The position numbers and the translations under genes are program-made. Below are positions 1 through 64,000 of a stretch of 64,000 bases of DNA, in pieces. Origin of the DNA: a virus; IMG/VR virus record IMGVR_UViG_3300042554_001774, positions 1 through 64,000 of that record; one strand, given 5' to 3'. The notes below the pieces were generated by a model. The model had not been told where the DNA came from, did not search any database, and worked only from the letters and a program-made list of their open reading frames with translations. The stretch's first letter is position 1. The number at the start of each line of letters is the position of its first letter.

Positions 1-3000
1 GATATTTTGGCGGCTTGAGTTTCAGCAGCGGATCGAGTCTGATTGACAATGAACATCTTTCCGTTAGCGCCGAGAGTAGCTCTTTCGATGAGTTTATTCC
101 ATATCGCATTAAACTGCTCGAGGCCGATTCTGTTTGGCGAATCGAAGAGACCGGACTCGGTATGTGCTAATGCGAGTGCAATGTCGTAATCTACGACGTT
201 GCTTCTATTTAGGAGGGCACTGTTTGGGTCGTCGAGCATCTTCTGGTTGAGAAGTGTATCCAGGACTAGTTTCTCGTTGGTGGACAAGGATCCTTGGAAT
301 TCATCGCCCAGCATGTATTCAGCCAGATTGCGTGCGCTGATTGAGTGCTCAAGTGTCTCATCTACTGCGCTCACAGATATCATGTCAACGCCTGGGGTCT
401 CTATTCCCTTGGCAAAATCCTTACGCGCTGCGTCTCGGATTATTTGCATGATGGTCTCTATCTGTCGGTTACCTCTATCTGTGGCAAATTTATTTACCGT
501 GTAGCCTGGATCTTTCTCAATCTTGTTCAGCAATTCTTGATACTCATCCCTGTGGGCTTTTTGGCTGAGGTATTTGAGGTTGTCTTGTGTATGCAGTATC
601 TTGACATTGACCATCGGCCCTTTATTGTTTTTTAAGAATCGATTCTTGATTAGCGTGTGGCCGATGTCGCGAAACTGCCCGTTCTTGTCGATGAACTCGT
701 GGTTCTCGATCATTTTAATAACTTCAGGTTGGTCAATAAAATCACTTGCGCGACTAGCGTCATTGAATGCTGCGGATGTGGCAGCTTTTCTGACAGAGAT
801 CTGCATTCTTTTAAGTATCTCGTTCCTTGCTTGCTGGGCGAGCGACTCTAGGCTGTCCTTTGTGGCTTGGTCTATATTTTCTTCGGCAATAACCTGCCGG
901 AACTTATTCATGCTAAGGAACAGTTCCTCTAAGGTTTTCTTATTGTCTTTTTGAGGTTCTGGGCCTATGGCTTTTTTGATCAGCTTGTTGTATTCGTTTA
1001 AGCCATTGCTCCTGGAGTCCAGCTCTTCCTTTTGTGCGGAAGTTGGGTTCTTTCCAGTCTTCTTTTTTCTCAGTGAGATCTTTCTTTGCAAGCTAGACAA
1101 TTCTGATTCTGCTTGCGACTTTTGACTAATAAGATCTTGGGCTTGCGTGATCCTTTCGTTTAGCTCTGCGATCTCTCGCGTGTTGTCTTCTGCAGCATCA
1201 CCCTTAAGCGACTTGCCTTTATCGCGCAATTGCTGCACTTGCTGCTTAAGCGCCTCAAGTCCGCGTTGCTCAGGAGTGGCATCTAGAGCCTCAAGGACCG
1301 CCTTGGCGTCTTGCAGCGACATGTCTCTGACGGCCTGTCCACCTTGATATTTGACTTCTTTTGCGGCTTCTTTTACTGTCTCTACAGGCGCTGCGGCTTT
1401 TGATATTTTAGCCTTGGCTTTTTTGCTTGTTTCTGTAGGTGACTTTAGATATCGTTTGATGATGTCGATATCAGTGTCGGTGATTGAGGCGTCTGCTTTT
1501 TTGAGTGCATCAATCGCTTCGTCGCTAAGCTCCGTCACGTCCTCAAGTTTTTGTGCTCCACGGATCGTGTCTAGGTTATTCAGGATGATGCTGGACACCT
1601 TGTCTGCAGCGTGTTTCTTTGCCAACTTGTCAGGTCGCTTGGTTTTCATTGTTACCTGAAGCGCTTCATTGACTGCGCCAGCCAGTGACCCTAAGAAGTC
1701 CTTGTCACCTGTGATGCCAAGCTTGTTGCTTAATGTTTCAGTGATTCCGTGTACTTTGATGTACTTGTTGATGAATTGCTGGTCGAGATCCTGCAGTAGC
1801 TTGATAGCTTCTGGAATGTCTGCATCTGGAATGGATTCATTGATATTCTTGACTAAGTTAGTCATGAATTCTTGGTATTGTTCCGGAGTGCTTACGTTTG
1901 CCAGGTCAAAGCGCACCTGCTCCATATTGTCTCTTAGGTATGGCAGCTGATCTGCTTCGAATATCTCGATGCCTTCAGCTTCATCTGGGTCAAGAATCTG
2001 CTTGAGTCTCTTGGTTCTCTTGGCTGGATCTGCTGCTTGCTCTGCGACTTGTTCTGCAGTAGCCTTCTCTGCGGCAGTTTTCCTTTTGCGAAGTTCCACT
2101 GGACCGACTGGCATTTGCTTGGGGATGGCGGTAGTCGGTTCTTGGGTCTTCTTGGGTTTTCTGGTGTCTACGGATTTTGTGCCAGGTGTCTCTGTGATAA
2201 CTCGCTTGCTGCTTTGGCTCCTTTGGGCCATACGGGACAGGATATTGTCTGCTGGCCTGTCGTCTATTGGAGTTAGCGGCAGTTCCAACTGTCCTGGACT
2301 GGGCTTCAGCGCGGGAGGTTCTACGGGAGCGGCTGCTTCTTCGAGTGCATTGCGAGAGGTACTACTTCCGCTCCCAGTGGTTTGCTTCTTTGCTTTGGCG
2401 ACAATACGAAATAGATCTGGTGTTGACGTTGGCTCTATATTGAATTCTAGGGTGTCAGATGCATTGTTTAGTCGCGCTGCGACTCGCTCCACGAAGCTAT
2501 ACTCGTCGAGCATGATTTTCTTGCCTGGGGTTGCTTGGTTTGCTATGTCTTTGTAAATTCGATTCCCAACTTCCAGCATTTGCGATACTGCCTCTTTGTT
2601 GGGTTGGATTAAGCCGGAAGGCTTAATTTCGAATCTACTGTCGTTTTCCAGTGAGTCGAGAAGTGTTTTTCTGTCTTGTTTGTTTATGCCTAGGTGTTCG
2701 GATATCTCATTTATAGATGGCGGATTTCTCCATCGTATCGCTATTTGAAGCTTTGCTCTTTCGATACCTTCGCTGTCCATCTTCCCTGTGTACGCCAAGG
2801 AGTCTTTGATTCTTTGGGTGATGTCGTGGCGACTAATGAGGTTTCTATTTGCAGTTCGCTGATTTGCTGCGTCAAGGATGACGTTTCCATCCACGGATTT
2901 TTTAGGTGCTTCTGTAGAAGCGGCTGCTTCTTCGAGTGCATTGCGAGAGGTACTACTTCCGCTCCCAGTGGTTTGCTTCTTTGCTTTGGCGACAATACGA

Positions 3001-6000
3001 AATAGATCTGGTGTTGACGTTGGCTCTATATTGAATTCTAGGGTGTCAGATGCATTGTTTAGTCGCGCTGCGACTCGCTCCACGAAGCTATACTCGTCGA
3101 GCATGATTTTCTTGCCTGGGGTTGCTTGGTTTGCTATGTCTTTGTAAATTCGATTCCCAACTTCCAGCATTTGCGATACTGCCTCTTTGTTGGGTTGGAT
3201 TAAGCCGGAAGGCTTAATTTCGAATCTACTGTCGTTTTCCAGTGAGTCGAGAAGTGTTTTTCTGTCTTGTTTGTTTATGCCTAGGTGTTCGGATATCTCA
3301 TTTATAGATGGCGGATTTCTCCATCGTATCGCTATTTGAAGCTTTGCTCTTTCGATACCTTCGCTGTCCATCTTCCCTGTGTACGCCAAGGAGTCTTTGA
3401 TTCTTTGGGTGATGTCGTGGCGACTAATGAGGTTTCTATTTGCAGTTCGCTGATTTGCTGCGTCAAGGATGACGTTTCCATCCACGGATTTTTTAGGTGC
3501 TTCTGTAGAAGCGGCTGCTTCTTCGAGTGCATTGCGAGGCTTGCTGCTTGTCGCGTAATCTTCGCCATCGAACAGTCCAGGCTGTCCTCTTCTCGGGGTG
3601 CCTTGAGCTGTATCTAGCAGTGGATTGCCAGTTGTTGCTTCTGGCTTCTTTGTGAACATGCCATCGAACAGCTTTTGCTTCTCTTCGCTCCAATCGCGAC
3701 TCAGTGGCGAGTTTTTGATTCTTTTGTATATGCCACTTATCCACTGCTTCATCTTGGCGAATATCGCCGTAAGGTCGCTTGTTGGAGCCTTTCCTGTTGC
3801 GAGATACTTTTCGAAGTCTCGAGCAAAAGCCTCTTCTTGTTCTATAGTCCACTTGCCGTCTTTGACTAGGTATATTTTCTCAGCTAAGTCTTGTAGGTCC
3901 TTGCGGAGTCGTCTGCGCGCAACGTGTCCTAGTTCGTGGGCAACTGTAGAGATGTTCGCGTTTTCGAATAGAAATACTTTCGCGAATGCATTAGGTTCGT
4001 TGAATCGAACTGCGCCACGGACTAGTTCCTTGCCTTTCGTTCCTGTTCGCTGATAGAGCGGCTGCCCTTGTTCCAGAATCTCCTTGCGCATTTGGGGTGT
4101 GATACTGAATACCTGGACGTCGCCAGAGAATTTCTCTGGAACAACAGATTCCACCCAGGATTTAGCTTCGTTTAGCGTTTTGAATGCCCTTAGGGAGTAC
4201 TCTCCTGAATTTATAGATGCTTCGTACTTGTCACCACGCTTGCGAACGCTTGCTTTTAGGTATCCATCTTGACGGAGGTCTAGTTCGTCTACGGAATATA
4301 AGTTAGCTTTCTCCCATATACGTCCCTGCTTTGCGTTATTACCTATACCTTGGAAGCTTCCCCATCGCTTAGTGAGCTTCTTCAAGTCGGCGTTCAGTAT
4401 CTCGTCATAGAATTTCCCTAGTGCAGTATCTGGACCGCCAACAGCTCTCGCCGCGTCTGATCCTTTGACAATGTGAACTTCTTCATATCCGTTTTCTGCG
4501 GCTTCTTTTAGGATCTTTTTAAGTGCTAGTGTTGTCCAGGATTTTTTGAACGGACCTAGCGCGACATCTCCTGTGTATCCAGTTTCGAGTGCTAACTCAT
4601 AGTCTTGGCGGGCGGATTCTAGTTCTCGTTTAGCGGCCTCCCAGGCTTTGTCTGCTTTTTCGGCGAGTGCAATATGCTCTTTGGAAGATCCTGCGTGGAT
4701 GTGATTGTCCCAGTAGGTCATCTCGCTAGTGGCTTTTTGTAGGCGAGTCTCTGCTTGAGTCACCTTTTCTTTTAGTAACTCCGCGTCTACTTTCTTTTTG
4801 TACCCTCTCTTTGATCCGGCTTGATGCCAGTCGCTCTGGATCTCTTGCACCCTAAGGGCTTTCTTGCCATTAGGCAGCGCCACATCGTCCATGCGAATAT
4901 GGGCGACTATGTTTGGTTGGTCGAAATGCGGGCTATGGTATTGGCCAGAAAGTAGCTCTCTAGATAGGTTTTGAAATTGAAAATTCCAGTCAGCATCTTC
5001 TTCAGTCAGTCCTTGTGATGTGAGTTTCTCGTATAGATCATCGTGAGCCTTGTCCCATGCATCTTTCGTGTCTTTATTGTCAAGTGTTATCAGTTTTTCG
5101 CGGTAAGTCCCCTTTATACCTCCAGGTATAGTGTAGTTACTGTATCTGGAGTGTCCGTCGAGTTTTATGCTCTTTTTCAGTTTGTCTACTGCACTATTGA
5201 GCGACTTTCGTTCGTTTGCGACTTGACTGCGAAAGCGATTGACTATGCCTGGCGGAAGTCCTGGTGAATACTGTTGCAGGTTTTCAATTAAGTATCCGCT
5301 GTAGTGGACGGTATAGATATGTCGAATAATCTCGTTGTCGTTTAATCCAGGTGGCACGGTGACTATGTCGCTTAGGTCTTCTTCGCCCGATATTGAGACG
5401 CGAAGGTCGCCATCGCTTTTGGCTCTTTTGGCGACTATCTTTAAGCTTAGTGGGTTATGGTTTGTGTTGAGTATTTCGTTAACTAAGTCGCTTTCTAAGG
5501 CGTTGGTTTTTTGTTGATGCTCGGTGTATAGTCTGTCGAGTTCCTGGGCGATTGAACTGTCATCTCCAAGCGTTACATCCTTGATCTTGACCTTGTGCTC
5601 ATCGACCCATTCTTGGATTTCTTGCTTGGTTTTTGGTTTCCCGTCAGAGAATAGTCCTTCGATATCTAGATCCTCGATCTCGTCGTCCTTGACTCCATAT
5701 TTCTTGGCTGTAGCTAAGAATTGATCCTTGCCGATCTTCCCTCCTACTTTCCCTTCCTTGAGCATGCGATCCGTTTTGTAGTAGAAGTCTTCTGCTTCAG
5801 ATTGAAACAGGATATTCGGATTCGTAGCGTCAAACGTGCCTTTGTTTGCTGTGGCTGATTTGATTTGGGGTGAATCAAAAGCAACCCATGTGGTTGATTT
5901 GATTTCATTTCCATCCCAATCCCACGTTATGTCTGGCATTTTTATGCCGTCGTACCCGAGCAGTTGAGCCTGATTTTTTAGCTTATTACGAAACCCTTGG

Positions 6001-9000
6001 CGGTTAATGTATTGAAATAAGTCTCTTTCGTGAGGGAGAGACTTTATTAGCTCGTCACTGAAGTCCAGTTTTTTTAGTACATTTGCCAGCTTGTTGCGTA
6101 CATCGCCACGGGTTCGAGGGAGTTCAGTTAGGTCAAGTGGATTTTTAATGTCAAGATAAACAGGGTATATTCTTCCCTTGCCAGCGGTAAACTCTCCAGA
6201 GTATTCTGGAGATTCGGAAAACATGTGCCAGTTTCCTGCGACATCATCCGCATAAGGGTTGTTGAATTCATTGAACTGAATTACTTCTCTGGTTCCGTGG
6301 TAAACAACTAACGGCTTACCATCTTTATCAACAACCTTACTTGCGTCAGTTGGATCGTTCTCCCAGTCGCCGAACCACCTCTTGAAGTACTTTGATAAGA
6401 CGCCCTTTTCTCGCCATTCCTTTGCTGCCTCGGTTAATTCTCCTGGGCCTGCGCTAGCGACTGCGGCGCTTTCTTGTAGTAAGTCGCCTTCCTCTTGGGT
6501 TTTCAGAAAATCTTCGTAGCTTGTGCTGGAGAACTCTGCACGCAGGTAGTCGTCTGGTTTTTGGTCTGCGGCATCCGCAAGAGCCCTTACGATTGCTTCG
6601 TAGTTGTCGGCTATTTCGTCTGCATTTGCTTCGTTGTTGTATCGCTCCTTGATGGCCTTTCGTAGCGACTGCAGCGGTGTTTGTGCTTCAGTTGCTGCGG
6701 TAGCAGTTTGTTTGGTGGTGGCAGTAGTTGCCTGGGTCATGTCCTGGCTAATGATTAGTGGTTGACTGTGAAATACTGTCTTGCCGTCCGTTCTTGGCGT
6801 GTAGACCACAGCGTTAATTTTTTTGCCTGCACCATCCCACCTGTGGTGGCCGTCTTGGATGAAGTATTTGTCGCCGTCCTTTAGGACTAAGATGGGGTAT
6901 TTACTATCTTTGATCGGTTGTCCGGATCGGTGTGATTGTGTTGCTGTTAGTTTGTCTGTATCGAGTTCTTCTAGCCAGACGCTACCTCCGCCGTATTCTA
7001 TATCGTCATCTACGCCGGATTCAATTCTATTAACCGCATCTGCTATGACGCTGGAGTTTTCGCTAGATACTCCTTGCGTTTTAAGCCTGGATGCGAATTT
7101 TGCTGGCTGTTCATCCTCCGGTTTAATTATATCCAGCGCCGCAGACTCCTGGGTGGTAGCCTCTGTCCGGATCGTGTCCGGATTTGTCCGGATCGTGTCC
7201 GGATTTGTCCGGATCGTGTCCGGATTGGTTGATACCGGATCTGGTATATTTTCAGGCTGTGGTTTTGTGTACTTCTCGGCGGACTTCTGGTACTCACGTT
7301 TCCAGTTATCCATCTTTGAAGGATTGCCCGCTCCACCAGTTGCCTCATCTGCGGCAGCCTTCTGCGGCTTGGTGATATCCTCAAAGAACCTCCTTAGCTT
7401 ATTCTCCTCCTTGCTCTTGCCGGTGATGGACTTGGCGATATTGCTCAACAGATTCTTGACGTGTTCCCAGAATCCAGGTTCAGCTTGTTCGCGATTTGCG
7501 AACTCCTGGAATCCATCTGCGAATGCTTCGCTTGCCTGCGTATTCCACTTACCGCTGCCTGGCTTAAACATCGGGGCGTCCGGGCCTAGTCTCTGATTGA
7601 TCGCATCGGTCATATCCTGCAGATACGGCGTGCCCTCAAACATCTTCTCGATGTCATGCCCGATCTCATGGAAGAAGCTCCCGGCGTTCGCCTCCTGGGA
7701 TGCCGCCCCCACGAGTCGCTCCTTAATATCAAAGTTCATCCTGTACTGAGCCAGGATACTCTCATCAGCCAGATCCACTGATTGCACCTTAAGAGTCCTA
7801 AAGTACTCATCAGGATCGATATTGCCATGTATGGCACTCCAGGTTCGCGAGATTGCCTCCAGAATCGCGAAGTTCTTAACTATGGCTTCTGGCTCCTTAA
7901 ACAGCCTAACGGCCTCATAGAGCGTCCTGGTGGCTTCTGGGCCTACATTGCTTTGTACCAGCTTGCCCTTAGCGTCAATAAGCCCCATGGCACCGAGTCT
8001 TCCTTGTAGTGCCTTAGGGCCGGAAGACGCGATAGAAGCGACTTCTGTGTCACTTAGCCCGGACTTAATCAGCGCTTCCTTGGCCACTGCGTCATCGACC
8101 TTGATGGTCTTAGGTGGCTTTACTGTACTTTTGTTCAGTAGCGGGTTCGGTTGAGGCGCAAATTGACCCGTTTGGGCCTCTGGAATGGAAGGGCCTTGCG
8201 GGGCATCTGGGGTGATGGCGGCAGGGGTCGGCCCTTGTGGTTTGTTTGGCCCTTGTGGGTCAATAGGCGTCGATGGCGTGTCTCCAGCTTGTGACGCAGG
8301 CGGCGTTGGTGGCTGTGGAGGGGTTGGTCTTTCTGGGGCGTCAGGCTGCTTCTTCATCCAGTCATCCCAGCGGGTGTCTGGATTGGCGAGGGTCTTCTCG
8401 TAGGCTGGTCTTGAGAGTGGCAGACCGACACTGACCAGGCTGCGCATTGGCTTAGCCATGTCTTTGGCTAGAGCTTCGGCTAGTTGTTCCTCTGAGAGGG
8501 TCTTTCCGTACAGGTGCTGGTAGATTCCCTTGATCTTGTTTTCCATGCCAGCGGGTGTCATCTTAAGGACAGAGCCTTGCAGGGTGTTCATTGCGGCGCG
8601 TGTTCCTTCCGCATCAACTTTCCACTGGTCGGTCTCCTTTGCTTTCTTGTACACCGCGAACGTGCCATCGTTGTCCACGAGGGCCCATTCGTTGGACTTG
8701 GCGACCGTTGTTGGCGCTTCGTCGATTGACTTGAAGGCGCTGCTGGCGCTCTCGCTCTTGACTTGCTTGCCGTCCACGAACTGCCCTACACGGGTAGCTA
8801 CTCTCGATTTGGTGAACTTATTGACATGTTCGAACACCTTGTTGCCGGTAACGGAAGCCTTGGCGAATTGCCCTCCGACCCAGCTTGGATTCTTTCCGGC
8901 TTTTCCGGATAGTTCAGCCATTTCTTTGGCGAGCGGTCGCAGCTTCTTGACGCCCATATTGGCGAAGACTTGCCCGATCTTCGTTAAGCCGAACGAACCA

Positions 9001-9584
9001 AGGTAGGTTAGTGGGTCTGTAGCCACTTCTAGTGCTAGTCCAGCGCCGAAGTTAGCCCATGTATCTTCCTTCTTGTCGGCCAGGCCCCAATCTCGCAGCA
9101 TCTGCCTGCCTTCGACTCGGTTCTCTTGGAAGTTCCTTCCGAACGGATCTAGCAATTGATCGAATGGGTTCCTTGGTGTCGTCCCTCCGGGAAGCCAAGT
9201 AAGCACATCTCGCGCCATTGACCCTGGCAGGTCTAGGGCATTACCAACTGCAGCTACCGAGTTAAGAGCCATCATGCCAGCCTTGCCAGCTAGTGACATG
9301 TCTTCTGGCTTCTCTTGGGTCGGCTCAGCAGTAGGGAACACGTTGGGGTTAGAAGCGGATTCTATGGCGCTTTGGCTCTGCCTGGACGTTGGCAATCCCT
9401 GAGGGTCATTGCGCTGGTAGGCGGTCTTCCTGGTTGTCACGCGAGACCCAACTGGATTGTAGTCTTGGTTGGGCTCTTCCTCTCGCTGGCTGGAGGTTCT
9501 GCGCGAGCCTCTAGCGGCAGCAATAGCCGCAGTTCTTGGAGATGGAAGGTTGCCGTATGCTGCTTCGTATAATGGATTACTCAC
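1..9584 (-). CDS. Giant phage polyvalent protein (partial, runs off left edge)
   Basis: One frame is open from a GTG at 9584 to the left edge (3194 codons, no stop), so the C-terminus is missing. The GTG overlaps the upstream gene's end by 8 bases and follows an AAGGAAGG box. Order of parts: N-terminal virion-type region with Gly/Ala-rich hydrophobic stretches (about 95-200); Pro-rich linker (about 400-490); zincin motif HEIGH at 639-643 with a later SEAFAD Glu near 686; a 7-residue triplet repeat (about 787-807); a ParB-like segment ending DGHHR (about 895-915); an ART-PolyVal-like ADP-ribosyltransferase domain (FGDWE near 1067, VVYHGT near 1093, closing NPNILFQ near 1257); an LPD-like module with VGGKIGKDQ; the EIQSDWHQ module near 1580; a second zincin HELGH at 1883-1887; two identical 197-residue repeats (2026-2419); then a long helical, coiled-coil-rich region. 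This matches the polyvalent proteins described for phages and conjugative elements (DarB-like), which are packaged or injected with the DNA and counter host defences. The enzymatic roles are inferred from motifs only. Confidence 0.85.
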   Translation of the reverse strand, partial: MSNPLYEAAYGNLPSPRTAAIAAARGSRRTSSQREEEPNQDYNPVGSRVTTRKTAYQRNDPQGLPTSRQSQSAIESASNPNVFPTAEPTQEKPEDMSLAGKAGMMALNSVAAVGNALDLPGSMARDVLTWLPGGTTPRNPFDQLLDPFGRNFQENRVEGRQMLRDWGLADKKEDTWANFGAGLALEVATDPLTYLGSFGLTKIGQVFANMGVKKLRPLAKEMAELSGKAGKNPSWVGGQFAKASVTGNKVFEHVNKFTKSRVATRVGQFVDGKQVKSESASSAFKSIDEAPTTVAKSNEWALVDNDGTFAVYKKAKETDQWKVDAEGTRAAMNTLQGSVLKMTPAGMENKIKGIYQHLYGKTLSEEQLAEALAKDMAKPMRSLVSVGLPLSRPAYEKTLANPDTRWDDWMKKQPDAPERPTPPQPPTPPASQAGDTPSTPIDPQGPNKPQGPTPAAITPDAPQGPSIPEAQTGQFAPQPNPLLNKSTVKPPKTIKVDDAVAKEALIKSGLSDTEVASIASSGPKALQGRLGAMGLIDAKGKLVQSNVGPEATRTLYEAVRLFKEPEAIVKNFAILEAISRTWSAIHGNIDPDEYFRTLKVQSVDLADESILAQYRMNFDIKERLVGAASQEANAGSFFHEIGHDIEKMFEGTPYLQDMTDAINQRLGPDAPMFKPGSGKWNTQASEAFADGFQEFANREQAEPGFWEHVKNLLSNIAKSITGKSKEENKLRRFFEDITKPQKAAADEATGGAGNPSKMDNWKREYQKSAEKYTKPQPENIPDPVSTNPDTIRTNPDTIRTNPDTIRTEATTQESAALDIIKPEDEQPAKFASRLKTQGVSSENSSVIADAVNRIESGVDDDIEYGGGSVWLEELDTDKLTATQSHRSGQPIKDSKYPILVLKDGDKYFIQDGHHRWDGAGKKINAVVYTPRTDGKTVFHSQPLIISQDMTQATTATTKQTATAATEAQTPLQSLRKAIKERYNNEANADEIADNYEAIVRALADAADQKPDDYLRAEFSSTSYEDFLKTQEEGDLLQESAAVASAGPGELTEAAKEWREKGVLSKYFKRWFGDWENDPTDASKVVDKDGKPLVVYHGTREVIQFNEFNNPYADDVAGNWHMFSESPEYSGEFTAGKGRIYPVYLDIKNPLDLTELPRTRGDVRNKLANVLKKLDFSDELIKSLPHERDLFQYINRQGFRNKLKNQAQLLGYDGIKMPDITWDWDGNEIKSTTWVAFDSPQIKSATANKGTFDATNPNILFQSEAEDFYYKTDRMLKEGKVGGKIGKDQFLATAKKYGVKDDEIEDLDIEGLFSDGKPKTKQEIQEWVDEHKVKIKDVTLGDDSSIAQELDRLYTEHQQKTNALESDLVNEILNTNHNPLSLKIVAKRAKSDGDLRVSISGEEDLSDIVTVPPGLNDNEIIRHIYTVHYSGYLIENLQQYSPGLPPGIVNRFRSQVANERKSLNSAVDKLKKSIKLDGHSRYSNYTIPGGIKGTYREKLITLDNKDTKDAWDKAHDDLYEKLTSQGLTEEDADWNFQFQNLSRELLSGQYHSPHFDQPNIVAHIRMDDVALPNGKKALRVQEIQSDWHQAGSKRGYKKKVDAELLKEKVTQAETRLQKATSEMTYWDNHIHAGSSKEHIALAEKADKAWEAAKRELESARQDYELALETGYTGDVALGPFKKSWTTLALKKILKEAAENGYEEVHIVKGSDAARAVGGPDTALGKFYDEILNADLKKLTKRWGSFQGIGNNAKQGRIWEKANLYSVDELDLRQDGYLKASVRKRGDKYEASINSGEYSLRAFKTLNEAKSWVESVVPEKFSGDVQVFSITPQMRKEILEQGQPLYQRTGTKGKELVRGAVRFNEPNAFAKVFLFENANISTVAHELGHVARRRLRKDLQDLAEKIYLVKDGKWTIEQEEAFARDFEKYLATGKAPTSDLTAIFAKMKQWISGIYKRIKNSPLSRDWSEEKQKLFDGMFTKKPEATTGNPLLDTAQGTPRRGQPGLFDGEDYATSSKPRNALEEAAASTEAPKKSVDGNVILDAANQRTANRNLISRHDITQRIKDSLAYTGKMDSEGIERAKLQIAIRWRNPPSINEISEHLGINKQDRKTLLDSLENDSRFEIKPSGLIQPNKEAVSQMLEVGNRIYKDIANQATPGKKIMLDEYSFVERVAARLNNASDTLEFNIEPTSTPDLFRIVAKAKKQTTGSGSSTSRNALEEAAASTEAPKKSVDGNVILDAANQRTANRNLISRHDITQRIKDSLAYTGKMDSEGIERAKLQIAIRWRNPPSINEISEHLGINKQDRKTLLDSLENDSRFEIKPSGLIQPNKEAVSQMLEVGNRIYKDIANQATPGKKIMLDEYSFVERVAARLNNASDTLEFNIEPTSTPDLFRIVAKAKKQTTGSGSSTSRNALEEAAAPVEPPALKPSPGQLELPLTPIDDRPADNILSRMAQRSQSSKRVITETPGTKSVDTRKPKKTQEPTTAIPKQMPVGPVELRKRKTAAEKATAEQVAEQAADPAKRTKRLKQILDPDEAEGIEIFEADQLPYLRDNMEQVRFDLANVSTPEQYQEFMTNLVKNINESIPDADIPEAIKLLQDLDQQFINKYIKVHGITETLSNKLGITGDKDFLGSLAGAVNEALQVTMKTKRPDKLAKKHAADKVSSIILNNLDTIRGAQKLEDVTELSDEAIDALKKADASITDTDIDIIKRYLKSPTETSKKAKAKISKAAAPVETVKEAAKEVKYQGGQAVRDMSLQDAKAVLEALDATPEQRGLEALKQQVQQLRDKGKSLKGDAAEDNTREIAELNERITQAQDLISQKSQAESELSSLQRKISLRKKKTGKNPTSAQKEELDSRSNGLNEYNKLIKKAIGPEPQKDNKKTLEELFLSMNKFRQVIAEENIDQATKDSLESLAQQARNEILKRMQISVRKAATSAAFNDASRASDFIDQPEVIKMIENHEFIDKNGQFRDIGHTLIKNRFLKNNKGPMVNVKILHTQDNLKYLSQKAHRDEYQELLNKIEKDPGYTVNKFATDRGNRQIETIMQIIRDAARKDFAKGIETPGVDMISVSAVDETLEHSISARNLAEYMLGDEFQGSLSTNEKLVLDTLLNQKMLDDPNSALLNRSNVVDYDIALALAHTESGLFDSPNRIGLEQFNAIWNKLIERATLGANGKMFIVNQTRSAAETQAAKI
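2328..3538. repeat. Perfect 591-bp in-frame tandem duplication
   Basis: Copy A spans 2328-2918 and copy B 2919-3509; the first 29 bases of a third copy follow at 3510-3538 before the sequences diverge. The period is 591 bases (197 codons), so the giant protein keeps its frame. I see no difference between the copies, including silent positions. Each unit encodes a helical, winged-helix-like segment (containing INEISEHLGINKQDR) followed by a Ser/Thr-rich linker. Confidence 0.93.
7164..7226. repeat. Three perfect 21-bp tandem repeats
   Basis: Three identical 21-base units at 7164-7184, 7185-7205 and 7206-7226 lie in frame inside the giant gene and encode tandem NPDTIRT heptads on the minus strand. 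They sit in the Pro/Thr-rich linker between the first zincin and the ParB-like segment, so they probably vary linker length. Confidence 0.9.
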
Positions 9585-12549
9585 TGTCTAGCCAGCCTTC
9601 CTTGATGCCTTCTTGTATGAGCGTGTTGGTTAGGAGGATTGGATAAGCTAGTGGCACGTTCAGGATGTTTTGTGCCATCGGTCCTGAGGATGTGTATGCT
9701 TTGAACTGTTTAGACTGTAAGTCTCGCACCATTCTCTTGTATGTCTCGGGCCGTATGCTCGACTTAAGTAGTTCGATAGCTGCCTTATTTGTTTCCATGT
9801 GATTTCTGCTGGCAGCCATGGCGTCGTCACTTCCTGATGCTATGATTCCGGCTCCATCCTCACCTGCTTTTTTGGCCTCTTCAACAACTTCATCGAATAT
9901 CTCGCTGAGTTTCTTTTCTGCTTCTCCTGGATCAGCGAACTCATTCCCGAATACTCTAGCCAGGACCTCCTTCTTCTCGTCCATTGTCAGGTCGGTGGTT
10001 CCAAGTTGTCGCACTGCAGATCGGAATCCTCCTGGTTGGTCTGGGTTGACTGTTTCGGAAATCTTTTGTTCCCAACGATTAACCGAAGCATCGCGAAGTG
10101 GTTGTTGCTGAGGCTGTGCGGCCTGATTGGGTTGAGTTGCATTTGTAGGCTGTGCGGCTGCTGCCTGTTGAGCTTCAGGCTGGTCTGGCACTATAGGTGG
10201 TAAGTTCGTTCCGTTTATTGCATTGTAAGCTGCGATAGCTTGATTGGCTGATGCCGCCTCTCTCGTGCCTGCCTTAGGCGGAGCGCCGGTCGTTGGATCG
10301 GAATACATCTTGAGTGTTTGTTCGTAGTGAAGTTGCGCTGCTTGATTCTCAGCGGACTTGACTTCACGTTCCTTTAGCTTGTACATTCGTTCCGCATCTG
10401 CTTCTTCATTTTTGATTCTTTCCGATTCGGCTCGATCCTTGTAGAGTCGTTCTTGGTTTGCATCTCGTCGAGACATTTCGTCTGAGTAATACTTAGATGC
10501 CATTTCGTAGGCTTGGGATATTGGGACTCCTGCCATCGCTAGCCCGCGAGCCATTTCGTCGATATTTAAGTTGCTGCCTTGCTGGTCTTTTTTCTGGTCG
10601 ACCACCATGGCTGCTTGCGCTGGTGTGTATCCTCTATTGACCAGTTGTGCCATTCGCTGCCCTCTGGCCTGGGCGGTCTCTTGTGCTTTAGCTTTGCTTT
10701 CAGTCCGATCCTTACGTATCCCTTGTGCGTAGGAGTCGAAGTCGGCATTGGCGTCGCTGTAGAGCTTGTCGATTTTTTCTGATTCTGGTGCGGATCCTGG
10801 CGAATAGAAGTCGTATCCATGCAGGGCTGTGAGCAGCTTTGGCACGTCAGAGTCGACTTGCATTTCGTTGCTATTGATCTTGGCCTGGACCAGTTCCTTT
10901 AGACTGATTGGTGTGCCTGCACGTTGTCGGTTTTGAACCTGCGCTGTCAGTTTAGCGATTTCGCTCTGTGCCTTGCGAGGTTCTTGTATTCCAAGGTATT
11001 CATTCTGCGCTGCGTACTTCGCATCGCGATTCTGTTCCCATTGACCGAATCGTTGGTTGTATTCGTCCAGGTTCTTTTGCTTAACTGCTGCTTCTTTTGC
11101 TGCCAGCGAGTTGATGGCCCCAGCTTCAGCTCTGCTTGTCTCCGTTGATGGGGTGCCGTAGATGCGTGCGTATCGAGTACCTGGGTCGTCTCTTCGCATC
11201 TCAGACAGTTGCTGGTCAGCGCGGTCAGCGCGGGACTTGGCATCATTGGCGTACATGTCAGTCTTCTGCATATAATCTGATGCGTCGTAGTTCAGCTTGG
11301 TTGTAGCATCTATTTCAGCCTGCCTTTGCGTCACTTCCTCAGGGGTCAGTCCTGACTTCCAGTCGCTGATTGGTCCGTGTTGCTTCTCCCAGTCATAGAC
11401 CCTTTGTTGCTGTCTGTCTTTCCAGCCTGAGGCTGTGACAGGGCTTCCTGCGGCAGTTCGCTCTTGCGAGTGCGACATTTCGATATCAGCGCGAGTCATT
11501 CCAGATAGTACTGGATCTTGTGCGATTTGTGATTGCGCGTTTTTGTTTTTATTATAGTAATTAGCAGCATCTCTTGCTGATAGCGTGTGCTTGCCTTCGT
11601 GCGCCGAGTTGACATAATTCTGGACGTACTCTGATGGCAAACGGTCTTCCATCCACTTGATGTTTCCCTTCCATTTATTGTCGTCTATCCCGTACTTTTC
11701 TTCTATGCCTTTCGGGACAGTGGCTATGTTTTTGTTGTAGTAATTCACGGCGTCCCTGGCTGACATTACGTGCTTCCCTTGGTGTGCTGCGTTAATGTAC
11801 TTTTGCACATACTCCTGTGGGATATATTCTTTCATCCAGTTTATGCTGGCTTCCCATTTTGAGTCGTTGATTTTGTATTTCTCTGCGATGCCTTTGGGTG
11901 TTATTTTATGGCCATCTGTAGTGTTGAAGTACTGTGTCGCTTGTCGTGGAGACATTGCAGTTCGGCCAGACATCGCGCGGTTGAGGTAGGTGTTATATTG
12001 CTCCTCGGGCACAGTGCCGCGCAGTGCGGATAGTTCCTTGTTCCACTCGTTGTTGATTTCGCCTTCTGATAGATTTCTCTTTTCGTAGTTTTTCCTGGCC
12101 CAGTCAGGCGGTTGGCTACCGAACGGCACTTTACTAACCTCAAGACCACCGTACATTCTTGGCATGTATGGTTCAGATACTTTCGCGTCTTCTGGGTTTT
12201 CGTATGTTCCAGCGATATGTGGCAGGTTCACTCGAGTATTACTACGTGCAGCATTGACGGTCAATTTGTATGGGTCGGTTGATAGGGCGGTGTCCTGCTC
12301 TAGGCTTCCCAGGTTCATGTTCATGTTCGCGCCGTACAGGCTGTCTGCCGGTACTTGCTTTGGCTTCATTGGCGGCTGAGCAGCTTTAATCGGTGGCTGG
12401 ATTTTGGGGCCAGGCATTCCGTTGTTTTGGTAGTTAGGTAGAGCTGCCGTGCCGTGCGGCTGCCTTGGTTGCTTTGGCTGCGACTTCCAGTGCTGAAGGC
12501 TTTCCAGGTCAGAGCCTTTTAGTGAGAGCCTGTCTTTTCTTTGATCCAT
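9577..12549 (-). CDS. Large virion-associated protein with tandem modules (990 aa)
   Basis: It starts at an ATG at 12549 and ends 8 bases inside the next gene, the giant polyvalent gene, which implies coupled expression. Residues 1-110 are Pro/Gln-rich and probably disordered. From about 158 to 340 there are three related modules of about 61 residues, each with a W, an EYVQxYxxxAxxGKH-like stretch and a closing SARDAxNYYNKN-like motif. The middle (about 380-760) is charged and helical and likely coiled coil. A Gln/Ala-rich linker and a helical C-terminus follow. There are no membrane segments. Position in the tail cluster suggests a structural or ejected protein; it could be the tape measure, although it lacks the usual hydrophobic segments. 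I do not recognise the family. Confidence 0.7.
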   Translation of the reverse strand: MDQRKDRLSLKGSDLESLQHWKSQPKQPRQPHGTAALPNYQNNGMPGPKIQPPIKAAQPPMKPKQVPADSLYGANMNMNLGSLEQDTALSTDPYKLTVNAARSNTRVNLPHIAGTYENPEDAKVSEPYMPRMYGGLEVSKVPFGSQPPDWARKNYEKRNLSEGEINNEWNKELSALRGTVPEEQYNTYLNRAMSGRTAMSPRQATQYFNTTDGHKITPKGIAEKYKINDSKWEASINWMKEYIPQEYVQKYINAAHQGKHVMSARDAVNYYNKNIATVPKGIEEKYGIDDNKWKGNIKWMEDRLPSEYVQNYVNSAHEGKHTLSARDAANYYNKNKNAQSQIAQDPVLSGMTRADIEMSHSQERTAAGSPVTASGWKDRQQQRVYDWEKQHGPISDWKSGLTPEEVTQRQAEIDATTKLNYDASDYMQKTDMYANDAKSRADRADQQLSEMRRDDPGTRYARIYGTPSTETSRAEAGAINSLAAKEAAVKQKNLDEYNQRFGQWEQNRDAKYAAQNEYLGIQEPRKAQSEIAKLTAQVQNRQRAGTPISLKELVQAKINSNEMQVDSDVPKLLTALHGYDFYSPGSAPESEKIDKLYSDANADFDSYAQGIRKDRTESKAKAQETAQARGQRMAQLVNRGYTPAQAAMVVDQKKDQQGSNLNIDEMARGLAMAGVPISQAYEMASKYYSDEMSRRDANQERLYKDRAESERIKNEEADAERMYKLKEREVKSAENQAAQLHYEQTLKMYSDPTTGAPPKAGTREAASANQAIAAYNAINGTNLPPIVPDQPEAQQAAAAQPTNATQPNQAAQPQQQPLRDASVNRWEQKISETVNPDQPGGFRSAVRQLGTTDLTMDEKKEVLARVFGNEFADPGEAEKKLSEIFDEVVEEAKKAGEDGAGIIASGSDDAMAASRNHMETNKAAIELLKSSIRPETYKRMVRDLQSKQFKAYTSSGPMAQNILNVPLAYPILLTNTLIQEGIKEGWLDSE

Positions 12550-12556
12550 GATTCAC

Positions 12557-13519
12557 CTATGCAAATGTTACTGTTATTTCGCTTGTGTCTTTGTCTGGCT
12601 TCCCAGCTACAAGATGGAATGGCACATCTAGGAAGCTTCGCCCAGTAATGTTGGGGTGCTGGACTTTTGTATTCTGCATGTCTTTGAGGTTGAACTCAAC
12701 TACTGTGTTTGCTTTATATTCTGCGTCTGGCGGATCGTCTGGTTCGAGTAGTCCTATTTGCAGGTCAACATCACTTGTAAAGTATGGCGCGCCAAATAGA
12801 AGTTCGACCCCGTTGTTGTGGCTCTCGGCCTTCCCAGACAGTGTAACTGTTCTCCCTCGCGATCTGAATTTCTGTGGCGATATACTTTGTTTCATGACTG
12901 GGTAGAGATTGTTTTTGATGGACAGGTTCATTGACTGCAGGAGTGTCTCCTCTGCGTCTCCACCGATATTAACCCTTGCGTCGTATAGCATGTATGGGAT
13001 TGAGTTATCTGATGTGTCGATTGCTGGTAGTGGGCTTACCCATCCTGAGGTCATGCTGAAGCTGGATGCTAGTACATGCATCGCAAGGAATATTAAGCCG
13101 TTCTCTTGTCCGTATACGGATATTTCGTTGACCACGCAGTCGCGGTATCGGTAGCTAAATGATCCTTTGCGTATCATCATGTCGAACATAAATGACTCTG
13201 GTGCGTATTCGCTTTCGATTGTCCCAGTGTCATGCAACGCCCTTGGCAGCCACGCTTGAAGGTTGCCGCGAGTGCATTCGAGGATTAGCATTCCCTCGTA
13301 CATGATCGTGTCAACCCTGCGGGCTGACGTCATGTTTGTGGAGTACCCTTTTCGCTGGCCTATCTCACCTATTCCGTACTGCATCCCGGAGTAAGTTATT
13401 GCCGGGTTCATGCCTTCTGTGATTACTGCGTATCTCTCGCTTCCAGAAGAGAATGTTCTTGGCGTGCTACCACCTTGAACGAGTAATGTGCAGAGTGATC
13501 CGACGATGCCGCATGTCAT
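12557..13519 (-). CDS. Tail-tube-like protein, copy 2
   Basis: 320 residues. The N-terminus (a G-S-L-x-x-L-L pattern followed by STPRTF) lines up with the protein at 15317-16270, and both end in beta-rich domains with a conserved R-S-x-GR patch (RSRGRTVTLSG here, RSMGRSIEID in the other). The shared layout fits phage tail tube proteins (Phage_tube_2-like), with an N-terminal arm and a beta-sandwich body. Two such proteins in one tail cluster could be a major tube protein and a tail-tip or decoration variant. The assignment rests on architecture and position, not on a search. Confidence 0.5.
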   Translation of the reverse strand: MTCGIVGSLCTLLVQGGSTPRTFSSGSERYAVITEGMNPAITYSGMQYGIGEIGQRKGYSTNMTSARRVDTIMYEGMLILECTRGNLQAWLPRALHDTGTIESEYAPESFMFDMMIRKGSFSYRYRDCVVNEISVYGQENGLIFLAMHVLASSFSMTSGWVSPLPAIDTSDNSIPYMLYDARVNIGGDAEETLLQSMNLSIKNNLYPVMKQSISPQKFRSRGRTVTLSGKAESHNNGVELLFGAPYFTSDVDLQIGLLEPDDPPDAEYKANTVVEFNLKDMQNTKVQHPNITGRSFLDVPFHLVAGKPDKDTSEITVTFA

Positions 13520-13521
13520 GG

Positions 13522-14259
13522 TTATAGTATTGGCAGTACTCTTGGCATGGTGATGTCGTCAAAGCCTGGGAGCCTGTATACGTATTTCCATGTGACCGTA
13601 TAGTGAACTCTACCTTTGGGGTAGTGTCTTGGTGATATATGCCTGACCTGTCGCTGATGCAGCATTTCAAACGGCGCTGGGTATAGTGGCGGATTGGGGA
13701 GTGGGTATCCTATGGCTCCAATAGCATGTCCCTCTTGGACGAATTCTTGTATTGATGTGGGGGATTTTAGGATTGGGTGATGGCCCCATATTGGGTTCTT
13801 TACCCAGTCGTATTCCGCTCCACCATTTCCCGTCCTGGCAATTGTTTCTGAGTAGTCCAGTATGTTTGTTGGTGCCATGAAATACATACTGGCGACAGTG
13901 AAGTTAAATTTCTTCCCTGTCACTCCTTCACCATTGATTGATTGCGGTGACGAATGCCCGATTACCTGTACGTCGGTTACATTCCTTGGGTCTTGCGAGT
14001 GATTTGGCATCCACTGTGGCGACTCTGCTCCTGAGTCGTATTTTAGGCCGCAGCTTCTTCCGTCGTACATAAATGCATTGAAGATCGTGTTGACACGAGA
14101 TCCGACTGAACTCTCGTCTTGACCTACAACTTCAATATCGAAGGTATACACTAGATTATGGAATGTCTTATATCCTCTGGCGCTTTTTTCGAAAGACACC
14201 TGAGATCCTAATGAGCATTCCCATGGCTCAAAATTGAATGATCCGTATGAACAGTACAT
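13522..14259 (-). CDS. Putative tail protein (245 aa)
   Basis: It lies 2 bases upstream of the tail-tube-like gene at 12557 and directly follows the 351-residue gene. It is beta-rich, with aromatic patches (YGSFNFEPWECS near the start, TVTWKYVYRLPGF near the end) and no signal peptide or membrane segment. Size and position suit a tail adaptor or distal-tail-type protein, but there is no motif that proves it. Confidence 0.6.
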   Translation of the reverse strand: MYCSYGSFNFEPWECSLGSQVSFEKSARGYKTFHNLVYTFDIEVVGQDESSVGSRVNTIFNAFMYDGRSCGLKYDSGAESPQWMPNHSQDPRNVTDVQVIGHSSPQSINGEGVTGKKFNFTVASMYFMAPTNILDYSETIARTGNGGAEYDWVKNPIWGHHPILKSPTSIQEFVQEGHAIGAIGYPLPNPPLYPAPFEMLHQRQVRHISPRHYPKGRVHYTVTWKYVYRLPGFDDITMPRVLPIL

Positions 14260-15315
14260 CTAAACTGAAGCCTCCTCGATTGTCCTCTCTATGGACTTCA
14301 GTCTGTTGGACAGGTCTATAGAAAGCTGCGCGAGTGTACTGATGACGCTAACGAGAGATGCGGCAGCTTCGTCTGTGCTTGACTCTAATTCTGTTCTTCC
14401 GTCCGCAAACGATATCTGGCCTGACGCATTATTGAATGTCGTTGAAGCACCGCCAAGTGCGTTGGGGATTGGCTTTGGCATCTTGATTGACGCGATGCTG
14501 TCTCGCCACGCTTGCAGGAATTCCCCTTGGATCGGTGGTCCGTCCTGGCTGACTTTGCCTTTTTCGTAATCCTCTCGTATCTTGTCTCGGTACTTCTCGA
14601 AGCGAATGCGGCTGTCGCTTTTTTCTCGCTTGGGCGCGCTTGCCTTATCGCCTTGCGGCTGCTGTGCGTCAGGTTTGGCTGTTTTGAACTCCGGATCCAT
14701 GGCTCTCCATGGACTCTGTGGTTCCATGCTCTGCTGCGAGCGAGGCTCTAGTAGGCCGGATTCGTCAAATTCTGTGTCACCAATTGGAGTTTGTGCGTTA
14801 AACTCGAACTTAGTGTCTTGCTGTGGCGCTTGCGCAGGTTGAACTGATGTGGGTTCAGTTATCTGTTGTGGCGATTGCACTTGTGCAGTTGGTGGCTGCT
14901 CATTGGTTGGTTGTAACTCTAGGGCTGCTTGAGTGATTTCAGGCTCAAAAACCACTTGGGTTGCTGATGCAGCCTGGGTAGGTATAGACTCTGGTGTTGG
15001 CTGCGGCGTTTGTGCAGCTTGTGTCGGCAGTAGAGGCGGATCTTGTGCAGCTATTGACTCTTGCTGATTAGTTGGTGCAGAGTACTCTGGAACAGGATCA
15101 GGCTCTTGTTCGCGACCGGCTTGCTCGAAAGGATCTGCTTCATCGGCAGGCGTGTCGCCAGACGCTACCCTTAGCGATGTGATCCTATCTTGGATCAGCT
15201 TCGTTATTGGGCTGTCTGGATTGGGTATGAGATTGTGCCGCTTGAGGTCTTCCAGGTGGTCCGCAAGTATGCGAGCCTCCGCTTCATCCCTGAGCTGCTG
15301 ATCTGATTTTGACAT
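14260..15315 (-). CDS. Pro/Gln-rich disordered protein with helical ends (351 aa)
   Basis: The N-terminal 60 residues are charged and helical. Residues of about 70-220 are dominated by Pro, Gln, Thr and Ala and are probably disordered. The C-terminus (about 290-351) is a predicted coiled coil. It sits between two tail-tube-like genes, where siphophages encode tail assembly chaperones or tape-measure proteins. At this length it is more likely an assembly factor than a tape measure. The family is not recognised. Confidence 0.6.
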   Translation of the reverse strand: MSKSDQQLRDEAEARILADHLEDLKRHNLIPNPDSPITKLIQDRITSLRVASGDTPADEADPFEQAGREQEPDPVPEYSAPTNQQESIAAQDPPLLPTQAAQTPQPTPESIPTQAASATQVVFEPEITQAALELQPTNEQPPTAQVQSPQQITEPTSVQPAQAPQQDTKFEFNAQTPIGDTEFDESGLLEPRSQQSMEPQSPWRAMDPEFKTAKPDAQQPQGDKASAPKREKSDSRIRFEKYRDKIREDYEKGKVSQDGPPIQGEFLQAWRDSIASIKMPKPIPNALGGASTTFNNASGQISFADGRTELESSTDEAAASLVSVISTLAQLSIDLSNRLKSIERTIEEASV

Positions 15316-15316
15316 A

Positions 15317-16270
15317 TTACGGCGCGAAGTCTTGAGCGATTTGAACCAATCCGACAGTGCTGCTTGTTGCGTATGGCTTGATCTTCATCTTCAGCGGCAC
15401 GTAAGTCTTCCCTGGGATGGTCGGCGTGTAGAATACGGTTCGAGACTTTGGGAATGTAAATCTCGTGTGCATGTTCGTCGTGTTAAAGTTAAGTTCCGTG
15501 TCGAGAGCTGTCGTGTTGAGAGTTAGGGATGCTCCCATTGCTTGGCATGTAAATGGCAATTGGAAATCTATTTCAATTGACCGACCCATTGACCTAACGC
15601 ATGTTGGCGTCTGTTTGTTATTGAGCCTGTAGTCGACCATGTTGTTTACGACCATTGTGAATGAGTCGTATTCAATTTCCGCGTTATTTACCTCTAGTGA
15701 CGATTCCCAGAATGCATATGGAGCGTATGCGTTAGTTGTTCCAAGTGCCGGTTCTGTGCCTGGCCAATCCCCGGCTGCATCTTCTTCTTGCGTGATGGTT
15801 TCTGATTTTGCGATTAGTTGCACGATCAGATCGATGAATTCGACGCTCTCTGAAGTTTTTCCTGACTTACCCCTGATTACAGCTTGCGCCACGACAGCGT
15901 CGGTGTACCTGAAGATTCCGTTTTCTCGGTAAACAATGACATCGAATTCTGGTAGTGTGTTTGATACGTAGTCGCTGCCTGTTGCGGCACCGAATATCCT
16001 TGGTATCCATCTGCTGAATTCAATGGGCGATGCCTGCATGGCGATAGCCCCTTGTGGGATATACGGCTTGTTTCTGACTGAAGTGAATAGCGGCTGGAGC
16101 GTGCCGTTGATGGCATTGCTCTCCTGTAGTCCTCTTTCCGATCCCAGTGTTTCGTATAGGAATTCATGCCGAAACGAACTTGCGTCGAATGTTCTCGGCG
16201 ACGTGCCATCTTCAGTGAGGAGTTTACCTAGCGCGCCAATTGCTGCGCAGTTGCATTGTACTGTTGACAT
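15317..16270 (-). CDS. Tail-tube-like protein, copy 1
   Basis: 317 residues, beta-rich, paralogous to the product of 12557-13519: N-terminal LLxxxGTSPRTF, then FRHEFLYETLGSER, and a later RSMGRSIEID patch. It directly follows the tail-terminator-like gene, sharing one base with its stop, which is the usual siphophage order of tail completion protein then major tail protein. That makes this copy the better candidate for the major tube subunit. Confidence 0.55.
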   Translation of the reverse strand: MSTVQCNCAAIGALGKLLTEDGTSPRTFDASSFRHEFLYETLGSERGLQESNAINGTLQPLFTSVRNKPYIPQGAIAMQASPIEFSRWIPRIFGAATGSDYVSNTLPEFDVIVYRENGIFRYTDAVVAQAVIRGKSGKTSESVEFIDLIVQLIAKSETITQEEDAAGDWPGTEPALGTTNAYAPYAFWESSLEVNNAEIEYDSFTMVVNNMVDYRLNNKQTPTCVRSMGRSIEIDFQLPFTCQAMGASLTLNTTALDTELNFNTTNMHTRFTFPKSRTVFYTPTIPGKTYVPLKMKIKPYATSSTVGLVQIAQDFAP

Positions 16271-16707
16271 TATGGATTATCCCTTGACTCCCTAACTGTC
16301 GACATAATTCGCACGACAGTTACGCTATTGTTGTTTCTGGTCCAAGCCTCTGGGATGGCGAATTGGCCTGTTTCCATGCGGTTGTATGTGACGCATGTGT
16401 TGTCTATATTGATTCGCTTGTGATGAAAAATCCTGCGAAGCTGGTCTCTGAAGTGAGACTTTTGAGAGAGGTCATCGCTGTTCAGTGCGTGTGTTGACCT
16501 GACTATTGTTGTCACGTACTCAATGTCGTCGCGTTCGTTTGTTCCGGTTAGTTCGGTCTCGCCCGTTGGGGAGATTGTTATCCCCTCACTGAGTGGCTCG
16601 CTGTCGACGTAGTCTCTGACTCGAATCTCGTCATACGGGAATCCGGATAGATTGTCCGTTAGAAGCTCTTCTATCTTGTCAGCGACTTCTCTGTGTCTGT
16701 CTGCCAA
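16270..16707 (-). CDS. Tail terminator/completion-like protein
   Basis: 145 residues from a TTG at 16707, preceded by AAGGGG about 9 bases upstream. It opens with an amphipathic helix (REVADKIEELLTDNL), then alternates strands and a mid helix (KSHFRDQLRRIFHH), the general shape of siphophage tail-terminator proteins. It lies just before the tail-tube-like gene at 15317 and overlaps the gene upstream of it by 37 bases. Function is inferred from fold pattern and order. Confidence 0.45.
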   Translation of the reverse strand: MADRHREVADKIEELLTDNLSGFPYDEIRVRDYVDSEPLSEGITISPTGETELTGTNERDDIEYVTTIVRSTHALNSDDLSQKSHFRDQLRRIFHHKRINIDNTCVTYNRMETGQFAIPEAWTRNNNSVTVVRIMSTVRESRDNP

Positions 16708-17024
16708 TTAACCGGCCCCTTCAGGAGAGTTCTGGTCGTTTTATCTTTCAGTGTTGCCGAGAGCCGGTACACGCTTGACTGATTGTCCTCGGCCCATTGT
16801 CGCTCTTGATCGGACAGTCTTAGGTGTGCTCCTGGAGACAACTCCACGGGCCTGCTAAGTGTCTTATTGCCACTCATAAGAACTAAAGCCAGTGACTCGA
16901 CATCTGAGATGTTGTCAAACTCAATGTTAACAATCAGGTCTTCACTGCTGCTAATGCACCCGCTCACTCTCGAGCCTGTATTTTTAATGGCCCCGGTTTC
17001 TTGAACTAAGCTATCTAGTAGCAC
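16671..17024 (-). CDS. Small beta-rich virion-region protein (117 aa)
   Basis: It starts at a GTG at 17024 inside the 3' end of the preceding membrane-protein gene (14-base overlap) and overlaps the tail-terminator-like gene at its own end. The sequence alternates short hydrophobic strands with polar turns, for example LIVNIEFDNISDV. It has no signal peptide. Probably a tail-completion or decoration component; not recognised. Confidence 0.55.
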   Translation of the reverse strand: MLLDSLVQETGAIKNTGSRVSGCISSSEDLIVNIEFDNISDVESLALVLMSGNKTLSRPVELSPGAHLRLSDQERQWAEDNQSSVYRLSATLKDKTTRTLLKGPVNWQTDTEKSLTR

Positions 17025-17253
17025 ACTGTATCTCCGTTTGTGACTGAATTGCGCACTTGTCGGAAATTGCCGACATGATCTCTTCTAGTGCCACCTTGAC
17101 TCTTGTGTCTTCAATGTGTTCCCGAATCACTCTGTTGGTGTTAGAGGAGATGTAGTTATTGGCCGTTATGGCGCATAGGCAGCAGAAGATCAGCCCCACC
17201 TTGACTGTGGAGACTATCACGAACTCTTTTCGAGTCACTACGTCTTCTTGCAT
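17011..17253 (-). CDS. Small single-pass membrane protein (80 aa)
   Basis: One hydrophobic segment (about residues 12-30, containing VGLIFCCLCAITANNYI) follows a short charged N-terminus, and the rest is a soluble helix with two Cys. Its ATG overlaps the stop of the upstream gene as TAATG. With the neighbouring membrane protein it forms a pair that could act in lysis (holin or spanin-like), but no lysis motif is diagnostic. Confidence 0.6.
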   Translation of the reverse strand: MQEDVVTRKEFVIVSTVKVGLIFCCLCAITANNYISSNTNRVIREHIEDTRVKVALEEIMSAISDKCAIQSQTEIQCATR

Positions 17254-17600
17254 TACTTGATTCTTTCCACGACCTTGACGGCGTTCTCAAGTGAAACGGC
17301 AATTCTCTCGTTGGCAAGTGAAGCCTTCTCTATGGAGGTTGACGTCTGCTCTATCGCGCGCACCATTGTCGTCATGCTCTGCAGTATCTCTCGCTGGGCC
17401 TCTACGACCTTTTCGCTCCTTGCGAAGTCGACAGCCTGCCTCTCGAGTTGCGGCGACACAATCGTGTACCAGATGATTAGCAGGCTAGCCACACCGAAGG
17501 CGTAAGGCCCGTATACGGTTGCTATGAGTTGTATGATGCGATTGTCTGATACATGCATGACAGATTCTTCTCTGTCCTCGTCATGACTAGAGTTTGGCAT
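17253..17600 (-). CDS. Membrane-anchored coiled-coil protein (115 aa)
   Basis: I chose the ATG at 17600 because GGAAG lies 6 bases upstream; an earlier ATG at 17618 is also open. After about 25 polar residues comes one strong membrane span (YAFGVASLLIIWYTIVS), followed by about 65 residues of charged heptad-like helix. A membrane anchor plus a long coiled coil is seen in some holins and i-spanins. The gene sits between secreted proteins and tail genes. Role unproven. Confidence 0.55.
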   Translation of the reverse strand: MPNSSHDEDREESVMHVSDNRIIQLIATVYGPYAFGVASLLIIWYTIVSPQLERQAVDFARSEKVVEAQREILQSMTTMVRAIEQTSTSIEKASLANERIAVSLENAVKVVERIK

Positions 17601-17666
17601 GGAAGTCTTCCATCTCATGGGTAGTGCTCAAGGTGTGGTACGCCCAGGGGATGGCGGGCGTTGGCA

Positions 17667-18014
17667 TTACCGGCACGATCTGATGATTACTCGCACTGGA
17701 GCAGTAGCGACCTTCGTGGCTGCCTTAGTGACAGTGGCTGTTGCCTTGACCGCTGTCTTAACTGTCGCCTTAGCCGCTACTACTGGTACTTTAGCTACGC
17801 CGCGCACGCAACTACACGCCACTCGAGCGGTGTTTCGAATCGGCTGTCCACGAACCAGGACGGCACTGTCGCTCCATGGTGATGCGACTGAGAAGACCAC
17901 TAATCCACTTGTTGCACTAGTAGCGTGCGATGCGTTGTCGCTGGCGATTGCATTGGGAGCTACAAAGGCAACGAAAAGGATCAATAGGGTCATGGTTGAT
18001 ACGATGTTTTTCAT
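17667..18014 (-). CDS. Small secreted Ala/Val/Lys-rich protein
   Basis: The start at 18014 has GGAAAG 6 bases upstream and gives a clean signal peptide: MKN, then a hydrophobic core (TLLILFVAFVAP) and NAIAS cleavage-like end. The mature part has a Cys pair and a repetitive Ala-Val-Lys-Thr helix (AVKATATVTKAATKVATAP), then a basic tail. Such small secreted proteins are common in phages of bacteria with complex envelopes. No known domain. Confidence 0.6.
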   Translation of the reverse strand: MKNIVSTMTLLILFVAFVAPNAIASDNASHATSATSGLVVFSVASPWSDSAVLVRGQPIRNTARVACSCVRGVAKVPVVAAKATVKTAVKATATVTKAATKVATAPVRVIIRSCR

Positions 18015-18036
18015 TTTGACTTTCCGTGATGTGTGT

Positions 18037-18717
18037 TTACAAGCCAGCGACAATTGCCCGGACGGCGTCCAGGTAGTCTGGCATGTTAGTTACTGTCTTT
18101 TCCTTCATGTGAGCATTGTTGCTTCTGCGCCAGGTGTCCCAGCCAGAGAAGCGGTCGCTGCGAACTAGGAGCGCATTGTCAATGGCTTTTGTGACCTCAG
18201 CCTGCGCTTGAGGCAGCCCAGGGCACTTACTAGCCTCGCACTGCTTCTTGATGGCATCTAGTGCCGAGTTAATGCTGATCTTAAGCGCCGCCCTGGTGGT
18301 TGGGTCGTTTACGCGATCAGCGCCTGCGCGACTAATGCCAATCATGTCGGCCCACTTTCCTGGGGCCGGTGGTGGCGGCTCAACGGGTGGTCCAGGTGTA
18401 ATTGGCCTTCCGATGCTTACTGAGTGTTTTGCATATGAGATGCCAGCAGACTTGTCGGCAACTATGAGGATGAACTCATACACACCCTCTCTGGTTGTCG
18501 AGAAGAACAGTTGCTGATCCATCATCTCGCATCCAGCCTGGATCGCCGACAGTCCGTCAGGCTTGATCCAGATCAGGTTGTCACCTACTGAGCCGGTTGA
18601 TGAAATGGCGGTTAGTTCGCCAGCCGGAACTTGCGTTGGTCCAGTGATTTTTGCCACTGGCTGCGCAATGGCGGTCGACGCCAGGAGCAGTACCGATAAT
18701 ATTGAGAGTCGAAACAT
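18037..18717 (-). CDS. Secreted protein with PKD-like N-terminal domain
   Basis: The ATG at 18717 follows the protease stop (TAATATG); a GTG at 18726 is possible. The first 19 residues are a typical signal peptide ending STAIAQ. Next comes an Ig/PKD-like domain (about 20-105: ITGPTQVPAGELTAISSTGS start, then GVYEFILIVADK), a Pro-rich hinge, and a helical C-terminal domain with paired Cys and Trp residues (SGWDTWRRSNN). It is exported, directly downstream of the subtilase and probably co-transcribed with it, so the two may act together at the host envelope. This is inference. Confidence 0.65.
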   Translation of the reverse strand: MFRLSILSVLLLASTAIAQPVAKITGPTQVPAGELTAISSTGSVGDNLIWIKPDGLSAIQAGCEMMDQQLFFSTTREGVYEFILIVADKSAGISYAKHSVSIGRPITPGPPVEPPPPAPGKWADMIGISRAGADRVNDPTTRAALKISINSALDAIKKQCEASKCPGLPQAQAEVTKAIDNALLVRSDRFSGWDTWRRSNNAHMKEKTVTNMPDYLDAVRAIVAGL

Positions 18718-18718
18718 A

Positions 18719-19696
18719 TTAAGCACCCATATCCAAGTCTTTTAGGATCGCCTCTGCCAGGAAATTGTCACCAGGAACCCCCCACCCAAACCGAACGTCA
18801 AACCCTTCAGCGCCAGCGTCCTTAAGGACTTGCTTGAAGTAGTTCCTTAGGTCCTCGGCTGACCTAAAGGCAGGTCGCCCCTGTCGCAGCCATAGCTCCA
18901 TTAAGCACGCCAGGAAACCAGCCCCTTGGGGTGTTGCCATGGAGGTTCCGCTGAGGGTTCTCCAGCCACTCCCGCTGTTCGAGAACGAGATGACATTCGA
19001 CCCTGGGCAGGCCCAATCGATCTCTCGCCCGCCAGAGCTGAAGTTAGATATCTTTCCGCCCTCAGCGTAGGAGCCTGTACATAGGCAGTTTTCGTACTTA
19101 GCTGGCCAGCCAATCGTATTTGAGCCGTTATACCCTGCGTTGCCAGCGGCTGCCGTTACGATACAACCCTTAGACCAGGCGTAGTCAATAGCATCGTTGG
19201 TTGGCTTATACGATCCGCCACCACCAAGTGACATGCTGATGATGTGCGCGCCTTGATCAGCAGCCCACCTGATGCCCGCTGCAATGCCGTCAGAACCGCC
19301 TGAACCTCCGTTAGACAATACCTTGCCGACGATGAGGTCTGCATCAGGCGCTAAGCCAAGCGAGTTACCTGCAGTATCCCTGCGGCACATGACACTACCT
19401 ATGCAGTGACTACCGTGGCCCGACCGTAGATCCTCAGTTGACTCGCCAGAGATGAACGACTTCTTGGCGATTGGCTCTGGCCCGAAGGCGTGCTTTGTGT
19501 ATCCAGTGTCCAGTACGGCTACACGGATATCCTTGCCGGTGGCAACTTGCCATAGCTTCTCCTTGATCCAGTCGAACCGATGCCACGCATCTGGAACCGT
19601 ACTGGCCTCATGGACGAAGAGTGGCCCAATTACATCGTCTGGGGGGAGCGATACAATTGGACCACCGAATTCAGGACCGTCATAAATGTCTTCCAT
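18719..19696 (-). CDS. Subtilisin-like serine protease (S8 family)
   Basis: All three catalytic motifs are present: Asp63 in VAVLDTGYT, His94 in SGHGSHCIG, and Ser252 in SGTSMATPQGAG. The oxyanion Asn lies in TAAAGNAGYN and the substrate strand in MSLGGGGS. About 325 residues, close to a bare catalytic domain; only about 55 residues precede the Asp strand, so there is little or no propeptide and no signal peptide. I prefer the ATG at 19696 (AAGGAA upstream) over a GTG at 19714. Subtilases are unusual in phages. Here it could process virion proteins, degrade a proteinaceous host surface layer, or serve in lysis, since no lysozyme is visible in this window. Confidence 0.9.
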   Translation of the reverse strand: MEDIYDGPEFGGPIVSLPPDDVIGPLFVHEASTVPDAWHRFDWIKEKLWQVATGKDIRVAVLDTGYTKHAFGPEPIAKKSFISGESTEDLRSGHGSHCIGSVMCRRDTAGNSLGLAPDADLIVGKVLSNGGSGGSDGIAAGIRWAADQGAHIISMSLGGGGSYKPTNDAIDYAWSKGCIVTAAAGNAGYNGSNTIGWPAKYENCLCTGSYAEGGKISNFSSGGREIDWACPGSNVISFSNSGSGWRTLSGTSMATPQGAGFLACLMELWLRQGRPAFRSAEDLRNYFKQVLKDAGAEGFDVRFGWGVPGDNFLAEAILKDLDMGA

Positions 19697-19713
19697 GACA
19701 GAATGTTCCTTCA

Positions 19714-19731
19714 CTCGCCATATAAGGCGAG
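19714..19731 (-). promoter_or_regulatory. Small hairpin just upstream of protease RBS
   Basis: A perfect 6-bp stem (CTCGCC/GGCGAG) with a 6-base loop sits immediately 5' of the AAGGAA ribosome-binding site of the protease gene, preceded by a T-run on the minus strand. It might modulate translation or protect a processed 5' end. It is not a standard terminator because the T-run is on the wrong side. Confidence 0.35.
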
Positions 19732-19776
19732 CCTAAATCGAAAAAAACAGCAAAAAAGATAAGAACTAGCGACCTG

Positions 19777-20097
19777 CTAACTCTTTCGGCGACTCATGAT
19801 CCACTGAATGATTGCGATCATGATTGGAATGTATGGAAGTGGGTTGAAGTTCGGGTCCGCAGTGTTGGCCGAGAACTCCAGCGACTCCAACTCCTTGATG
19901 GCGGCATCGATTTCAACTTCTGTGTCACTATCCTCCATAACCGAGAAGATAGGGCCCTTTTCGAGCAGGGCACCGATTTCGCCGACCGCAGCCCCGGCGA
20001 GCTTTAGTAATTGCCCGCGAGGCGGGTCTCCAGCGCGGACCAGGCGGATTGCTGCTAGGACGTGATCAATTGGTAGGCGAGCTTCGAAAGCGTACAT
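19777..20097 (-). CDS. Small protein with C-terminal membrane segment (106 aa)
   Basis: A soluble N-terminal two thirds with an amphipathic helix (GQLLKLAGAAVGEIGALLEK) is followed by one C-terminal hydrophobic span (PYIPIMIAIIQWIM) and a basic SRRKS tail. A C-terminal anchor with positive tail is compatible with a holin or a tail-anchored membrane factor. It has its own 113-bp leader carrying the recurrent TTGCCATATACCA motif, so it may head a transcription unit that includes the protease. Not recognised. Confidence 0.6.
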   Translation of the reverse strand: MYAFEARLPIDHVLAAIRLVRAGDPPRGQLLKLAGAAVGEIGALLEKGPIFSVMEDSDTEVEIDAAIKELESLEFSANTADPNFNPLPYIPIMIAIIQWIMSRRKS

Positions 20098-20193
20098 AAC
20101 TGTTCCTTGTGTGGTTTAGGGGACTACTTGAGCGAAGTGCTCTCTATTTATTCTCATTTGAAAAGATTTTTGTTTTGCCACTCCGTGTGAGTG

Positions 20194-20207
20194 TGGTATA
20201 TGGCAAG
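20194..20207 (-). promoter_or_regulatory. Recurrent motif CTTGCCATATACCA, copy 1
   Basis: Identical to the copies at 49682-49695 and 51172-51185. It lies 3 bases after the stop of the gene at 20211 and about 97 bases before the ATG at 20097. A TGGCAA follows 20 bases later on the same strand, so TTGCCA and TGGCAA could pair. I see no good -10 box 16-18 bases downstream of TTGCCA in this copy. Confidence 0.45.
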
Positions 20208-20210
20208 GTT

Positions 20211-20666
20211 CTAGCGGTCAAAAATGGATCGCTTGAGGATTACGGCATTGATGGCCATTCTGATTGCCGTCTCCCCCCACGGGACGCCCATCTTCACAGC
20301 GGTCTTGTGGATCTTATGGATGATTTGCTCCTTTTGGTTCTTAACCTGATCTAGGGTCATTGCGTTCATGGCATCTTGTGTACCGGAGCAGCCGCATCCT
20401 TCCTTCTTCTTGATTAACACTCCAAATATCTTGGATAGATCGTCGCCTATGGAGCTGCCGCCAAGCTCCATAGATTCAATAGCCGCCTCGATCTTATCCT
20501 CTGGTAGTAGTGAGATATTGTGCTCATTGAGCCTCTTGGGTCTACTGCAGCTTAGGCATGCCTGACATGTATCCTGTTTTGCGTTGATTGCCTGCGAAGC
20601 AATTAACGACAAGATCTCGCAGTTGCCATCGGAGAGGTGCTCGCACTCAATTGGGGCATTGCTCAT
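20211..20666 (-). CDS. Cys-rich small protein in sugar cassette (151 aa)
   Basis: The N-terminal half holds clustered Cys (CEHLSDGNCEI, CQACLSCSR) and the middle a GCGCSG, suggesting metal binding. The C-terminal helix pair (KTAVKMGVPWGETAIRMAIN) resembles the end of the protein at 23850-24338, which also has a CxxC and a helical tail. It directly follows galE, ending the glycosylation cassette. A scaffold or accessory for the transferases is possible; there is no direct evidence. Confidence 0.6.
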   Translation of the reverse strand: MSNAPIECEHLSDGNCEILSLIASQAINAKQDTCQACLSCSRPKRLNEHNISLLPEDKIEAAIESMELGGSSIGDDLSKIFGVLIKKKEGCGCSGTQDAMNAMTLDQVKNQKEQIIHKIHKTAVKMGVPWGETAIRMAINAVILKRSIFDR

Positions 20667-21656
20667 TTACTTGCTGGTTCTATAGCCATGGGGGTGGTCC
20701 CTGTGCCATCTCCAGGCCGTTTCGATTGTTTCTTTTATCGATGTGTATCTGGGGTTCCATGCTAATACTCTCCTGGCTAGCGCGCAGTCGGCTACTAACT
20801 GCGGAGGGTCTCCGGGTCTTCTTGGTGCGACTCTTGTTGGGATGTCATTGCCAGTTACGTCCTTGCATGCCGATATCACTTCTAGGACACTGTGCCCAGT
20901 GCCAGTTCCGAGGTTCAACTGAATGTGCTTACTGGGTTCAAGTACATTGATTGCATTTATGTGCGCTTCGGCTAAGTCGCTTACATGTACGTAGTCTCTA
21001 ATGCATGTTCCGTCGTGAGTCTCGTAGTCGTCTCCTAGTATGTCTATATGGTCCAGTTGTCCTAGTGCGACTTTTAGTGCCAGTGGGATCAGGTGGCTTT
21101 CCGGCGAGTGGTCTTCTCCGATTCTTCCAGATTCACTTGCTCCAACTGCATTGAAATACCGAAGTGATGCTGCTGCGAATCCGTATGCGAGTGAGTAATC
21201 TGTCAGGGCCTGCTCTATTGCGAGCTTAGTGAATCCGTATGGGCTTTGAGGTGTCTTGCGTGTCGTCTCTGTTATTTTGCTTGAGCCTACTGTTCCATAT
21301 ACAGCGGCTGAACTGGATGAGACAATCATGCGGACGCCCGTCTCTCGCATTGCGTCCAGTAGGTTGAGTGTGAATGTGAGGTTGTTTGAGTAGTACCTTC
21401 CGGGGTCGGCCACTGACTCGCCAACGCTCGTTAAAGCCGCAAAGTGGATCACGGCTTCAATGTGGTTGTTCCTGAGTATCTTAGTGATCCTACCTTTGTC
21501 GCTTAAGCATCCTTTAGCTAAGATTCCTCGTGGTATGCTTTCTTTGTGTCCAGTGCAGAGGCTGTCATACACGGTTGTGTTGTGTCCGCAGTCTATTAGT
21601 CGCTCCACAGTGTGCGACCCAATGTATCCTGCGCCGCCAGTTACAAGGATGTTCAT
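20667..21656 (-). CDS. galE: UDP-glucose 4-epimerase (GalE-like SDR)
   Basis: Full-length extended short-chain dehydrogenase (329 aa). The NAD-binding TGGAGYIGSH is at residues 6-15, the catalytic Ser/Thr region is SSSSAAVYG, and the YxxxK catalytic pair is in YGFTKLAIEQ. The GalE signatures NLGTGTGHSVLEV and a C-terminal ADCALARRVLAWNPRY are present. It interconverts UDP-glucose and UDP-galactose, supplying UDP-Gal to the two adjacent glycosyltransferases. The stop abuts the Cys-rich gene start, so the cassette looks like one operon. Confidence 0.92.
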   Translation of the reverse strand: MNILVTGGAGYIGSHTVERLIDCGHNTTVYDSLCTGHKESIPRGILAKGCLSDKGRITKILRNNHIEAVIHFAALTSVGESVADPGRYYSNNLTFTLNLLDAMRETGVRMIVSSSSAAVYGTVGSSKITETTRKTPQSPYGFTKLAIEQALTDYSLAYGFAAASLRYFNAVGASESGRIGEDHSPESHLIPLALKVALGQLDHIDILGDDYETHDGTCIRDYVHVSDLAEAHINAINVLEPSKHIQLNLGTGTGHSVLEVISACKDVTGNDIPTRVAPRRPGDPPQLVADCALARRVLAWNPRYTSIKETIETAWRWHRDHPHGYRTSK

Positions 21657-21671
21657 ATGTCTGTCGAGAGA

Positions 21672-22835
21672 TTAGAGTTTTGCCATTGCGCAGCAGTCCT
21701 CTAGGATTGCGAGTCTTGCCTTTCCGTGCATGCCGATTATGTGCTGCATCCATGAATCATGGCTGTATGACCCCCAGAATGTTGATGGCGCAATGTGATG
21801 GACATCTTCGAGGAGTATGTTATCGTTCGCTCTTGGTGATAATATCTTTGTCAGCGCCCCTTCTTCGTGAGGATACCGCCGAGCGTACTCTCTGTAGTTA
21901 AGTGATCTATCAATGACTTCTCGCATGTGTGGCTGAGTTCGCACTCCAAACCAGCATGTGTTTAGTAGTCCTTCGTAGAATCCTTGTATTTTGTATGCAC
22001 CGCCGATTAAATCGAATCCATGTAGTGACCATATGTGAAGAGGTATTGGGTTTGTGAATACGATATCAGCATCTATCCACCATATGATTTTTTTTTCTGG
22101 ATACATGTCCCATGTTTTTTGTATTGCGGATATTTTAGACCACTGTGGATCAGTGCCTGGTGGTGGGGGGAGCGACATCGCTTCATAAGTGTATCCAAAG
22201 TGTTCGCAATATTTCCTGTGGTTGTCTTTAATGCAGTCTGGCCAGAAGTTTCCATGAAAGTTAGATATCACTACAATCTCGTCTGGTGTATAGTAACCTC
22301 GTTTTAGTATGTACCAGTCTAGTCCGTCAGATGTCCTAAATAAGGCGAGGTTGTTTTTTTTTGTGAAATCCATTACGGCTTGTGATACTGCGAACCAAGT
22401 GCTCTTATCCTCGCTTAATCCCGTCCGGAAGTCGTCGCCAGCCAGTATCCCTCCGTCTGCCACTTTAGGCCACCATGCGTTCAGTTCTTGAGTGACGTGC
22501 CGGTAGCCATGGTTTGAGTCTAAGTATACACAGCCAACGCTACCGTCCTGGAATGATGATGATGCCAGTATACTATCATCTCGAATTATTCTGTGCCTCT
22601 CTGAGACCGATGCGAATATTTTATCAAAGTGCGATTGCGATACATTGCTGCCGTCTGGGTACTGGTGATCTGACTGAGATTTGTATGTGTCAATTCCAAT
22701 GCACTCGCCTCCCCAGATTGACTTAACGTGATCTATGTGGTGGCCTTCAAATACACCGCACTCTACGTATGGTAGGGTTATATTGAGGTTCTTCATCATC
22801 CACGGTAGGTGCTCTCTATGTTCGTACCACGACAT
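21672..22835 (-). CDS. Methyltransferase-glycosyltransferase fusion
   Basis: 387 residues with two parts. Residues 1 to about 170 look like a class I SAM methyltransferase of the TylF/MT_24 sort: a glycine loop in YVECGVFEGHH, an acidic IGIDTY strand end, and GCVYLDSNHGYRHV followed by GGILAGDDF. Residues of about 190-387 look like a GT34/GT-A galactosyltransferase: VISNFHGNFW start, KISAIQKTWDMYPEKKIIW, a DxD metal site in WIDADIVFTNP, and a late DSWMQHIIGMHG. Fusing a sugar or acceptor methylase to a transferase suggests capped, methylated glycans. Assignments are by motif. Confidence 0.75.
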   Translation of the reverse strand: MSWYEHREHLPWMMKNLNITLPYVECGVFEGHHIDHVKSIWGGECIGIDTYKSQSDHQYPDGSNVSQSHFDKIFASVSERHRIIRDDSILASSSFQDGSVGCVYLDSNHGYRHVTQELNAWWPKVADGGILAGDDFRTGLSEDKSTWFAVSQAVMDFTKKNNLALFRTSDGLDWYILKRGYYTPDEIVVISNFHGNFWPDCIKDNHRKYCEHFGYTYEAMSLPPPPGTDPQWSKISAIQKTWDMYPEKKIIWWIDADIVFTNPIPLHIWSLHGFDLIGGAYKIQGFYEGLLNTCWFGVRTQPHMREVIDRSLNYREYARRYPHEEGALTKILSPRANDNILLEDVHHIAPSTFWGSYSHDSWMQHIIGMHGKARLAILEDCCAMAKL

Positions 22836-22854
22836 GTCTATTTCCTTATTGTTT

Positions 22855-23853
22855 CTATTTTGCCTGTTCTTCTATGTCTTCCACAGATCCTGCACTGTCA
22901 ATTGCTATCCACTCTACATCTGGCAAGCATTCCTTAAGCTCATCCAGTGTCACTTCTGGGTGGTACAGTGCCGGTATTCTTCCTGACTCATAAGCTTCTC
23001 TTGAGACAAAGCCCCACCAATAATTAAATGCCCTGGCTGGGTTCTTCATTTGGGCCGCTGCTTCTATTGATATGTCGATACCATTCGCACCAATGTTGTT
23101 TCCGAAGTGTAAGAAGTGTACGCAGTCCTTACGGAATGCAGGGTTAGCCCGATACAGTATGCATTTATTGGGTATCTTTTCGTTTGAGGCATATTTTTCT
23201 GGGTTTGTAAAAAAGGCGACACCTTCTTCTTTACCGGAAATGTCAGACTTAAAGCCGTGCTGGCCTACGTACCACTTGTTAGGGCAGTATACTGCATTTC
23301 TTGCATCTTCATGGAACCTTCCCAGGTGGTGGTCAATATGGAATGAGTGTTCGAATGGTAGGTGCGAGCAGTGCTGGTAGATAGCAATCATTCCTGGCCT
23401 ATTCACAGCAAAGCAGTGGGTTCTGTTTACGTTGTATGGCCTAAGTACGTGTTCGTTTATCCTCTTGGGCCGGTGCGAGTTGACGTGCATCAGTTGTCCG
23501 CCAAGGTACGCCTGCTGCCAGTGGTCTGGTAGGTTGTCGAGGAATATATTGGCTTGATCGAAATCATCATGGAACTGAGCGTCATCCTCGAATACAATGT
23601 AGGAGGATATTCTGTTGTTGAGGCAGTACTCGAGGATTTGCATGTGCGACCTGTAGCATCCCCACGCCCCGCCACCAGCCTTCCAGTTATCAGGTGGTGG
23701 GCACATCGTTCCGCTGATTGCTGGCCACACTTCAACTTCAGGCAGCCAATCGCATTTTGGCAGGCCATCCAGAAAGCTCTTGAGCCTCAATGGCCTGTCT
23801 TTGAGGCTTATGACGAAAGCTTTTTCGAGTGTCATTTTGTTTGGTGAGTTCAA
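22855..23853 (-). CDS. Glycosyltransferase family 25-like
   Basis: 332 residues. Family signs are the opening KAFVISLKDRPLR, GAWGCYRSHMQILEYCL, and the DxD-type VFEDDAQF, as in LPS galactosyl- and glucosyltransferases. The C-terminal 100 residues extend beyond the usual domain and end acidic. I keep the TTG at 23853 (GGAG about 8 bases upstream, overlapping the previous stop); the ATG at 23835 is an alternative. It belongs to a cassette with GalE and the fusion transferase, next to the poly-Ser protein, a plausible acceptor. Confidence 0.8.
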   Translation of the reverse strand: MNSPNKMTLEKAFVISLKDRPLRLKSFLDGLPKCDWLPEVEVWPAISGTMCPPPDNWKAGGGAWGCYRSHMQILEYCLNNRISSYIVFEDDAQFHDDFDQANIFLDNLPDHWQQAYLGGQLMHVNSHRPKRINEHVLRPYNVNRTHCFAVNRPGMIAIYQHCSHLPFEHSFHIDHHLGRFHEDARNAVYCPNKWYVGQHGFKSDISGKEEGVAFFTNPEKYASNEKIPNKCILYRANPAFRKDCVHFLHFGNNIGANGIDISIEAAAQMKNPARAFNYWWGFVSREAYESGRIPALYHPEVTLDELKECLPDVEWIAIDSAGSVEDIEEQAK

Positions 23854-24338
23854 TTACTCGCTCCGCTATTGCAACTTCCCATTTTTGTTCTAGCCTTATT
23901 AATGGCTCTTTTGACGATTAACTCCGACACGAATCTGGAGAATGGTAGCCCTCTTTGGTGCGATGCCTCCTTTAGTCGATGGCAAATGTAATCCATCTGT
24001 TTTTCGCACATATCAGGCCCCCACCTATTCATTTTAGCTTCGAGATCTTGGCATGGCTTGCATCCATGTTGGTTTGGGATAGGGAACCATGATATGATCT
24101 TCTTGAGTTCCGTTCCAACCATGCCAGTTTCGCTGGTTGCCATGCTGCTGGTTGACATGCTATTAATCGGTTCGCTTGGTAGGTCCGGGTACTCATTCTT
24201 AATGTTGAGGTACTCGTCTGGCTCTATGTAGAAGAACTCGTCGTCAGGTACTGTCGATGACGATTGAAGTCTCTCTATGTATCCACTTGCCTTGCGGTCC
24301 TGTTTTGATGCAGCCAGTGACTTTCGGATCTTCATCAT
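23850..24338 (-). CDS. Small CxxC helical protein in sugar cassette (162 aa)
   Basis: The basic N-terminus and acidic middle are followed by a CKPCQDLEAKMNRWG motif, a second Cys pair (MCEKQMDYICHRL) and helices ending in a basic Cys-containing tail. The CxxC-plus-helices layout is found in small proteins beside glycosyltransferases. The ATG overlaps the stop of the poly-Ser gene, so the two are translationally coupled. It resembles the C-terminal half of the protein at 20211-20666. Function unknown. Confidence 0.6.
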   Translation of the reverse strand: MMKIRKSLAASKQDRKASGYIERLQSSSTVPDDEFFYIEPDEYLNIKNEYPDLPSEPINSMSTSSMATSETGMVGTELKKIISWFPIPNQHGCKPCQDLEAKMNRWGPDMCEKQMDYICHRLKEASHQRGLPFSRFVSELIVKRAINKARTKMGSCNSGASN

Positions 24339-25138
24339 GGAGGTAGCTCCTCGTCACATTCTAGGCAGGTTACGTAGAAGTATTTTAGACACCCATCAAA
24401 CATTGCGATGTAGTGTTCGGCTGTACCAGTCCCGCACCCAATAAAATCAAGCTCGACCCACATATCAAGAGTTCCGCCCGGAGGTATGGATATATTGGTG
24501 GAGTCTCTATTGAAGTTTATACCAGTTGGGTAGCCTCCAACGTAACCGTGAGACGCCGCAACCACATGGCCAAGCAAGCAATTTTGCTGCACTGGTGCAA
24601 ACTCACAGTTGAAACTCGAAGGGTCAGACTCCCCTGCTCTACATGGCGGAGCACCTGCTTGGCAGTCCTCGCCATCTATTGGGTGTGTTGTCCATGTGCA
24701 TAATCCATCGTTGAATATCGTCCAGGATATTCTGACTCTTGCTGGTATCTTATTACCATCACTATCTATAGTGGAGCAGGCTCTTTCGGGACTCATTGCA
24801 GGTGGTGGATCATTTGAGACTCCTCTAGGTGCTCGACAGATTGAGTCAAAAATAGGTCCGCAGAATTCGTTAGGGAAGGCAGTATATCCATCCCACGCAA
24901 TGCAGCAATTACATGGCGCGGAACTAGAACTGGAACTAGAACTGGAGCTAGAACTGGAACTAGGGCTGGAACTAGGTCTGGAACTAGGGCTGGAACTAGA
25001 ACTGGAACTAGAACTAGAACTGGAACTGGAACTGGAACTAGAACTGGAACTAGAACTGGAACTGGAACTGGAACTGGAACTAGAGCTAGAACTGGAACTG
25101 GAGCTAGAGCTACCGCAGCAGCAGAATCTTGTTGGCAT
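24335..25138 (-). CDS. Cys and poly-serine protein, putative surface glycoprotein
   Basis: 267 residues. After MPTRFCCCG comes an almost pure serine tract of about 64 residues broken only by three Pro and one Arg, then a Cys-rich start (PCNCC) and a beta-rich, Cys-paired domain of about 180 residues with NDGLCTWTTHP and PPGGTLDMWVELDFIGCG. The serine codons are mixed (AGT, AGC, TCC, TCT). The tract could be a flexible stalk and an O-glycosylation target, given the galE and two transferases directly downstream. The Cys-rich C-terminal domain is probably exposed and disulfide bonded. No domain recognised with certainty. Confidence 0.7.
   Translation of the reverse strand: MPTRFCCCGSSSSSSSSSSSSSSSSSSSSSSSSSSSSSSSSSSSSSSSSSPSSRPSSSPSSSSSSSSSSSSSSAPCNCCIAWDGYTAFPNEFCGPIFDSICRAPRGVSNDPPPAMSPERACSTIDSDGNKIPARVRISWTIFNDGLCTWTTHPIDGEDCQAGAPPCRAGESDPSSFNCEFAPVQQNCLLGHVVAASHGYVGGYPTGINFNRDSTNISIPPGGTLDMWVELDFIGCGTGTAEHYIAMFDGCLKYFYVTCLECDEELPP
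24919..25112. repeat. Degenerate hexamer repeat encoding the serine tract
   Basis: Imperfect tandem GGAACT/AGAACT hexamers (plus-strand reading) fill about 190 bases. They encode Ser pairs on the minus strand. The pattern can expand or shrink by slippage in steps of two codons without breaking frame. Confidence 0.9.
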
Positions 25139-25184
25139 CTTATAGAGTCGCCGCCATGATTAAATATTGCTTTGGCATGTTTTG

Positions 25185-25538
25185 TTAATTGCCAGCGCAG
25201 CACCTATTGAATGCCGTCCATTCTGGCACGCCACTAACGCCAACCGTCCTATGTGCCCACAAGTACACACCGCTAATGTCTTCATCATTGATGCACCCAG
25301 ACGGATCTTTAACTAGGACTGCAGACCCAATCAAATGCGATGCTATTTGAGATGCCCTTGACACCATCAGGTTAACTCCACCTTCTGCCTGTGACACGAC
25401 CAATCCCTCAATGGTTCCGTAGCTCTCTGCTGTTGGATAATACCATAGCGGCAGCGGGATCTGATTCAGCGGGGACATTACTTGCCCCCTGTGAGTTATG
25501 TCGCCTCCGCCAAGATGGCGATTGACTGCGTCAACCAT
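25185..25538 (-). CDS. Hypothetical structural-region protein (117 aa)
   Basis: A short beta-rich protein starting MVDAVNRHLGGG, with SRASQIASHLIG and a closing CC pair (NRCCAGN). The start is 5 bases after the decoration-like gene, and the poly-Ser gene follows. Conserved position suggests a virion or fibre-associated component. Not recognised. Confidence 0.55.
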   Translation of the reverse strand: MVDAVNRHLGGGDITHRGQVMSPLNQIPLPLWYYPTAESYGTIEGLVVSQAEGGVNLMVSRASQIASHLIGSAVLVKDPSGCINDEDISGVYLWAHRTVGVSGVPEWTAFNRCCAGN

Positions 25539-25543
25539 TTGCT

Positions 25544-25951
25544 TTATGGCTTGAGTGTGTTGGTTACGAGCGGATTGAACATTAGCGTCGATGAATCCGT
25601 TGCCGCGCCAAGTATCGTTAGGTAGTTACTAGGTGCAAGATCGGCGATTGGTGCGATTGCACCAGCTGTAGCGCTGAGAATGTATGTCTCGCCGACAGTG
25701 AGTGTGGCACCGAGGTCTATCCTTGATCCAGGGAGTGCGTATATTACTGTCCCGCCAGATGTTGCTGGTGTTAGCGATATACCGACAACGACAGCTTTAT
25801 CGATTCCGTCGTTGTTGTCGCACAGGAGTAACTGACCGCCTGATTCGTACAATGGCTGGCCCTGTGTTATCGTCGCACCGGCGACTCCAGAACCAAACGG
25901 TCCCTGGTTTTTGAGTTTAACATTTGCTGCTGTTTGTGATAGGTTCGCCAT
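25544..25951 (-). CDS. DUF2190-like capsid decoration / head-fibre protein
   Basis: 135 residues with the pattern of small phage cement or head-fibre proteins: TITQGQPLYESGG (the 'GQPVY' turn), VVVGISLTPATSGG, a GSRIDLGATLTVGETYILS stretch and a final LTILGAATDS. These domains bind capsid surfaces as beta-tulip folds. It lies far from the capsid gene but in the same strand group. The family is inferred from sequence pattern. Confidence 0.6.
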   Translation of the reverse strand: MANLSQTAANVKLKNQGPFGSGVAGATITQGQPLYESGGQLLLCDNNDGIDKAVVVGISLTPATSGGTVIYALPGSRIDLGATLTVGETYILSATAGAIAPIADLAPSNYLTILGAATDSSTLMFNPLVTNTLKP

Positions 25952-25963
25952 TTGGTGCTATTG

Positions 25964-26452
25964 TCAGTCGGACAATCCCTGTATTGAGCTGAAGTTGATT
26001 TTTCTTTTCGTTGTTTTATTTGAAATCGATACTGGTAGCGTGTAAGTGCTATCCATAAAGCCTATCTCAGGGTAGAAGACATCCCACCCATCATCCCTGT
26101 CTATGCACCTAACGACATAGTGGACAGTCTCACCAAACCCAGACCCCCTGTTCTCTAGGCCGTTGGATATGATCTTACTTATCCACGCCTGGCCCTCGCC
26201 CCATCCTCTCCAATCGCCTGAGTTTATTGAGTTGATTTCGTTTCTAAATTGGCTGTCACTGTACGACTTGAACTTGAAAATGTGAAAGACAGCCACTGCT
26301 ACAGGTTCCATCAGTGGCAGTATTGGGAGTTTATTTCCGGATGTTCGTATTGGCGTCCCATTTGAGGTTTTCCAAGCAGGCAGCCATATCACTTCGGAGG
26401 ACCGAGTGATGATGGCTGGCTTGTTGGAGATGTTAGGGGCGCTGAACGACAT
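25964..26452 (-). CDS. Hypothetical protein (162 aa)
   Basis: A compact protein with many aromatic residues (VIWLPAW, DWRGWGEGQAW) and an alpha/beta pattern; no signal peptide or membrane segment. It lies between the 39-residue basic gene and the decoration-like gene. Probably a small virion component. No motif recognised. Confidence 0.55.
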   Translation of the reverse strand: MSFSAPNISNKPAIITRSSEVIWLPAWKTSNGTPIRTSGNKLPILPLMEPVAVAVFHIFKFKSYSDSQFRNEINSINSGDWRGWGEGQAWISKIISNGLENRGSGFGETVHYVVRCIDRDDGWDVFYPEIGFMDSTYTLPVSISNKTTKRKINFSSIQGLSD

Positions 26453-26467
26453 CTTCTGGCGGTCTTA

Positions 26468-26587
26468 CTACTTGGCAGGTTTCTTGGTGGGTGACTTCTT
26501 CTTGTCATCCTTCTTCATTAGCCACGGTGGCATCTTGCCGCTTGGTTTGGTGGACTTGCCAGATGTTTTGCATGAAGACTTTTTCAT
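26468..26587 (-). CDS. Very small Lys-rich protein (39 aa)
   Basis: A 39-codon gene with an AAGGA box 6 bases before its ATG at 26587. It begins MKKSSCKTSGKS and ends in a Lys/Pro-rich tail (KKSPTKKPAK), with a central KMPPWLMKK. It fills what would otherwise be a 200-base gap in the operon. A DNA-binding or packaged basic peptide is possible. Confidence comes from the ribosome site and fit, not from homology. Confidence 0.6.
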   Translation of the reverse strand: MKKSSCKTSGKSTKPSGKMPPWLMKKDDKKKSPTKKPAK

Positions 26588-26652
26588 TGCGATTCCTTTT
26601 GAGTGAATGATCTGCCTCTCTGTGTATTATTCCCGTTGCGAAAGATTTTCTT

Positions 26653-27012
26653 TTAAGACTTCCACATCAGGAAGATTACGCAGTCGGCATTGACTGTACC
26701 ACTGAGCTTGATCTTTGCGTGGCCAACTGCAGCCACTTCAGCGATCTCGCTTGATGTAAGCGACACTGCACCAGCGGCTGCTACGTTTTTAGCTGCTGAT
26801 AGCAGGTCTGTCTCTGGGAATGTTGCCGATGCGGACTGTGGAGGGTCACCAGCGACTGCTGTTATCTGAATTGCCTTTCCAATGACTGGGGAGCTTGTCG
26901 GTATGAGGAATGTCCCAAAGGCTCCGCTGCGCAGGTCGATTCTCCCGCTGACGGACTCTCCGTTCTTAAATGAAATGGGGATCACTTGATGCGTTCTTTC
27001 TGTGTACGACAT
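26653..27012 (-). CDS. Small structural-region protein (119 aa)
   Basis: The ATG at 27012 immediately follows the stop of the adaptor-like gene (TAACATG), so I prefer it to an upstream ATG. The protein is beta-rich: RTHQVIPISFKNGESVSG, then an Ala-rich middle and a final KIKLSGTVNADCVIFLMW. It looks like a small trimeric or fibre-associated virion protein. Not recognised. Confidence 0.6.
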   Translation of the reverse strand: MSYTERTHQVIPISFKNGESVSGRIDLRSGAFGTFLIPTSSPVIGKAIQITAVAGDPPQSASATFPETDLLSAAKNVAAAGAVSLTSSEIAEVAAVGHAKIKLSGTVNADCVIFLMWKS

Positions 27013-27013
27013 G

Positions 27014-28819
27014 TTAGTCTTCCGTTGGTAAGTTGGTTGCGTCTGATTTGTATATTTGCCAAGATGGAGATCCAGCATCCATCGCATGGTCTCCTACCCG
27101 CCTGTCCCTGCTCATTGCTTCTCTTAGGCTCTTCTTGGCCATCTCTGAAGCAATGACGGATTTAGCGTGATCGTGATTCTTGGTGTACTGGTAGAATGCC
27201 TCGTCCTCGAGTGCTTCGAGCATTACGCTAGCTTCAATGTCGATTGGCGAGCTTATCGCGTATCCTCTAGCTGATATTGTCTCTGGCAACGCCTCTGAGA
27301 GTGTAAGTGTCGTTGCTGTGGGTGCTGCGATAATGAATGACTGGAAGTCCCAGTTGTCTGAGTCAAGGTCCGTTGGTGTTGTGGAGTTACTCGAGACTCG
27401 AATGATGCACCCAACAAGTCTCTTGTGAAACGCAGCGCCAGCACTCGTGACTGTATCTGAGTTTGCCGATCCAGCTAGATTGCTTCCTGTGACGGAATGT
27501 ATGGATGGCGTTATCGGGAGGACTGATGCGCTAACCTCGATTGTTTCCTCTTCGGTCGGCGCTGGATGCAGGATGAATTCGCACCCGCCAAACTTGCCGC
27601 CATGGTTTTGCCATGAGAAGCATCTTGAGTGTCCATTGATCGTGCTGGAGAATGTTGATGCATTGAACTCAGCGAATGGAATTGATGTCAGCGGTCTGTT
27701 GTTCGTTATATTGTGCGCGTACTCTATTTTTAGCACTTCCCTGCCGAATGTGTATGCGCGGCGTCTCCAGGTGGCATCGCCTTCGTAGTCCGACATCATG
27801 GCGCTGTCTGGCTCGAGCGTTGCTGTCGTGTTGGACAGTCTTCTGTGTACCTTGTAGAAGTTGCCTCCGATAAGGATTTCACCCATTGCAGCGTCTGCTG
27901 GCCAGTTGTCTCCGTCGGTGATTGTGACTAGTCGTTCGCTTGCGCCGCCAGTGCGGTCGTATTCGATAGTCATGGACCTTTCGGCTGACGTTGTGAATCG
28001 CGTTTGTGCCTTGTAGTAGTTCCATCCGTGCTTTGTGTGTAGAGACCTAATTGCAGACTGGATAGCCTTGACGATTCTTGCGTTGTGTCTCTCTGACGGG
28101 GTGCCACCCGTCCTGAGGGTCATTGAGTGAACCATGTCTTGCAGTGTCAGCACTTCATGTCCTGCTAATCCGCCCCATGATGGCATCCATGGATTGCTTG
28201 GAGGCGATATGGTGCTTGTGCTTTGCTTAAATCGCCAGTCCTTGCTTGCGATCTGCTTTTTGGCTAGCGTGACTGTTGAGGCAGTGCCCTGCTTCGTGTA
28301 AGTGCCTAGCGGTGAGGCGACTGTTGGACCTAAGAAAAAAGTCAGGCCGTCCCATTCGATAACCCACCTATCAGTTCCATCTGGCACGTCCGAGCGAAAC
28401 AGGACGCAATCCTTCGTTGCTACAGTCCATGCCCATAGCCGAGTATTCCCGCTGCCAGATACGGCAATCCCGATATCGGCTGTATATACGTCTGGAGTTA
28501 CACCGCTGCCAGTCACTGCAAACCGATTGAATGAATCAATCATCGTTGCGGTGTCGTACTGCTCAGTAAGCGCGCCCTGCGCCAAGTCGATAACGACATG
28601 GTTATTGTCTGAGGTAGTTGGATTGCTAGCACCTAGGAATACCCACCACTTAGTATATTCAGTGTCATCTAGCGTGATTGTGAATGTGCCTAGTTGCGAT
28701 ACGCTTTCCGTAGCAGCAATTCCGTAATCCGCATAGTGACTAAATGGAATCGAAGTATCGGCTGGAATAGCCCTGGCTGTGCTGCCTGTTGGTGCTGAGA
28801 ATATGATAGTGTGAAGCAT
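27014..28819 (-). CDS. Head-tail adaptor-like protein with extra N-terminal domain (601 aa)
   Basis: Residues 1 to about 200 are beta-rich and resemble a fibre-type or carbohydrate-binding sandwich. From about 225 onward the pattern changes to that of phage adaptor/connector proteins: helices (RHNARIVKAIQSAIRSLH), a Tyr-rich WNYYKAQTRF, beta hairpins, then a C-terminal helical bundle (EASVMLEALEDEAFYQY and MAKKSLREAMSRDRRVG). The N-terminal extension on an adaptor is odd. It sits beside the tail-fibre gene, with the start sharing one base with the next stop. Role by pattern only. Confidence 0.5.
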   Translation of the reverse strand: MLHTIIFSAPTGSTARAIPADTSIPFSHYADYGIAATESVSQLGTFTITLDDTEYTKWWVFLGASNPTTSDNNHVVIDLAQGALTEQYDTATMIDSFNRFAVTGSGVTPDVYTADIGIAVSGSGNTRLWAWTVATKDCVLFRSDVPDGTDRWVIEWDGLTFFLGPTVASPLGTYTKQGTASTVTLAKKQIASKDWRFKQSTSTISPPSNPWMPSWGGLAGHEVLTLQDMVHSMTLRTGGTPSERHNARIVKAIQSAIRSLHTKHGWNYYKAQTRFTTSAERSMTIEYDRTGGASERLVTITDGDNWPADAAMGEILIGGNFYKVHRRLSNTTATLEPDSAMMSDYEGDATWRRRAYTFGREVLKIEYAHNITNNRPLTSIPFAEFNASTFSSTINGHSRCFSWQNHGGKFGGCEFILHPAPTEEETIEVSASVLPITPSIHSVTGSNLAGSANSDTVTSAGAAFHKRLVGCIIRVSSNSTTPTDLDSDNWDFQSFIIAAPTATTLTLSEALPETISARGYAISSPIDIEASVMLEALEDEAFYQYTKNHDHAKSVIASEMAKKSLREAMSRDRRVGDHAMDAGSPSWQIYKSDATNLPTED

Positions 28820-31650
28820 TATTCGTTTGCCACCGTCAGATTGTTGGAGTTGTCGATGCTGATACGCGCAAAAGAGCCGTTGGGCTTTCGGACTAATAGT
28901 CCGTGCGTCTTCGTATCACCCCAGATGCGCCCACCCGCTGTCGTAAGGTAAGGAAGTGTTGCTGGCCATTGGACCTTATTGCGCCCCATAAAAGCCAGTA
29001 GGTTGACCGTCTGCGATTTATCCTTTACTCCGACCAGTCGTAGCCTGACTTCTGAAGTATTGTTTTGGTTGAACCCGTCGAAAACCAAAAACTTCTGACT
29101 GGAGTTCAATAGCGATTGCGTGACAGTTAGGGCTGAGAATCCTGGAGATGGACCTGTTACCCTTACTTCAACACTCTTGGGTGTGTTGGTCGAACCGATC
29201 AAAAGGTAGAGCGATAGTAGCTCCAGATCGGTAGGCTCGATGATGATATCGACCGTGCCGCTATCGACATTGAATCCCGAGTTATAGGTGATTGTCGTGC
29301 CGGAAGAGTTGTTTGAGAACAGGTTGGGCAAGCCACTAATCGAGCCGTCAGTGTGCGACGATGTGACTGTATATTTTTGATCAGCCAGATAGAGCACGTT
29401 TTCTAGGTGTCGAATAAAGCCCGTTTTTCCACCACTTGTCCCAGCGTCAACCAGGTAGAGGCTATTCGGATTGTGCATGTACGCGGTGGTTGGATCAATT
29501 TGCCCAATAATGTTAACGTGACCTAGCTTCACGCTGGCCATTGAGTCTGGACCTGGCCTATTTAGTGAACCATTGTTGGCCCAAGCCTTTTTGTTAGTTC
29601 GATAGGTTGGCAGTGAGTCATTACCCTTATCCAGATCGACCGTATGAAAGTTAAAATCAACGTCTGCGCCGTTCAAGGTTGTCAATGGCAGATCGTACTC
29701 AGCGGAAGACAGCACGTTACCAGTCTGCTGGAATCCAGAGAGCCTGCCAGAAGTCCAGGTGTCAATCAGACACGCCTGCTTGCAGCCGATGGACGTGAAG
29801 TTTTCAAAGTGATTCGCAGTCGCTAAACACGGCAGAAAGACCTTTAGCGAAGTCATGTTCTGATTAGACCGCAACCGAAATGCTTGGTTTGACCCACCTG
29901 GCAGAGATTCGGCTTTGAAGGCTGGTACTAGGCTCTGTGTGGTATCGAGCGAATAACCAGCATTGGCTATCGCCTCATTGATTCGATCTATAATGCTGCC
30001 GGACATCGTGATCCTGAACGACAGTATGCTCGATGCTCCCCACTTTATAGTGAAGAATCGCCGCACGTTTGCGGCTACCGCATAGCTATTTGAACTGGCC
30101 ATTGTGTAGGTGGTTGGTGACGTTCCGCTATCTGTTGTGGAACTCGACACGAGGAACCCACCTGAACTTGCATGACCATAGGCTGCTGCTGGGTACGACT
30201 GATAAGGCTCCTCTAGGCTTGCCATCAACGATCTGTTAAGGTAGATGCCTTTGACGTTATTACATTTGACGTAGTGCATTTCCCCAAAACCAGTTGGGAA
30301 GCCTACCTTTGGATCACCTGGGTAGTCATTCGAGCAATCAACAGAGATACCGAAGTGCCCCCCATTGGTGTCTCGTGTCGCCGTTTCGCTTCCAATCAGT
30401 GCGATATCTCGAATCTCACCGCTTTGTATCAGGTTGTAGAAGTAGCAGTATTTGATCAAAGATGGCGGACAGTAGTATGGGTCTGTTCGATTGCTGTAGA
30501 CAGCGTTGCGACATTCGAGAGCGCCGCCACGAATGGTAACGCCCTCTGAGAATATGCGGATCATGTCGACCGCTGCCGAACCACTATAGAGGCAGCCTAC
30601 AGTACCGTTAGTGATTCTCTTGGATAAGTTAGCTTCACCCTTGAGAAACACGTTCTTAGGTTTGGCTATTGTCAGTGTACTTAGTACGCAATAGCACCCA
30701 TCGATATAAGCATCGTACTCGGAGTCAAATAAGTATTGGACTATCGCCGTCGCATCAACTGCCGAGGAGTAGTTGAGTGTGCTTAGCTGCCTGGAAGCGC
30801 CGAGGTTCTGCGGAGTTACCCAATTGTTAGTCGGAGCGATCTTCCACAACTTGTAAGTGGCCCCGCTACCAAGTTTGATAATGTCCTTACCGTTGGAAAT
30901 GTCTTCAGCGTCTGGGTAGCTAACCGTCTCGCCCTCAGTCATGCCGTCCGGCGTGCCGTTCTCGAAGTTCTTATAGAACGTAAGTGGGGAGCCTCCTACC
31001 GTTGCACCCTGAATACGAAAATCGCGATAGTGCGTGATCGTCCCGCTATAGTACGCACCAAATACAATCTTTTGGGCAGACGTAATCGTAAACTCTGTTT
31101 TGACTCGAACCGTTACCAAGTACCATACGTTTTTCGCTAGATTCTCCTGGTCTTGAAACGTGCCGTCTTCCGTTTCAACAGAAACGACTTCAATCTTGGC
31201 TGTAGATACGTTGAATCTGATGAAACCGCTGGAAGTACGAAAACCAAAAATCTGGTCATGCAAATACACGTCACCCGCTGCACCTGTTAAGGAAGAACTA
31301 GAGTCAATCCTACACCAGGCTTGAATTACCGCGCCAACTGGTAGTGTCACAGTTCCGCCTAGCGTGCTGCCTGCGATCTCTACACGGTTCCCTGTGTAAC
31401 TGCCGCCTGAACTGCCAGCGACTCGTAGATACTTACCGACCGTGTTGCGCAATAGACGGAAGTTACAGCCGCGATCTCGAACGTACGCCTCAGTATTCAA
31501 TGGAACATCTAGCCCGAGAGCGTCTACAGTGGCGACTTGCTGGACCGCGCCAATCAGTTCTGGCTCTAATTCCACCGAGTCAAACAGATCGCCCAGCCGT
31601 TCTTCTACGACGGCTTCAGCAATGGGTCTTGGGTTTGGAATGACTGTCAT
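28819..31650 (-). CDS. Tail fibre / tailspike with LamG-like and beta-helix regions
   Basis: The ATG at 31650 overlaps the upstream stop (ATGA); an earlier ATG at 31680 lies inside that gene. About 943 residues. The N-terminus (ERLGDLFDSVELEPELIG) is a short virion-attachment-like segment. Residues of about 60-240 form a LamG/concanavalin-like sandwich (IQAWCRIDSSS, VWYLVTVRVKTEF). Residues of about 300-780 show regular short strands with Gly/Asn turns, as in right-handed beta-helix spikes. The C-terminus ends with a small beta domain. It probably recognises or cleaves host surface glycans. No catalytic site identified. Confidence 0.7.
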   Translation of the reverse strand: MTVIPNPRPIAEAVVEERLGDLFDSVELEPELIGAVQQVATVDALGLDVPLNTEAYVRDRGCNFRLLRNTVGKYLRVAGSSGGSYTGNRVEIAGSTLGGTVTLPVGAVIQAWCRIDSSSSLTGAAGDVYLHDQIFGFRTSSGFIRFNVSTAKIEVVSVETEDGTFQDQENLAKNVWYLVTVRVKTEFTITSAQKIVFGAYYSGTITHYRDFRIQGATVGGSPLTFYKNFENGTPDGMTEGETVSYPDAEDISNGKDIIKLGSGATYKLWKIAPTNNWVTPQNLGASRQLSTLNYSSAVDATAIVQYLFDSEYDAYIDGCYCVLSTLTIAKPKNVFLKGEANLSKRITNGTVGCLYSGSAAVDMIRIFSEGVTIRGGALECRNAVYSNRTDPYYCPPSLIKYCYFYNLIQSGEIRDIALIGSETATRDTNGGHFGISVDCSNDYPGDPKVGFPTGFGEMHYVKCNNVKGIYLNRSLMASLEEPYQSYPAAAYGHASSGGFLVSSSTTDSGTSPTTYTMASSNSYAVAANVRRFFTIKWGASSILSFRITMSGSIIDRINEAIANAGYSLDTTQSLVPAFKAESLPGGSNQAFRLRSNQNMTSLKVFLPCLATANHFENFTSIGCKQACLIDTWTSGRLSGFQQTGNVLSSAEYDLPLTTLNGADVDFNFHTVDLDKGNDSLPTYRTNKKAWANNGSLNRPGPDSMASVKLGHVNIIGQIDPTTAYMHNPNSLYLVDAGTSGGKTGFIRHLENVLYLADQKYTVTSSHTDGSISGLPNLFSNNSSGTTITYNSGFNVDSGTVDIIIEPTDLELLSLYLLIGSTNTPKSVEVRVTGPSPGFSALTVTQSLLNSSQKFLVFDGFNQNNTSEVRLRLVGVKDKSQTVNLLAFMGRNKVQWPATLPYLTTAGGRIWGDTKTHGLLVRKPNGSFARISIDNSNNLTVANE

Positions 31651-32405
31651 AGCGTCACCCCCGAGCGAGCCGCTAACCAAGATTCTACGGCGGTCAGATC
31701 ATCACCCGCCAGAATCTCTGTGAACAAGAGTAGTGCGTAGATGTTACCAGTCAGCGTTCTGATACCGTCAGAAGTCCTGCCGGATATTCGTACATTCGCA
31801 TTCCCCCATGTGCCCGCGCCTTGGCTCGATGTCGTGGCTGTGCCGTTGACTCCGTTTATCCTGGTTTGCAATAAAGCAGAAGACCTACGAAAAAAGCCAG
31901 TAACAATTTCGGTATAGGGTTGTGCGGAAACGTTTTGTGGTGAAGTCTGCCGTGTCGTGCCGACATTCGATCCCGCAACAATCGCTGGAGCTGTATTGTA
32001 CTGCATGGAGAACCCAGGATTGACAGAACCATTATTTTGATTGATCAGCATTATATCCGTACCCGCCTCTCGACGAACAGCAGCACAGATAGTCATGGCA
32101 TTCAGCGAACTCATATCCAGCGTGCTATCTAACCTCTTGCCAGTGAACACGAGATACTTTAGCCCACCCGCTTCGGTGTATGTCGGAGCATTAGTAGCTT
32201 CGGTGAATAGCGTTGCGTTCGCTGTTTTGTCGCGCCAAGCCTTTACTGTTTGACCTGAAGCCGTAACCGCTGTAGTTGCCGCAGTATCAGTAAATAGCGT
32301 CGACATATCGGAAGCGTCCAGGCAAAGCCGACACGAGGCTATATTGAGAGGGGACCACTCCTCCTCGCCGCCAGGTATGTTCATGATAATGTTGGATACA
32401 CTCAT
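31647..32405 (-). CDS. LamG / concanavalin A-like lectin-domain protein
   Basis: 252 residues. The opening CRLCLDASDMSTLFTD and VKAWRDKT, GLKYLVFTGKR, then AMTICAAVRRE and a final YALLLFTEILAGDD are hallmarks of phage LamG-type jelly rolls. Both ends overlap neighbours by 4 bases. Likely a receptor- or surface-binding accessory of the fibre encoded next. Confidence 0.7.
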   Translation of the reverse strand: MSVSNIIMNIPGGEEEWSPLNIASCRLCLDASDMSTLFTDTAATTAVTASGQTVKAWRDKTANATLFTEATNAPTYTEAGGLKYLVFTGKRLDSTLDMSSLNAMTICAAVRREAGTDIMLINQNNGSVNPGFSMQYNTAPAIVAGSNVGTTRQTSPQNVSAQPYTEIVTGFFRRSSALLQTRINGVNGTATTSSQGAGTWGNANVRISGRTSDGIRTLTGNIYALLLFTEILAGDDLTAVESWLAARSGVTL

Positions 32406-32974
32406 TGTTTTACTGGCCTTCCGTGCTTCTTTTCCACATAGGACTTCAGCTCTTGCTTGGTCATAGACCCAGCTTCGCCAGTCTTCGTGTAGTGATCCAT
32501 CATTCTCTTTGTGACTTTTGGGTTGAGTGCTTTTTGCTTAGGTATCTTGTTTGGATCCGGCGCGACGTACAGTCCCGGCATGTCGCAGCCCTTGCCTGAC
32601 TTCTGAAGCCTGCGCTTCATCTCGGATAAGCCCTCTCCGGGCTTGAAGAATGCGTCAGGGTTCCCGCCTTTGTCGTCGTCGAGTTGTCCGATGTAAACGT
32701 CATTCGCCCCTACGGTGTAGCCGCGCTTCCTCGCCTGGGATGCTATGTGATTAGTCCAGTTGACGTCGCCTTCCAGTTGGTCAAGCAGTGTTCCCCTGCC
32801 AGCATGGAACTGCGTATCGCTCCTGTGTCCAGGCGGCTTACGGCTCTCAAGCATATCTTGGCATTTGCTCATGAACTTTTTAGCTAGAGACTCAGGCAGT
32901 GGCGGGAAGTAGACCTTTTGTCCGTCAACAATATTGACGCTGTACTTCGTGCCGTTAATCGTCATGAAAAACAT
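32402..32974 (-). CDS. Conserved-looking hypothetical next to portal (190 aa)
   Basis: I place the start at the ATG at 32974, with AGGAA 8 bases upstream, right after the portal stop; a longer frame to 33076 lies within portal. A short beta-rich opening (MTINGTKYSVNIVDGQKV) is followed by a helical basic part with DVYIGQLDDDKGGNPDAFF and a Lys-rich C-terminus ending in a helix-hairpin. It has the layout of small head-completion or DNA-handling virion proteins. Not recognised. Confidence 0.65.
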   Translation of the reverse strand: MFFMTINGTKYSVNIVDGQKVYFPPLPESLAKKFMSKCQDMLESRKPPGHRSDTQFHAGRGTLLDQLEGDVNWTNHIASQARKRGYTVGANDVYIGQLDDDKGGNPDAFFKPGEGLSEMKRRLQKSGKGCDMPGLYVAPDPNKIPKQKALNPKVTKRMMDHYTKTGEAGSMTKQELKSYVEKKHGRPVKQ

Positions 32975-32984
32975 CTGGGGGTTC

Positions 32985-35066
32985 CTATTCGTAGAAGCCT
33001 GTATCTTCTTCCATGTCTTCATCTGGAGCCGGATTAAATCCATCCAGCTGCTCAGGTGCAACACCGATACCTTCAACCATCATCTTGTGAGCCTTCTCTG
33101 CGTTGTTAAGCTGTAGCTTGCCAATGGCAGCCATCTGCTTCGCCTTGGCCATCTCTCGATCTTCTTGCATCGCAGCGATCTCTTCCTCAGATGGCCCTTG
33201 TTGCTGCTGTTGCACAGGTGGGTACTCCCAGGAACTGGTATCCTGGTCGATGGACTTGCCGATAGCACGAATCAAGCTGTTGAGAGGTTCTGTATTGCCA
33301 GTTGTTCCTGCGTACCATTGTGCCACTGGCAGCATGAAGGCCGACATTTGTTGCATGTTCTGAGCCTCTCTGGCCTTATTTGGTCGTCGGGTGGACCCAG
33401 CTTCGATCATGATGGTCATCTCGCGGAAGTACACATCAGGGTCCGCCTTGGTGATTAGTTCGGTCCACAGTTCTGACCCGAATGGGCCAAGAAGAGGCTT
33501 AAGAGTCGGGCCTTCTACGGAGTAACCAGCAGCGATGCGCTCGACGTTCGCGATGTCTGACTGCCACTCCTCCACTCTGGAAGCCATAAACTCCGGTCTT
33601 ACTGCGACAGCCTCGCCCTTGATATTCGCGTCTGCTGCCGTTCTTGTAACCTTACCCCCAGGATTCAGGCCGTACATTAGGTCGGTTAATCCTACGGCCT
33701 TATCGAAGCTGGCGCTCATGATCTCAACCATGCGCCAGACATCCATATTTAGCGGCTGCCTCTTAACACTGGAGATGAATTGGTCTATGGCCTCTCCAGC
33801 TGATGGATTGAGCGAGATGACCTCATGCCTCAGGCTGAGGATCTTAGAGACTGTGTCGCTATCCAGGACGTTACTGATGGCTATCTTGTCCAGGCTGTCC
33901 CTGTACGCCTTCTCTGCAATGGAGCAGAGGATTAAATTCATGATGGTCAACTGGCCAAGTCCAGCGCTGACTGTGGCGATAGGCCAGCATGTCTGCGGGT
34001 TATCCCAGAAGTCCAGGAGGCACACGGGCCATCTGCCATCCCTGTAGTACGGGATCGGCCAATCCATTCTCGCCTTGAGTTGCGAAAGCTCGATAGTAGA
34101 GGCTTCATCGTTTCTCAGGTTCAGTAATTCATTGACACCTGGACATACACAGAGGTAAGCTTCATCTCCTACCTCATCCTCAAACGCCTGATGCCATTCC
34201 TGCGCGCCTGAGCCATTGAATCGCGTCCCAACGCCACATAGGCTGAATATCTCGTACCAGACAGTCAAGTCATTGACATTCCTGGGGGCCTTATTCATCT
34301 TGCTGACTTCAGCGCCCATTCGAGAGGCTACCGATGCGCCTTTGCCCTTAAGGCTGTTGCGAGGCCAGTTGAACCGTCTCTCGACTTCCCAGTGCGGATC
34401 GCAATGCTTGATGGCAACCCACTTGCATCCAGAGAGATCCCCTTGTTTGCAATTGGGGTCAATGAACAGGTCGTCGACATTGATCCTGAAGCCACCTGTA
34501 AGCTCGTAGTTGGCTCCATGGGGCTTGTACGTGTCAATCTTGATCACTCCACGCCCCTTAATCAGGGCATCAAGGATCGCAAGCCTGCTCTGAGCCTTCA
34601 GGCCGCCTCCAGGCTGCTCTCGCTGGGAGTAATTGAGATATCGCTCCATGATCTTGCATGTAGCGTCATTGATGGCCCTGGTTTGTGCCTGCTCCATAAG
34701 GAACTGTTGTGCCATTGGCGCAGCTTCGGGCGATTGCAGGTCTATGCCCCTTAGCGCCAGTGGCACAGAAGGGTCAATGTCCAGCGCGGAATACATTGAA
34801 GCGTACCGTCCCGCATCGGCCCACATAAGGGACGGGCCAACAATGGACGTAAGCTCGAAGGTTTTGTTAAGGGTCAATCGAAACTGAGGCGCAGGTAATC
34901 CACCAAGAAACCTGGATCGAAATGAATCGTTCCACATTGCGTCCATGGAGCCGGTAAAGAAGGTCTGGCAGATCTCAGCAGTCTTGCTGAATGGTGCCTT
35001 AGCTTCTTCTGCGGCCTTGATGGCAGCGGACCAGATTTTTGGTAGAGCGCCTAGATCGACTTGCAT
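32985..35066 (-). CDS. Portal protein
   Basis: 693 residues directly downstream of the large terminase (one short gene between). Typical portal features: long helical stem region (QFLMEQAQTRAINDATCKIM), an early GGFRINVDDLFIDPNC, a wing with CKWVAIKHCDPHWEVERRF, and SASFDKAVGLTDLMYGLNPGG followed by TRTAADANIKGEAV, which matches the crown-side helices of dodecameric portals. The C-terminus is Gln-rich and helical. It forms the DNA channel and docks terminase. Length and order support the call. Confidence 0.85.
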   Translation of the reverse strand: MQVDLGALPKIWSAAIKAAEEAKAPFSKTAEICQTFFTGSMDAMWNDSFRSRFLGGLPAPQFRLTLNKTFELTSIVGPSLMWADAGRYASMYSALDIDPSVPLALRGIDLQSPEAAPMAQQFLMEQAQTRAINDATCKIMERYLNYSQREQPGGGLKAQSRLAILDALIKGRGVIKIDTYKPHGANYELTGGFRINVDDLFIDPNCKQGDLSGCKWVAIKHCDPHWEVERRFNWPRNSLKGKGASVASRMGAEVSKMNKAPRNVNDLTVWYEIFSLCGVGTRFNGSGAQEWHQAFEDEVGDEAYLCVCPGVNELLNLRNDEASTIELSQLKARMDWPIPYYRDGRWPVCLLDFWDNPQTCWPIATVSAGLGQLTIMNLILCSIAEKAYRDSLDKIAISNVLDSDTVSKILSLRHEVISLNPSAGEAIDQFISSVKRQPLNMDVWRMVEIMSASFDKAVGLTDLMYGLNPGGKVTRTAADANIKGEAVAVRPEFMASRVEEWQSDIANVERIAAGYSVEGPTLKPLLGPFGSELWTELITKADPDVYFREMTIMIEAGSTRRPNKAREAQNMQQMSAFMLPVAQWYAGTTGNTEPLNSLIRAIGKSIDQDTSSWEYPPVQQQQQGPSEEEIAAMQEDREMAKAKQMAAIGKLQLNNAEKAHKMMVEGIGVAPEQLDGFNPAPDEDMEEDTGFYE

Positions 35067-35413
35067 TAGACTTCGACTTTCTTGCCCTGCAGCGCCTTGA
35101 TTCGTTTTTCAATGTACTGCTTCGCTAGTGGGGCAGGCTCCCAACAACCTTTGCGAGATGCTGCAGTGCTGATATTCCCTCGAGAGTCAAACACTCTTCG
35201 GTCGCCGATATGGAATACGCCGTCTTGATACATGGCGGACCCATCGGTGTCTGGGAAGAAATTGATGTCAGCTTGGCCTTGATCCCACCCCTTGTGGATG
35301 ATTCCGTTGAGCGGAGTTGCGTTTGGGTCAACGCGGCCACCTGGCCAGTAGAGGACGGGGATTCCGGTTTCTGGTACTTCGGAGTAGTGATCTGGCTGTG
35401 TTTCTGGGGTCAT
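35066..35413 (-). CDS. Small hypothetical between terminase and portal (115 aa)
   Basis: Its stop shares one base with the portal ATG. It is beta-rich with many Gly and Asp (YWPGGRVDPNATPLNG, MYQDGVFHIGDRRVFDSRG) and a Lys-rich helical end. It may be a packaging accessory or a chaperone. No family recognised. Confidence 0.6.
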   Translation of the reverse strand: MTPETQPDHYSEVPETGIPVLYWPGGRVDPNATPLNGIIHKGWDQGQADINFFPDTDGSAMYQDGVFHIGDRRVFDSRGNISTAASRKGCWEPAPLAKQYIEKRIKALQGKKVEV

Positions 35414-35423
35414 GTTCTTTCCG

Positions 35424-37112
35424 TTAGTAAAAGGTTCCTATTGAGACTGTTGGTCTCTCCGTGTTTTGCCCAAACTTTTTCATGTATCGCTGATACGCTG
35501 GGCTCGCATCCTCGATGGTTGGCTTGATAAAGAAGTAATACGGTTTCGATCCTGCAAAGTATCCGAGCGCGTCAGCTACGTCGCTTGGCTGCCCGTCCGC
35601 TTTGCGTTCATCGACAGCTTCTTTTTGAATCACTTTCTTCTTCAGTTTGGTTAGCTGGACGCAAAGGTTTGGGCATCTGTGTGTCACGATCCTTAACCTG
35701 GGAAGCCCTTTTTGATTCGGATGCATCCAGCCGTTGATAATCATTTGCCTACCGCCGACATCATCGCTGCCAGGGCGGAACCTGTGTTTCGTTGAGAAGC
35801 ATGTTAGGCCAGCTAGCAAGAAGGCCCTTTCGTACTCATCTACAATCCGGCACCCAAAACCCATCGGCGTCTGTCGGGATGCCCTATGGTCAATAATGAA
35901 CTTGAAGAATTTCTCATCCTGAGCCTCTCGCTTGATCAACTGAGCGAGCTGAACCGCATCAGCTCTTCCCGGATAAAATTCTTGATACGGGACGAAGTAT
36001 TCACCAAACTCCGGTGGAGGGACTGCACACAAAAGAGCAGCGGGTGCAGAAGTTCCTGGATCGACGATAAGGTATTTAGTCCATGTATTAGGAGGAAGCC
36101 CATCACGAGAACGAAGAGTCCGACTAACCACATCTTCACGATCCTCATCATCAATAATTGCTGAGTGAACATACTTATCAAACAGTGGGTACATCCTAAG
36201 GTTTGCAGAGACAAATAGTCCCTTGTCTCGAGCCATCGCTTCTTCTGGTGTCGAGCACCCCGCAAGAAACTCGGCTATCGCCTTCCGGCCTAAATGCCTG
36301 TTGCCAGACATTGTTAGCATGACCTTGCGGGCGATGTGGTGATTACCGGCCTCGATCTCCCGGTCAATCATGTCCACGTATTTCTTCAAGTCCTCGCTGT
36401 CCTCGTCAGGCCATGACGACCACATGAGCCGTCCATCCCTATCGAGCAGTCGAGCCTTGGCTTCATCCACATACCCGTCGATATAGCACCGCTCGTCAAT
36501 CCATATTTCATCAACCGGATCTCCAGGCTGCGGTGCGCCACGACTTGAAAATGCGAATATCTCTGCAAGGTCTTCTCCGGTCGACGGGTCCTTGATAATG
36601 ACCTTATTGAAGATGTTCTCGCTCTTAACATTCCATGAGATACTCTTAATGAATCTCTTGGGTATCAGAGGCGGACTATCCTTCGGCTTAAGCCCCTTGT
36701 CTTTGTCTGGGTCGTATGCTCTTAGCTCTTTAGTCAGTGGGTCGGTGACGACCTTGAATAGTCCTGACTTGAAGAGAACTCTGTGTATTGTTCTTCCTAT
36801 GGCGGATTCGTCGAATGCCACGATATACATTCGCAGGCATCTACCCTTCTGCCACGGCTCTCTGAGGTCAACTGTCCGTCCGTCTGCTAGTGTTACTGGC
36901 GTGTCCGTCGCTATCGCAGCGAACACATGAGCTAGTACAACTGTTTTTCCCGCGCGGTTCCCGCCTTGGCAGCAAGTATACTTGGCCCTTGGCATGTCAT
37001 ATAAAGGCTCTTGCTTGTCGGTTGGCCTGAATATCCTGATGGCCATCCTGGATCGCTCGACGAGTTCTACGGCTGCTGCTGCTTCTACTGCAGTGAAGTT
37101 CAGCCCTGCCAT
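35424..37112 (-). CDS. terL: Terminase large subunit
   Basis: 562 residues. The ATPase Walker A is GGNRAGKTVV near 50, Walker B is the hydrophobic-acidic DEIWIDERCY near 207, and a coupling WSSWPDED follows. The nuclease domain shows LIVDPGTSAPAALL and FIIDHRASRQT, then DAVQLAQLI and a final ADALGYFAG. It packages DNA into the procapsid and cuts concatemers. Its start overlaps the stop of the small-subunit gene by one base. Confidence 0.93.
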   Translation of the reverse strand: MAGLNFTAVEAAAAVELVERSRMAIRIFRPTDKQEPLYDMPRAKYTCCQGGNRAGKTVVLAHVFAAIATDTPVTLADGRTVDLREPWQKGRCLRMYIVAFDESAIGRTIHRVLFKSGLFKVVTDPLTKELRAYDPDKDKGLKPKDSPPLIPKRFIKSISWNVKSENIFNKVIIKDPSTGEDLAEIFAFSSRGAPQPGDPVDEIWIDERCYIDGYVDEAKARLLDRDGRLMWSSWPDEDSEDLKKYVDMIDREIEAGNHHIARKVMLTMSGNRHLGRKAIAEFLAGCSTPEEAMARDKGLFVSANLRMYPLFDKYVHSAIIDDEDREDVVSRTLRSRDGLPPNTWTKYLIVDPGTSAPAALLCAVPPPEFGEYFVPYQEFYPGRADAVQLAQLIKREAQDEKFFKFIIDHRASRQTPMGFGCRIVDEYERAFLLAGLTCFSTKHRFRPGSDDVGGRQMIINGWMHPNQKGLPRLRIVTHRCPNLCVQLTKLKKKVIQKEAVDERKADGQPSDVADALGYFAGSKPYYFFIKPTIEDASPAYQRYMKKFGQNTERPTVSIGTFY

Positions 37113-37843
37113 TATTCCTCCGTGTACTCGTCAGCTTTGGGGTCGTATTCAGTATCTTCCCCTGTATTATTCTCTTCTGGAAATTTTTCTATTTCCGAAT
37201 ACTCGGCATCGATAATGACGCCGCCCTTTTCGAGGATCTCAGTGACAAGTGACGGGTCGGCTTTGATGCACGCCAGAAACACTTTCCTTCTTATGCCTCT
37301 GTCTGATACGGCTTGCGCGATGACTGCCGTTTGCAGTGCTGGGTCTTCCGAGAACGCCTTGAGTGCGATATTAGCGAGGATTGACTCTAGATCCGCTTCA
37401 TCCAGTGATCCAACATCGAGTTGCTTATCAGCGTCAGCGGCCTTGGCGTGTCGCGAGATCAGGTCAAACCAGTCCTTTCGGAGGTTGAGGCTTGGCTCGT
37501 AGAATTCCTTCTCCTCGATGGATAGGCCATTGCCGAGAGCTTTTTGGAACTCTTCATGCATCAGCTTGGCAAAGCCTTCATGCCCGCCAACTTCGGCAAA
37601 AAAAGAGGACATGACCATTGGCATGGCCTGTCCGTCTTTGCCTTTATCTTTTAGTGCTGCTAGAAGCTTCGTTGCAGCGCGGGTGCGGACCCTGCTTTCG
37701 GATCTGGTGATTATGCCTTTGGCTTGGTCGTTGTGATCCATAATACAATCTCGGCACAGTCCACTTGTTAGTTCGGCATTCCTGAAGACAAAGCCGCACG
37801 TCATGCAGTGCGAGTGCTGTTTATCTACCTTGGGCCAAACCAT
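37112..37843 (-). CDS. Putative terminase small subunit with N-terminal zinc ribbon
   Basis: The ATG at 37843 has GGAAG upstream; an earlier ATG at 37873 would fall in the terminator. Residues 1-40 hold CMTCGFVF and CRDCIMDH, a CxxC-CxxC ribbon. The middle is helical with DNA-binding-like elements, and the acidic C-terminus ends in KADEYTEE. Position right before the large subunit and the acidic tail fit a small terminase, but the zinc ribbon is atypical. Confidence 0.6.
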   Translation of the reverse strand: MVWPKVDKQHSHCMTCGFVFRNAELTSGLCRDCIMDHNDQAKGIITRSESRVRTRAATKLLAALKDKGKDGQAMPMVMSSFFAEVGGHEGFAKLMHEEFQKALGNGLSIEEKEFYEPSLNLRKDWFDLISRHAKAADADKQLDVGSLDEADLESILANIALKAFSEDPALQTAVIAQAVSDRGIRRKVFLACIKADPSLVTEILEKGGVIIDAEYSEIEKFPEENNTGEDTEYDPKADEYTEE

Positions 37844-37854
37844 GTTTCTTCCAG

Positions 37855-37886
37855 AAAAAAAGGCGGGCAGCAACGAGCCACCCGCC
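37855..37886 (-). terminator. Rho-independent terminator after the capsid unit
   Basis: A GGCGGG/CCCGCC stem with a 13-base loop is followed on the minus strand by seven T's. It ends the scaffold-capsid-decoration unit and precedes the terminase genes, so the packaging genes need read-through or their own promoter. Confidence 0.88.
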
Positions 37887-37935
37887 CTCTAGCGGCTTTC
37901 GTTACCGATTTAGCCGCCATCCCCAGATTGTGTGA

Positions 37936-38136
37936 TTAGCTGTTGCCCTTCATGCCCTGCATTTTCAGCGGGCTTGACGACAGAGAGCCAATCGGTTCTG
38001 TTCCGACCTTATTTGGGAAGCCAGATGGCCGTGGAATCACGTTCTGGACCTTTCCCTTAGACAGGGCGACTTTCGCGTCTGCACGATTGGAATCGTTCAG
38101 CTTCGCGCCGCCCAGGTTCATTTTTCCATTAGCCAT
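37936..38136 (-). CDS. Small basic protein between decoration and terminase genes (66 aa)
   Basis: A 66-codon gene with a basic, Gly/Asn/Lys-rich composition (MANGKMNLGGAKLNDS and a closing LKMQGMKGNS). It follows the capsid decoration gene and precedes the terminator, so it is part of the late capsid unit. Probably a minor head component. Not recognised. Confidence 0.6.
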   Translation of the reverse strand: MANGKMNLGGAKLNDSNRADAKVALSKGKVQNVIPRPSGFPNKVGTEPIGSLSSSPLKMQGMKGNS

Positions 38137-38153
38137 GAGGTACTTCCTTGTTG

Positions 38154-39074
38154 TTAGGCTGCGACGAGTTCGTAAGTAATTAGCGCATGAACTGCAGTTG
38201 CGCCAGTCAAGTCACCACCATCCTTAATGATGGTGATTGCAGTGTTTGCGTCACATGCAGCAAAGCTCGCGCCGTCAGCCAGGACTAGGCCGTTGGTGGC
38301 TGTTCCAATTCGCAGCACTACACTGCGACCCAGACCGGCAATCTTAGCGTCCATGAGCGATACGGGTGACGAGGATTGCGTTCCACGCACCAGTATCCCA
38401 GTGATTCCTGCGGTTGTTCCGCCGACCGCAATCAATGACAGGTCGTGCAGTCTGTATTTATATCCAGGTACTGCTGGTAGCAGTGTTGCGCCAGCATTGA
38501 CATTTGCAGTGGTCGTCTCGACCCTAGCAGTCTGGACTACACCAGCAGCGGCTGCTGGTCGTGCTGTACTGAAGTCGCACGAGACGTCCGATAGCACATT
38601 GTTGGCCACTGCTTCGAGAGCCACGATGTTTCCTGCTGTTCCAGCCACCAGCTTGCCGCTGGTGCCGCACACGAGGTTTGCGCCTTTAGATACGGTCGCA
38701 CCGCCAAGTCCTTCAATGCGGCTGGCCTTGGTGATGATCAGGAATAGCTCGTCGTCTGCAACGTCGGATGTTAGGAATGGATCGACGATGCCGCATGGGG
38801 CAGTGCCCGTGGTGCATTGAACGACATCGGTGTCCATGCGAGTTCCGGAGGTGTCAGGTGTTACCAGAGACCCTGGCTTCAGCGCACCACCGCTCGTATT
38901 CTTAACCCACTTGGTCTTAACTCGGCCACTATTCAAGACATAGAATATGTCGTTGGCTGAGTCATAACGCATTGCGACATCATCGCGCTCGTCACCAAGC
39001 AAGCCTGGTTCTTGAGCGGAGTCAGCCGCCGCTACTTTCTGCCCGAGGGCATATCTTCCGTGAAAACTAGACAT
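38154..39074 (-). CDS. Capsid decoration / stabilisation protein (306 aa)
   Basis: Starts MSSFHGRYALGQ and has the DUF2190-like features VKNTSGGALKPGSLVTPD and GGATVSKGANLVCGTSGKL, then an Ala/Thr-rich C-terminal beta sandwich (GYKYRLHDLSLIAVGG). It lies 27 bases after the major capsid gene, the usual place for cement proteins. Longer than a bare cement protein because of the added C-terminal domain. Confidence 0.65.
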   Translation of the reverse strand: MSSFHGRYALGQKVAAADSAQEPGLLGDERDDVAMRYDSANDIFYVLNSGRVKTKWVKNTSGGALKPGSLVTPDTSGTRMDTDVVQCTTGTAPCGIVDPFLTSDVADDELFLIITKASRIEGLGGATVSKGANLVCGTSGKLVAGTAGNIVALEAVANNVLSDVSCDFSTARPAAAAGVVQTARVETTTANVNAGATLLPAVPGYKYRLHDLSLIAVGGTTAGITGILVRGTQSSSPVSLMDAKIAGLGRSVVLRIGTATNGLVLADGASFAACDANTAITIIKDGGDLTGATAVHALITYELVAA

Positions 39075-39101
39075 TTTGTATATTGCTCCTTGATTGACTG
39101 G

Positions 39102-40211
39102 TTATGCTGCGTAGTAAGCGCCGGTGTACTTGGGCTGATGGACATAGTTGCCCAAGAAGCCTACTAGGAATTGACTCAACTGGCTTTCTGTGGACCAATC
39201 AGTGTCAGTGAAGAACAGGTCGCTGTGTACTGAGTACAGGGCTGACGTTGATGGGTTGATCGCAAAGCCTTGACCTGCTGGGCAGTCAAAGTCGCTGGTG
39301 ATCAAGGATCCACCGTAAGTCAGCGTGTCAGGGAAGCCTAGATTAGAGGCGTAATCGCTAACGCGAGTTCGCTCTCGTTCTTCCAGTCTGTCCTCGACGG
39401 CGCTGTACAATTCTTGCGACAGCAACTGAACGACAGGAGCAGCGCCTTCGCCACCAGTGTGACGGATTGACTGAGTCATTCGTCGCATCGCTTTCAAGCA
39501 GTTAGCTGCCCATCCTGTCGATGCGCCGATGCTGGCCGAGACGTTCATGATCTTGGGACTGTTGTAGTCATAATCGCTGGAGCCAGAACCAAGTGGCCAG
39601 TCAGTAAGTAGCGCGGCGCATGGACGGCCTGATCCAATATTGTTGGACCATGTCCCGCCAATGGCTCCAAGAGCGATTGACAGTCCACCGTAGGTGGTTC
39701 CTGCGGTTGGCTTCATGATCCACTCAGTGGATGGTGAGCCAGGCGTGTCACCCTTCAAGAAGCTCTTGATCCCAGTCATGTACTGAGAGTTTGCTCCACT
39801 GTTGTCGATGTAGAACTGGCCGTTCAACTTGCGAGTCATCGCTCGAACCAAGCGGTCCATCTTCTTGCCAGCTTCGTCAACGATTGCTTGAGGCGAATCG
39901 CTGTTGATCATTTGGAATCGACGACGCATAGTGTCGGTTGACTCTAGTTCGGCGTGCGAAATTCGCAGTTGCTCGTAAACTTGGGTTTCGTCCCATACGT
40001 GACGGTCGCTGCCAGTGATGGCACGAACCTTTGGCTCGCGTACTTCGATGTCCCAGACCATTTCTGGAGCCTTCATGTTCAGGATAACATTACCCTGGAT
40101 TTCCATGAGCTTCAGCAAAAGGCGATTTCGGATGGTGTGATCGGTGGCTTCCTTAAAGTAGGCTGGCACCGTTACTTTGAGCGCGGCTAGCGCTTCAGCA
40201 ATGGCATTCAC
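39102..40211 (-). CDS. Major capsid protein (HK97-fold type inferred)
   Basis: 369 residues, directly after a scaffold-like gene and before a decoration-like gene. It contains a helical N-arm, an early EMVWDIEVREPKVRAI strand pair, a long spine-like helix (AIVDEAGKKMDRLVRAMTRK) and a final YVHQPKYTGAYYAA, consistent with an HK97-type shell protein. No protease cleavage signature is evident. The call rests on order, size and fold pattern. Confidence 0.75.
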   Translation of the reverse strand: MNAIAEALAALKVTVPAYFKEATDHTIRNRLLLKLMEIQGNVILNMKAPEMVWDIEVREPKVRAITGSDRHVWDETQVYEQLRISHAELESTDTMRRRFQMINSDSPQAIVDEAGKKMDRLVRAMTRKLNGQFYIDNSGANSQYMTGIKSFLKGDTPGSPSTEWIMKPTAGTTYGGLSIALGAIGGTWSNNIGSGRPCAALLTDWPLGSGSSDYDYNSPKIMNVSASIGASTGWAANCLKAMRRMTQSIRHTGGEGAAPVVQLLSQELYSAVEDRLEERERTRVSDYASNLGFPDTLTYGGSLITSDFDCPAGQGFAINPSTSALYSVHSDLFFTDTDWSTESQLSQFLVGFLGNYVHQPKYTGAYYAA

Positions 40212-40276
40212 AGGTTGATACTCCTTACTGTGTTATGTTGCCTGGCCAGCCTCATGCCGACCAATGGGGTTGTCCG

Positions 40277-41518
40277 CTAGTTTCTCCACCCGCTGACCCG
40301 CTCGGCGTTCTCTGGATTCATTCGAACCATATTTGCCAGGCGAAGCGTTGGGAGAGTTTTCGATACATGCCCAACGTCTGCCGCTGGGGTTTGTTGATTT
40401 GGTACTGGCTGTCTGTTGTCAGCCAAGAGTCGTTTTTGCTGCGCCTGAGTTAGGACGGGTGCTGGCTCGGCGACTGCTGCTTGTGCTTGTGCTTGTTGAG
40501 TCCCTGCTGTCGCGAACTCAAGTGCGAGTTGTCGCAGTGTGATTTCTGGAGCGCCGGGAAGTTGTGTTCGCAATTGCGAAAGCTTGTTCTTGAAAGTGCT
40601 TCCCGCTTTAGTCCAGGCAACGTCGCCGGATCCGAAGAAGTCTTGTTTTGGCTCGCCGTTTGCGTCCAAGTGGAACAGGACAGACTTGTTTACTTCGTGC
40701 CACTGCTGGAGTGACTGCCTGCTCTGTCGCTCTTGCTCGGCCTGGACGTAACTCTGTCGCTCTTGCTCGACTCGGGAGTTCATCTCAGCAAACCTGGCTT
40801 CGATGATTCTCTGTGCCTTTTCCTCGGCGATTTTCTCGATAATCTCTTTGCTGTCTTCGACTACTGCCATCGGGTTCCGTAGGAGCATGTCAGCCTGCTC
40901 TCGGGATGCCCTTTCGTACTCGTTGATTGTACGGGCTGCATCGATACTCACCGCGCCGAATGAAGTAATTGGCTTGGCGTAACCACTGTCATCGCGTTCG
41001 ACGTAGTTTTCCAGTAGTGGATCATACTTCTGCAGCTCACGGAACCGTCTCGCGATTTGTTGCGATTGAGTCTCTGGTCCCGTTGGTTGAGAATGTCCTG
41101 TTGTGTCCTGAGGGGCAGCCGCAGACTGAGCGGGTTGACTCTGAGAAGCTCTAAGCTGTTCTAACTCGTCCCTGAGTCGCGCTGCTTCCGACATAGCTTG
41201 CGAACCCGCCAAAGCGCGAGAGATGACGCTTTCGTAGAGTTCTGCAGGATCAGTCCCTTCATCGACAGTGATACCCTTCTGTCTGAGAAGGTCTTCAAAC
41301 CTGATGGCCGCCTCTGAAGGCTGGCCCTGCCCCTGGTCTAAAACTGAAGCGGCATCCGTGCCTTCTACTGTCTCTATTCCCGGCGACAGTGCTTCAGTTG
41401 TAACCTGCGATACTTCCTCGCTAACCGTTGTAGCTGCAGTATCGCTTGTTTGAGTTGTGTCTGCTTGTGTTTTGCTGCTGGACATAAAGTCCGCAAAACG
41501 AAGTTCTTGGGATGTCAT
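40277..41518 (-). CDS. Scaffold protein
   Basis: 413 residues, very hydrophilic and helical, rich in Glu, Gln, Ala and Arg, with an acidic disordered N-terminus (about 1-60), a Gln/Ser-rich linker, a coiled coil (about 160-250, AEMNSRVEQERQSYVQAEQE) and a basic C-terminus with KTLPTLRLANMVRM. This is the usual make-up of scaffolds, whose basic tail binds the capsid protein encoded next. It opens the late capsid unit. Confidence 0.7.
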   Translation of the reverse strand: MTSQELRFADFMSSSKTQADTTQTSDTAATTVSEEVSQVTTEALSPGIETVEGTDAASVLDQGQGQPSEAAIRFEDLLRQKGITVDEGTDPAELYESVISRALAGSQAMSEAARLRDELEQLRASQSQPAQSAAAPQDTTGHSQPTGPETQSQQIARRFRELQKYDPLLENYVERDDSGYAKPITSFGAVSIDAARTINEYERASREQADMLLRNPMAVVEDSKEIIEKIAEEKAQRIIEARFAEMNSRVEQERQSYVQAEQERQSRQSLQQWHEVNKSVLFHLDANGEPKQDFFGSGDVAWTKAGSTFKNKLSQLRTQLPGAPEITLRQLALEFATAGTQQAQAQAAVAEPAPVLTQAQQKRLLADNRQPVPNQQTPAADVGHVSKTLPTLRLANMVRMNPENAERVSGWRN

Positions 41519-41654
41519 TTGTACTCTACTGGGGGATAGTGTCGCTTTGCCATCGCTCGGGTGGCTTTAATGCGATTTATTCCCCAAGTGGAGTCAGTGA
41601 CTAGAAAGCTCCCGAATTGAGTATCAAAAAAATAAAAAAATCGAAAAAGGAATA

Positions 41655-41903
41655 ATGTGTAGGCAATGGTTCTTTTTAAGAAAGGTGTTTATGGACAGTA
41701 TTCCTCCAACGGAAGAGTGGCTATCAGCTAAGGAAGTGGCGGCAATCTTTGGCGTCAGCGTGTCTCGGGTTTATTTTGCGCATAGTACTGGACGCAGGAA
41801 TTCGTCTGGATCGCTAGTGCGGCTGACTATGTTTCGGACTCTGTCCGGACTGGCTACGACCAGGAAGCTCGTGGATGAGTTCCTGCTGAAGCTGAATGGT
41901 TAG
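41655..41903 (+). CDS. Small HTH / excisionase-like DNA-binding protein
   Basis: Plus strand, divergent from the scaffold operon. The conserved part WLSAKEVAAIFGVSVSRVYF is a MerR/Xis-type helix-turn-helix. Two starts are possible: ATG at 41655 (AAGGA close upstream) or ATG at 41691 (AAAGGTG upstream). Next to a recombinase gene it is a candidate recombination directionality factor; it could also regulate the late operon across the 136-bp divergent region. Confidence 0.7.
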   Translation: MCRQWFFLRKVFMDSIPPTEEWLSAKEVAAIFGVSVSRVYFAHSTGRRNSSGSLVRLTMFRTLSGLATTRKLVDEFLLKLNG

Positions 41904-42090
41904 AAGCCCATGCACTGGAAATTGTATCTTATGTGATACAATATGCATTGGCTGTGGCAGGACTCTCGATGAGATATTTCGATGGCGCGCTATGCGCGAC
42001 TGCGAGAAGCTCGAGGTTTTGAGGCGGACGGGAGCACTGGACTGTGAGTCCACTTCCAGCGATGAATCAGCCGAAGGTGATCCGCGCTAA
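41896..42090 (+). CDS. DUF1289-family small Cys protein
   Basis: 64 residues with SPCTGNCILCDTICIGCGRTLDEI and a conserved W, the DUF1289 pattern with Cys likely binding a metal or Fe-S centre. It overlaps the upstream HTH gene by 8 bases and its 3' 101 bases overlap, tail to tail, the end of the recombinase gene. Confidence 0.7.
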   Translation: MVRSPCTGNCILCDTICIGCGRTLDEIFRWRAMRDCEKLEVLRRTGALDCESTSSDESAEGDPR

Positions 42091-43417
42091 ATGGCTTCTT
42101 GAGGCTGAGTCTTGCCTTGTGTTTGCACTTGCCCCACAAGCTGCTGCCAATCATCTCGTGCATGATGTCTATCTGTCTCAGCCTGCGCTGCACATAGGAT
42201 CGCTTGAGCATTGTCAGATTGGCCTTGACGCCTAGTTCCCTGGCCTTGATGGCTATGATCATGTCCTCGATTTGAGTGGTAGACAATCCGAGTTCGTACT
42301 TCATGACCCATATCTGACCGGCTTGAAGCAGTTGCTTCTTATCGACAGCCAGTCTCTTTTGGTGTTCGCTAATCTGTTCTATTTTGAATCCAGCGCGAGG
42401 GAGTCCATTTGGCCTTCCGTTTGCTTGGCACCATGCAGCAGTTTCCTTGTTTCGATTAGACTTCATCTGGCTTTCTAATTGTGCAATTGAAGCCATCAGC
42501 GATATCCATTCCTTACCCTGCCCTGTGTCTGTCCTGATTCGCTCGCAGACGAAGTGAACGTAAGCGCCTTTTCGCTGTATCTCGGCTATTGTCTTCATGG
42601 CGTCCAGGGTATTTCGCCACCCTCGATCCATTCGGTAGATAACGACGTCATCCCCTGGCTGCAGGTCGTTCATAAGCCGCTTACCGGCCTCTCGCTCCAT
42701 AAATGGCACTGAGAAGGCGCTAATGGCAGGATCGGAGTAAACTGGCCCTACAGGGCACTGTAGCTTCTCTGCGAGGTCCTCTGCGTATTTGGCATTGGCA
42801 GTGCCTTGCCACTTCAGGCCGAGCCCTGAGACGTACTGTGGCTCTGTGGATACACGTTCGTACATGCGGATCGTGCCTGTTGGTCGCTCCGTTTTGATCT
42901 TTTGAGGCAGGACGAATTCGCTATTCATCCATTTGACTTTTGGCTTCGTGTTTGACGATTGCGAGTTTTGAAGCCTCTTGATTAGTAGTGCTTCTCTAAT
43001 TCGCTCGCTTGTCACATCAGAAGCGTATTGAGCCATAGCGGCTAGGATATTCGCCTGTAGCTTCCCGGAGGCTGTGGTCGTGTTGATCTGGTTGTTGATG
43101 AAATGCACGAAGATACCCTTCTCCTCGAAGAAGTGCATCAAGTTGCAGAAGTCTCTCAGGTTTCTGCATAGTCGGTCGATCTGCAAGCATATAACGTGGT
43201 CGCCCGGCTTTACCTGCTCGATGATGCGACCACCACCTGGGCGGCCCGCAAAGGATTTGCTCCATGCGCTGACGCCAGCATCAGTAACCACAACTTGCTC
43301 AGCCTCTGGTATAACCGAAGTGGCATAATTGGTTGTCCTGACCATTTGGTCTGGTATACTGATGTCAGAGGCTTTGGAGTCCTTATGGCTAACGCGATTG
43401 TAAAGGAATGCTTTCAT
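41990..43417 (-). CDS. Serine recombinase with two catalytic domains in tandem
   Basis: 475 residues with two resolvase/invertase-type catalytic domains. Domain 1 (about 1-148): catalytic Ser10 in YNRVSHKDS, then IDRLCRNLRD with Arg82 and Arg85, and the E-helix QYASDVTSERIREALL. Domain 2 (about 182-328): Ser190 in MYERVSTEP, MDRGWRNTLDAM with Arg265 and Arg268, and QLESQMKSNRNKE. Both keep the nucleophile and the paired arginines, so both may be active. The C-terminal 145 residues are basic, helical and HTH-like rather than a standard zinc-ribbon large-recombinase tail. Likely the phage integrase or resolvase. The start codon shares CATG with the sigma gene. Confidence 0.85.
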   Translation of the reverse strand: MKAFLYNRVSHKDSKASDISIPDQMVRTTNYATSVIPEAEQVVVTDAGVSAWSKSFAGRPGGGRIIEQVKPGDHVICLQIDRLCRNLRDFCNLMHFFEEKGIFVHFINNQINTTTASGKLQANILAAMAQYASDVTSERIREALLIKRLQNSQSSNTKPKVKWMNSEFVLPQKIKTERPTGTIRMYERVSTEPQYVSGLGLKWQGTANAKYAEDLAEKLQCPVGPVYSDPAISAFSVPFMEREAGKRLMNDLQPGDDVVIYRMDRGWRNTLDAMKTIAEIQRKGAYVHFVCERIRTDTGQGKEWISLMASIAQLESQMKSNRNKETAAWCQANGRPNGLPRAGFKIEQISEHQKRLAVDKKQLLQAGQIWVMKYELGLSTTQIEDMIIAIKARELGVKANLTMLKRSYVQRRLRQIDIMHEMIGSSLWGKCKHKARLSLKKPFSADHLRLIHRWKWTHSPVLPSASKPRASRSRA

Positions 43418-44105
43418 GGGTAAACGTCGAAAAGGAGGGATGTTTTCACCGAGTCCCTATGTGACTGGTGCGAAGCAAATGTCAACTGGAGAGGAATTGC
43501 AAGCGATTGCCGTATACCAGAAGACGAGAGATGGTAGTTTAGCGGAATCGGTACTTAAGTCAAGGGCCTCTTGGGTGCAGAGTATCATTGCTAATATACC
43601 CATGCCCAGCTTTGCTGACATGGATACGGTGTTTTCTGATGTCATGCTGGCCGTCTATGAGTCGCTCTCGAACTACGATGAATCCAAGGCGGCCCTGTCC
43701 ACATACCTCTGGAGGGTTATCTATAATTCTGCACTGACCAGCGCCAAAGAGCAGGATACAAATGCTGAGCAGTTTACCCCTGAACTGATCGTCGATGAGG
43801 CCGTTGATTACTCTGAGTGCATCGAAAACGCCCGAAAGGTCATCTTGAATACACCCCCCGAGATGCTCAATGAGCGATCCAGAAAGGTTGCGCACATGAT
43901 GCTCAAGGGTTACTCCGTTCAGGAGATAGCAAGCACCTTAGACGTGACCAAGTCCGTTGCCGGTGAGATAATCACCAGCATACGTCGATACATCGCTTGG
44001 TGCATGGTCAAGCAGAATCTATCTGCAGAGCCGGTCATTAGCGACAGCGATCTTATGGATCTGGCTGAGGAGCATGAGCGGGCCAATGTGACCAAATGGC
44101 GGTAG
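43416..44105 (+). CDS. Phage RNA polymerase sigma factor (sigma-70 family)
   Basis: 229 residues. Region 2 is in the first half (SVLKSRASWVQSIIANI, a YESLSNYDESKAALSTYLWR stretch); region 4 HTH is at about 150-195 (ERSRKVAHMMLKGYSVQEIA, then TKSVAGEIITSIRRYI). AAAGGA lies 8 bases before the ATG. Plus strand, opposed to the recombinase with overlapping start codons. Probably directs host RNA polymerase to phage promoters. Confidence 0.85.
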   Translation: MGKRRKGGMFSPSPYVTGAKQMSTGEELQAIAVYQKTRDGSLAESVLKSRASWVQSIIANIPMPSFADMDTVFSDVMLAVYESLSNYDESKAALSTYLWRVIYNSALTSAKEQDTNAEQFTPELIVDEAVDYSECIENARKVILNTPPEMLNERSRKVAHMMLKGYSVQEIASTLDVTKSVAGEIITSIRRYIAWCMVKQNLSAEPVISDSDLMDLAEEHERANVTKWR

Positions 44106-44108
44106 TGG

Positions 44109-44765
44109 TTAGTCCGGCCCTAATCTCTCTAGGATCAATGGGATCAATGGGTGCCTGACGCTACTGGCTATACTGGAGAAGTGAAAGTGCTGGATTCCAT
44201 CTATCCCAGAGAGTAATGTGGCAGCCCGGAACAGGCCGCTGTCTCTGATGTCTGCTTGCTCAATGTCGCCGCACATGATCAGCTTGGATCCTATGCCTAT
44301 TCGCGTCAGCAGTAGCCTCATTTGTCGTATATTGGCGTTCTGCGCCTCATCGACGACTAAGACGGTGTTCTTTAGCGTCCTGCCGCGCAAGTACGCCATA
44401 GCGACAATCTCTGATGCGATCTTTTGATCTGGTGCGTACTCCTTGATCGTGTCTGTCAGTGGATGCAAGAATGGCGACATCTTTTCGATGATGCCTCCAG
44501 GTATTGCCCCGATTTCTTCCCCGCAGGCTTCAACTGCCGGTCTTGTCAGTATCAGCTTCTTTCCCTCATGGGATAGGATGTAGTCAATTGCACAGGCTAT
44601 TGCCGTGTATGTCTTTGAGCATCCTGCCGGTCCTGTCAGAAATGTTATGTCGTTTTTCTGACACGCTGCGTATGCATCTGCTTGTTCTTGAGTAACTGGT
44701 CGAAAGTGCGGTCTGTTCACGGTGTGACCTTCCGTAGTCGAGTAGAGTTTCTTTCTCTTAGACAT
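44109..44765 (-). CDS. PhoH-like ATPase
   Basis: 218 residues. P-loop TGPAGCSKTYTA near 40-51, the family marker RPAVEACGEEIGAIPGG, Walker B VLVVDEAQNA, and the sensor SKLIMCGDIEQADI. PhoH proteins are common in phages and are thought to act in nucleic-acid metabolism or RNA handling. The start overlaps the preceding small gene by 8 bases, part of the replication operon. Confidence 0.92.
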   Translation of the reverse strand: MSKRKKLYSTTEGHTVNRPHFRPVTQEQADAYAACQKNDITFLTGPAGCSKTYTAIACAIDYILSHEGKKLILTRPAVEACGEEIGAIPGGIIEKMSPFLHPLTDTIKEYAPDQKIASEIVAMAYLRGRTLKNTVLVVDEAQNANIRQMRLLLTRIGIGSKLIMCGDIEQADIRDSGLFRAATLLSGIDGIQHFHFSSIASSVRHPLIPLILERLGPD

Positions 44766-45000
44766 TGTCGTCTTGTTCCTCTTGGATGTGCGCTGTTTGG
44801 AAGCTTTCTTTACACAGTGGGCACACCACGATGCTTGGGTGTGTTTCGACTATAGCGCCACCCCCGTCTTCTGATCTTGCGTTGTACTCGTTATTGAGCT
44901 GCTCCTCGGAGATGACTTTAATCACGGGATGAACGTAGTTCATTGTCCCGCAGCTATCGCATATCCATGCGAAGACTTCGAATAATTCTGCCACTCTCAT
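44758..45000 (-). CDS. Small zinc-finger protein (80 aa)
   Basis: The ATG at 45000 overlaps the prim-pol stop (ATGA). Two Cys pairs, CDSCG near 15 and CPLCK near 62, form a likely zinc ribbon around an acidic Gly loop. It lies between the primase and PhoH genes and may be a transcription or replication accessory. Confidence 0.7.
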   Translation of the reverse strand: MRVAELFEVFAWICDSCGTMNYVHPVIKVISEEQLNNEYNARSEDGGGAIVETHPSIVVCPLCKESFQTAHIQEEQDDNV

Positions 45001-45776
45001 GCGCTTGCAATCCTTTGCTTTTCTTGATAGACCCGCCGAACCTTGGTGATAATCTCGTGGGAACTCCACGGTGGGGATACATTGCGACCATGCCATAGGA
45101 TTACTTCATGGATCGCTTCTGTTTCGCTTAATCCAGCCTCGATGCAGACCATCGTGGCGTGGTATGTTTTTACGTCTCTCTCGCCCTCGGATGCTCTGAT
45201 TGTGCCTAGCACTGCCTGAGCGCTGCGAACGTGGTTGCCAATAACCGCATGAGACACGCCCGCTGACTCCGGTCTCCAGCCCATGTTGAACACTGGTAGG
45301 TTTCCTGGCATGATCCACTTTGCGTCAAGGTTGCCAGTGCAAATGCAGACTTGATACTGAAATCCCTTGACGATACTTGGCGGCATTAGGCAGTAGCTCT
45401 TGTCTCCCTTGACATCGTAGGTAAACCCTTCAGGGGCCTCGATCTTGGAGTTTGACTTAACGTAGATGCCTGGGTGCCGGTAATAGAAGTGCATTCCCTT
45501 GCGCGATCTTACTCTCAGTGGAGTTCTTGGCCTATGCTGCAGCCAGGACTTGTAAGATTCCTTTGTGTCGCAGTCGATGACCACGTATCCATTTTCTGCG
45601 CCGGTCAGCATTGCAATGTTGACGCCTCTGAATCTCCACTTCCTTAGCGGGTTGCCAATCAGGTTGCCCCATTCCGTAGTGGGTATTTTAGTCTCCATGC
45701 CAATAGGGATGACGCTCATTCCTCGGCTTAGCATTAGGCTGGCCACTTCGCTGACTCTGTCGCATATCACAGACAC
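44997..45776 (-). CDS. Bifunctional primase-polymerase (prim-pol)
   Basis: Start GTG at 45776 has AAGGAGG 6 bases upstream; longer frames lack one. 259 residues: SVIPIGMETKIPTTEW, then NIAMLTGAENGYVVIDCDT with the Asp pair of the metal site, and the GMHFYYRH strand. These are the hallmarks of the AEP prim-pol domain, which makes primers and extends them. It ends with a helical region and feeds the replication operon of helicase, exonuclease and ParB. Confidence 0.85.
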   Translation of the reverse strand: MSVICDRVSEVASLMLSRGMSVIPIGMETKIPTTEWGNLIGNPLRKWRFRGVNIAMLTGAENGYVVIDCDTKESYKSWLQHRPRTPLRVRSRKGMHFYYRHPGIYVKSNSKIEAPEGFTYDVKGDKSYCLMPPSIVKGFQYQVCICTGNLDAKWIMPGNLPVFNMGWRPESAGVSHAVIGNHVRSAQAVLGTIRASEGERDVKTYHATMVCIEAGLSETEAIHEVILWHGRNVSPPWSSHEIITKVRRVYQEKQRIASA

Positions 45777-45777
45777 A

Positions 45778-46197
45778 TTAAGCCTCCTTGTGTGTTCTTC
45801 GGAACGGAAGTGGTGGAGCCTTTCGGAATCTCCAGCCTGACCTGAACAGTATTGAATTGCCGCCCGGTGCATCTACAGCCGTGAAGTCGTTTTCCGCCAG
45901 GAATGTTACGGACTGCGTGTCGCTGACATCAACCACTGCCTCTAGTGACATTGATGGCCATGTCATCAGCCGTATATGTTCGATTAAGCTGGTTCCTATA
46001 CCGAGCCTTCGCTTCCTATGATCCACTGCTACGTCGAGTATCTGATGTACGCACATATCCGATACAGAGCAAAGGTATCCTACTATATTTCCGCCAAGCT
46101 CTGCAACTAAGCAGATCGCTCCTGGGTCGCTTATATGGCACGCCACTAAGTCATGACTGCCACCTATAGCATCGATGAATTGCAAGTCAATTCGCAT
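45778..46197 (-). CDS. GNAT-family N-acetyltransferase
   Basis: 139 residues from an ATG at 46197 that overlaps the exonuclease 3' end. The acetyl-CoA site is HRKRRLGIGTSLIEHI (an R/Q-x-x-G-x-G variant), preceded by the QILDVAVDH strand and followed by EAVVDVSDTQSVTFLAENDF, typical of GNAT motif B. The substrate is unknown; phage GNATs can modify host proteins or toxic amines. Confidence 0.82.
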   Translation of the reverse strand: MRIDLQFIDAIGGSHDLVACHISDPGAICLVAELGGNIVGYLCSVSDMCVHQILDVAVDHRKRRLGIGTSLIEHIRLMTWPSMSLEAVVDVSDTQSVTFLAENDFTAVDAPGGNSILFRSGWRFRKAPPLPFRRTHKEA

Positions 46198-47110
46198 TGC
46201 TCTGCGTACTGAAAGCTCGTTCAATTGGCAACCTCCTATCCAGTGTATGCAAGCTCCTTGCTGTCCAATAATCAAACTGCTTCATGGTTGCCCGAATCTT
46301 TTCTGGTATGAAGTCCGAATGCATCGTGTCTATGAATGTCCCGCATGAAGACAGCAGGTCACTGGCAGTCTTGACTCCGATACCGCAAACTCCCTGCACT
46401 CCGTTCTTGCCTACCATGCAGAGCCAGTCAATCACTTGCGTCGGCTTGATCTTATGTGTCGCCAGTAGCCAGTTGGCCCCGTAGAACTCATCTTTAGCCC
46501 TTGAGTAGATCGATGTCTTAGGACCTAAGGACTGCCAGCAATCCTTATCCTCTGTGACCATCATGCATTCAGTGTCAAGTATCTGGCACTGCATGGCTAC
46601 GCTAGCCAGTACATCATCGGCCTCCCTGCCGGTGTGTACCTCGACCTGCATGCCAGAATCCCTAAGGTGCTGTATCACCATGGGCCTGAGGCGATTTAAT
46701 TCCTCTTTGATTGGGTCGTTTGGTCTGTCTGACTTAAATTCCGAGTAGAGTTTTCTTCGGAAGTTATTTGAGTCATCGAACCCAACAATGAAATGCTCTG
46801 GTTTATTCGTTGTTTTTAGCTTCTTGAGGCACGCATGAATCTTCTCGTGGATTCGATCTGTGCCTTTTGAAGCAAAGGCAACGGCACATGCTATCGCTTC
46901 ACCATCTACCACTTGCGTCAGTCCGGCGCGAAAGCCTATATTCTGCGAGGCTCTACGCGCCTCCGTGACGCAAATAGGTACAACGCCCCTGACCTTGTGA
47001 AGCTGTGGGATCAATTGTAGCTTTGTCAGTAGTTCGTTCGCTGTCCTGCTGGCGTGCAGCTCGTTGCAGATATCGTTAACAACCTCTTCTGCCGTTATTA
47101 CGCTAGGCAT
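46187..47110 (-). CDS. 5'-3' exonuclease (FEN/PIN-type)
   Basis: 307 residues. The PIN core starts VVDGEAIACAVAFA and is followed by HFIVGFDDSNNFRRKLYSEF, HTGREADDVLAS and MVTEDKDCWQSL, giving the acidic metal cluster; GVCGIGVKTASDLL is the helix-hairpin-helix DNA clamp. It probably removes RNA primers or flaps beside prim-pol. The start overlaps the helicase end by 8 bases. Confidence 0.9.
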   Translation of the reverse strand: MPSVITAEEVVNDICNELHASRTANELLTKLQLIPQLHKVRGVVPICVTEARRASQNIGFRAGLTQVVDGEAIACAVAFASKGTDRIHEKIHACLKKLKTTNKPEHFIVGFDDSNNFRRKLYSEFKSDRPNDPIKEELNRLRPMVIQHLRDSGMQVEVHTGREADDVLASVAMQCQILDTECMMVTEDKDCWQSLGPKTSIYSRAKDEFYGANWLLATHKIKPTQVIDWLCMVGKNGVQGVCGIGVKTASDLLSSCGTFIDTMHSDFIPEKIRATMKQFDYWTARSLHTLDRRLPIERAFSTQSNAN

Positions 47111-48677
47111 AGGCTCGCTTCCTTTGTATCGCTAGTTCTCTTTCCTGGGCCCATCTGTGATACATGTCGTCCGGTGGGTATCCACCGTGTCTCTTGGCAT
47201 ATATGGCAAGTACCTGAGCGTCAGTTGGTGACTTCCCTGATCTTTTCCTCACGGAAAAGAATATCTGGCTGAGCCTCTTGAGTTCTTCAGGCTTGGGTGG
47301 TGGAGGTGGCTCGAATTGATCCATCTTGCGCTCCACGAGCCTTCCGTCCTTCTGGACGATGATTCGTGTCCTTGGATCTGCCTGGAACCCGCAGGCAGGG
47401 CATCTAAGGCCCTCAGCACGCACCGTACCGCACCTTGGGCATACAATGGGATTGGGAGCCTTACCTTCCTGCACGTCGCGTGTGCGCGATTCTGCGATCT
47501 CCTTCTCGGTCATGGAGAACATGGCCTCCCAGTCGCGATTAGCGTTGGGAGAGCCATGTCGGATCATATTGGCTCCGTGATCCTGTATAACTGCGTGGGT
47601 CTTGCCTGATTCAGGACATGCTCTAATTACTCTTCCAACGCTTTGGACATAATTAGCCAGCGAGCCGTATGGCCTGGCTAGGATTAGGTGCCTTAGGTTA
47701 GGTATATCGATGCCCTCTTGCACGACTTGGCAGTGACATAGAACGTCAAAGTCCCCTGCCTTCATGTCGTTGAGCACTTGATTCCTGACTTTCCCCTCGG
47801 CATCGTTGTCGTAGGTCTCTCCGTTGACGATGACTTTCTTACAGTCAATGTGAGCGACTCGATGTCCCTTCTTGAGGAATAAGTCAGCAACCCAGGCTGA
47901 CTCGTCGATTCCAGGTGAAGCGCAGAGGGTCGGTAATGCATCAGGATTGAGTCTTCGCCAGTCTTCGTAGATGTACCCAACGATGGCTTGGCTCCAACAT
48001 TCCTTAATGATGTCGCCGTCTGAGTATTCGCCCGTCTTTTCTGGCTTGATCTTGTCTACGTCCATTTCATGCACTGAGAAGCACTTTGCTGGCACGTGCG
48101 CGCCACAGGCCCTTAGTTCCGAATTGGTCGCAGCCACCACGACATCTCTATAGGCACCACTCATGCCTATTGGTGTTCCTGACATTCCCAGAACGTAGGC
48201 CCCTTTGGATAGGTATCTCTGGATCAGTTCAAGGGCCTTAGGTGACATGAGCATGTGAGCTTCGTCAATAATGACTAGATTCGCATCGAATAGCTGCCAT
48301 CGCTCCTGGTTGATAACTCGCTGGATGTCAGTCTGGATCTGTGCTATCTGGATTCTCGCATTTGGATCGACCTTGTGTCGCATTGACGCTGCTCTCGCAC
48401 CTGCCTCAATGCCATCTGATATGAGGCGATCCATCGACTGTTGCGTCAATAAGCGACGAGGGTTGTAGATAATTACCTTTCCGCCTTGTTTTTCAAGGAG
48501 ATTCACTAATCCTGTAGTTATTAAGCCTTTTCCCGAGGCCGTAGGTGCGCCTAGAACAACTGATTTAATGCCGCTACTGAACTTGTCGCATATCTGCCGA
48601 ATCGATCTTATCTGATGATCCCATGGTTCTCTTGTGAAAGAGCCGTAGATGTCGTTATTAGAGAATCTCCAATCCAT
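47103..48677 (-). CDS. SF2 DEAH-box helicase with zinc ribbon
   Basis: 524 residues. Motif Q-like DHQIRSIRQI, motif I GAPTASGKGLI, motif II IIDEAHML, motif III MSGTP, motif V CQVVQEGIDIPN, motif VI YVQSVGRVIRACPE. After the core comes a Cys4 zinc ribbon (VCPRCGTVRAEGLRCPACG). Unwinds DNA or RNA in the phage replication operon; resembles phage UvsW/RecG-type helicases. Confidence 0.92.
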   Translation of the reverse strand: MDWRFSNNDIYGSFTREPWDHQIRSIRQICDKFSSGIKSVVLGAPTASGKGLITTGLVNLLEKQGGKVIIYNPRRLLTQQSMDRLISDGIEAGARAASMRHKVDPNARIQIAQIQTDIQRVINQERWQLFDANLVIIDEAHMLMSPKALELIQRYLSKGAYVLGMSGTPIGMSGAYRDVVVAATNSELRACGAHVPAKCFSVHEMDVDKIKPEKTGEYSDGDIIKECWSQAIVGYIYEDWRRLNPDALPTLCASPGIDESAWVADLFLKKGHRVAHIDCKKVIVNGETYDNDAEGKVRNQVLNDMKAGDFDVLCHCQVVQEGIDIPNLRHLILARPYGSLANYVQSVGRVIRACPESGKTHAVIQDHGANMIRHGSPNANRDWEAMFSMTEKEIAESRTRDVQEGKAPNPIVCPRCGTVRAEGLRCPACGFQADPRTRIIVQKDGRLVERKMDQFEPPPPPKPEELKRLSQIFFSVRKRSGKSPTDAQVLAIYAKRHGGYPPDDMYHRWAQERELAIQRKRAYA

Positions 48678-48694
48678 GCCTCTCGTGTCTCCTG

Positions 48695-49648
48695 TTACTC
48701 AGCTTTGAGTGAGTTTGCTTGCGTTAAGAATTGCTTCAGTGATACCCTGCACTGCGCCGTATTGAATCCTGCTGCGTCCAGATCGCTGAGCCTCTCCTCG
48801 ATCCGCTCGCACAGCGGTGTGATTGACATGAGCGCGAATCTGAGTGACTCAGATGTCGACTTTGGTCTTATTTCGCCCTGGACTATCATCAGGCCCTGCT
48901 TGACACTGGTAACCTCTGGGTCCTCTAGGACTGATGAGAGCAGTTCCTGTTTTTCTGGAGCGAGGCTGGATAGTTTCTTGATGCTCTGGTGATCTGCTAC
49001 TACAACGCCTGAGGCGACCCGTCTTTTAACTTCAGGGCTCATGTACTTGGATTTATTGATTGCCTCTAGATCGTCAGCCTTGGGGTTCCTTTTTGTCTTG
49101 GGTAGAGCGTCTCGCAGTGTCATATGCGGATTCTCTTTGATCCTTTGCTCGACAGCCGATGCCTCTAGTGGCTGCAGGGTGGAGAACTCCTCCCAGTCTT
49201 TCTTGCTGTTGATGATTTCGCCGGACAGGCACTTTTCCCTGAATCCCTTGGATGCCTTGTCCATCGAGTCAGCCATCTCGATGTCTCGGTAGACAGTTCG
49301 CTCGCTGACATCGAATGCCTCAGCGACCTCCGCTGGAGATGTCATCTTGGCCATTGTTCCACGGATATATGCGACTTCTGATTCAGACAGGTTTCTCTTG
49401 CCAACCTGATTCTTTAGGACCCACAGCCGAGCCTCTTCGATATCAGCGAACTCCATCTCTTTTGTATGGGTCGCAAGGTTGTGCTTCTTGGCTATCTTGA
49501 GCCTGTGGCGACCGTCGACCAAGTATCCATTCCATACCTTAATTTCATCTAGGACGCCATGCTCAAGGCAGTTCTCCTCGAGATCCTTGTACTCATCCCT
49601 GGTTAACGCTCGAAGGGATTCGACTAATTCCATTTTATATTCTTGCAT
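48695..49648 (-). CDS. ParB-like DNA-binding protein
   Basis: 317 residues. The N-terminal ParB/Sulfiredoxin-like fold has WNGYLVDGRHRLKIAKKHNL, and the HTH is SPAEVAEAFDVSERTVYRDI. The middle and C-terminus are helical. An AAGGAGG site and a copy of the recurrent TTGCCATATACCA motif lie just upstream, so it seems to open a transcription unit with the helicase and replication genes. ParB-like phage proteins act in regulation or partitioning. Confidence 0.85.
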   Translation of the reverse strand: MQEYKMELVESLRALTRDEYKDLEENCLEHGVLDEIKVWNGYLVDGRHRLKIAKKHNLATHTKEMEFADIEEARLWVLKNQVGKRNLSESEVAYIRGTMAKMTSPAEVAEAFDVSERTVYRDIEMADSMDKASKGFREKCLSGEIINSKKDWEEFSTLQPLEASAVEQRIKENPHMTLRDALPKTKRNPKADDLEAINKSKYMSPEVKRRVASGVVVADHQSIKKLSSLAPEKQELLSSVLEDPEVTSVKQGLMIVQGEIRPKSTSESLRFALMSITPLCERIEERLSDLDAAGFNTAQCRVSLKQFLTQANSLKAE

Positions 49649-49681
49649 TTTGTCCTCCTTGAATTGTTTTATCTAAACTAC

Positions 49682-49695
49682 TGGTATATGGCAAG
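49682..49695 (-). promoter_or_regulatory. Recurrent motif CTTGCCATATACCA, copy 2 (putative promoter of parB unit)
   Basis: Same 14 bases as copies 1 and 3. It lies 34-47 bases before the ParB-like ATG. If TTGCCA is a -35 box, a TAAAAC occurs after 17 bases, a fair -10. It may be a phage promoter or the operator of a phage regulator. Confidence 0.5.
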
Positions 49696-49748
49696 TCTCG
49701 TGGCTAAGTGTATCGCATTAAATCTGCGCGGCGCAGGTTATGACGTTG

Positions 49749-50063
49749 TTATGCAGACCAGCCGTGCTCGACCATGAGTTCCTTTGTAATCTCAAACCAT
49801 GGTTCGCCAAACGAAACTTCTACTTGCAATGTGACTTCTCCAGTCTCCATGCACCAAGTGACCTCCGTTACCATCATTTCGTCCAATATCGTACACTCCG
49901 ACGATCTTAAGAATTGAATCACTAATCCTTCAAATGGTGCGAATGGAAGTTCAACCTTTCGCGTGACATAGTTTCCGTGTTCATCAATTCTAAACTCTAG
50001 CGTGACTGGATGCATAGCAATGTGTTCTACAAAAGTTGCCGGTAAGGTGTTTGGTTCGCTCAA
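49749..50063 (-). CDS. Hypothetical protein (104 aa)
   Basis: A small acidic alpha/beta protein: an early FRIDEHGNYVTRKVELPF strand pair, then MMVTEVTWCMETGEVTLQVEVSF and a C-terminal helix. There are no motifs I can name. It stands alone before the ParB unit, separated by the putative promoter. Confidence 0.6.
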   Translation of the reverse strand: MSEPNTLPATFVEHIAMHPVTLEFRIDEHGNYVTRKVELPFAPFEGLVIQFLRSSECTILDEMMVTEVTWCMETGEVTLQVEVSFGEPWFEITKELMVEHGWSA

Positions 50064-50103
50064 AGTCGTCCGGCGGTAACTTTGTGACCACTACCGTTAT
50101 AGA

Positions 50104-50667
50104 TCAATACAGTTCCGCGAGATTAAATCCTTCCAGTATCATTGCCCCGATATTTTCCCCGGTGAATCGTGGGCCAGACCTGATGGAGGCTTGTCTCGGC
50201 AGAACCAACTCTTGCGATGCTGTCTTTGTTGCACCAACAGTTTCTGCCGCAATGATCCCGCTGGTACTGTTCGCTTGCGTTAGGACATAATGCAGCCTAT
50301 CGCTTGGCCTAACCCTACAGCCTGTATCTGCCCAGCCAGTATCCCCGAAACAAAACCAGTGATTAAACATCAGGTCTTCGTATCTAATGAAGGTAAAACC
50401 AAATGCGTCTGCTGGGTTTAGAAATGACTCCATTGACGAAGGCTCAAATCCGTGCAAAAAGCATTTCCCGCGACACCCCAGCTCGAATACAAGAAAACTT
50501 ACGTCCTCGTGCCCTGTATTGCCTGAGCCAACGCGGTAGTTACTCTCCGCAACTTCCTTATTAAATCCACTTGGATACTGCAAGTGCTCGCCGTCATCAT
50601 TCCGCAATCGCAAGAACGCCTTCCACTCTCCGCGAATTAAGCTCTCAACCTGATTTGACATACTCAT
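50104..50667 (-). CDS. Hypothetical protein (187 aa)
   Basis: The two near-start Met (MSMSNQ) follow a long inverted repeat at 50671-50744. The protein is alpha/beta with several aromatics (WFCFGDTGW) and a central FGFTFIRYEDLMFNHW. No known motif; typical of phage accessory genes. Confidence 0.6.
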   Translation of the reverse strand: MSMSNQVESLIRGEWKAFLRLRNDDGEHLQYPSGFNKEVAESNYRVGSGNTGHEDVSFLVFELGCRGKCFLHGFEPSSMESFLNPADAFGFTFIRYEDLMFNHWFCFGDTGWADTGCRVRPSDRLHYVLTQANSTSGIIAAETVGATKTASQELVLPRQASIRSGPRFTGENIGAMILEGFNLAELY

Positions 50668-50670
50668 AAC

Positions 50671-50744
50671 CTACGAATCACGCAAGTTCCCGGTCTTGCG
50701 TTTTACCAAGAGAGAATCACGCTCGGGAACTGCGCGATTCGTAG
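50671..50744. repeat. Intergenic long inverted repeat
   Basis: The left arm (50671-50692) and right arm (50724-50744) are complementary over about 21 bases with one mismatch and one bulge, separated by 31 bases. The loop region also holds a CGCAAG/CTTGCG short pair with the left arm and a second GAATCACGC. It lies between two minus-strand genes, from 11 bases after the stop of one to 4 bases before the ATG of the next. There is no T-run, so it is not a standard terminator; a cruciform, recombination site or small mobile remnant is possible. Confidence 0.75.
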
Positions 50745-50755
50745 AGTTCACTGGA

Positions 50756-51067
50756 TCACTGCTCAACAGTGAATCCAAGTGTTTCAAAATGCTGCGATGT
50801 TGCAAAGTCTGTCGCAAACGGGAAGTCCAGTTCACTAACCATGTCGCCATCGGCATCAACAACTGCGATTCCAGACCAATAGTCAACGTCCAGATACGCA
50901 ACCATTTCCTCACCTGGATTCAAGATCGGAGGGCTCCAGTTCGGTAGTACTACCTGCTTGAATCTCCCTGTATCTTTACAGATCTCGCACTGGTCGCAAT
51001 CGCCGTGACACTTCGGGCATTCTTCCTCTGGAAATCCGACTCGCTTAATCGTGTCCAATCGTGACAT
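50756..51067 (-). CDS. Small Cys-rich (DnaJ-type) protein (103 aa)
   Basis: ATG at 51067. The opening has ECPKCHGDCDQCEICKDTG, a CxxC-rich zinc-binding pattern as in DnaJ zinc-finger repeats, then a beta-rich C-terminal domain with AYLDVDYWSGIAVVDADG. A copy of the recurrent motif lies about 105 bases upstream. Probably metal binding; function unknown. Confidence 0.65.
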   Translation of the reverse strand: MSRLDTIKRVGFPEEECPKCHGDCDQCEICKDTGRFKQVVLPNWSPPILNPGEEMVAYLDVDYWSGIAVVDADGDMVSELDFPFATDFATSQHFETLGFTVEQ

Positions 51068-51171
51068 GGCATTAACCCTTCTGTCTAACCTAACCACTGT
51101 GCTTTATAAGCAGCTTGCTTGGCAGTTTCCATTAGTCTTGCCGCTCCGTCTCGGTCATTTTATTGAGTGTC

Positions 51172-51185
51172 TGGTATATGGCAAG
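51172..51185 (-). promoter_or_regulatory. Recurrent motif CTTGCCATATACCA, copy 3 (putative promoter)
   Basis: Identical to copies 1 and 2, placed 7 bases after the UvrD-like stop. With TTGCCA as -35, a good TAAAAT -10 follows after 16 bases. CTTGCC can also pair with GGCAAG further downstream, as in copy 1. Confidence 0.55.
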
Positions 51186-51192
51186 CCACTAA

Positions 51193-52704
51193 TCAGAAAA
51201 AATCTAAATAGGGACTTGGTTTCTGGCTGTACATGACATGCAGCTGCTCTATGGTTCTTGTTATTGCAACATAAAACACTCGCAGCTCTTCGTCGCTTCC
51301 TCTTCCCTGAGGCCATTCGCCTTCGTTTAGGTGCGGCAGGATTACAATCGGCCACTCTCCACCCTTTGCCCAATGCACAGTCCCGACAGTGATCCCGTCG
51401 CCCTCTGCGATCCATTCAGGCTTAGCCTCTTCGGATCTGTAGTCAGAGAGGGTTCTTCCAGCGTAGTACCTAAGTATCTCCTCTCTTTCTATTCTGCAAA
51501 ACGCATTTTCTGGTATCTTGGATAGGATTATGTCCACCTTCCTGCCGACATTCGTTAGCCAGTCCTTGACAGCCGCTGCAACTGCCCGCTGCGGCAGGTC
51601 AGACGCTATGTATTTAACAATCTCTGGCTTGTCGCCCATCCACTGCGAAACTTTCTCTCGCGCCGTGACGCTTCCCGGCGAGGCCAGGTACATTAAAAGG
51701 TAATGCAATTGCCCGTACTTCTTGATTGTCGGCACCACCACTGGGAAGCCCTTAGACGCTAGAGCTTCTCTGACCTTAAAGACCTGATTGTTATATCTGC
51801 ACAAAACTGCTACATCCTGGTAGTCGCACCCACCTTTAACCAGCTTGGAAACTAGTGAAACAATATCGTCAGACTTGTGAACCACAACTTCTCTCTCTCG
51901 CTTCTTGGACACAACCTTTAGAGGCGTTGCGTTCGTGAGGTTCGCGATGTCTGCTATGTTCCTTGGAAATCGAAATGACTCACTCATATTCAGTGTTGGC
52001 CACTCAAGGTCGCTGAACTCCTCAGGGGTTGCCCCACGGAATCCATAAAGGCTCTGCCCGATATCCCCGACAACCATGACAGACGCATTCTTGGATATCT
52101 CGTACACAAAGTCCCATTGCAGCGGCTCATTGTCCTGCGCCTCATCAACGAACAAATGCTCGCACCAAAGGAACTTCCCGTCCCTCGCCAATGCGATGCC
52201 AGATACCAAGAGTCCATCGAAATCCGTATCGCCATTTATGGCTAATTCCGACAAGAACGCTTTGCATATAGGAGTCTCACTTCCCCTTCGCATGCGGTAA
52301 CTGCGAATCTCCTTGCGGGATTTGCTGATCTGCCCAGCTTCTGACTTGTAGAAATTGTACTTACCTATCTTTTTTAGGCACTTCACAATTGTGTCATCTG
52401 TCTCTTTTTCTGTTAGCACGTTCGGAAAAGTGCCATTATTTTGAAGAGTTCGAAGAATAACGCTATGAAAAGTACCCACTGTAACAGATCGATACTCCTC
52501 ACCCAGCCTTGCGACTAGTTCCTTACCAGCCCTGCGGGTGAAGGTGATGGCCATGATGGATTCCGGTTCGGCGCCATCGGTGCATAAGCGGCTGATGCGG
52601 CTAGTGAGAACCGTCGTCTTGCCGCTACCTGCCGCACTAAGCACCTTAAAGTGCCTTTCCTGGCAAGAGACAATGGCTTCTTGTTCGGCTGTTAGAGTTG
52701 ACAT
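51193..52704 (-). CDS. UvrD/PcrA-like SF1 helicase
   Basis: 503 residues, shorter than bacterial UvrD, so several accessory regions are reduced. Motif I LSAAGSGKTTVL, Ia ITFTRRAGKELV, II FVDEAQDNEP, III VVGDIGQSLYGFRG, and VI FYVAITRTIEQLHVMYS are all present. It likely unwinds DNA during recombination or repair. It has no direct operon partners. Confidence 0.92.
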   Translation of the reverse strand: MSTLTAEQEAIVSCQERHFKVLSAAGSGKTTVLTSRISRLCTDGAEPESIMAITFTRRAGKELVARLGEEYRSVTVGTFHSVILRTLQNNGTFPNVLTEKETDDTIVKCLKKIGKYNFYKSEAGQISKSRKEIRSYRMRRGSETPICKAFLSELAINGDTDFDGLLVSGIALARDGKFLWCEHLFVDEAQDNEPLQWDFVYEISKNASVMVVGDIGQSLYGFRGATPEEFSDLEWPTLNMSESFRFPRNIADIANLTNATPLKVVSKKREREVVVHKSDDIVSLVSKLVKGGCDYQDVAVLCRYNNQVFKVREALASKGFPVVVPTIKKYGQLHYLLMYLASPGSVTAREKVSQWMGDKPEIVKYIASDLPQRAVAAAVKDWLTNVGRKVDIILSKIPENAFCRIEREEILRYYAGRTLSDYRSEEAKPEWIAEGDGITVGTVHWAKGGEWPIVILPHLNEGEWPQGRGSDEELRVFYVAITRTIEQLHVMYSQKPSPYLDFF

Positions 52705-52764
52705 TTTTGCGTCTTTTGGTAGAGTTTAGGTGAGTCAAGTACCCGTTAATCAAAGGAGTTCGTC

Positions 52765-53256
52765 ATGGCAAGATTATCTTTGTCGCTGTTGATTGTAGCA
52801 ATCTCTTGTGGCGTTTCATCTGCCCAATACTACAACCATGGCTCGTACTACAATAACAGCCCGTCGCACTGGCCGAATTGGCCGCCACCTACGCCATCTG
52901 ATATGCCAATGAGCGCACTTGAGTTTGAGCGGATCATTGAGAGGCAGAGGCAACGCGCTCAGGAGGATACGATGCAGCAGTGGCAATATCAGCAACAAAT
53001 GCAGCAGCAGATGATGTATCAGCAGCAAATGCAGAGGCAAATGCAACAGCAAATGCTTCTCAATGAGCAGGATATCGTCATGCGTCCCGTCGAGAAGAAG
53101 ATACCTTGGGGGCCTCCATTTAAGGGGCAGCCTAGAACTGAAAAGGAGAGGCAGGACCGTGAGGCTTTTAAGAAGCGATTCCGTAAGGCTCTTGACGCTT
53201 TTGATGCAAGTGGATCGGATGTTCCTTTCATCTTCGAGGGCTACAGGTATTTATAG
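52765..53256 (+). CDS. Secreted Gln/Met-rich protein (moron-like, plus strand)
   Basis: AAAGGAG lies just before the ATG. A signal peptide (LSLSLLIVAISCGVSSA) is followed by an Asn/Tyr/Pro-rich stretch, a Gln/Met-rich helix (QWQYQQQMQQQMMYQQQ) and a charged C-terminal helix (TEKERQDREAFKKRFRKALD). It lies on the strand opposite its neighbours, so it is probably expressed independently. It is exported to the host envelope and could alter adhesion or superinfection. No family recognised. Confidence 0.65.
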   Translation: MARLSLSLLIVAISCGVSSAQYYNHGSYYNNSPSHWPNWPPPTPSDMPMSALEFERIIERQRQRAQEDTMQQWQYQQQMQQQMMYQQQMQRQMQQQMLLNEQDIVMRPVEKKIPWGPPFKGQPRTEKERQDREAFKKRFRKALDAFDASGSDVPFIFEGYRYL

Positions 53257-53258
53257 AG

Positions 53259-53435
53259 CTAGCCATTGCCGTGAACCTTTACGATCCTCCCGTCCCTAAT
53301 GGCTACATTGATCCTCTCTGGAATGTAATCCATGGTCACGACACAAGCGTGATCTCCATCCTGGACCACGCGAACCGAATAGCCGTTTCGCGGCGGCCCG
53401 TTGATGGGTAGCGTTCTATTGACGAAACTATATTC
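53259..53435 (-). pseudogene. I78-inhibitor-like reading frame without a start codon
   Basis: A frame open from 53435 to a TAG at 53259 encodes GYSVRVVQDGDHACVVTMDY and then IPERINVAIRDGRIVKV, resembling the C-terminal signature of peptidase inhibitor I78 proteins. No ATG, GTG or TTG precedes the conserved part; the first is a GTG inside it. It overlaps the end of the alpha-CTD-like gene in another frame. Either a start was lost, a rare start is used, or there is a frameshift or sequencing error. Confidence 0.45.
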
Positions 53436-53769
53436 CTAAATCTCTCAGTGTTGCCTCTATTTCTTTCCATGATCCAGCGCCAAAATTACTGACGTTTCTC
53501 ATGCCACTCCAGCCTATCGATCTGATTTGTTCCGCAGTCAGTGGCCATATAAGCGTAGGCTGCGACTCGCAATACTCTTGCACGCAATTGCGTACCCGAG
53601 AGCTAACCTTATCCCACGGAAATGGCGTCCTACCTTGTGGCGAAGGAGAGTGTTTTTCTAGTTCGTTTGCAATGCGCTCTAGTGCTTCGGCTATTCGCAA
53701 CAGAACAACGCGATCAACCGAAGCCGGATCAACGTCGTTCGCAGTGCCTTGAGGCTCTTGATTCTTCAT
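53428..53769 (-). CDS. RNA polymerase alpha-CTD-like protein
   Basis: 113 residues. The N-terminal 50 form a helix (VLLRIAEALERIANELEKH) and a Pro linker. Residues of about 75-113 (LTAEQIRSIGWSGMRNVSNF, then GSWKEIEATLRDLGI) look like the helix-hairpin-helix of the alpha C-terminal domain, which contacts UP elements and activators. With the phage sigma factor it may redirect host polymerase. Alternatively a general HhH DNA-binding protein. Confidence 0.65.
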   Translation of the reverse strand: MKNQEPQGTANDVDPASVDRVVLLRIAEALERIANELEKHSPSPQGRTPFPWDKVSSRVRNCVQEYCESQPTLIWPLTAEQIRSIGWSGMRNVSNFGAGSWKEIEATLRDLGI

Positions 53770-53778
53770 GCTTTACCC

Positions 53779-54096
53779 TTACCGATTCCCTTTCTCGCCC
53801 GCTGGTTGCGAATGCTGTGTGGATTTGATCCTCTCATTGAACGACAGCGCCTTATAGTGCTTGCCGATGTTCCCAGCATTAAGCCACTCTAGGTACGCTT
53901 CCGCCTCTGCTTTGCTGAGACTGCTCGACCCCTGAAATGAGACATAAGTAACACGGACATACCTCCCAGATCTGGTTGCCCATGCATTGTAGTATGGCGA
54001 TATGCTCCTTCCGTCTTTAGCAGCGTTGATGGTCTTATCTGACTCAAACCGCTTCAAGTGGTCTTTAATCTTGTCGGCTATTTCTTGCAACTTCAT
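53779..54096 (-). CDS. Hypothetical basic protein (105 aa)
   Basis: Charged helical opening (LQEIADKIKDHLKRFESDK), a central aromatic strand part (RYVRVTYVSFQGSSSLS) and a helix with EAEAYLEWLNAG. It looks like a small DNA- or protein-binding factor. No named family. Confidence 0.6.
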   Translation of the reverse strand: MKLQEIADKIKDHLKRFESDKTINAAKDGRSISPYYNAWATRSGRYVRVTYVSFQGSSSLSKAEAEAYLEWLNAGNIGKHYKALSFNERIKSTQHSQPAGEKGNR

Positions 54097-54110
54097 AATT
54101 CACCCCTCTC

Positions 54111-54485
54111 TTAAATGAAGAACTCTGGATCACTAAGCGTGATTCCGGTTCGCCTTTTGAATCTTAACTTAAATAGAGCAACATCATGCTTAAGCATGGC
54201 ACCGCTGCTGTATGTTCGGTACATGTGTAAGTGCTTGCCACGCTCTTCGTGATGCCTGAATGTCTGGTTGAACTGCCCGAACGCACTGAACTTGATTCCC
54301 TGGTAAGGCTCCAGTGCAGTCGTCACACGTTGACTGTAAGCATATGACTGCTTAACCTTCTCCTGTACGACATATAGTTTTAAGTCATAAGAGAATATCT
54401 CAAAAACCGGGTCGCCTCGGCTGAATTTATAGTCACGCGACAAGCCTAAGTTGTCAGTCGCGCTTTCTTGTGAGTCCATATTCAC
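54111..54485 (-). CDS. Hypothetical protein (124 aa)
   Basis: A basic, Tyr- and Phe-rich alpha/beta protein with a central KFSAFGQFNQTFRHHEERG and a repeated basic helix (ALFKLRFKRRTG). No signal, membrane segment or motif. Typical accessory gene. Confidence 0.55.
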   Translation of the reverse strand: MNMDSQESATDNLGLSRDYKFSRGDPVFEIFSYDLKLYVVQEKVKQSYAYSQRVTTALEPYQGIKFSAFGQFNQTFRHHEERGKHLHMYRTYSSGAMLKHDVALFKLRFKRRTGITLSDPEFFI

Positions 54486-54503
54486 TCTCAGGGTTGTGTG
54501 ATT

Positions 54504-54713
54504 TCAGTCGCTCGTCTGTTTATTCGCATCGGGTTGACTCGCAATGCGATTGTTTCTCCATCGTTCTGCTGTTTTTTCGCACATCTTGCAGCGATGCTCT
54601 TTTTTGAAGGTGTCGAATACTGCCAGCTTGTAGGAGGGAACCATTCGAGCCGTACCGTTTTTCCAGGACGGGCAATGGCACCGGCCTTTTTCGTCGCATA
54701 AGTGTTTTTTCAC
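54504..54713 (-). CDS. Small Cys/His protein (69 aa)
   Basis: A CxxxxxxCxC cluster (CDEKGRCHC) at the start and a CKMCE later suggest a small zinc-binding domain. Basic, with KKH and RW residues. Downstream of the gene interrupted by the IS element. Unknown function. Confidence 0.55.
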   Translation of the reverse strand: MKKHLCDEKGRCHCPSWKNGTARMVPSYKLAVFDTFKKEHRCKMCEKTAERWRNNRIASQPDANKQTSD

Positions 54714-54783
54714 AATCGTTTGCCTCCGTGTGTCATACTTTGGCCTTCGATCTTTCTTCGATCAATCGCCCTCGCAGTTCGCT

Positions 54784-54824
54784 TTGACATACTCCCCACG
54801 GATAAATCCGGGGGATTCTTGGAT
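54784..54824 (-). other. IS right end with hairpin; end of possible omega-RNA
   Basis: GAAT (54815-54818) borders an imperfect palindrome at 54794-54814, then the terminal TCAA (54784-54787). In this family the right end is also the 3' scaffold of the TnpB guide RNA, whose guide would be the adjoining phage sequence from 54783 downward. Confidence 0.75.
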
Positions 54825-55964
54825 TCAAACAGGAACAGCACAACCGGAGTTGCGACTTACATTCCCTAGCCCTGACGCCTGATGCCCCAGGCGTTTAATA
54901 TTTAAAGCAGCATTCAAATCTCGATCAACTGAACAATGACAACCACCACAATTAAAAACTCGAACATCAAGAGGCATGTTTTGAACACGACCGCATTGAT
55001 GACAGGTTTTGGTTGTCGGTTCCCATTGTCCGATTTGCTCGGTACTTTTACCACGCTTGTACGCTACCCACTTCAGAATCTGCAAGAAACTATCGAACGA
55101 AAGATCGGATATCTTCCTTCCCCAAAGTTTCTGCATGGCTGCGATATTAAGCGTCTCAAAGTACATTATGTCAAACCTATCACACAACGAATGTGCCAAC
55201 TTAAAGAACCAATCGGTTCTCCGGTTGGCGATTCGCTCGTGTGCTCTGCTCAATCGATACTTTGCTTTTCGGCGATTCTTGCTGCCTTTCTTTTTACTTG
55301 CCAGTTCTCGGTTGCACTTGGCAATTTCAGCCATGCTAACCTTAAAGAACTGCGGACTTTCAATGGTAGTGCCGTCGCTGCAAGTGAGGAATTGCTTGAG
55401 TCCAAAATCAAAGCCAGCCGTATGAATGGAACCTGTGACTTGATTTTGAGTCTCTTCCTTCTCACAACTAAACACTACCCAAAAACGATTCATGCTATCT
55501 CGCTTGAGCGTGCAAGTTTTGATATTGCCTTCGATCTCACGAGATTTAATGAATTTGTACTGATACTTACCAAAACGGATTCGATTTTCGCCAAGGTATG
55601 CCCAACCTGCCTGCTTGAACGTGACGCTTCCATGCCCAGCGGAACGCTTGAACTTGGGCTTGCCTCGCTTCAGCCCAGCCCGCGTCTTGATCCACTTAAA
55701 AAACGCTTGGTACGTCAAGTCGAGTTTTTCAATGACCGCCTGGACACATTGCGATCCAACGACTTGCCAAGCTTCGCGACGATTGCGAAGCTTGGCAATG
55801 TGCTTCATCAGCTGGAATTTATTGCAGTGCTTCTTGAACAATCGATAGTGGGTTTTTTGAAAAGCAACACAGTGATTGCGAATGCGAGTGGCTGTAGTCA
55901 CAAGGCGATGAAGCCTGTGATTCTTGCTGCTCTCGTACATTCGGAATTTGTAGCTGATTCTCAT
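54825..55964 (-). CDS. tnpB: TnpB RNA-guided nuclease of IS200/IS605 family
   Basis: 379 residues. RuvC Asp in AGFDFGLKQF, Glu in YFETLNIAAM, and final Asp in SVDRDLNAALNI are all intact. The zinc ribbon has CHQCG and CGGCHC. The N-terminal helix region and length are normal. It directly follows tnpA. In this family it is guided by an omega-RNA to cut DNA flanked by the element's target motif, keeping the element after excision. Confidence 0.95.
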   Translation of the reverse strand: MRISYKFRMYESSKNHRLHRLVTTATRIRNHCVAFQKTHYRLFKKHCNKFQLMKHIAKLRNRREAWQVVGSQCVQAVIEKLDLTYQAFFKWIKTRAGLKRGKPKFKRSAGHGSVTFKQAGWAYLGENRIRFGKYQYKFIKSREIEGNIKTCTLKRDSMNRFWVVFSCEKEETQNQVTGSIHTAGFDFGLKQFLTCSDGTTIESPQFFKVSMAEIAKCNRELASKKKGSKNRRKAKYRLSRAHERIANRRTDWFFKLAHSLCDRFDIMYFETLNIAAMQKLWGRKISDLSFDSFLQILKWVAYKRGKSTEQIGQWEPTTKTCHQCGRVQNMPLDVRVFNCGGCHCSVDRDLNAALNIKRLGHQASGLGNVSRNSGCAVPV

Positions 55965-56357
55965 TTAGACGTTTCTCTGGTTTTCAATATATTGCTTAAT
56001 GACCGAAAGCGGAGCACCACCCACCGTTGCGACGAAATAGCTATTTGTCCAAAGCGTTGGCATTCGACTCTTGAGGTGCCTGAATTCTGATCGAAGCAAC
56101 CGACTAGTGCGTCCCTTGATCTGCTTGACGAGGCGATGGATTCCGTACTGTGGATCGCACTCAACAAGAAGATGCACATGGTCGGGCATTGTCTCAATTT
56201 CAATTATGTCACTAAGACGCTCGCCGCAAACCTGACGAACAATCTCCTTGAGTCGCACATCAACCGCATCAACGATTACGTTTCGCCTGTACTTCGGGCA
56301 CCAAACCACGTGGTACTTGCACGAGTAGCAGACGTTGTTGTTAGTTTTGTATTTCAT
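55965..56357 (-). CDS. tnpA: TnpA Y1 transposase of IS200/IS605 family
   Basis: 130 residues from an ATG at 56357. HUH motif in MPDHVHLLVE and the catalytic Tyr in IKQYIENQ. The opening CKYHVVWCPKYRR is typical. It cuts and rejoins single-stranded DNA at TTAC. The gene ends next to tnpB and appears intact. Confidence 0.95.
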   Translation of the reverse strand: MKYKTNNNVCYSCKYHVVWCPKYRRNVIVDAVDVRLKEIVRQVCGERLSDIIEIETMPDHVHLLVECDPQYGIHRLVKQIKGRTSRLLRSEFRHLKSRMPTLWTNSYFVATVGGAPLSVIKQYIENQRNV

Positions 56358-56430
56358 GGTCTGAATTATACCGCTCGTTACTGTATAGTCAATGCCCATT
56401 TCAAAAACATTAGGAGCGTTGGCTTATATT

Positions 56431-56466
56431 CCCATGCCTAAAGGTAGGGGCTTTACGCCAAATTTG
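56431..56466 (-). other. IS left end with hairpin
   Basis: Palindrome at 56431-56450 with the guide AAAG at 56451-56454. Cleavage is after TTAC at 56467-56470. Confidence 0.75.
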
Positions 56467-56644
56467 GTAATGGCTCGCTTGCATCGCCAATTTCCCAACC
56501 AAACTTGCCAACCAATCAACATCGCTTGCCGATGGCCCAACCAGGCTACCAAGGCGATCTGCTGCCAATTTGACTGTTTCTACCCAAGTCTCTCGTTGCG
56601 ACTCTAGCTGACCTTGAATTTCTTTTTCTCGTTCGCTCATTTCA

Positions 56645-56974
56645 TTATTTCCCCTTATGATTGTTGTGTTCTTGGAATTCATCGGAATCTCTGTACCCAA
56701 GCTTCCATAGTATGCGACTTAAGTCTGCAGCCAAATGCTCCACGTAGTCCTCCGAATGCACAAACCCAATAGCGCATTGGTCGCACGCATGTATCACTTC
56801 ATGAATCACCGCCTCTAGTTTTGTTTTGCCGCACAGGTTTGAATCAATCCAGATCGATCTATTCTTCGCCACGACTGGATCGCAAAGCCCGTCCACTTTT
56901 TCCCCATTCGACTTATGCCGACCAAGGGCCTTGAATTCAATGTTCCAGTACTTGCGTAATATCTTGACTCTCAT
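56645..56974 (-). CDS. Small zincin-like protein with HExxH
   Basis: ATG at 56974 (longer frames overlap the previous gene). 109 residues with LEAVIHEVIHACDQ and a following SEDYVEHLAADL, as in SprT/ImmA-like minimal metallopeptidases. It is in the same run as the interrupted small gene. Catalytic role is suggested by the HEVIH motif only. Confidence 0.7.
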   Translation of the reverse strand: MRVKILRKYWNIEFKALGRHKSNGEKVDGLCDPVVAKNRSIWIDSNLCGKTKLEAVIHEVIHACDQCAIGFVHSEDYVEHLAADLSRILWKLGYRDSDEFQEHNNHKGK

Positions 56975-57005
56975 TGAAAAACCCATCTGAATAATGAGAC
57001 TAAAC

Positions 57006-58649
57006 CTACACCAGCACTCCACATGAAAGGTCAATCACCGCCACATCCACATCGGGCTTACTCCAGTGCTCAAGGATCACGTTACCCTTGCGTTTAACCT
57101 TCATCGCTGCTATGGCCTTCTCGAAGGTCCTGTGATCCATCTCGGCACATTCGACCGTTAGGATAGGTGCCTTGGCATTACTCAGCTCATGGATCGCTGC
57201 AACAAGACACAACCCGTACAGTAACCTCTTGCTGCGCGCCAATGACTCAATGGCAACGTCGTCAATGGACACATCCAAGGTCCATCCACGGCCATTCTGG
57301 TTGACGCTAACGTAGAGGTTGCTGAGGCCAGCAGCACCAAGCATCTCATTTGCCTTTGATTCAATTGGCCCTTTTAGCTTCTGAACCTCCTCAGTAAGAC
57401 GCTTCTTGGCCGTCTCCAATCTTGTCGCAACGCCTTCAAGTTCCATGAACGCCTTGTTCCTGGCCTCAACCTGCTTCTTCATTGCTGCTTCATATGCATC
57501 CCACGCGCTTGCGGCTTGTACTTGCTGCTTAAGCGTCGAGATTGACGCATGTGCAGCAAAGAGAGCCTGGTCGTCTAAGATGCAATCGAAGCTGGGCTTC
57601 AGGCCAGCAGTGGCCATCGTGACCGCCTCGATCTTGTCAAGCGCTGTGTTGATTTGCTTGATTTCGTTGGCGTACTTATTGGACAACTCGCTCAGCTTTC
57701 CAGAGGCTGCGTACACCCTAAGGCCATCTGCCTCTGGGATCGTGCTCTTGAACGTCGCGGATTCAGGCAGCTCCAATTCCCCCTCGGGGATCTGACTGCA
57801 GATCAAGTCACTCCACTCCTGGGTAGCCGCCTTCGGATTAGCCCACTGAACAGCTTGCACCAAAAGATGCACTGTATCCTGAACAGCCACCCTAAGAGGC
57901 ACACCGCGCCCTCTAGCAGAGGAGACAATCTTTGGCTCTTTGCTAGACGCCTCCTGGTATATGGCAAGCTGGGTATTTGCTTTTTCAAGCTCAGCGTTTA
58001 CGTGCGACAGCTTTGTGTTTAGGCCCTGAAGGATGCCGGTTAGCCGCTGCTTATCAGCCACCCGAGCGGCAGCCTCAGTCTCGGTGCTCTCGAGTTTCGC
58101 ATTGGCACTGACTTGCATGTTGTGCCTGGAAAGCTTTTGCTCGATCTCCCTGATCTGATCTTCGATCTCATGGATTGGAGGACCAGTGTACGTGTCAGGC
58201 GTCGGCGGCGTCGGTGCGTCGATGATAGTCTTTAGTCTTTTGCGGTCAGCTTCGAGCGATGCGATGTCCGATTCAATTGAATCAAGTGTCCCTGGTGGCG
58301 AGATAAGCTTCAGTCTTCCAGCGCCAGTAAGGGACCAGAATTCATCGACAGTGCTCGGCAGTCCACCCTGTGTCTCAGGGTCCTCCCACGCCTTCTTGCC
58401 TCCACGGATACTCCATGAAGCTTCGATGCCACGCCCCCAGGCCGTTGCTACCGCTGCATCGCCGCTCATCAGCTTAGACTGCGCTGATGCAATGGCTCCT
58501 ATTTCGCATCGACCTGTAGCGGCAAGCTGTAGTGCGGCAGTAGCAGCAGACTTGCCTGATTCGTTGGGGCCCGTGATTACCAGCACATTATCCAACTGAA
58601 TGGTGTTTGAAGTGCCCTTGACGCCGCTATAACTTAAATTAGTAAACAT
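57006..58649 (-). CDS. SMC/RecF/SbcC-like ATPase
   Basis: 547 residues. Walker A is GPNESGKSAAT near 28, then a coiled coil (about 130-240 and 330-420), and a C-terminal ABC-type half with SIDDVAIESLARSKRLL and ILTVECAEMDH (Walker B-like). Shorter than SbcC, so a small rod. May pair with the phage exonuclease in recombination or defence-related DNA processing. Confidence 0.8.
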   Translation of the reverse strand: MFTNLSYSGVKGTSNTIQLDNVLVITGPNESGKSAATAALQLAATGRCEIGAIASAQSKLMSGDAAVATAWGRGIEASWSIRGGKKAWEDPETQGGLPSTVDEFWSLTGAGRLKLISPPGTLDSIESDIASLEADRKRLKTIIDAPTPPTPDTYTGPPIHEIEDQIREIEQKLSRHNMQVSANAKLESTETEAAARVADKQRLTGILQGLNTKLSHVNAELEKANTQLAIYQEASSKEPKIVSSARGRGVPLRVAVQDTVHLLVQAVQWANPKAATQEWSDLICSQIPEGELELPESATFKSTIPEADGLRVYAASGKLSELSNKYANEIKQINTALDKIEAVTMATAGLKPSFDCILDDQALFAAHASISTLKQQVQAASAWDAYEAAMKKQVEARNKAFMELEGVATRLETAKKRLTEEVQKLKGPIESKANEMLGAAGLSNLYVSVNQNGRGWTLDVSIDDVAIESLARSKRLLYGLCLVAAIHELSNAKAPILTVECAEMDHRTFEKAIAAMKVKRKGNVILEHWSKPDVDVAVIDLSCGVLV

Positions 58650-58674
58650 ATTGCTCCTGTTTTATGGTAAGCTA

Positions 58675-59103
58675 CTAGGAAATGGACTTGACTTTAATGC
58701 TTTCATTGACAAAATTGATGATGTCGCCCCAACTTCTCCCCTCATGAAACATAATTGTGATGGTGTTGAACACCTGTTCTTTGCATTCTGATGAGTACTC
58801 AAGACCACCAAAGTACCGATAAACGGACGGTTCCTGGGCACTTTCTGGATCAATATTCCATGGCAGTAGTCGTAGAATATTGATAATGGATTGCCATGCC
58901 GCATGCGCAGGGATGTGCTTCAGTAGTTCGACTGCCAGTTCGTTGGCGATTGCTACCTGAGCTTCGCACATCTGTTCTAAAGACATAGCGTGCGGACCAG
59001 TAGCAGTGTGGTCGAGGTAATCGCGAATGTGATCGCGAATATCGTGTTCGTCGTTGGCTTCAAGTGAATCGAGTAGCATCTGTCTCTCCCTACTTGTCAG
59101 CAT
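58675..59103 (-). CDS. Hypothetical helical protein (142 aa)
   Basis: Mostly helical and acidic, with EQMCEAQVAIANELAVELLK and a Trp/Pro part (RLLPWNIDPE). No motif recognised. It is divergent from the XRE gene, with a 51-bp space holding both starts. Confidence 0.6.
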   Translation of the reverse strand: MLTSRERQMLLDSLEANDEHDIRDHIRDYLDHTATGPHAMSLEQMCEAQVAIANELAVELLKHIPAHAAWQSIINILRLLPWNIDPESAQEPSVYRYFGGLEYSSECKEQVFNTITIMFHEGRSWGDIINFVNESIKVKSIS

Positions 59104-59154
59104 AGAATAGTATTATATTTTTGTGACACCTTTGGTCAAACACGGAGAAAAGTT

Positions 59155-59541
59155 ATGGAAGTTGATCCTAAGCAAATCGCACTGATATCCAGCGCCAAGG
59201 CGTGGATTGCCAGTAGGATACGCGATGTCAGATTGGCTCGTGGTATGACACAGAAAGAACTCAGTAATCGCATGGCGATAACCTATACCAGAGTTTCTGA
59301 CCTGGAAAACAACATCTCGGACTACAAAATCAGCTCACTCCTTAGGGCCGCATGGGGGCTTGGAGTCTCGCTTGAGGACTTGATGAGCGGCTGCCCTGGA
59401 TGGAAGTCCAAGGCAGCCATCGAAAAAACAATGATTATTGTTGAACACCAGAGAGCCCATCACGTTCTAGTCTCTTCTGGTGTTTCGGCTCGAGAGGCTG
59501 ACCGCATTTGCGCCAGACTCCTCGATGAATCCCGGTCATAA
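59155..59541 (+). CDS. XRE-family transcription regulator
   Basis: Plus strand. The HTH covers about 25-75: VRLARGMTQKELSNRMAI then YTRVSDLENN and LRAAWGLGVSLEDLMSG. GGAG lies 8 bases before the ATG. It is short with a helical tail, like phage Cro/CI-type regulators, and sits divergently between two minus-strand gene groups, so it may control one of them. Confidence 0.88.
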   Translation: MEVDPKQIALISSAKAWIASRIRDVRLARGMTQKELSNRMAITYTRVSDLENNISDYKISSLLRAAWGLGVSLEDLMSGCPGWKSKAAIEKTMIIVEHQRAHHVLVSSGVSAREADRICARLLDESRS

Positions 59542-59606
59542 CAAATTCCCACCCCGTCTTATGCTTGGTAGCGTCGGAGTATCCTTTCAGTATTGTAGCC
59601 AGAGGT

Positions 59607-59936
59607 TTACTGACAATCATCTAATAGTTCCTCCTTTTCTTCCTTGATTCCAAACTTTTTCATGAGCGACTCCCGGTACTCCAAAGCGCCCTCCACCCCC
59701 AAGGCTCGCATCCTCTGGCTGAACAGATGCCTTACAGGCTCCAGCTTCTCGTAGGTACTGAGGACCCCCTTGACCTTCTCATGGGCTGCCTGTAATGCCT
59801 CATGGTACTCTGCGTGCCTGGAATCAATTGCGTCTGGAACAAACACGCAATTACGAATCACGAGAAATTCCCCGTCCTTTTCTGCGACGAGGATGTGGTA
59901 TGTCTTACTGATAGGTAGCTTGTCGATTACGTTCAT
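59607..59936 (-). CDS. Hypothetical helical protein (109 aa)
   Basis: A beta-rich N-terminus (KTYHILVAEKDGEFLVIRNC) followed by charged helices (EALQAAHEKVKGVLSTYEKL, then KKFGIKEEKEELL). It belongs to the small-gene tail of the window. Unknown. Confidence 0.55.
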   Translation of the reverse strand: MNVIDKLPISKTYHILVAEKDGEFLVIRNCVFVPDAIDSRHAEYHEALQAAHEKVKGVLSTYEKLEPVRHLFSQRMRALGVEGALEYRESLMKKFGIKEEKEELLDDCQ

Positions 59937-60070
59937 GTATGCCTCTTTCGTTGTTGATGTAGTGTCGGATACTAAGTGTCTCTTATAGGCGACTCCTTGT
60001 GTGTTATAGGCTTGTTAAATCTATGTATCGCCAACCAGCTCGCGCGCCGATTCGTTCACTTCCATTCATT

Positions 60071-60277
60071 TCACTCTCCTTCGACTACCACTCTGGTAGT
60101 GTACTGATCTCCATTGATCACGTAAGTGCCACACGCTTCACCAGTCGCTAGCGCCTCGGTGATCATGCCTTGCACTGGATGGTCAGGCGAGAATATTTCC
60201 CGTACCTTGCTGACCTCGCCGTGCGCTACTGTATGCACAGCATTTCCGTCGATGTCGTTCACTAATACTATTGCCAT
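60071..60277 (-). CDS. Small hypothetical (68 aa)
   Basis: Starts MAIVLVNDIDGNAVHTV, acidic, alpha/beta, with TYVINGDQYTTRVVVEGE at the end. Its ATG overlaps the preceding stop as TAATG, so it is coupled to it. Confidence 0.55.
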   Translation of the reverse strand: MAIVLVNDIDGNAVHTVAHGEVSKVREIFSPDHPVQGMITEALATGEACGTYVINGDQYTTRVVVEGE

Positions 60278-60480
60278 TACACCTCCTCTGATTGGTCGTC
60301 GACCACTTGAAACAAAACGCGATCATGGCTTTCAAAAATAGAAGCAAATCCATCACGCAGGCGAATGTTACCTGGATCGATTTCCAGTAGCCTTTCCATT
60401 GCTGTCTTTAGTAATTTTTTCGATTCTACTAAGCACACCCTTGCCGCCTCTCGCGACCTCACTCGCTCAATTCTCTTCAT
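60277..60480 (-). CDS. Small hypothetical (67 aa)
   Basis: A charged helical protein (MKRIERVRSREAARVCLVES then KKLLKTAMERLLEI) ending in an acidic tail. Coupled to the next gene by TAATG. Unknown. Confidence 0.55.
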   Translation of the reverse strand: MKRIERVRSREAARVCLVESKKLLKTAMERLLEIDPGNIRLRDGFASIFESHDRVLFQVVDDQSEEV

Positions 60481-60531
60481 TTTGCTCCTCCGTTGGTCTG
60501 GTGTTTAACTGACTGGCCATGACTCTCGCGC

Positions 60532-60786
60532 TCAGCACGTTCCAAGAACCCCAAAAAGTTCATTCTTATACGCCCAAGATTCGACATCCGCAATCTGCTC
60601 CTCAGTCATACACTCTTCAATAGCATCCATCGCCGATTCAATTTTATTAAGTCTCTTATAATATGCTTTGAGTTCTCTGTGATAAGGATGATCCATTGGA
60701 TTCTTACCATAAAATGGGCTTCGCCAAAGTGCGTGCACCCTGCGGGCAAGCCTCTTGAAGGTTGCTATTTGCGTTGTAGTTGCCAT
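60532..60786 (-). CDS. Small hypothetical helical protein (84 aa)
   Basis: Basic start (IATFKRLARRVHALWRSPFY) and an acidic helical end (MDAIEECMTEEQIADVESWA). Unknown phage small gene. Confidence 0.55.
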   Translation of the reverse strand: MATTTQIATFKRLARRVHALWRSPFYGKNPMDHPYHRELKAYYKRLNKIESAMDAIEECMTEEQIADVESWAYKNELFGVLGTC

Positions 60787-60828
60787 TCCTATCTCCGTTA
60801 AATAAGTAAGTATCTCACGCTTTACGTT

Positions 60829-61041
60829 TCACACATCCTTTAAGCTGTGAACATAAGAGAATGTCCTCGTTGGAGTACCCACCTGCCGGTGGCTGTCCTT
60901 CATAAAACGAGTATATGATTTGTTGCTGTCCCACTCCATATTTACCAGGATTTGGGTTTTGGTTTCACCAACAATTACACCGACAAGGCCGTCGCTTGTC
61001 TTGATGTATAGCGTACCTAAATGGTTGATTAGCTTGCTCAT
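60829..61041 (-). CDS. Small hypothetical beta-rich protein (70 aa)
   Basis: ATG at 61041 overlaps the upstream stop (ATGA). LGTLYIKTSDGLVGVIVGET and QILVNMEWDSN give an SH3-like beta pattern. Unknown. Confidence 0.6.
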   Translation of the reverse strand: MSKLINHLGTLYIKTSDGLVGVIVGETKTQILVNMEWDSNKSYTRFMKDSHRQVGTPTRTFSYVHSLKDV

Positions 61042-61502
61042 TCTGCCTCTCCCTTGCAAGAATAGCGGCCAGACGAAGTGACAGGCCGCTTGATACTCAA
61101 CACTTCTTTATCTATAAACTCAGTGCATGAGCACATGCCACTTCGCACCTCACCTAGCAGGGACAGTTCCAGGCGACTAGCTTCCCTATACTTAGAAAAC
61201 GCATCCCTCTCTGCGAGTCTACACGCTTCAGTTTCAGATTGAATCATTGTGTCGAACTCAACCATCGTTTTCACTAGGCCAATCCTCTTGGCCTCTCGTC
61301 TTGCAAATGTTTGAGTGCGACGGGGATCCTGTGATCGCAAGTATCTCAAAAAGTCCAGAGCCTTAGTTGTGGGGTTTTCGTAGTTAAAGTCGTTCATGTA
61401 GCGGATCGCTTTAACCTCACCGTTGTCAATCGCGACCCAGGCTTTACCGCAGCCCCTGTAGTCTCGATCCAGGACGGTATCATCTATCTTGTAAACAATC
61501 AT
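61038..61502 (-). CDS. Hypothetical protein (154 aa)
   Basis: An early beta part (MIVYKIDDTVLDRDYRG and AWVAIDNGEVKAIRYMND) then helices (EAKRIGLVKTMVEFD; ACRLAERDAFSKYREASRLE). Unknown; coupled to the next gene. Confidence 0.55.
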   Translation of the reverse strand: MIVYKIDDTVLDRDYRGCGKAWVAIDNGEVKAIRYMNDFNYENPTTKALDFLRYLRSQDPRRTQTFARREAKRIGLVKTMVEFDTMIQSETEACRLAERDAFSKYREASRLELSLLGEVRSGMCSCTEFIDKEVLSIKRPVTSSGRYSCKGEAE

Positions 61503-61540
61503 TTTGTGCCTCCTTCGATTTGGTGTTTAACTGTTCGTTA

Positions 61541-61699
61541 CTACTCGATCACGTAGCATGTGACGCTTGTGCCATCTATCTCGACCGAGATTACACCGCT
61601 GCCGCCATCATGCTTAGCCGCCTCAATTGATTCAGCCAGCTCTTCGGCGGTTGCCTCTCGAACAAAATCGCCGGTCTGATAACTCATTAAGCTTGCCAT
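61541..61699 (-). CDS. Very small protein (52 aa)
   Basis: GGAGA just before the ATG at 61699, TAG at 61541. 52 residues, acidic: MASLMSYQTGDFVREA, then EELAESIEAAKHDGGSG and a closing VISVEIDGTSVTCYVIE. The helix-then-two-strands make-up resembles small phage proteins in this size range. No homolog known to me. Confidence 0.6.
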   Translation of the reverse strand: MASLMSYQTGDFVREATAEELAESIEAAKHDGGSGVISVEIDGTSVTCYVIE

Positions 61700-61752
61700 T
61701 TATCTCTCCATATCTAAGGGTTGTGCGTAGCCGCATTGAAGCTAGTTGTCGG

Positions 61753-62118
61753 TTACTGAATACTAACCTCTGGCAAATCCATGACCCCATCGCTTTCGCG
61801 AAGCTCATTCGCGGCGTCACACCAGTCGCTTGCAAGTTGCCTGAGATACTTCTCGCATGTATCAGTCAGTGGAAACGATCCGCAGAAGTCCTCGGCTACA
61901 ACTCTGAACTTATCATGGCCTGGCATGTCCATTGCGCTCAGGTCGTACTCGTTGAAGATAGCCAGGCAGCCTTGTTGCCCTTCGCAATGCAGCCACAAGC
62001 CGCCCTTCCCTGACTTTGTAGTGCCGGGATGTATCTTGACTGAGCCATCAGCTAAGCCCTTAGCAAGCCAGCCGCACGTTCCACGAAGGTATCCGGTATT
62101 GGGTATACTGAATTCCAT
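61753..62118 (-). CDS. Hypothetical Cys-containing protein (121 aa)
   Basis: A soluble alpha/beta protein with several Cys (RGTCGWLAKGL, GLWLHCEGQQGC, DTCEKYLRQL). It is followed on the 3' side by the small gene at 61541. No clear motif. Confidence 0.6.
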   Translation of the reverse strand: MEFSIPNTGYLRGTCGWLAKGLADGSVKIHPGTTKSGKGGLWLHCEGQQGCLAIFNEYDLSAMDMPGHDKFRVVAEDFCGSFPLTDTCEKYLRQLASDWCDAANELRESDGVMDLPEVSIQ

Positions 62119-62219
62119 AACTAAATCTCCTGCGGGGCGATAGCTGCCCGCTAGCTTCCGGTAATTCCCGGCGTTTCCCGAATTCGGTCGGGGCCGTTCC
62201 TCAAAGTGAGGTAATTCAT

Positions 62220-62399
62220 CTACATTCTAACATCGGTTATTACCGATATCGGAATCCTCTTTCTCTCGTGCAGTACCTTCGCCCACTTATGGCCGTAGCC
62301 AAGCAGGCGATAGTTACCTCCACCGCATGTCGTCACCCATACGGACTTGATTGCCAAGTCCCTATTGCTGACCATCTTCTTCAGTTCTCTCAGTGTCAT
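62220..62399 (-). CDS. Small hypothetical basic protein (59 aa)
   Basis: ATG at 62399 with GGAG upstream, overlapping the previous gene by 38 bases. It starts with a basic helix (MTLRELKKMVSNRD) and continues with a beta-like part (IKSVWVTTCGGGNYRLLGYG). Unknown. Confidence 0.5.
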   Translation of the reverse strand: MTLRELKKMVSNRDLAIKSVWVTTCGGGNYRLLGYGHKWAKVLHERKRIPISVITDVRM

Positions 62400-62562
62400 C
62401 TCGATTCTCCATTTCAATGAACAGATCTATTTGTGCGTCAATTGCATCAGCCGCCTCTTTGGCTGTTGCGCGATCCTCATTTGTATTGAGGTCAGCTTCC
62501 CGTGCTAGCCAGTACAGGAATCTCTGTATCATCCCAAATAGTTCTAGCGTCTTGCCTTTCAT
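62362..62562 (-). CDS. Small hypothetical helical protein (66 aa)
   Basis: ATG at 62562 overlaps the stop of the preceding gene (TGATGA). All-helical, with KTLELFGMIQRFLYWLARE then an acidic end. Unknown. Confidence 0.55.
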   Translation of the reverse strand: MKGKTLELFGMIQRFLYWLAREADLNTNEDRATAKEAADAIDAQIDLFIEMENRDDTERTEEDGQQ

Positions 62563-63395
62563 CACCACCATCCAGTCACGGCAAAGCCGCTGTCAAGTGC
62601 CTTCTGTCGAAACTCCTTCGATGGTGCCTTGAGTCTTAACCCAATCACAACACCACGAGGATCTTCCCATCTGCGGTCAGTCTCATCTCCGTTGACTACC
62701 TGGAAACCATTCCATTCCTCTGGGAGAGTCCGATTGAACTTGTGAAGGTTCCTCGCCCCTGAAGTGTAACCATCGTCAAACACAACGGCAACATTCTTTC
62801 CTTCCTGGAGCAGCTCGATGCATGTTCCGTCACCGAATTTACCACCTCTAGAGAATGTAGTCCAGTAGTTCTTTCGGACTTGACCAACTCGCTGAGGGTG
62901 TTTGGTGTAGTCATAGAACTGAACATCTGGGTGTGCTTGCGGCACGCCGTATTTCTCCCACTTAATATCAGAAAACATGTTCGGCCTGTAGCAAAGCTTC
63001 TTGCCCTGCTTCTTAGCCTTCTCACTGAACTTCTCGATCTCCCTTGCTTGTTGGTCAAGGAACCATTCGCGAGCCTGGAACCACGCAACAGTCCTGGCTA
63101 TTCTAGCGCCGTGAATCACGTCGCCTAAAAAGTGCTTTGCACCTCTTCCTGTCTGGTCGAGACATGTGTCTGGGCAGTGCAGCGCATTCGTGCATACGTT
63201 GCCAGTTCCAGAACTCTCCTCTGGAGCCAGCGACGTGCCACAGGACATATACTCTTCGTTGTTATTCTTGGCTGTCTTCATGTTGTTATCGCCGTTAGAG
63301 ACTACGCTCTTAACTGGTCGCAGCACACCATTGACCTCCACCACTGGGCTGCCATTAACCCAATCAACAACACGATTCACCTTAGTATTAATCAC
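62562..63395 (-). CDS. DUF7227-like phage protein (277 aa)
   Basis: Contains GNVCTNALHCPDTCLDQTGRG (Cys cluster), then DVIHGARIARTVAWFQ, and VQFYDYTKHPQR with TTFSRGGKFGDGTC. This arrangement matches a family of phage proteins that I recall as DUF7227. The Cys could bind metal. ATG at 63395 is the first in frame, with an AAGGAGC box a few bases upstream; the ATG at residue 39 is an alternative. Enzyme activity unknown. Confidence 0.65.
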   Translation of the reverse strand: MINTKVNRVVDWVNGSPVVEVNGVLRPVKSVVSNGDNNMKTAKNNNEEYMSCGTSLAPEESSGTGNVCTNALHCPDTCLDQTGRGAKHFLGDVIHGARIARTVAWFQAREWFLDQQAREIEKFSEKAKKQGKKLCYRPNMFSDIKWEKYGVPQAHPDVQFYDYTKHPQRVGQVRKNYWTTFSRGGKFGDGTCIELLQEGKNVAVVFDDGYTSGARNLHKFNRTLPEEWNGFQVVNGDETDRRWEDPRGVVIGLRLKAPSKEFRQKALDSGFAVTGWW

Positions 63396-63426
63396 TCAAT
63401 AGCTCCTTATATTTTAGATACAACAA

Positions 63427-63552
63427 AAAGAGAGGCCGGATAAAACTGCCGTTGCCGTACCTCTCAGGGGAGAATGCTACGCAGATGAGTGCCACGTAGC
63501 AGGCTAGTTCTTAACTGGACGGCAATCTGCCTGTTAAGCGCCAGCCCTCTTT
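63427..63552 (-). other. Structured intergenic element (possible non-coding RNA)
   Basis: In a 168-bp gap without a gene there are nested complementary stretches: AAAGAGAGGC with GCCCTCTTT (outer), TTGCCGT with ACGGCAA (63452-63458 and 63519-63525), and a perfect 7-bp hairpin TGCTACG/CGTAGCA at 63475-63501. The inner part is tRNA-sized but the central arm is too long for a tRNA. A structured UTR or small RNA is possible. Confidence 0.4.
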
Positions 63553-63563
63553 GCCTTATACCC

Positions 63564-63752
63564 TTAGTCGTTGACTGGGTTAATTTCCATTTCGTAGTGC
63601 GACCTGGCTGTCTCGAGCATCGACTCGAAATCAACGCCTCTATCGCTGCAGAAATGCATCATGTCGACTAAGAGGTCCAGGCAGTCAGATTGCATTGGAC
63701 CTTCCGAGTTAGTGATGTCTGCATAAAACACGATGCATCGTTCAGCTAGCAT
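63564..63752 (-). CDS. Small hypothetical protein (62 aa)
   Basis: ATG at 63752 follows the stop of the winged-helix gene by 13 bases, with AAGAAAG upstream. Acidic and helical, with SDCLDLLVDMMHFCSDRG. Unknown. Confidence 0.55.
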   Translation of the reverse strand: MLAERCIVFYADITNSEGPMQSDCLDLLVDMMHFCSDRGVDFESMLETARSHYEMEINPVND

Positions 63753-63765
63753 TGATCTTTCTTGA

Positions 63766-64000
63766 TTATCCACGAGCGCTGACCTCCAGTGATTGCTTAC
63801 CGAGACTTGTAATGTCGAAACCATTTTCTACTTCACCATCGACTGGCTCAACCAGCCCCTTTCGTTGTAGTGACTTGAGGATCAGGAATGTCTGGTGCCT
63901 GCTACCCCAGAACCATGGGCCTTGCCGCCATGCACCATTACGCTTCAACTGCAGCAGCACTGCACGTTGATTCTTCGTTGCTCTTGGAACCTTTACTTGC
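63766..64000 (-). CDS. Winged-helix-like DNA-binding protein (partial, right edge)
   Basis: The frame is open to the right edge, so the N-terminus is cut. The visible 77 residues read KVPRATKNQRAVLLQL then SRHQTFLILKSLQRKGLVEP, a winged-helix with a typical KGLV turn. Probably a small regulator. Confidence 0.6.
   Translation of the reverse strand, partial: QVKVPRATKNQRAVLLQLKRNGAWRQGPWFWGSRHQTFLILKSLQRKGLVEPVDGEVENGFDITSLGKQSLEVSARG

Follow-up and report, generated by a model that had tools for sequence, protein, structure and literature searches.

Does a single open reading frame of a virus encode a serine recombinase with two catalytic domains, and if so, how might such an enzyme work? The question was raised by a stretch of 64,000 nucleotides (the window; positions 1 to 64,000 of the IMG/VR record IMGVR_UViG_3300042554_001774), in which a recombinase gene at positions 41990-43417 of the minus strand was delimited using the list of open reading frames, Pfam, PHROGs and codon bias. 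The genome record is 91 kb long and the longest near-identical contig has 107 kb. The gene forms a single open frame that starts with ATG, contains zero internal stops and encodes a protein of 475 aa. An earlier reading, made from the sequence alone, had placed two catalytic domains in this one frame, and the profile searches bore this out: the Pfam family Resolvase (PF00239) matched the protein in two stretches (total E-value 4.6e-51), and two PHROG recombinase families also matched it twice.

The first catalytic domain (D1; residues 1-154, 42956-43417, minus strand) was defined by the PF00239 match and the AlphaFold model and contains a long E-helix (residues 116-153). It begins at the first methionine in the same way as in the relatives of the protein (MKAFLYNRVS compared with MRAFAYVRVS in the Microcystis phage MACPNOA1) and has no DNA-binding domain behind it. 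A linker (residues 155-182, 42872-42955, minus strand), which AlphaFold predicts to be disordered and which is coding-like in its codon bias, leads to the second catalytic domain (D2; residues 183-332, 42422-42871, minus strand), corresponding to the second PF00239 stretch. The protein ends with a C-terminal domain (residues 333-438, 42104-42421, minus strand) and a basic tail (residues 439-475, 41990-42103, minus strand).

The predicted nucleophiles were located using the sequence and the alignment. These are Ser10 of D1 in the motif YNRVS (43388-43390, minus strand) and Ser190 of D2 in the motif YERVST (42848-42850, minus strand). The same approach placed the arginine motifs DRLCR of D1 (residues 81-85, 43163-43177, minus strand) and DRGWR of D2 (residues 264-268, 42614-42628, minus strand). 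The RVS nucleophiles and DRxxR arginines that had been noticed earlier in both halves were thus confirmed, and the marks of the serine recombinase superfamily, namely a PF00239 domain, a nucleophilic serine and conserved arginines, were found twice in the protein.

For the comparison of the active sites, 87 other catalytic domains were aligned and the residues were numbered according to the gamma-delta resolvase. The residues R8, S10, D36, R45, D67, R68, R71 and R125 are present in both D1 and D2. The position R119 is occupied by serine in both domains; among the comparison domains it is arginine in 66 of 87 and serine in seven, including phi80 PinL. In addition, D1 has lost the equivalents of E118 (A132; Glu in 77 of the 87) and Q14 (S14), and D2 has lost that of E124 (N321; Glu in 50 of the 87). 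As the core residues are complete in both halves, the possibility of a decayed second domain was rejected. The concern that one of the domains might be catalytically dead found no missing core residue in either D1 or D2 to build on. Judging by these residues, both domains are probably catalytically competent, and the serine at R119 together with the loss of E118 in D1 and E124 in D2 may have made one or both of them less active.

The predicted structures agreed with this layout. D1, modelled alone by AlphaFold, was a separate domain with a full E-helix (mean pLDDT of 88), and D2 in the full-chain model had a pLDDT mostly above 90. The best PDB match of the D1 model was the catalytic domain of the TP901-1 integrase, and structures of the gamma-delta resolvase also matched it; the model of D2 likewise matched serine recombinase structures. 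In the linker of about 28 aa, residues 158-174 had a pLDDT below 50, indicating disorder. The full-chain model reached a pTM of 0.52 and did not fix the placement of D1 relative to D2, for which reason it was left out of the argument about domain pairing.

The C-terminus had been described earlier as unusual. This description covers really two things, a helical domain (approximately residues 344-430) and a tail with a low coding signal (approximately residues 440-475) lying opposite another reading frame. The domain was modelled as two strands and three helices. It had no convincing match in Pfam, and none to PF07508. As its position is that of the short PF07508-like domain in the relatives, and in view of its predicted fold, we presume that it serves as the single DNA-binding domain of the chain. 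The tail is basic and disordered in the model, and the coding signal drops in it compared with the rest of the gene. Most of it is antisense to a DUF1289 (PF06945) ORF on the plus strand (41896-42090, E-value 1.2e-13), which runs over the 3' end of the recombinase gene. The last ~35 residues are probably incidental and are most simply explained by a convergent overlap with this ORF.

The DUF1289 ORF is preceded by a small ORF (41655-41903, plus strand) with a weak likeness to helix-turn-helix proteins, both being convergent with the recombinase gene. Its position would suit a gene for a directionality factor. On the other side, the recombinase gene diverges from a sigma-70-like ORF (43416-44105, plus strand). 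The predicted start codons of the two genes lie in one CATG palindrome (43415-43418), and no intergenic room is left in which either gene could have a promoter. No clear Shine-Dalgarno sequence was seen ahead of the recombinase start.

The protein was then compared with the known groups of serine recombinases. D1 and D2 fell into one catalytic-domain clade with the mid-size recombinases of cyanobacteria (~235-250 aa) and of the Microcystis phage MACPNOA1 (ARB07024.1), which share 33-35% identity with D1. In these proteins a single catalytic domain leads into a short domain that begins like PF07508, whereas the window protein has two catalytic domains and its C-terminal domain goes unrecognised by Pfam. 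D1 and D2 lie within this clade, the enclosing branch having a support of 91/92, while the C-terminal domain agrees with this type by its position and predicted fold only. The small serine recombinases (gamma-delta and Tn3 resolvases, Hin/Gin invertases and phage invertases such as phi80 PinL) resemble the window protein in their fold, core active-site residues and PDB matches. However, they consist of one catalytic and one DNA-binding domain in ~200 aa (PMC11607074), compared with two catalytic domains in 475 aa here. The large serine integrases (TP901-1, phiC31, Bxb1) are similar in catalytic fold and total length, but their extra length is made up of DNA-binding and coiled-coil parts; in the window protein PF07508 is missing and a second PF00239 domain stands in its place. 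Nor does the protein have the N-terminal DNA-binding domain of the IS607 type, as it starts straight with a catalytic domain. The two-gene systems of SCCmec, Phi1207.3 and Phi-m46.1 also produce two catalytic domains from one locus (PMC4260502), but as separate polypeptides rather than as one chain with one C-terminal domain. The engineered zinc-finger, TALE and dCas9 recombinases link the catalytic domain to another module through a linker (PMC3084882, PMC5175349), but these fusions are artificial and carry a single catalytic domain per chain.

A maximum-likelihood tree of 89 domains was used to examine the origin of the two halves. In this tree D1 and D2 were sisters (support 91/74) in a group that also holds the protein of the Microcystis phage MACPNOA1 and four cyanobacterial proteins, this whole group being enclosed by the branch already mentioned. 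The sister pairing is not conclusively supported, D2 being on a long branch. The two domains are 31% identical over 144 residues and have in common the stretch SA[WF]S..F..R and the PGD spacing. Because D1 and D2 pair in the tree beside single-domain recombinases, the catalytic domain has likely been duplicated internally, which is the simplest reading of the sequences.

Serine recombinases bind as dimers to two sites, which are brought together in a tetramer; four strands are cut and one half of the complex turns by 180 degrees (PMC11607074, PMC9943657). How a single 180-degree turn is chosen is not understood (PMC11607074). With these features in mind, we propose that the gene encodes a phage serine site-specific recombinase whose catalytic domain was duplicated within the gene, the two copies working as a covalently joined catalytic pair, and we give this reading an even chance of being right. 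D2 and the C-terminal domain would form an ordinary mid-size recombinase of the cyanobacterial and Microcystis-phage kind, and D1 would be an extra catalytic copy without a DNA-binding domain, held on a flexible tether of ~28 residues. Two chains would then make up a normal synaptic tetramer with its four catalytic domains, the D1-D2 pair of each chain being anchored to the DNA via the single C-terminal domain. Ser10 and Ser190 would both attack the DNA, and strand exchange would proceed by subunit rotation. In this proposal, we infer that both serines are active, as well as which domains pair, which sites are used and what role the enzyme has in the phage (integration and excision, resolution or inversion).

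Several observations speak against the linked catalytic pair. The relatives have one DNA-binding domain per subunit, and a pair of catalytic domains with one such domain would be unusual. Both halves carry the serine at R119, D1 is without E118 and D2 without E124, and no recombination sites were found in the searches given below. Moreover, the fusion is carried by one viral population only, and the sister pairing of D1 and D2, with D2 on its long branch, is not strongly supported. Since one DNA-binding domain is presumed per chain, the protein is not simply two recombinases joined together.

The arrangement of the domains also allows for a different division of labour, in which D2 would pair with D2 on a site whose half-sites are read by the two C-terminal domains. 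The pair of D1 domains would then be accessory or regulatory, like the extra subunits of the Sin and Tn3 resolvase synaptosomes, or would capture the partner DNA with little sequence specificity. We regard this as a genuine possibility, although on the whole an unlikely one. It fits the lack of a DNA-binding domain behind D1 and the loss from D1 of the E118 and Q14 equivalents, together with its serine at 119. Moreover, extra subunits serve regulation in known resolvases (PMC9943657, PMC2764113). However, D1 retains its full set of core catalytic residues, whereas a purely regulatory copy could do without them.

If the linked catalytic pair is correct, its tether might do more than hold the domains together. 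Two active catalytic subunits would be tethered permanently; this extension of the proposal is speculative and rather doubtful. Were both domains of a chain to share a DNA site, the tether would cross the rotating interface. It would then limit or direct rotation and tie cleavage at two half-sites to the recognition of only one of them, acting as a built-in device that allows one 180-degree turn. If they were placed in the same rotating half, the tether would be no hindrance to rotation. Two active domains on a flexible tether would thus make rotation testable, as a tether that crosses the interface and one that does not would give different topological products. Furthermore, a chain whose two active sites, if both work, share a single DNA-binding domain might recognise sites that are shorter or asymmetric, a property useful in recombinase engineering.

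The duplication may also have been neutral, with D2 doing the work and D1 being a passenger heading for decay. We consider this improbable. The occurrence of the fusion in one viral lineage only, as well as the departure of both domains from the consensus on the E-helix, would suit such a history, but the 31% identity indicates that the duplication is not recent, and yet the core residues and the coding bias of D1 are intact.

Instead of a duplication within one gene, two adjacent recombinase genes could have been fused. Neighbouring pairs of serine recombinase genes do occur in the Sphingomonas plasmid pDS1 and in several Bacillota genomes, and the paired genes of Phi1207.3, Phi-m46.1 and SCCmec (PMC4260502) offer a similar starting point. 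Nevertheless, the grouping of D1 with D2 in the tree and the stretch and spacing that they have in common speak against this origin, to which we give very little credence.

An artefact in which a frameshift, a misassembly or a chimera joined two genes, as the sequence-only reading had cautioned, was rejected as hardly credible, since the locus is identical in three assemblies, the ORF has neither a stop nor a change of frame, and the codon bias is coding-like and even through D1, the linker and D2 with no break at the junction. In the two further IMG/VR contigs the gene is 100% identical, and so is the collinear DNA around it over tens of kilobases. As all three contigs are near-identical, they may represent one viral population, so that their agreement counts against misassembly and not for conservation of the fusion.

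Other natural fused tandems were searched for in several collections. In a tblastn search of 50,697 phage and 72,556 plasmid records, no match covered 80% of the recombinase. IMG/VR and 84,980 GTDB genomes were scanned with a DNA pattern in which DRLxxR is followed at a set distance by YxRVSTxxQ; among the matches checked, two domains in one frame were found only in this virus, the pattern covering only the spacing of the window protein. The joint sensitivity of the pattern, measured on 40 recombinase genes obtained by other routes, was ~0.3 with both Asp codons and ~0.26 for the genome scan, in which one Asp codon was used. With such a low sensitivity, further cases with the same spacing could have escaped the genome scan, perhaps a dozen or so. 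About 1,850 genomes (cyanobacteria, Bacteroidota, Acidobacteriota, Actinomycetota and Bacillota searched by protein, and 60 Pseudomonadota by PF00239) yielded no fused tandem among the matches listed. The plasmid pDS1 was rejected as a candidate, its two domains being in two separate ORFs. The open-access literature yielded no paper on a natural serine recombinase that carries two catalytic domains. In line with the novelty suggested earlier for this architecture, it is at least rare in the collections searched.

As to the role of the enzyme, the phage also encodes a tyrosine-type integrase of 372 aa (84729-85847, minus strand, outside the window), which matched the PHROG integrase family phrog_1 with an E-value of 1.3e-18. 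Its match to PF00589 (E-value of 1.6e-5) is below the cut-off, and the first conserved arginine is not obvious. The serine recombinase therefore need not be the integrase of the phage. No match to the tyrosine-type integrase was found in phage or plasmid records; its style resembles that of planctomycete integrases, which offers a lead to the host. Attachment sites, which the sequence-only reading had suggested looking for, were searched for, and neither att nor inverted-repeat sites stood out. There were no convincing direct repeats near the recombinase gene and no tRNA gene in the window, and no resolution site was identified for the recombinase. The idea of a DNA invertase acting on an adjoining invertible segment was rejected as well: the window contains only weak, chance-like inverted repeats, and the three assemblies run collinear, none showing an inversion. 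A search for relatives of the phage via the terminase and the major head protein returned only the same virus in IMG/VR, and the terminase was unmatched in INPHARED.

Several other features of the genome were observed. A TnpB-type protein (54825-55964, minus strand) has the OrfB_IS605 and Cas12f1-like TNB domains and is at most ~47% identical to copies on cyanobacterial plasmids. A subtilase (Peptidase_S8) is encoded at 18719-19714 (minus strand), and an ORF at 24335-25138 (minus strand) contains a long poly-serine tract derived from repeats spaced by 12 bp. Direct repeats 591 bp apart lie in the window at 2314-3549, where the contigs G000 and G002 differ in arrangement. Finally, a repeat protein (67914-69473) is built of TSLPEGFNPTVGG units, and its array varies among the three near-identical contigs.
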